DNA of 10,904 nt from an uncultured Clostridia bacterium (GTDB lineage: Bacteria; Bacillota; Clostridia; Oscillospirales; Ruminococcaceae). The position numbers were made by a program, and so were the translations under genes. The notes beneath the pieces were generated by a model. The model did no database searches. It was not told the origin of the DNA and worked only from the letters and a program-made list of their open reading frames with translations. Positions 1 through 10,904 of this stretch are shown here, one piece after another. Location of the stretch: the NCBI GenBank assembly GCA_947175045.1, contig CAMWLH010000042.1, positions 1 through 10,904 of the forward strand. Reading direction: 5' to 3'. Each line of letters starts with the position of its first letter. Position 1 is the stretch's first letter.

Positions 1-1005
1 CTTAAGCAAAGCTGCAAGGCGCTTGCGCTCCTCCTTGGTGATCTCGTCCACCTTTTTATCGGGGGGTATCTCCGAAAGCTCCACTGCCGCGCCTATAAGC
101 TCGGCGGGCAGCAGACCGCGAAGACTGTCGCAAAACGGCTTGCCTCTGCGCTCCGAAAAATCGCGGAGAATCCGCGTGTCAAGCTGTTTTTCCGACAGCG
201 CGGGCTTGAGGTCGATCCTCACCTCATAACGCCCGCGCTCGGGTTGGAGTATATGCGCTGAGGCGCTGAGCACGGTGGGTCCCGAAATACCATCTTCCGT
301 GAACAGCAGCTCTCCGAAATCTTCATATATCCGCTTGCCGCTATGCTTGTCGTACAGCGACATCGCTATATTGCGAAGATTCAGACCCGCCGCGCCGCTT
401 ACCCATTTCTGCTCCGTTGTCAGCGCGGACAGCGAGGGCAGCGGTTCAACTATACTGTGACCCGCCTGTCTCGCCAGACAGTAACCCGCTCCGTCCGAGC
501 CCGTCAGCGGGTAGGACATTCCTCCCGCAGCGGCTATGACCGCGTCCGCCCTGTACTTGCCCTTACGGCACACAACGCCCGAGCAGCGGCGTTCCTCAAT
601 TATCAGACCCGTTACCCTGTCGCGCACCACCTTTATACCGAGCTCTCCGATACGCCCCGTCAGCGCTCTCACAACATCTCCCGCCTTGTCCGAGACGGGA
701 AAGACGCGCTGCCCGCGCTCCGTCTTAAGCGGAACGCCCAGCCCCTCGAAAAACTCTATGGTATCCTGCGCGTCAAACGCCGAAAGCGCGCTGTACAAGA
801 ACCTGGCGTTACGCGGTATATTCCGCATAAAGCTGTCCATGTCCGAATCGTTGGTGAGATTGCACCTGCCCTTGCCCGTTATTCCGAGCTTTCTGCCGAG
901 CCGCTCGTTCCCCTCGACAATAACGACCTCCGCGCCCGACTCCGCCGCGGCGATAGCCGCCATCATTCCGGCAGCCCCGCCGCCGACAACAATTATAAGC
1001 GCCAT
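1..1005 (-). CDS. BaiN/HI0933-family NAD(P)/FAD-dependent oxidoreductase (C-terminus outside window)
   Basis: My translation of the minus strand from ATG at 1005 stays open for 335 codons to the window edge. The protein begins MALIIVVGGGAAGMMAA, a Rossmann dinucleotide-binding GxGxxG-type loop, followed by an acidic strand end (VVIVEGNERLGRK) and the family hallmark GKGRCNLTN at about residues 44-52. A second nucleotide-binding stretch, ADAVIAAAGGMSYPLTGSDG, is near residue 160, and the family-typical LLFTEDGISGPTVL is near residue 240. Members are usually about 400-420 residues, so roughly 70-80 residues are missing. The family comprises flavoproteins, one of which (BaiN) is implicated in bile-acid reduction; the substrate here cannot be read from sequence. 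The gene follows the RpiR regulator on the same strand across a 197-bp gap filled by a palindromic element and tandem repeats. The start is supported by AGGAG at 1011-1015. Confidence 0.92.
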   Translation of the reverse strand, partial: MALIIVVGGGAAGMMAAIAAAESGAEVVIVEGNERLGRKLGITGKGRCNLTNDSDMDSFMRNIPRNARFLYSALSAFDAQDTIEFFEGLGVPLKTERGQRVFPVSDKAGDVVRALTGRIGELGIKVVRDRVTGLIIEERRCSGVVCRKGKYRADAVIAAAGGMSYPLTGSDGAGYCLARQAGHSIVEPLPSLSALTTEQKWVSGAAGLNLRNIAMSLYDKHSGKRIYEDFGELLFTEDGISGPTVLSASAHILQPERGRYEVRIDLKPALSEKQLDTRILRDFSERRGKPFCDSLRGLLPAELIGAAVELSEIPPDKKVDEITKEERKRLAALLK

Positions 1006-1010
1006 TTTAA

Positions 1011-1020
1011 CTCCTGATTT
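1011..1020 (-). promoter_or_regulatory. Ribosome binding site with extended AAATCAGGAG motif (flavoprotein gene)
   Basis: On the minus strand AAATCAGGAG precedes ATG 1005 by 5 bases. The AGGAG core sets the start. The upstream AAATC is shared with the RBS of the RpiR gene and clpB but with no other gene in the window. The palindromic element begins 3 bases further upstream. Confidence 0.8.
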
Positions 1021-1023
1021 CAA

Positions 1024-1092
1024 AAAATTTTCCGCGACCCGCCCGCAAAACTCCGCCTCGCTGCGTTTTCGCAGGCTCTCACGGAAAATTTT
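1024..1092 (-). repeat. Palindromic element copy A (intercistronic inverted-repeat element)
   Basis: An outer inverted repeat, AAAATTTTCCG at 1024-1034 against CGGAAAATTTT at 1082-1092, is perfect over 11 bp and extends to 14 positions with one C/A mismatch (1035/1081) that would be G.U in minus-strand RNA. Inside, 1041-1051 (GCCCGCAAAAC) pairs with 1065-1076, with one bulged base at 1070 and one further C/A mismatch (1044/1073). The loop 1052-1064 is TCCGCCTCGCTGC. It resembles copies at 2124-2234 and 9293-9396 but lacks their second inner hairpin. It lies just upstream of the flavoprotein ribosome binding site. Strand is given as that of the flanking genes; the element itself is near-symmetric. 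Confidence 0.82.
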
Positions 1093-1095
1093 GCT

Positions 1096-1197
1096 GCGCG
1101 GGCTTTTCGTTGCTGTCTGCGAGCGCTGCTTTCCTGCGTGGGCTTTTTGTCGCCGTATGCGAGTGTTGCTTTTCTGCGTTGACTTTACGTTGCTTTT
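1096..1197. repeat. 40-bp tandem repeat, about 2.5 units
   Basis: Units start at 1096, 1136 and 1176, an exact 40-base period; the third is partial (22 bases). Units one and two match at 32 of 40 positions by my count, and seven of the eight differences are transitions. The unit carries GCGNGGGCTTTT at its start and TGCTTTNCT at its end. A related 37-base tail follows palindromic copy B at 2249-2285. The array lies between the end of the RpiR gene and palindromic copy A. I see no open reading frame of credible coding character in it. Confidence 0.75.
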
Positions 1198-1202
1198 AGT
1201 TG

Positions 1203-2063
1203 TCAAACGTCCTTTTTATACACGTCATTATTTTCCCAGAGCCTTTCCAGCTTCTCGAAATTCCGCTCCGCGCTTTCGGTATTTCTGTCCGAGACCGCGA
1301 CTATAAGCGCGTTTATAAGGCTCATAGGCGCGACAAGGCTGTCCACGAAAGACACCATATCGGAATACGCGTACAGCGAGATATCCGCCAGAGCCGTAAG
1401 CGGCGAGTTTTCGCTGTCCGTTATCGCAATTATCTTAGCGCCGCTTTCTCTCGCGAACCTGCACGCCTGCACAGTTCCCGAGGCGTACCGCGGGAACGAC
1501 ATAGCCACCAGCAGATCGCCCTCGCCTATATGCAGCATCTGCTGATATATCTCGCTCGTCACCACCGAGCCAACCAGCGTCACCTTATCCAGTATCAGCC
1601 TTAAATAATAATGCATGAACCGTGCCAGAATGCTTGACGACATCGCCCCTTGGATATATATCCGCTTTGCGGAGATCATCGCGTTCACCGCCGCGGCGAA
1701 ATCCTCCCTGTTCACATCGCTGATAGTGCGTCTTATCTTGTCGATATCCTGCGACAGCACCACCTCCACGGGATCCATATCGCCTATCCTGTTGCGGGTA
1801 ACGTCCATTCTTTGCAGCGACGTCAGCCTGTTCTTTATATGGCTTTGCAGCGACCGCTGGAGCTGCGGGTAGCCCTCGTATCCCAGCTCTATCGCAAACC
1901 TCACCACCGTAGACTCGCTCACGTTCACCGCGTTCCCCAGCTTCAGCGCCGTCATATACGCCGCCTTTTCGTAATGCTCCAGAATATACCCCGCTATCAG
2001 CTTCTGGCTCTTTGAAAACTGCGGCATTAACTCCTGTATCCGCTGTAAAAGATCGTCTTTCAT
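1203..2063 (-). CDS. MurR/RpiR-family transcriptional regulator (HTH + SIS domain)
   Basis: This 286-residue protein has the two-part plan and usual length of the RpiR family. Residues 1-77 form the N-terminal helix-turn-helix domain, with the recognition region around 42-60 (NVSESTVVRFAIELGY is strongly typical). Residues about 122-260 form a sugar-isomerase (SIS) phosphosugar-binding domain: IYIQGAMSSSILA at 135-147, GDLLVAMSFPRYASGT at 182-197 and AKIIAITDSENSPL at 209-222. Such proteins repress or activate sugar, amino-sugar or sialic-acid catabolism in response to a phosphosugar; no such catabolic gene is in view, so the effector is unknown. ATG 2063 follows AGGAGGA with a 4-base gap. 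It is upstream of, and probably partly co-transcribed with, the flavoprotein gene, although the repeats between them may uncouple expression. No convincing promoter was found in 2075-2123. Confidence 0.92.
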   Translation of the reverse strand: MKDDLLQRIQELMPQFSKSQKLIAGYILEHYEKAAYMTALKLGNAVNVSESTVVRFAIELGYEGYPQLQRSLQSHIKNRLTSLQRMDVTRNRIGDMDPVEVVLSQDIDKIRRTISDVNREDFAAAVNAMISAKRIYIQGAMSSSILARFMHYYLRLILDKVTLVGSVVTSEIYQQMLHIGEGDLLVAMSFPRYASGTVQACRFARESGAKIIAITDSENSPLTALADISLYAYSDMVSFVDSLVAPMSLINALIVAVSDRNTESAERNFEKLERLWENNDVYKKDV

Positions 2064-2068
2064 CTCGT

Positions 2069-2079
2069 CCTCCTGATTT
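2069..2079 (-). promoter_or_regulatory. Ribosome binding site with extended AAATCAGGAGG motif (RpiR-type gene)
   Basis: AAATCAGGAGG on the minus strand ends 5 bases before ATG 2063. It is the same extended motif as at 1011-1020 and 9276-9286. Here the palindromic element lies further upstream, with about 45 bases of AT-rich sequence between. Confidence 0.82.
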
Positions 2080-2123
2080 TTAATGCTTTTAAGCTTTGTT
2101 GATCCGGGTCAAATTATTTAAAA

Positions 2124-2234
2124 GAATTTCCCGCACCGCTGCAAACAACGCTTTGCGTTGTTTGCGCCAGCCCGCAGAACAGTCAACTCTCCGCTTCGCT
2201 CCGTGTTGACTGTTCTGCGGCTTGCGGGAAATTC
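2124..2234 (-). repeat. Palindromic element copy B (three-way-junction inverted-repeat element)
   Basis: The outer inverted repeat is GAATTTCCCGCA at 2124-2135 against TGCGGGAAATTC at 2223-2234, perfect over 12 bp. Two perfect hairpins lie inside. One pairs GCAAACAACG (2141-2150) with CGTTGTTTGC (2156-2165) over a 5-base loop. The other pairs CCGCAGAACAGTCAAC (2172-2187) with GTTGACTGTTCTGCGG (2205-2220) over the loop TCTCCGCTTCGCTCCGT. Together they would fold as a three-way junction or a cruciform. This is the best-paired copy, which suggests recent arrival or maintained structure. It lies between the SUKH-like gene and the RpiR gene. Confidence 0.88.
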
Positions 2235-2248
2235 ATTCGTGGGCAAAG

Positions 2249-2285
2249 CGTTGCTCTTTGTTGAACGCTGCTTTACTGCGTGGGC
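2249..2285. repeat. GC-rich tail repeat related to the 40-bp array
   Basis: This stretch starts CGTTGCT, contains CGCTGCTTT and ends CTGCGTGGGC. The segment at 1108-1143 has the same three blocks in the same order and almost the same spacing (36 versus 37 bases). Both follow a palindromic element on the same side, so palindrome plus tail may be one composite unit in copies A and B. Copy C at 9293-9396 has no tail; a gene end occupies that side. Confidence 0.65.
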
Positions 2286-2304
2286 GATATGTGCCTCATT
2301 TAAA

Positions 2305-2320
2305 TCCGCCGCAAAGCGGC
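2305..2320. other. Small hairpin after the SUKH-like gene, possibly a decayed element end
   Basis: GCCGC (2308-2312) and GCGGC (2316-2320) form a 5-bp stem with an AAA loop, 17 bases past the stop of the SUKH-like gene. There is no good U-tract on the minus strand, so it is a weak terminator at best. TCCGCCGCAAAGCG here resembles the left end of palindromic copy C (TTCCGCACCGCAAAGCG) with a two-base deletion, so it may be a solo end of that family. Confidence 0.3.
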
Positions 2321-2336
2321 ACCGAATTTTACACTT

Positions 2337-2996
2337 TCAAATCGGCTCTCCCATACCCTCAACAACGTCCATAAGCGCAAGATACGACTCCTCGGAGGCT
2401 GCCCCGAACAGCATCTGCAAGTCCCCGCCGCCGCAGTCCATGACCTGCACCATATTATCCGCCGCGCTGCTGAACAGCAATATCCTGTCGCCGAACCAGC
2501 CGCGCGTTTCATAGGGCAGCTTTGTAAGCCTGTTTTCCAGTACCGCGAGCTCCTTTTCGGTTATACAATAAAATTCCTCGGGGGAGTACTCATAGGAAAA
2601 CACCGCCTCGTAAGCCATCATGGCATACAAAAACTCCGTTGTGCTGTCCGCGCAGAGCCTCCACTCCTTATCGTCCTCGGTGAGGTATACGGGAGGATCG
2701 CCCGCCGACAGGTCATCGCGCAGTATTCCCGCGCGGAATACGCCTTGATTCTCATTAAGCAGCAACAGGCAGTCCGAGCCGCGCAGCCATTCGCTTTTGC
2801 GGAAATGCTCCGGCAGCAGCCACTGATCCTGTCCGTGATGGAGCGCGTCGGTTCGCGCGGCGCGGCGGTAAAATTCCTCGACCGCCCGCGGGAGCGTTCC
2901 GAAAAGCTCCCTCATATAATCTATGTCCTCGTCCGGCAAGCCCTCCAAGCTGTCGACCGCATATAGACTCTTAAGCCATTCAAAAAAGCCGTTCAC
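2337..2996 (-). CDS. SUKH/SMI1-KNR4-like protein, candidate immunity protein
   Basis: This is a 219-residue soluble protein without a signal peptide or membrane segment. Around residues 60-105 it shows a pattern typical of the SMI1/KNR4 (SUKH) fold: a LPEHF-like motif, a run of hydrophobic residues, NENQGVFRAGI, then a short gap and DPPVYL, with EW nearby at 111-112. SUKH proteins are often immunity partners of contact-dependent or polymorphic nuclease toxins, but many are orphan; no toxin gene is visible here. The start is GTG at 2996, chosen because AAGGAG lies 5 bases upstream (3002-3007) and no better start fits. That RBS directly follows the stop of the truncated GNAT frame at 3010, so the two are probably co-transcribed with the DUF3788 gene. 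The family call rests on motif recall only. Confidence 0.6.
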   Translation of the reverse strand: MNGFFEWLKSLYAVDSLEGLPDEDIDYMRELFGTLPRAVEEFYRRAARTDALHHGQDQWLLPEHFRKSEWLRGSDCLLLLNENQGVFRAGILRDDLSAGDPPVYLTEDDKEWRLCADSTTEFLYAMMAYEAVFSYEYSPEEFYCITEKELAVLENRLTKLPYETRGWFGDRILLFSSAADNMVQVMDCGGGDLQMLFGAASEESYLALMDVVEGMGEPI

Positions 2997-3009
2997 AGGT
3001 GCTCCTTAT

Positions 3010-3171
3010 TTATATTGGTAAGGCAGTACTGCATTTCGCGCAGCGCCCGTGCGGAATACTGTCGAGATAATTCTGCGGTATAATGCCCTTATAGGCGTGC
3101 TTCCGGCTTTCCTCATAAACAAGGCTCAGAGCGAACGGATCGTCGTATTCGGAGATAGGTCTTATTGTCAT
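3010..3171 (-). pseudogene. Truncated GNAT N-acetyltransferase (N-terminal remnant)
   Basis: A 53-residue frame begins at ATG 3171, nine bases after AAGGAG (3181-3186). Its first 40 residues match the start of GNAT acetyltransferases: MTIRPISEYDDPFAL, VYEESRKHAYKGI and IPQNYLDSIP correspond to the beta-1 strand and the helix 1-2 region typical of the family (IRP..., V..ES...AY.GI.P..YLD). After HGRC the sequence loses family character and stops. The acetyl-CoA-binding core (the Q/RxxGxG/A loop) is absent, so it cannot be an active acetyltransferase. The likeliest history is a deletion that joined the 5' end of a GNAT gene to the sequence before the SUKH-like gene. It may still be translated, and could couple translation to the next gene. 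Confidence 0.75.
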
Positions 3172-3243
3172 TGGTCGGGTCTCCTTAAAGGTTGATTCAG
3201 ATGATCGTGTAATTTTCCCCCAAACAAACCAACATCGGCGCGT

Positions 3244-3654
3244 TCAACTACACTTGACATCTAATAATTTTTTTATATCATCGAAGTGCTCTTTGCATGT
3301 AACCCGATAATGAATCCAACCGCCGTCACCGCAGGGATATTTGTTGTCTATTTGGTTTTGAGTATATTCTTGCAAATCTCCATATACCAATTCGTATTGC
3401 CTGTCTGATAACCTCATCATAACTGTAAAAGAATTGTTTTCCGCAAAAATATTGCACAACAGCTTTTTCTTCTTTTTATGGGCAATGCCCCAGCCATAGT
3501 TATTGCCGTAGGGAAAGATGATCTCCTGTTCGGTATTATATTTATTGCCCAGCCACTCATTAAGCAGTGTGAACAGTTCCGCATTTTCGCCGCAGTATGC
3601 CGACATTTCCTCAATGCTTGGAACAACCTGCTTATTTAACATTCTTTCATACAT
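3244..3654 (-). CDS. DUF3788 family protein
   Basis: This 136-residue protein opens MYERMLNKQVVPSIEE and carries FPYGNNYGWG at residues 47-56 and KYPCGDGGWIHYRV at 105-118. These features are characteristic, as I recall, of the uncharacterised DUF3788 family, whose usual length is about 130-140 residues; it therefore looks intact. No function is established, and there is no membrane segment or signal peptide. ATG 3654 lies ten bases after AAAGGAG. It is the first gene of a minus-strand cluster with the truncated GNAT and the SUKH-like gene, served by the promoter at 3755-3783. Base composition is much more AT-rich than its neighbours (19 G+C in 60 bases at 3601-3660, against 38 in 60 at 5761-5820 in pnp, counted by hand), suggesting a different origin. 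Confidence 0.8.
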   Translation of the reverse strand: MYERMLNKQVVPSIEEMSAYCGENAELFTLLNEWLGNKYNTEQEIIFPYGNNYGWGIAHKKKKKLLCNIFAENNSFTVMMRLSDRQYELVYGDLQEYTQNQIDNKYPCGDGGWIHYRVTCKEHFDDIKKLLDVKCS

Positions 3655-3754
3655 AAATAAACTCTCCTTTCAACAATCCCTTTCCTATATTTTCACCACA
3701 AACGGGATTTTGTCGGGCAAACACCGGTTTATCAAGCTGTAAATTATTATTTGT

Positions 3755-3783
3755 ATTATACTACATTTGCAGGATTTTTGCAA
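3755..3783 (-). promoter_or_regulatory. Sigma-A-type promoter for the DUF3788 cluster
   Basis: On the minus strand the -35 is TTGCAA (3778-3783), the spacer is 17 bases and the -10 is a perfect TATAAT (3755-3760). Transcription would start near 3748, giving a leader of about 94 bases before ATG 3654. It is divergent from the rpsO promoter about 90 bases away. Within 3655-4033, a stretch of 379 bases without a gene, I see these two promoters and the rpsO leader and nothing else I can support. Confidence 0.75.
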
Positions 3784-3875
3784 GCGGTTTTGCAAAATCT
3801 TTCGTTTGCGGTATTTTTTACAGAAAATCCGACAATAATCCGATTATAAATTTTTTTAAAAAAATCAAAAACCTA

Positions 3876-3904
3876 TTTACAAATCCTTTGGATTGTGATA
3901 TAAT
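3876..3904 (+). promoter_or_regulatory. Strong sigma-A-type promoter for rpsO-pnp
   Basis: The -35 is TTTACA (3876-3881), the spacer is exactly 17 bases and the -10 is TATAAT (3899-3904). Five of six and six of six positions match consensus. The upstream 3845-3870 region is rich in A and T tracts, as expected for an UP-like element of a highly expressed ribosomal gene. The start site is predicted near 3911. Confidence 0.88.
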
Positions 3905-3910
3905 AATAAC

Positions 3911-4033
3911 GTTATGCGGTCGATCATACGAGCATAACAATACTGCTTTCAAGGCTTCGCGGATTTTGCTCCGACAGGAGAAGCACCCTATCCCCCTGCT
4001 TTGATGGCGGAATAAATTCAATGAGGTGTAACT
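3911..4033 (+). promoter_or_regulatory. Structured rpsO 5' leader, candidate S15 autoregulatory RNA
   Basis: The predicted transcript starts directly with a perfect 7-bp stem, GTTATGC (3911-3917) with GCATAAC (3932-3938). A second hairpin has CTCC (3969-3972), loop GACA and GGAG (3977-3980), and may be enclosed by GCTTC (3954-3958) and GAAGC (3980-3984), which share base 3980 with the inner stem. AAGCA (3981-3985) can pair either with TGCTT at 3944-3948 or with TGCTT at 3997-4001, so two folds compete. S15 represses its own mRNA through leader structures in several bacterial groups, and those structures are not conserved in sequence; assignment here is inference from position and fold. Confidence 0.45.
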
Positions 4034-4300
4034 ATGTTAAGAAAAGAAGAAAAGACAGCGGTTATTGAAGCTAACCGTCTGAACGAAAAGGACACGGGCT
4101 CTCCCGAGGTACAGATCGCTATTCTGACCAAGAGGATCAACGAGCTCACCGAGCACATCAAGGTTCACAAGAAGGACCACCACTCCAGACGCGGTCTGCT
4201 GAAGATGGTCGGTCACAGAAGAAACCTGCTCAACTACCTGCAGAAGAAGGATATCGAACGCTACCGCGCAATAATCGCAAAGCTGGGTATCCGTAAGTAA
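4034..4300 (+). CDS. rpsO: 30S ribosomal protein S15
   Basis: The 88-residue product has the standard length of bacterial S15 and its signatures: [37 protein letters not shown] spans the conserved helix 1-2 region in two parts ([10 protein letters not shown] and [12 protein letters not shown]), followed by [10 protein letters not shown] and an IAKLGIRK end. S15 binds the three-way junction of helices 20-22 in 16S rRNA early in 30S assembly and contributes to an intersubunit bridge. ATG 4034 is preceded by GAGGTG. An out-of-frame ATG at 4021 overlaps this ribosome binding site and is not the start. The gene is followed by pnp, a gene order also known from Escherichia coli and Bacillus. Confidence 0.98.
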
Positions 4301-4315
4301 TTTCTCGGAAATAAT

Positions 4316-4359
4316 CGGGCAGCATTGCGCATTTTTTGCATGATCTGCCCGCTTGTTTT
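4316..4359 (+). terminator. Terminator- or processing-type hairpin between rpsO and pnp
   Basis: CGGGCAG (4316-4322) pairs perfectly with CTGCCCG (4345-4351) and is followed by CTTGTTTT. The 22-base interior includes an imperfect further pairing (TGCGCA with TGCA). The interrupted T-run suggests a partial terminator that lets some polymerase through into pnp, since I find no convincing separate pnp promoter. It could equally be a processing site. Confidence 0.6.
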
Positions 4360-4383
4360 ACCCGAAAGGACGGCTTCAAGGGC

Positions 4384-4422
4384 GCAGCGCTGCGGCATTA
4401 AACTGAGCTCCCGCGAAAGCGG
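4384..4422 (+). promoter_or_regulatory. Structured pnp leader segment
   Basis: In the 194-base gap before pnp, GCAGCGCTGC (4384-4393) is a perfect 10-base palindrome, and CCGC (4411-4414) with GCGG (4419-4422) closes a GAAA (GNRA) tetraloop. PNPase autoregulates through leader cleavage in Escherichia coli; whether this leader does so is unknown. Confidence 0.35.
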
Positions 4423-4494
4423 CGGCTGACTTTATTGCTGAGGTCTGTCTGTGCCTTTGAACACAACATTACAAAACAGAAAGGAAAAAGACAA

Positions 4495-6624
4495 ATGTTT
4501 GAAAACTACAAGGTGTTCAAAACAACGTTTGCCGGCAGAGAGCTCACCGTTGAGACGGGCAAGGTCTGCGGGCTGGCTAACGGCTCATGCTGGGTAAGGT
4601 ACGGCGAGACTGTTGTCATGGTAAACGTTACGGCAAGCGCCAAGCCCCGCGACGGCGTGGATTTCTTCCCGCTTTCCGTTGACTATGAGGAGAAGCTCTA
4701 TTCCGTGGGCAAGATCCCCGGCGGCTTCCTCAAGAGAGAGGGCAGACCCTCCGAAAAGGCTATACTGACCTCCCGCGTGGTAGACCGCCCCATGCGTCCG
4801 CTGTTCCCCAAGGATATGCGCAACGACGTGGCCATCACCATGACGGTGCTGGCGGTAGACCCCGACTGCTCCCCCGAGATACTGGGAATGATAGGCGCGT
4901 CCATCGCGGTATCTATTTCCGATATCCCGTGGAACGGTCCTATCGGCGGTATCAGCGTAGGTCTGGTAGACGGCGAGATAGTGCTCATGCCCGATCTGGA
5001 GCAGCGCGCTAAGACCGATCTCACACTGACCGTGGCTTCCTCCGAGAAGAAGGTAGTCATGATCGAGGCGGGCGCGAACGAAGTCCCCGACGACGTTATG
5101 TTCAAGGCTATCATGGCGGGTCACGAGGAGATCACCAAGTCCCTCATTCCTTTTATAAAGGATATCCGGGCGCAGATCGGCAAGCCCAAGTTTGCATTTG
5201 AGAGCCAGGAGGTTGACCACGATATGTTCGACGCGATCTCCGGGTTCTGCATTGACAGGATCAGATACGCGCTGGACACCGATGACAAGAATATTCGCGA
5301 GGAGCGTCTGAAACCCATTGTGGACGACGTTCACGCCAAGTTTGACGAGGTATATCCCGAGCAGATCGCTATGATCGACGAGTGCCTGTACAAGCTCCAG
5401 AAGTTCGTTGTACGCCGCTGGCTGCTGGACGACGGCAAGCGCGTCGACGGCAGAAAGCTGGACGAGATACGCCCTCTCGCCGCAGAAGTGGGAATGCTGC
5501 CGAGAGTTCACGGCTCGGGTCTGTTCACAAGAGGTCAGACACAGGTCATGACGATATGCACCCTCGGTCCCGTAAGCGACTCTCAGAAGCTGGAGGGTCT
5601 GGACGAGGAAGAGGGCAAGCGCTATATGCACCATTACAACTTCCCCTCCTACTCCGTTGGCGAGACCAAGGCGAGCCGCGGACCCGGCAGACGTGAGATA
5701 GGTCACGGCGCGCTTGCCGAGAGAGCGCTTCTCCCCGTTATCCCCTCCGTTGAAGAGTTCCCCTACGCGATAAGACTGGTCTCCGAGGTGCTTTCCTCCA
5801 ACGGCTCCACCTCGCAGGGCTCGGTATGCGGCTCCACGCTGGCGCTTATGGACGCGGGCGTTCCCATCAAAAAGCCCGTCGCGGGCATCTCCTGCGGACT
5901 TATCACCGAGGAAGACCGTTGGATGACAATGGTCGATATCCAGGGCGTTGAGGACTTCTTCGGCGATATGGACTTCAAGGTAGCCGGCTCTCACGAGGGT
6001 ATCACGGCTATACAGATGGACCTCAAGATCGACGGACTTACTCCCGAGATTATCAAGAACGCTCTCGAGACCACCCACAAGGCGCGCGACTATATTCTTG
6101 ACGAGATAATGCTCAAGGCTATCCCCGAGCCCCGCAAGGAGGTCGGCAAGTACGCTCCCAAGATGCTCTCCGCAAAGGTTCCCGTTGACAAGATACGCGA
6201 CGTTATCGGCACGGGCGGTAAGGTTATCCAGAAGCTCTGCGCGGACTTCGACGTCAAGATCGACATCGACGACGAGGGCAACGTATTTATCTGCGGCGTA
6301 GATATGGAAAAGGCGAAAGCCTGCGTTCAGGTCATCGACACCATCGTCAATCCCCCCGAGATCGGCGCCATTTACAAGGGCAAGGTCGTTCGTATAATGA
6401 ACTTCGGCGCGTTTGTCGAGATTGCTCCCGGCAAGGACGGTCTGGTTCATATCTCCAGGCTGGAGAACAGGCGCGTTGAAAAGGTGGAGGACGTTGTTTC
6501 CATCGGCGACGAGATCATCGTTAAGGTCATCGAGATCGACCAGCAGGGCAGGATCAACCTTTCCCGCAAGGACGCTCTCGCGGACATCGAGGCTAAGAAA
6601 AGAGCCTCTCAGAACAACGGTTAA
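4495..6624 (+). CDS. pnp: Polyribonucleotide nucleotidyltransferase (PNPase)
   Basis: The 709-residue enzyme degrades RNA 3' to 5' by phosphorolysis, releasing nucleoside diphosphates, and acts as a ring-shaped trimer. Domain order is complete: first RNase PH fold about residues 10-140 (REGRPSEKAILTSRVVDRP at 81-99), helical linker, second RNase PH fold from about 314 (KRVDGRKLDEIRPL), KH domain about 560-620 with IGTGGKVI at 571-578, and S1 domain about 625-692 (NFGAFVEI, GLVHISRL). The catalytic loop QGVEDFFGDMDFK contains Asp487 and Asp493, equivalent to the Escherichia coli pair Asp486/Asp492. The start is ATG 4495, giving MFENYKVF, with AAAGGA upstream. An in-frame TTG at 4435 adds 20 atypical residues and has no good ribosome binding site. 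The short C-terminal tail after S1 is normal for Firmicutes. Confidence 0.98.
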   Translation: MFENYKVFKTTFAGRELTVETGKVCGLANGSCWVRYGETVVMVNVTASAKPRDGVDFFPLSVDYEEKLYSVGKIPGGFLKREGRPSEKAILTSRVVDRPMRPLFPKDMRNDVAITMTVLAVDPDCSPEILGMIGASIAVSISDIPWNGPIGGISVGLVDGEIVLMPDLEQRAKTDLTLTVASSEKKVVMIEAGANEVPDDVMFKAIMAGHEEITKSLIPFIKDIRAQIGKPKFAFESQEVDHDMFDAISGFCIDRIRYALDTDDKNIREERLKPIVDDVHAKFDEVYPEQIAMIDECLYKLQKFVVRRWLLDDGKRVDGRKLDEIRPLAAEVGMLPRVHGSGLFTRGQTQVMTICTLGPVSDSQKLEGLDEEEGKRYMHHYNFPSYSVGETKASRGPGRREIGHGALAERALLPVIPSVEEFPYAIRLVSEVLSSNGSTSQGSVCGSTLALMDAGVPIKKPVAGISCGLITEEDRWMTMVDIQGVEDFFGDMDFKVAGSHEGITAIQMDLKIDGLTPEIIKNALETTHKARDYILDEIMLKAIPEPRKEVGKYAPKMLSAKVPVDKIRDVIGTGGKVIQKLCADFDVKIDIDDEGNVFICGVDMEKAKACVQVIDTIVNPPEIGAIYKGKVVRIMNFGAFVEIAPGKDGLVHISRLENRRVEKVEDVVSIGDEIIVKVIEIDQQGRINLSRKDALADIEAKKRASQNNG

Positions 6625-6635
6625 TTAAAACGTTT

Positions 6636-6669
6636 TTCCCGCCAAGCCTTAGCTTGGCGGGAATTTTTT
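6636..6669. terminator. Rho-independent terminator shared by convergent pnp and clpB
   Basis: A perfect 12-bp stem pairs 6636-6647 (TTCCCGCCAAGC) with 6652-6663 (GCTTGGCGGGAA) over the loop CTTA, followed on the plus strand by six Ts (6664-6669). It terminates pnp. It also lies directly after the clpB stop, so clpB transcripts would form the same stem; on that strand the U-run is displaced (AAAAACGTTTT). The last two Ts belong to the clpB stop codon. Confidence 0.93.
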
Positions 6670-9268
6670 ATGCTTTTTCAACTGCCAGCGCGCCGTCGGC
6701 AACGCCTATTTTTATAGTATCTCCCTGCCGCACGTTGTCCGCGAGTATCTCCCGAGCTATCAGAGTTTCAAGATTGCGCTGGATATATCTCTTAAGCGGA
6801 CGTGCGCCGAAATTCGGGTCGTAGCTCGAATCAACTATAAACTGCTTCGCGTCGTCGCTGATGCTCAATGTGAGCTGCTTATCCTTCAGCCGCTTTTGCA
6901 GGTCGGCGGTCTGCAGATCAATAATTCCGAATATCTCCGTCTTGGTAAGCGGCTTGTAGAACACTATCTCGTCCAGTCTGTTGAGGAACTCGGGACGGAA
7001 AGAGCGCTTGAGCAGCGAGTCCACCTCACTCCTTGCGGCTTCTGAGATATTCCCGTTTTCGTCTATTCCGTCAAGGATAAACTGCGAGCCGAGGTTTGAG
7101 GTCAGAATTATTATGGTATTCTTGAAATCCACCGTTCTCCCCTGACCGTCGGTTATGTGACCGTCGTCGAGCACCTGGAGCAGCACGTTGAATACGTCGG
7201 GGTGAGCCTTCTCCACCTCGTCAAACAGCACTACGGAGTAGGGCTTGCGGCGCACCGCCTCGGTGAGCTGACCGCCCTCCTCGTAGCCCACATATCCGGG
7301 AGGCGCTCCGATAAGGCGGGACACGCTGTACTTCTCCATATATTCGCTCATGTCGAGCCGCACGATATTGTGCTCGTCATCGAACAGCGACTCCGCGAGA
7401 GCCTTGGCAAGCTCCGTTTTGCCTACGCCGGTAGGTCCTAAGAACAGGAAGGAGCCCAGCGGCTTTCTCGGGTCGTTTATGCCCGCGCGGGAGCGCATGA
7501 TGGCTTCGGTGACACGGCTTACCGCCTCGTCCTGACCCTTTACGCGCTCATGGAGCGTCTCGCCGAGGGAAAGTATCTTCTGCCGTTCGCCCTCCACCAG
7601 CTTTGCCACGGGGATACCCGTCCAGCGAGCCACTATCCGCGCTATTTCCTCCTCTGAGACCTTGTCGCGCAGCAGCGAATCCGCCTTTGCCTGCTCCGCC
7701 GTCTCCTCTTCGCGCTGCAAGTCCGCCTGGAGCTTGGGAAGCGTGCCGTATTGCAGCTCCGCCGCCTTGTTTAGGTTGTACTCCAGCTTTGCCTTTTCTA
7801 TCTCCGCGTTGGTGTTCTCTATCTCCTTGCGGAGCTCCTGCACGCGGGTGATGGCGATCTTTTCGTTTTCCCACCGAGCTTTCATCGCGGAGAATTTATC
7901 CCGCATTTCCGCAAGCTCCCTTTGAATATCCGCCAGGTGCTCCTGCGAGAGCTTGTCGGTCTCCTTTTTCAGCGCCGCCTCTTCAATCTCGTGCTGCATA
8001 ATGCTGCGGGATATCTCGTCAAGCTCCGCGGGCATGGAGTCCATCTCCGTTCTTATCATGGCACACGCCTCGTCCACAAGGTCTATCGCCTTGTCGGGGA
8101 GAAATCTATCCGTGATATATCGGTTGGAGAGCGTCGCGGCGGCGATTATCGCGCTGTCCTGTATCTTTACGCCGTGGAAAACCTCGTAGCGCTCCTTAAG
8201 ACCGCGCAGTATTGAAATAGTGTCCTCGACGGTGGGCTCGTCCACCAGTACTGTCTGGAAGCGGCGCTCCAGAGCGGGGTCTTTCTCGATATATTTGCTG
8301 TATTCGTCAAGAGTTGTCGCGCCGATACAGTGCAGCTCGCCGCGAGCCAGCATTGGCTTGAGCAGATTGCCCGCGTCCATAGCGCCGCCCGACTTTCCCG
8401 CGCCTACTATCAAATGGAGCTCGTCGATGAAAAGGATAATGCGCCCCTCGCTTTTCTTGACCTCCTGCAAAACCGCCTTAAGGCGCTCCTCAAACTCGCC
8501 CTGATACTTCGCGCCCGCGATAAGAGCGCCCATATCCAGTGAGAACAGCTTTCTGTCCTTAAGGTTCGCGGGAACGTCGCCGCGCACTATTCTCAGCGCC
8601 AGTCCCTCTGCGATGGCGGTCTTGCCCACGCCCGGCTCACCGATAAGGCAGGGGTTGTTCTTGGTCTTGCGGGAGAGAATGCGTACAACGTTGCGTATCT
8701 CGCTGTCGCGACCTATCACGGGGTCGAGCTTGTTTGCGCGCGCGAGCTCCACCAGGTCCTGACCGTATTTGTTCAGCACATCATAGGTCTCCTCGGGGTT
8801 CTGCGAGGTAACGCGGGCGCTGCCGCGAATCTCAGAGATTGCTTTCAGCAGGCGGCTCTTTTCAATGCCGAAGCTCCTGAAAATGCCCTTGATACCGCTG
8901 CCCGCCTTTTCCGCGAGAGCTATCAGCAGGTGCTCCACCGAAACATACTCGTCCTTCATGTGCTGCGCCTGCTGCTCCGCTTCGGTGAACGTCTTGTCGA
9001 GGTCGGGGGAAATGAGTATCTTTCCCGCCTCTCTGCCGCTGCCCGTTACCCTTGGCATACCTTCCACGAATTTCAGCGCGGCGGTCTTTACCGCTCCCGC
9101 ATCAATATTCATTTTGGTGATTATCTGCGGAACAAGCCCGCCGTCGTCCGCCATCAGCGCGTAAAGCAGGTGCTCCTGCTCCACGCAGTTGTTCTGGTAG
9201 CTGATGGACAAGTCCTGCGCCGCCTGTACCGCTTCCATTGTTTTTTGTGTAAATTTATTAGGATTCAT
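6668..9268 (-). CDS. clpB: ATP-dependent chaperone ClpB (Hsp100 disaggregase)
   Basis: The 866-residue protein is full length. It shows the N-terminal Clp repeat domain (1-150; QEHLLYAL and VEHLLIAL mark the two repeats). NBD1 has Walker A GEPGVGKT at 210-217, pore loop KYQGEFEER at 254-262, Walker B IILFIDEL at 277-284 and arginine fingers RR at 335-336. The coiled-coil middle domain at about 405-530 separates ClpB from ClpA/ClpX and binds DnaK. NBD2 has Walker A GPTGVGKT at 611-618, pore loop GYVGYEEGG at 658-666 and Walker [12 protein letters not shown] at 679-689. It lacks the IGF/IGL-type loop of protease partners, as far as I can see. With DnaK it threads aggregated proteins for refolding in the cytosol. 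ATG 9268 follows AGGAGG (9276-9281). No CIRCE or CtsR box is visible upstream; transcription may come from the RHH gene promoter. Confidence 0.98.
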
Positions 9269-9275
9269 ATAAAAA

Positions 9276-9286
9276 CCTCCTGATTT
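9276..9286 (-). promoter_or_regulatory. Ribosome binding site with extended AAATCAGGAGG motif (clpB)
   Basis: AAATCAGGAGG on the minus strand, with seven bases between the AGGAGG core and ATG 9268. It begins six bases after the edge of palindromic copy C and is identical over 11 bases to the RBS of the RpiR gene. Confidence 0.85.
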
Positions 9287-9292
9287 TGAATT

Positions 9293-9396
9293 GAAATTTT
9301 CCGCACCGCAAAGCGATTGAGTTTGCTATCTCGCCCGTAAAAGCTCCACTTCGCTTCGCTCCGTTACGCTTTCACGAGCGGATTACGGAAAATTTC
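9293..9396 (-). repeat. Palindromic element copy C (clpB leader)
   Basis: The outer inverted repeat GAAATTTTCCG (9293-9303) with CGGAAAATTTC (9386-9396) is perfect over 11 bp. A short inner hairpin pairs GCAAA (9308-9312) with TTTGC (9322-9326). The main inner stem pairs 9332-9344 (CGCCCGTAAAAGC) with 9368-9380 (GCTTTCACGAGCG). Eleven of 13 positions are Watson-Crick; the other two (9335/9377 and 9339/9373) are C/A, hence G.U in minus-strand RNA. The loop contains CTTCGCTTCGCTCCG. The fold matches copy B. It fills the gap between the RHH gene and clpB. Confidence 0.84.
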
Positions 9397-9420
9397 CTGC
9401 CACAGTCCGCATAACGGCGG

Positions 9421-10095
9421 CTAAATGATCACCGCCTGCCTTATTATATCCGCGGAGTAGCCCTCCTCCGCTGCTGCCGCCGCCGCTTCAATATCGGGAA
9501 GCTCCCCTAAGAAGCGCTTCATAACTCCGTCGAACATCGCCATGTAGTCCGCGACCGCCATGCCAAGCTCCTCGTCGGTGATGTTCTCCGAGGGCATACT
9601 GAACGTCCTTGAGAACCTCCCGTTTTCAATAGTATACACGATATTGCGGTTAAGGGAAGCCGCAATATATTTTTGCTCCAGAGCCGCCCAGCAGGAGAAA
9701 AACTCCGTCAGTTCGCCGATGAGCCGCGCGTTCTGGGTGCGGAAGGACACCCGCAGCTCGCCCGCCTTTTGTCCGCCGCGCGAGTATATCTCCACGGAGT
9801 ATCGCACCGTGGGCTTATATCGATACTTCAGCGTTGAACGGCAGGAGATGGTGCTCCCCGAGGACTGCTCCATAAGGTAAAATTCCCCGTTCATGGAGCC
9901 TTGCAGCGCCGCCAGTATATCACGCAGCCGCATTTCGGGAGTGGTGTAGGCGACCCGCTCTGCCAGAATTTGGTTTATCATTGCTGAACGGCTCAACCCC
10001 GCGTTTCGCGCCAGTATATCCACTGCCTCCACTACGCTGTCCGACAGCACAAGGCTGTAAATGCTCTTGTCCGTTTTTAACGCCTCCTCCTGCAA
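9421..10095 (-). CDS. Protein with N-terminal ribbon-helix-helix (CopG-like) domain, upstream of clpB
   Basis: This 224-residue protein has residues 10-48 (KSIYSLVLSDSVVEAVDILARNAGLSRSAMINQILAER, seen in two blocks: a beta strand SIYSLVL and helices ending LSRSAMINQILAE) that fit a ribbon-helix-helix DNA-binding domain. I do not recognise the remaining 170 residues: an alpha/beta region with alternating strands (YRYKPTVRYSVEIY, ELRVSFRT) and helices, ending in an Ala-rich stretch. It may be a transcription factor with a ligand or partner domain. The start is TTG 10095, chosen because AAGGAG (10101-10106) lies 5 bases upstream and the promoter leaves only 14 bases of leader. It precedes clpB on the same strand by 152 bases, with no promoter seen between, so it may share regulation with clpB. 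Confidence 0.62.
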   Translation of the reverse strand: MQEEALKTDKSIYSLVLSDSVVEAVDILARNAGLSRSAMINQILAERVAYTTPEMRLRDILAALQGSMNGEFYLMEQSSGSTISCRSTLKYRYKPTVRYSVEIYSRGGQKAGELRVSFRTQNARLIGELTEFFSCWAALEQKYIAASLNRNIVYTIENGRFSRTFSMPSENITDEELGMAVADYMAMFDGVMKRFLGELPDIEAAAAAAEEGYSADIIRQAVII

Positions 10096-10115
10096 ATCTG
10101 CTCCTTACACTAATA

Positions 10116-10144
10116 ATTGTATCACATTTTTATTAACTTGTCAA
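10116..10144 (-). promoter_or_regulatory. Near-consensus promoter of the RHH gene (and probably clpB)
   Basis: On the minus strand the -35 is a perfect TTGACA (10139-10144), the spacer is 17 bases and the -10 is TACAAT (10116-10121). The start is predicted near 10109, leaving the leader TGTAAGGAGCAGAT before TTG 10095. An imperfect 16-base dyad (TACACTAATAATTGTA, 12 of 16 self-complementary) spans the -10 to the leader at 10106-10121 and could be an operator, for example for the RHH protein itself. Confidence 0.85.
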
Positions 10145-10202
10145 GCAATTTTAATAATTTTTCTTGCGTTTTTTAAGAAGACGATATGATACGGTTTTTT
10201 TT

Positions 10203-10904
10203 TCATATTTTCAGCGTTACCATAAGCTCAAATACCCCGTTTTCACATTTTATCTTCATTTGCCCGTTATACTTTTTAGCTGCGTTTTTGATGTTGTATA
10301 AGCCCATTCCGTGCTTTTCCTGTTCGGATTTTGTCGTAGGCGGAATACTGTAAAATTTATCCGAGCGGACGGTGGGATTTTTGATAGACAAAACAAAATA
10401 TCCCTGCCGTTCACCGGCGGATATTGTGATGGCGCAGGGCGATTTAAATTCCCTGCAAGCCTCGATGGCGTTGTCCAGCGCGTTTGACAGTATTACGCAC
10501 AGATCGACATTTTCGATCGTTGACGGTATTATGCCCGAATATTCTATGCGGCAGCCGTCGCTGAGCGAAGCCGACTTATCGGCGAGAAGCGCGTCCGCCA
10601 GCCTGTTTCCCGTGTAGAACATCACCGTGCCGGAGCTGTATTTCACCTTTTGGAGCTTTTCGATGTATTCCTCCGCTTGGGAGTATTCGTTCATTCGTAT
10701 CAATGACAGAATGCTCCTTAGGTGGTTGGTGTAGTCATGACGGAAACGGCTCATTTCCGCTTCAATTTTTTCAAGCTCCTCATAGTGGCTGATCTGAAGC
10801 TCGACTTGCTTTTCCATCATTTGCGTGGCTGCCGTAAAATGCTGTTTTGCTATTACATTTAAACATAATGATACCGCAATACATGATAAGATTATAGATA
10901 GTAT
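10203..10904 (-). CDS. GHKL-domain sensor histidine kinase, AgrC/NatK-like (N-terminus outside window)
   Basis: The frame is open from the window edge to the TGA at 10203, giving 233 residues. The visible part starts in a hydrophobic stretch (ILSIILSCIAVSLCLNVIA), read as the last transmembrane helix. Next comes a coiled linker (MMEKQVELQISHYEELEKIEAE in overlapping heptads) and the H-box FRHDYTNHLRSI with the phospho-acceptor His at fragment residue 56. The GHKL ATPase follows, with N-box ILSNALDNAIEA and G-box GMGLYNIKNAAKKYNG. This H-box is typical of the HPK10 family, which senses peptides or the membrane state and usually signals to a LytTR response regulator; that partner would be expected outside the window. 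An internal Met at 10820 is not taken as the start because it would remove the membrane anchor. No clear terminator follows before the RHH promoter. Confidence 0.9.
   Translation of the reverse strand: MLSIILSCIAVSLCLNVIAKQHFTAATQMMEKQVELQISHYEELEKIEAEMSRFRHDYTNHLRSILSLIRMNEYSQAEEYIEKLQKVKYSSGTVMFYTGNRLADALLADKSASLSDGCRIEYSGIIPSTIENVDLCVILSNALDNAIEACREFKSPCAITISAGERQGYFVLSIKNPTVRSDKFYSIPPTTKSEQEKHGMGLYNIKNAAKKYNGQMKIKCENGVFELMVTLKI

Follow-up and report, generated by a model that had tools for sequence, protein, structure and literature searches.

The window analysed here, a stretch of 10,904 nucleotides from an uncultured Clostridia bacterium (contig CAMWLH010000042.1), contains three copies of a palindromic element, each located upstream of a gene on the minus strand, encoding a HI0933-like FAD protein, an RpiR/SIS regulator and ClpB, respectively (Table 1). 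The minus strand is in each case the better-folding strand of the element and reads toward the gene start. A previous sequence-only reading had described outer inverted repeats enclosing an inner hairpin, whose stems pair in all copies and in one case perfectly over 16 bp. The outer repeats are confirmed as the arms of a stem termed P1, and the perfect pairing is found in copy 2 between positions 2172–2187 and 2205–2220. The inner hairpin (P2) is also present, whereas a second hairpin (P3) had been overlooked, which is well-defined in copy 2, weak in copy 3 and absent in copy 1. A single covariance model matches all three copies, the weakest with an E-value of 2.3e-12 (cmsearch), with copies 2 and 3 (the latter being L001) matching by construction since both, in contrast to copy 1, were part of the training alignment A1. 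Units resembling those of about 40 nt found upstream of copies 1 and 2 are also present upstream of other members of the family.

Table 1. Features of the three element copies and their surroundings in the window.
Feature	Position	Strand	Details	Basis
Copy 1	1024..1092	-	P1 1024-1034 with 1082-1092 around one hairpin P2 (about 1041-1075); without P3	predicted fold
Copy 1, covariance-model match	1006-1103	-	52.5 bits	cmsearch
Shine-Dalgarno AGGAG (sense) of HI0933-like FAD gene	1011..1015	-	start codon 1005-1003	sequence and gene call
5' module upstream of copy 1, with degenerate repeats of ~40 nt	1093..1200	-	D2 copies 1121-1150, 1161-1190	repeat search
Copy 2	2124..2234	-	full three-way junction: P1 2124-2135/2223-2234, P3 2141-2165, P2 2172-2220	predicted fold
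Copy 2, covariance-model match	2105-2244	-	120.0 bits	cmsearch
Extra spacer unit and Shine-Dalgarno AGGAGG (2069-2074) of RpiR/SIS gene	2069..2123	-	start 2063-2061	sequence and gene call
~40-nt repeat unit upstream of copy 2	2235..2292	-	D2 copy 2263-2292	repeat search
Copy 3	9293..9396	-	three-way junction: P1 9293-9303/9386-9396, weak P3 9308-9326, P2 about 9329-9382	predicted fold
Copy 3, covariance-model match	9272-9406	-	105.3 bits	cmsearch
Shine-Dalgarno AGGAGG of clpB, directly 3' of copy 3	9276..9281	-	start 9268-9266	sequence; clpB by Pfam

In its complete form, the unit measures about 105 nt, or about 150 nt if a 5' module is included, and is predicted to fold into a three-way junction of P1, P2 and P3. 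In the sense strand, P1 adjoins P2 directly, P3 is preceded by an unpaired A and followed by an unpaired GG, and the junction is succeeded by a TTTAAAT-like tail. This junction was found in 57 of 59 matches in genome G018. Its unpaired bases are conserved both in an alignment across species (A3) and in one of copies from a single genome (A4), the A with 42 of 47 letters in A3 and 58 of 58 in A4, the first G with 48 of 48 and 55 of 59, and the second G with 45 of 48 and 51 of 59, respectively. The stems, by contrast, vary while retaining their pairing. Based on alignments that were fitted to the covariance model, 95.6% of 1991 cells are paired in A3, with two-sided changes in 41 of 44 pairs and a covariation score of 0.613 compared to 0.173 in shuffled and at most 0.102 in slid controls; equivalent values for A4 are 42 of 44 pairs and 0.519 versus 0.162. 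The proposed preservation of structure in a changing sequence is thus borne out by covariation above background, but the turnover of stems between sister species, described below, outpaces what slow compensatory substitution alone would provide. As in the sequence-only reading, no named family was recognized, with Rfam returning no match in the window at gathering score and none in 10 loci at an E-value of 1. A Rho-independent terminator was dismissed upon inspection by eye, as P1 is followed by the A/T-mixed tail and usually by a Shine-Dalgarno sequence instead of a U tract.

The expectation that three copies in a short stretch would imply many in the genome proved correct, with at least 138 family matches in the source genome, where copy 3 as plain blastn query finds 55 matches at an E-value of 1, itself included. 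Another genome of the genus, G018, contains 59 matches in 384 kb, which corresponds to about one copy per 6.5 kb, preceding varied genes, and extrapolates to about 400 per genome. The distribution is patchy, with at least 10 copies in 12 of 43 genomes of the genus (termed element-rich) and no match in 26 at the threshold used, and the element shows sequence types typical of species. The species in which it has multiplied, whose records are titled as Oscillospiraceae, Ruminococcaceae or Clostridia MAGs, belong to one genus. Absence outside of this genus constitutes weak evidence, since only 16 candidates per genome were scored in 197 genomes of the family and eight in 394 genomes of the order; 52 carA loci of less related genomes contained a single match at an E-value of 0.062. 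An origin from phages or plasmids was rejected, as copy 3 has no blastn match in the respective collections.

The properties of the element differ between its strands. Read in sense, G.U pairs exceed A.C pairs by 94 to 17 and 85 to 15, and of the two strands it is the sense one that has the lower predicted fold in 66 of 71 cases and in 53 of 55. Among the triloops of hits of at least 60 bits in G000, 64 are of the GNA and two of the TNC type, with 40 others, and hits of at least 50 bits in G018 contain 60, four and 35. The same orientation is reflected in the placement of hits of at least 40 bits, with 50 of 55 copies in G018 and 52 of 84 in G000 residing in sense just 5' of a translation start, compared to none and one on the antisense side. 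A Shine-Dalgarno sequence and start follow the element in 44 of 55 and 51 of 84 cases, whereas the equivalent fractions at random positions are 7.0 and 7.6%. Six further copies in G018 and one in G000 abut an ATG without Shine-Dalgarno sequence, and in light of the former, AAGGAG cannot be the sole target. In G000, 18 of 84 copies are located away from any detected start, two of which precede terminator-like hairpins (by eye), and copy 2 of the window was classified as 'other' due to the approximately 45 nt separating it from its Shine-Dalgarno sequence. The ribosome-binding site is predicted to be unpaired with a value of 0.56 in genes carrying the element compared to 0.42 in others (p = 6e-4), and, for long ORFs, TAAGGAG precedes 29 of 35 of the former and 14 of 236 of the latter. 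GGAGG-type sites are still found in clpB genes without the element, and the Shine-Dalgarno site of dnaK is identical in G053, where the position is filled, and in G056, where it is empty or scarred.

A comparison of sister species revealed the element in 15 of 23 examined sites, while three are without it and five unclear, and its sharing in 15 of 18 clear sites is as compatible with inheritance as with hot targets. In 12 of 13 shared sites that could be parsed (two of the 15 could not), stems differ far more than flanks, and in six of the 13 the stem in G051 matches a different copy of G018 at 0.96–1.00, which points to exchange between copies. Relatives without the element were found at clpB, where most other species inspected by eye are devoid of it, and at C1:11096, C1:222233 and C17:99597. 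Three junctions compared to an element-less sister display no clear target site duplication, and C17:99597 appears scar-like rather than never filled. Serial re-insertion into arrays, which predicts the better-kept copy to be nearest to the start, was not supported, since the start-proximal copy scores higher in six of 14 arrays, lower in seven and equal in one. In G000, seven of 11 array gaps measure 51–52 nt, and the arrays concerned thus resemble tandem duplications. A profile of the 5' module, built from all but the seven of 55 elements with no clear P1 ends, gave 63 matches after removal of 12 of 75 with E-values above 0.1. As judged by eye, 19 of the 63 lead into no called three-way junction, seven of them running directly into the next module and the one at C17:18018 into tail, Shine-Dalgarno sequence and start.

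The conserved junction bases, the sense-biased placement before starts and the more open ribosome-binding site are features of cis-regulatory leaders, and like riboswitches and protein leaders, the element places a compact junction, whose unpaired bases are conserved, immediately before starts. It could thus be a ligand- or protein-sensing leader RNA of a very large regulon, whose copies arose by duplication and are held by regulatory selection. Its recurrence before the chaperone genes dnaK, dnaJ (L075 in G021 and L117 in G041, genes named from sequence) and clpB of the window would be in line with such a role. However, a conserved heat-shock leader was rejected by inspection of dnaK in the 12 element-rich genomes. 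A DnaK match was obtained in 11 of them, with dnaK not found in G000 and the leader cut off in G048, and only three of the 10 readable leaders (G024, G053 and G041) carry a clear element. It is weak in G049 and G018 and without match in G056, G021, G023, G006 and G051. The gene that follows dnaK has an element before it in G018 and G051 and is not dnaJ-like. Together with the density of copies before varied genes, the patchiness within the genus and the fast replacement of stems between sisters, this renders a regulatory leader unlikely. From riboswitches and protein leaders the family also differs in its copy number and in having no Rfam counterpart in the searches described.

Pairing could alternatively result mainly from mutation rather than selection, if template switching during replication copied one hairpin arm onto the other, allowing stems to drift while remaining perfect. 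Perfect stems have been reported to arise and persist through this mechanism (PMC8794818), and it would account for stems that are wholly different at the same site in close relatives and still pair. It would leave the conserved unpaired junction bases and the excess of G.U over A.C and GNA over TNC on one strand unexplained, and the described matches of stems to other copies favour exchange, making this a rather improbable explanation.

REP and BIME sequences are palindromic, occur in many copies and show species-specific types, all of which applies to our element. A REP unit of the RAYT system consists of a single hairpin of about 20–40 nt with a GTAG or GGAG head, compared to the three arms and about 105 nt found here. 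Movement as single-stranded DNA by a Y1 transposase of the REP/RAYT or IS200/IS605 kind would fit a palindromic, high-copy element with one strand folding better, GNA triloops, which are unusually stable in DNA, and, in several species, a GCAG-like stretch on the 5' side of P1. Y1_Tnp (E-value 1e-5) was detected in nine of 43 genomes, including one in the element-rich G006 and a fragment in G000, but is absent from 10 of the 12 element-rich genomes (G018, G021, G023, G024, G041, G048, G049, G051, G053 and G056), four of which are less than 90% complete. Y1 hence does not track the family and was rejected as general mobilizer, leaving this origin highly improbable. Reverse transcriptases were similarly rejected, being present in 16 of 43 genomes and six of the 12 element-rich ones, with G000, G006, G023, G024, G049 and G051 lacking them. 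Neither a target duplication nor an autonomous copy was found, nor a mobilizer among the Y1 and reverse transcriptase families. Of the suggested MITE- or REP-like nature, the element shows the MITE features of being short, non-coding and dispersed in high copy with P1 arms as terminal inverted repeats, whereas REP/RAYT proper is not supported.

We consider it probable that the family is a non-autonomous, sense-oriented interspersed repeat. Within a single genus it has expanded in some of the species, and most copies are retained immediately before a translation start, where the element would insulate ribosome-binding sites. The element would be moved by a putative mobilizer acting in trans and may enter 5' of the Shine-Dalgarno core or the start codon. 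Its mRNA-sense strand is predicted to fold as self-contained three-way junction followed by the unpaired tail and the ribosome-binding site, and its insertion would be tolerated by leaving this site open. Resident copies may be overwritten by others via conversion or re-insertion, and the upstream units of about 40 nt could be scars of older copies that have lost their hairpin. More tentatively, the repeat might be a mobile leader RNA/DNA element with entry directed to translation initiation regions in one orientation, colonizing a large share of ribosome-binding sites, being repeatedly overwritten and leaving a ladder of hairpin scars of about 40 nt upstream of genes.

Short, non-coding palindromic repeats with highly folded transcripts also include Correia/NEMIS, ERIC and RUP, which, as far as covered by the account used here (PMC2229807), carry terminal repeats and target duplications, whereas our element is without detected duplication and its placement is start-proximal and sense-biased. 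BOX of Streptococcus pneumoniae is likewise modular, of high copy and predicted to fold when transcribed, with its mobilizer not settled (PMC3049150). As described in the sections of that source used for comparison, it differs in being over-represented between convergent genes and in the lack of any mention of a three-way junction with variable palindromic arms. The described family, if interpreted correctly, raises the question of which process could place insertions by the hundred, and all in a single orientation, at ribosome-binding sites. It also offers a natural test of the equation of covariation with selection, as stems swapped wholesale between sisters still pair next to near-invariant junction bases. 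If our interpretation is correct, a single selfish or domesticated folded element would build many of the mRNA leaders of some gut species, and the interpretation of 5' leaders, of starts inside operons and of covariation in such genomes would change accordingly.

In the source genome of the window (2.55 Mb in 443 contigs, estimated to be 78% complete), where the window is contig C42, the three palindromes proposed in the sequence-only reading are present in both sequence and fold. Its expectation of many genomic copies was borne out, as copy 3 employed as plain sequence query retrieved 55 matches, itself included, and a covariance model built from 26 copies (R1), scoring 150 of 2030 candidates, at least 138 at a threshold of E 0.01. 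At three loci of this genome (L346, L347, L348), two or three similar units stand in tandem, separated by 51–52 nt.

Elements and neighbouring reading frames with their coordinates
Feature	Sequence	Coordinates	Strand	Remark
Copy 1	window	1024-1092	-	before - strand gene for HI0933-like FAD protein
Copy 2	window	2124-2234	-	before - strand gene for RpiR/SIS regulator
Copy 3	window	9293-9396	-	before - strand gene for ClpB
219-aa ORF	window	2337-2996	-	no Pfam family at E 1e-4
224-aa ORF	window	9421-10095	-	no Pfam family at E 1e-4; also upstream of clpB in many genus species (by eye)
Element	L404 (sister species G018)	3425-3569		before gene after dnaK in both sisters; product begins MNTKQAEVAINDL
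Element	L403 (sister species G051)	976-1108	-	as for L404

No named family was found for the element, which that reading likewise did not recognise as one: Rfam returned zero matches for the window and for 10 loci, and titles and abstracts on repeats, structured RNAs, MITEs, Shine-Dalgarno sequences and template switching, a scope with most subscription journals outside it, describe no such family. Nearest in style are BOX elements, which differ in favouring convergent intergenic regions (PMC3049150). In a MITE review (PMC10969869), the terms Shine-Dalgarno, start codon and three-way are all absent. PMC8040213 describes human-microbiome candidate RNAs upstream of genes as well as palindromic candidates, with which the element might overlap.

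In the direction of the gene, the parts of a complete copy are a 5' module (~35–40 nt), the first arm of stem P1 (~12 bp), stem P2, one unpaired A, stem P3, an unpaired GG, the second P1 arm and a TTTAAAT-like tail, usually followed by a Shine-Dalgarno sequence and a start codon, with P3 missing from copy 1 and from some other copies. RNAfold parses a three-way junction in 57 of 59 matches of G018, whose letters hardly vary in either A3, an alignment of 49 copies from the window genome and seven relatives, or A4, which contains the 59 copies of G018: the A accounts for 42/47 and 58/58 letters, the first G for 48/48 and 55/59 and the second for 45/48 and 51/59, respectively. In the window genome, P2 often ends in 5-nt steps of two paired bases and a GNA facing a GNA, an arrangement found in 76 of 87 three-by-three loops there and in 7 of 9 in G018. 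Two G018 copies (C1:9817 and C1:223435) carry a near-identical extra structured insert of ~65–80 nt inside the P2 tip.

The proposal of a fold that is kept while its stem sequences change is upheld by A3, where 95.6% of 1991 cells are paired and 41 of 44 pairs show two-sided changes, as they do in the relatives alone (A2, 29 rows), and by the single genome in A4 (42 of 44 pairs), figures that are biased in favour of the covariance model to which the alignments were fitted. The covariation score of A3 is 0.613 compared to 0.173 upon shuffling and at most 0.102 for slid structures, part of the latter margin stemming from a structure drawn from these same sequences; for A4 it is 0.519 compared to 0.162 upon shuffling. 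The structure is thus selected or otherwise maintained. One strand is favoured: G.U exceeds A.C (94 vs 17 in the window genome, 85 vs 15 in G018), triloops are GNA, TNC or other at 64:2:40 and 60:4:35, and the strand reading toward the downstream gene provides the better fold in 66/71 and 53/55 copies. This preference argues against a duplex cruciform as sole functional form but leaves RNA and single-stranded DNA undistinguished.

In G018 (Oscillospiraceae bacterium isolate Mgla_MAG_34-bin_10, 99% complete), the 59 matches over 384,482 covered bases amount to one per 6.5 kb, or about 400 per genome if evenly spread. Among copies of at least 40 bits, a Shine-Dalgarno sequence, start codon and ORF follow 44 of 55 in G018 (3 array-internal, 8 other) and 51 of 84 in the window genome (11 array-internal, 4 at contig ends, 18 other), whose contigs, picked for containing matches, inform on placement and not on density. 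Random positions gave 7.0% and 7.6%, and the antisense side 0 and 1 cases of Shine-Dalgarno and start. In G018 the start codon lies mostly 0–7 nt beyond the model end, and an ATG adjoins directly without Shine-Dalgarno in 6 further copies of G018 and 1 of the window genome. Of the 18 others, copy 2 has a start slightly further on, as have several more when read by eye, and two stand before terminator-like hairpins. Copies also reside within operons, such as ahead of genes of G018 that are, judging by their sequences, probably carA, pyrF, pyrC and pyrK. Elements precede the chaperone genes dnaK, dnaJ and clpB in several species (L062, L112, L075, L117 and copy 3); before dnaK, their presence is not universal.

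A model from A3 (R2), run with stricter filters and at most 75 candidates scored per genome, found matches in 17 of 43 genus genomes including that of the window, 12 with at least 10 and the other five with between one and three. In a 39-genome ClpB tree, the 11 rich and 5 'few' rows require 5 changes, of which at least 4 fall on starred branches, a total that all 500 shuffles matched or undercut, zero-match rows being outside that figure; the label is therefore not clustered, and by eye zero-match genomes interleave with rich ones. P1 is species-typical: the window genome has GAAATTTTCCGCA, G018 has GCAAATT-types, G021 has GCAAAAGTCGC, and G006 and G023 both have GAAATTTCAAAA. Shallow searches yielded weak matches in three of 394 genomes outside the genus, apparently P2-type hairpins only, and none in the family sample except in the window genome. 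Long hairpins with 5-nt GNA steps and no clear enclosing three-way junction occur at L104, L107 and L109 (G533, near-identical copies), L105 (G492) and L106 (G524), all from other genera, and at L093 (G044); they may form a repeat family of their own or be where P2 arms come from. Genome G054 (L094, L110, L113) contains a different three-armed repeat in nearly identical copies, with P1 GCAATGTTCCGC and no obvious Shine-Dalgarno thereafter.

The 5' module alone matches 63 times in the G018 stretch at E under 0.1, with zero matches in reversed sequence. A called three-way junction follows 44 of these. The other 19 lead elsewhere: seven pass directly to the next module, C17:18018 leads to tail, Shine-Dalgarno and start, and others are truncated or degenerate elements. 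We read these junction-less modules as probable scars of copies with hairpins lost. Among 14 cases of neighbours in arrays, the copy closer to the start has the higher score in 6 and the lower in 7, which counts against simple serial re-insertion.

At clpB, 19 other genomes with the same upstream gene have a short gap before the Shine-Dalgarno in place of the element, and G006 and G041 contain element-like arms (both by eye). Between the sisters G018 and G051, whose aligned blocks are mostly 88–96% identical, 15 of 23 sites are filled in both, 3 in G018 only and 5 are ambiguous; the G051 counterpart of C17:99597 resembles a copy with its hairpin lost. Only C17:102774, out of 13 parsed shared sites, has kept its stems (P2, P3 0.96), with P2 and P3 similarity at the other 12 ranging from 0.34 to 0.82, and at 6 of the 13 a G051 stem matches another G018 copy at 0.96–1.00. 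The same turnover is found at carA, pyrF and pyrC in L256 (CarA 98% identical to that of G018), which may be from the same species as G051. Together with the uncorrelated similarity of P2 and P3 across G018 copies (0.02), these cross-copy matches and the turnover point to a process in which copies seem to overwrite each other or have their arms rewritten together. At C1:11096 of G018, compared by eye to L372 of G051, the last codons of the upstream gene differ where the element is present, suggesting that its arrival altered the end of the protein.

Surveys of the 43 genus genomes for two enzyme families point to no mobiliser: Y1_Tnp was detected in 9 and in 2 of the 12 element-rich ones, and RVT_1 in 16 and 6. 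The predicted unpaired probability of the ribosome-binding site averages 0.56 (n=35) compared to 0.42 for other genes, represented by a sample of 120 from 236 long ORFs (p 6e-4), values that are folding predictions and not measurements. Ending just ahead of an open tail, a self-contained fold would insulate the ribosome-binding site.
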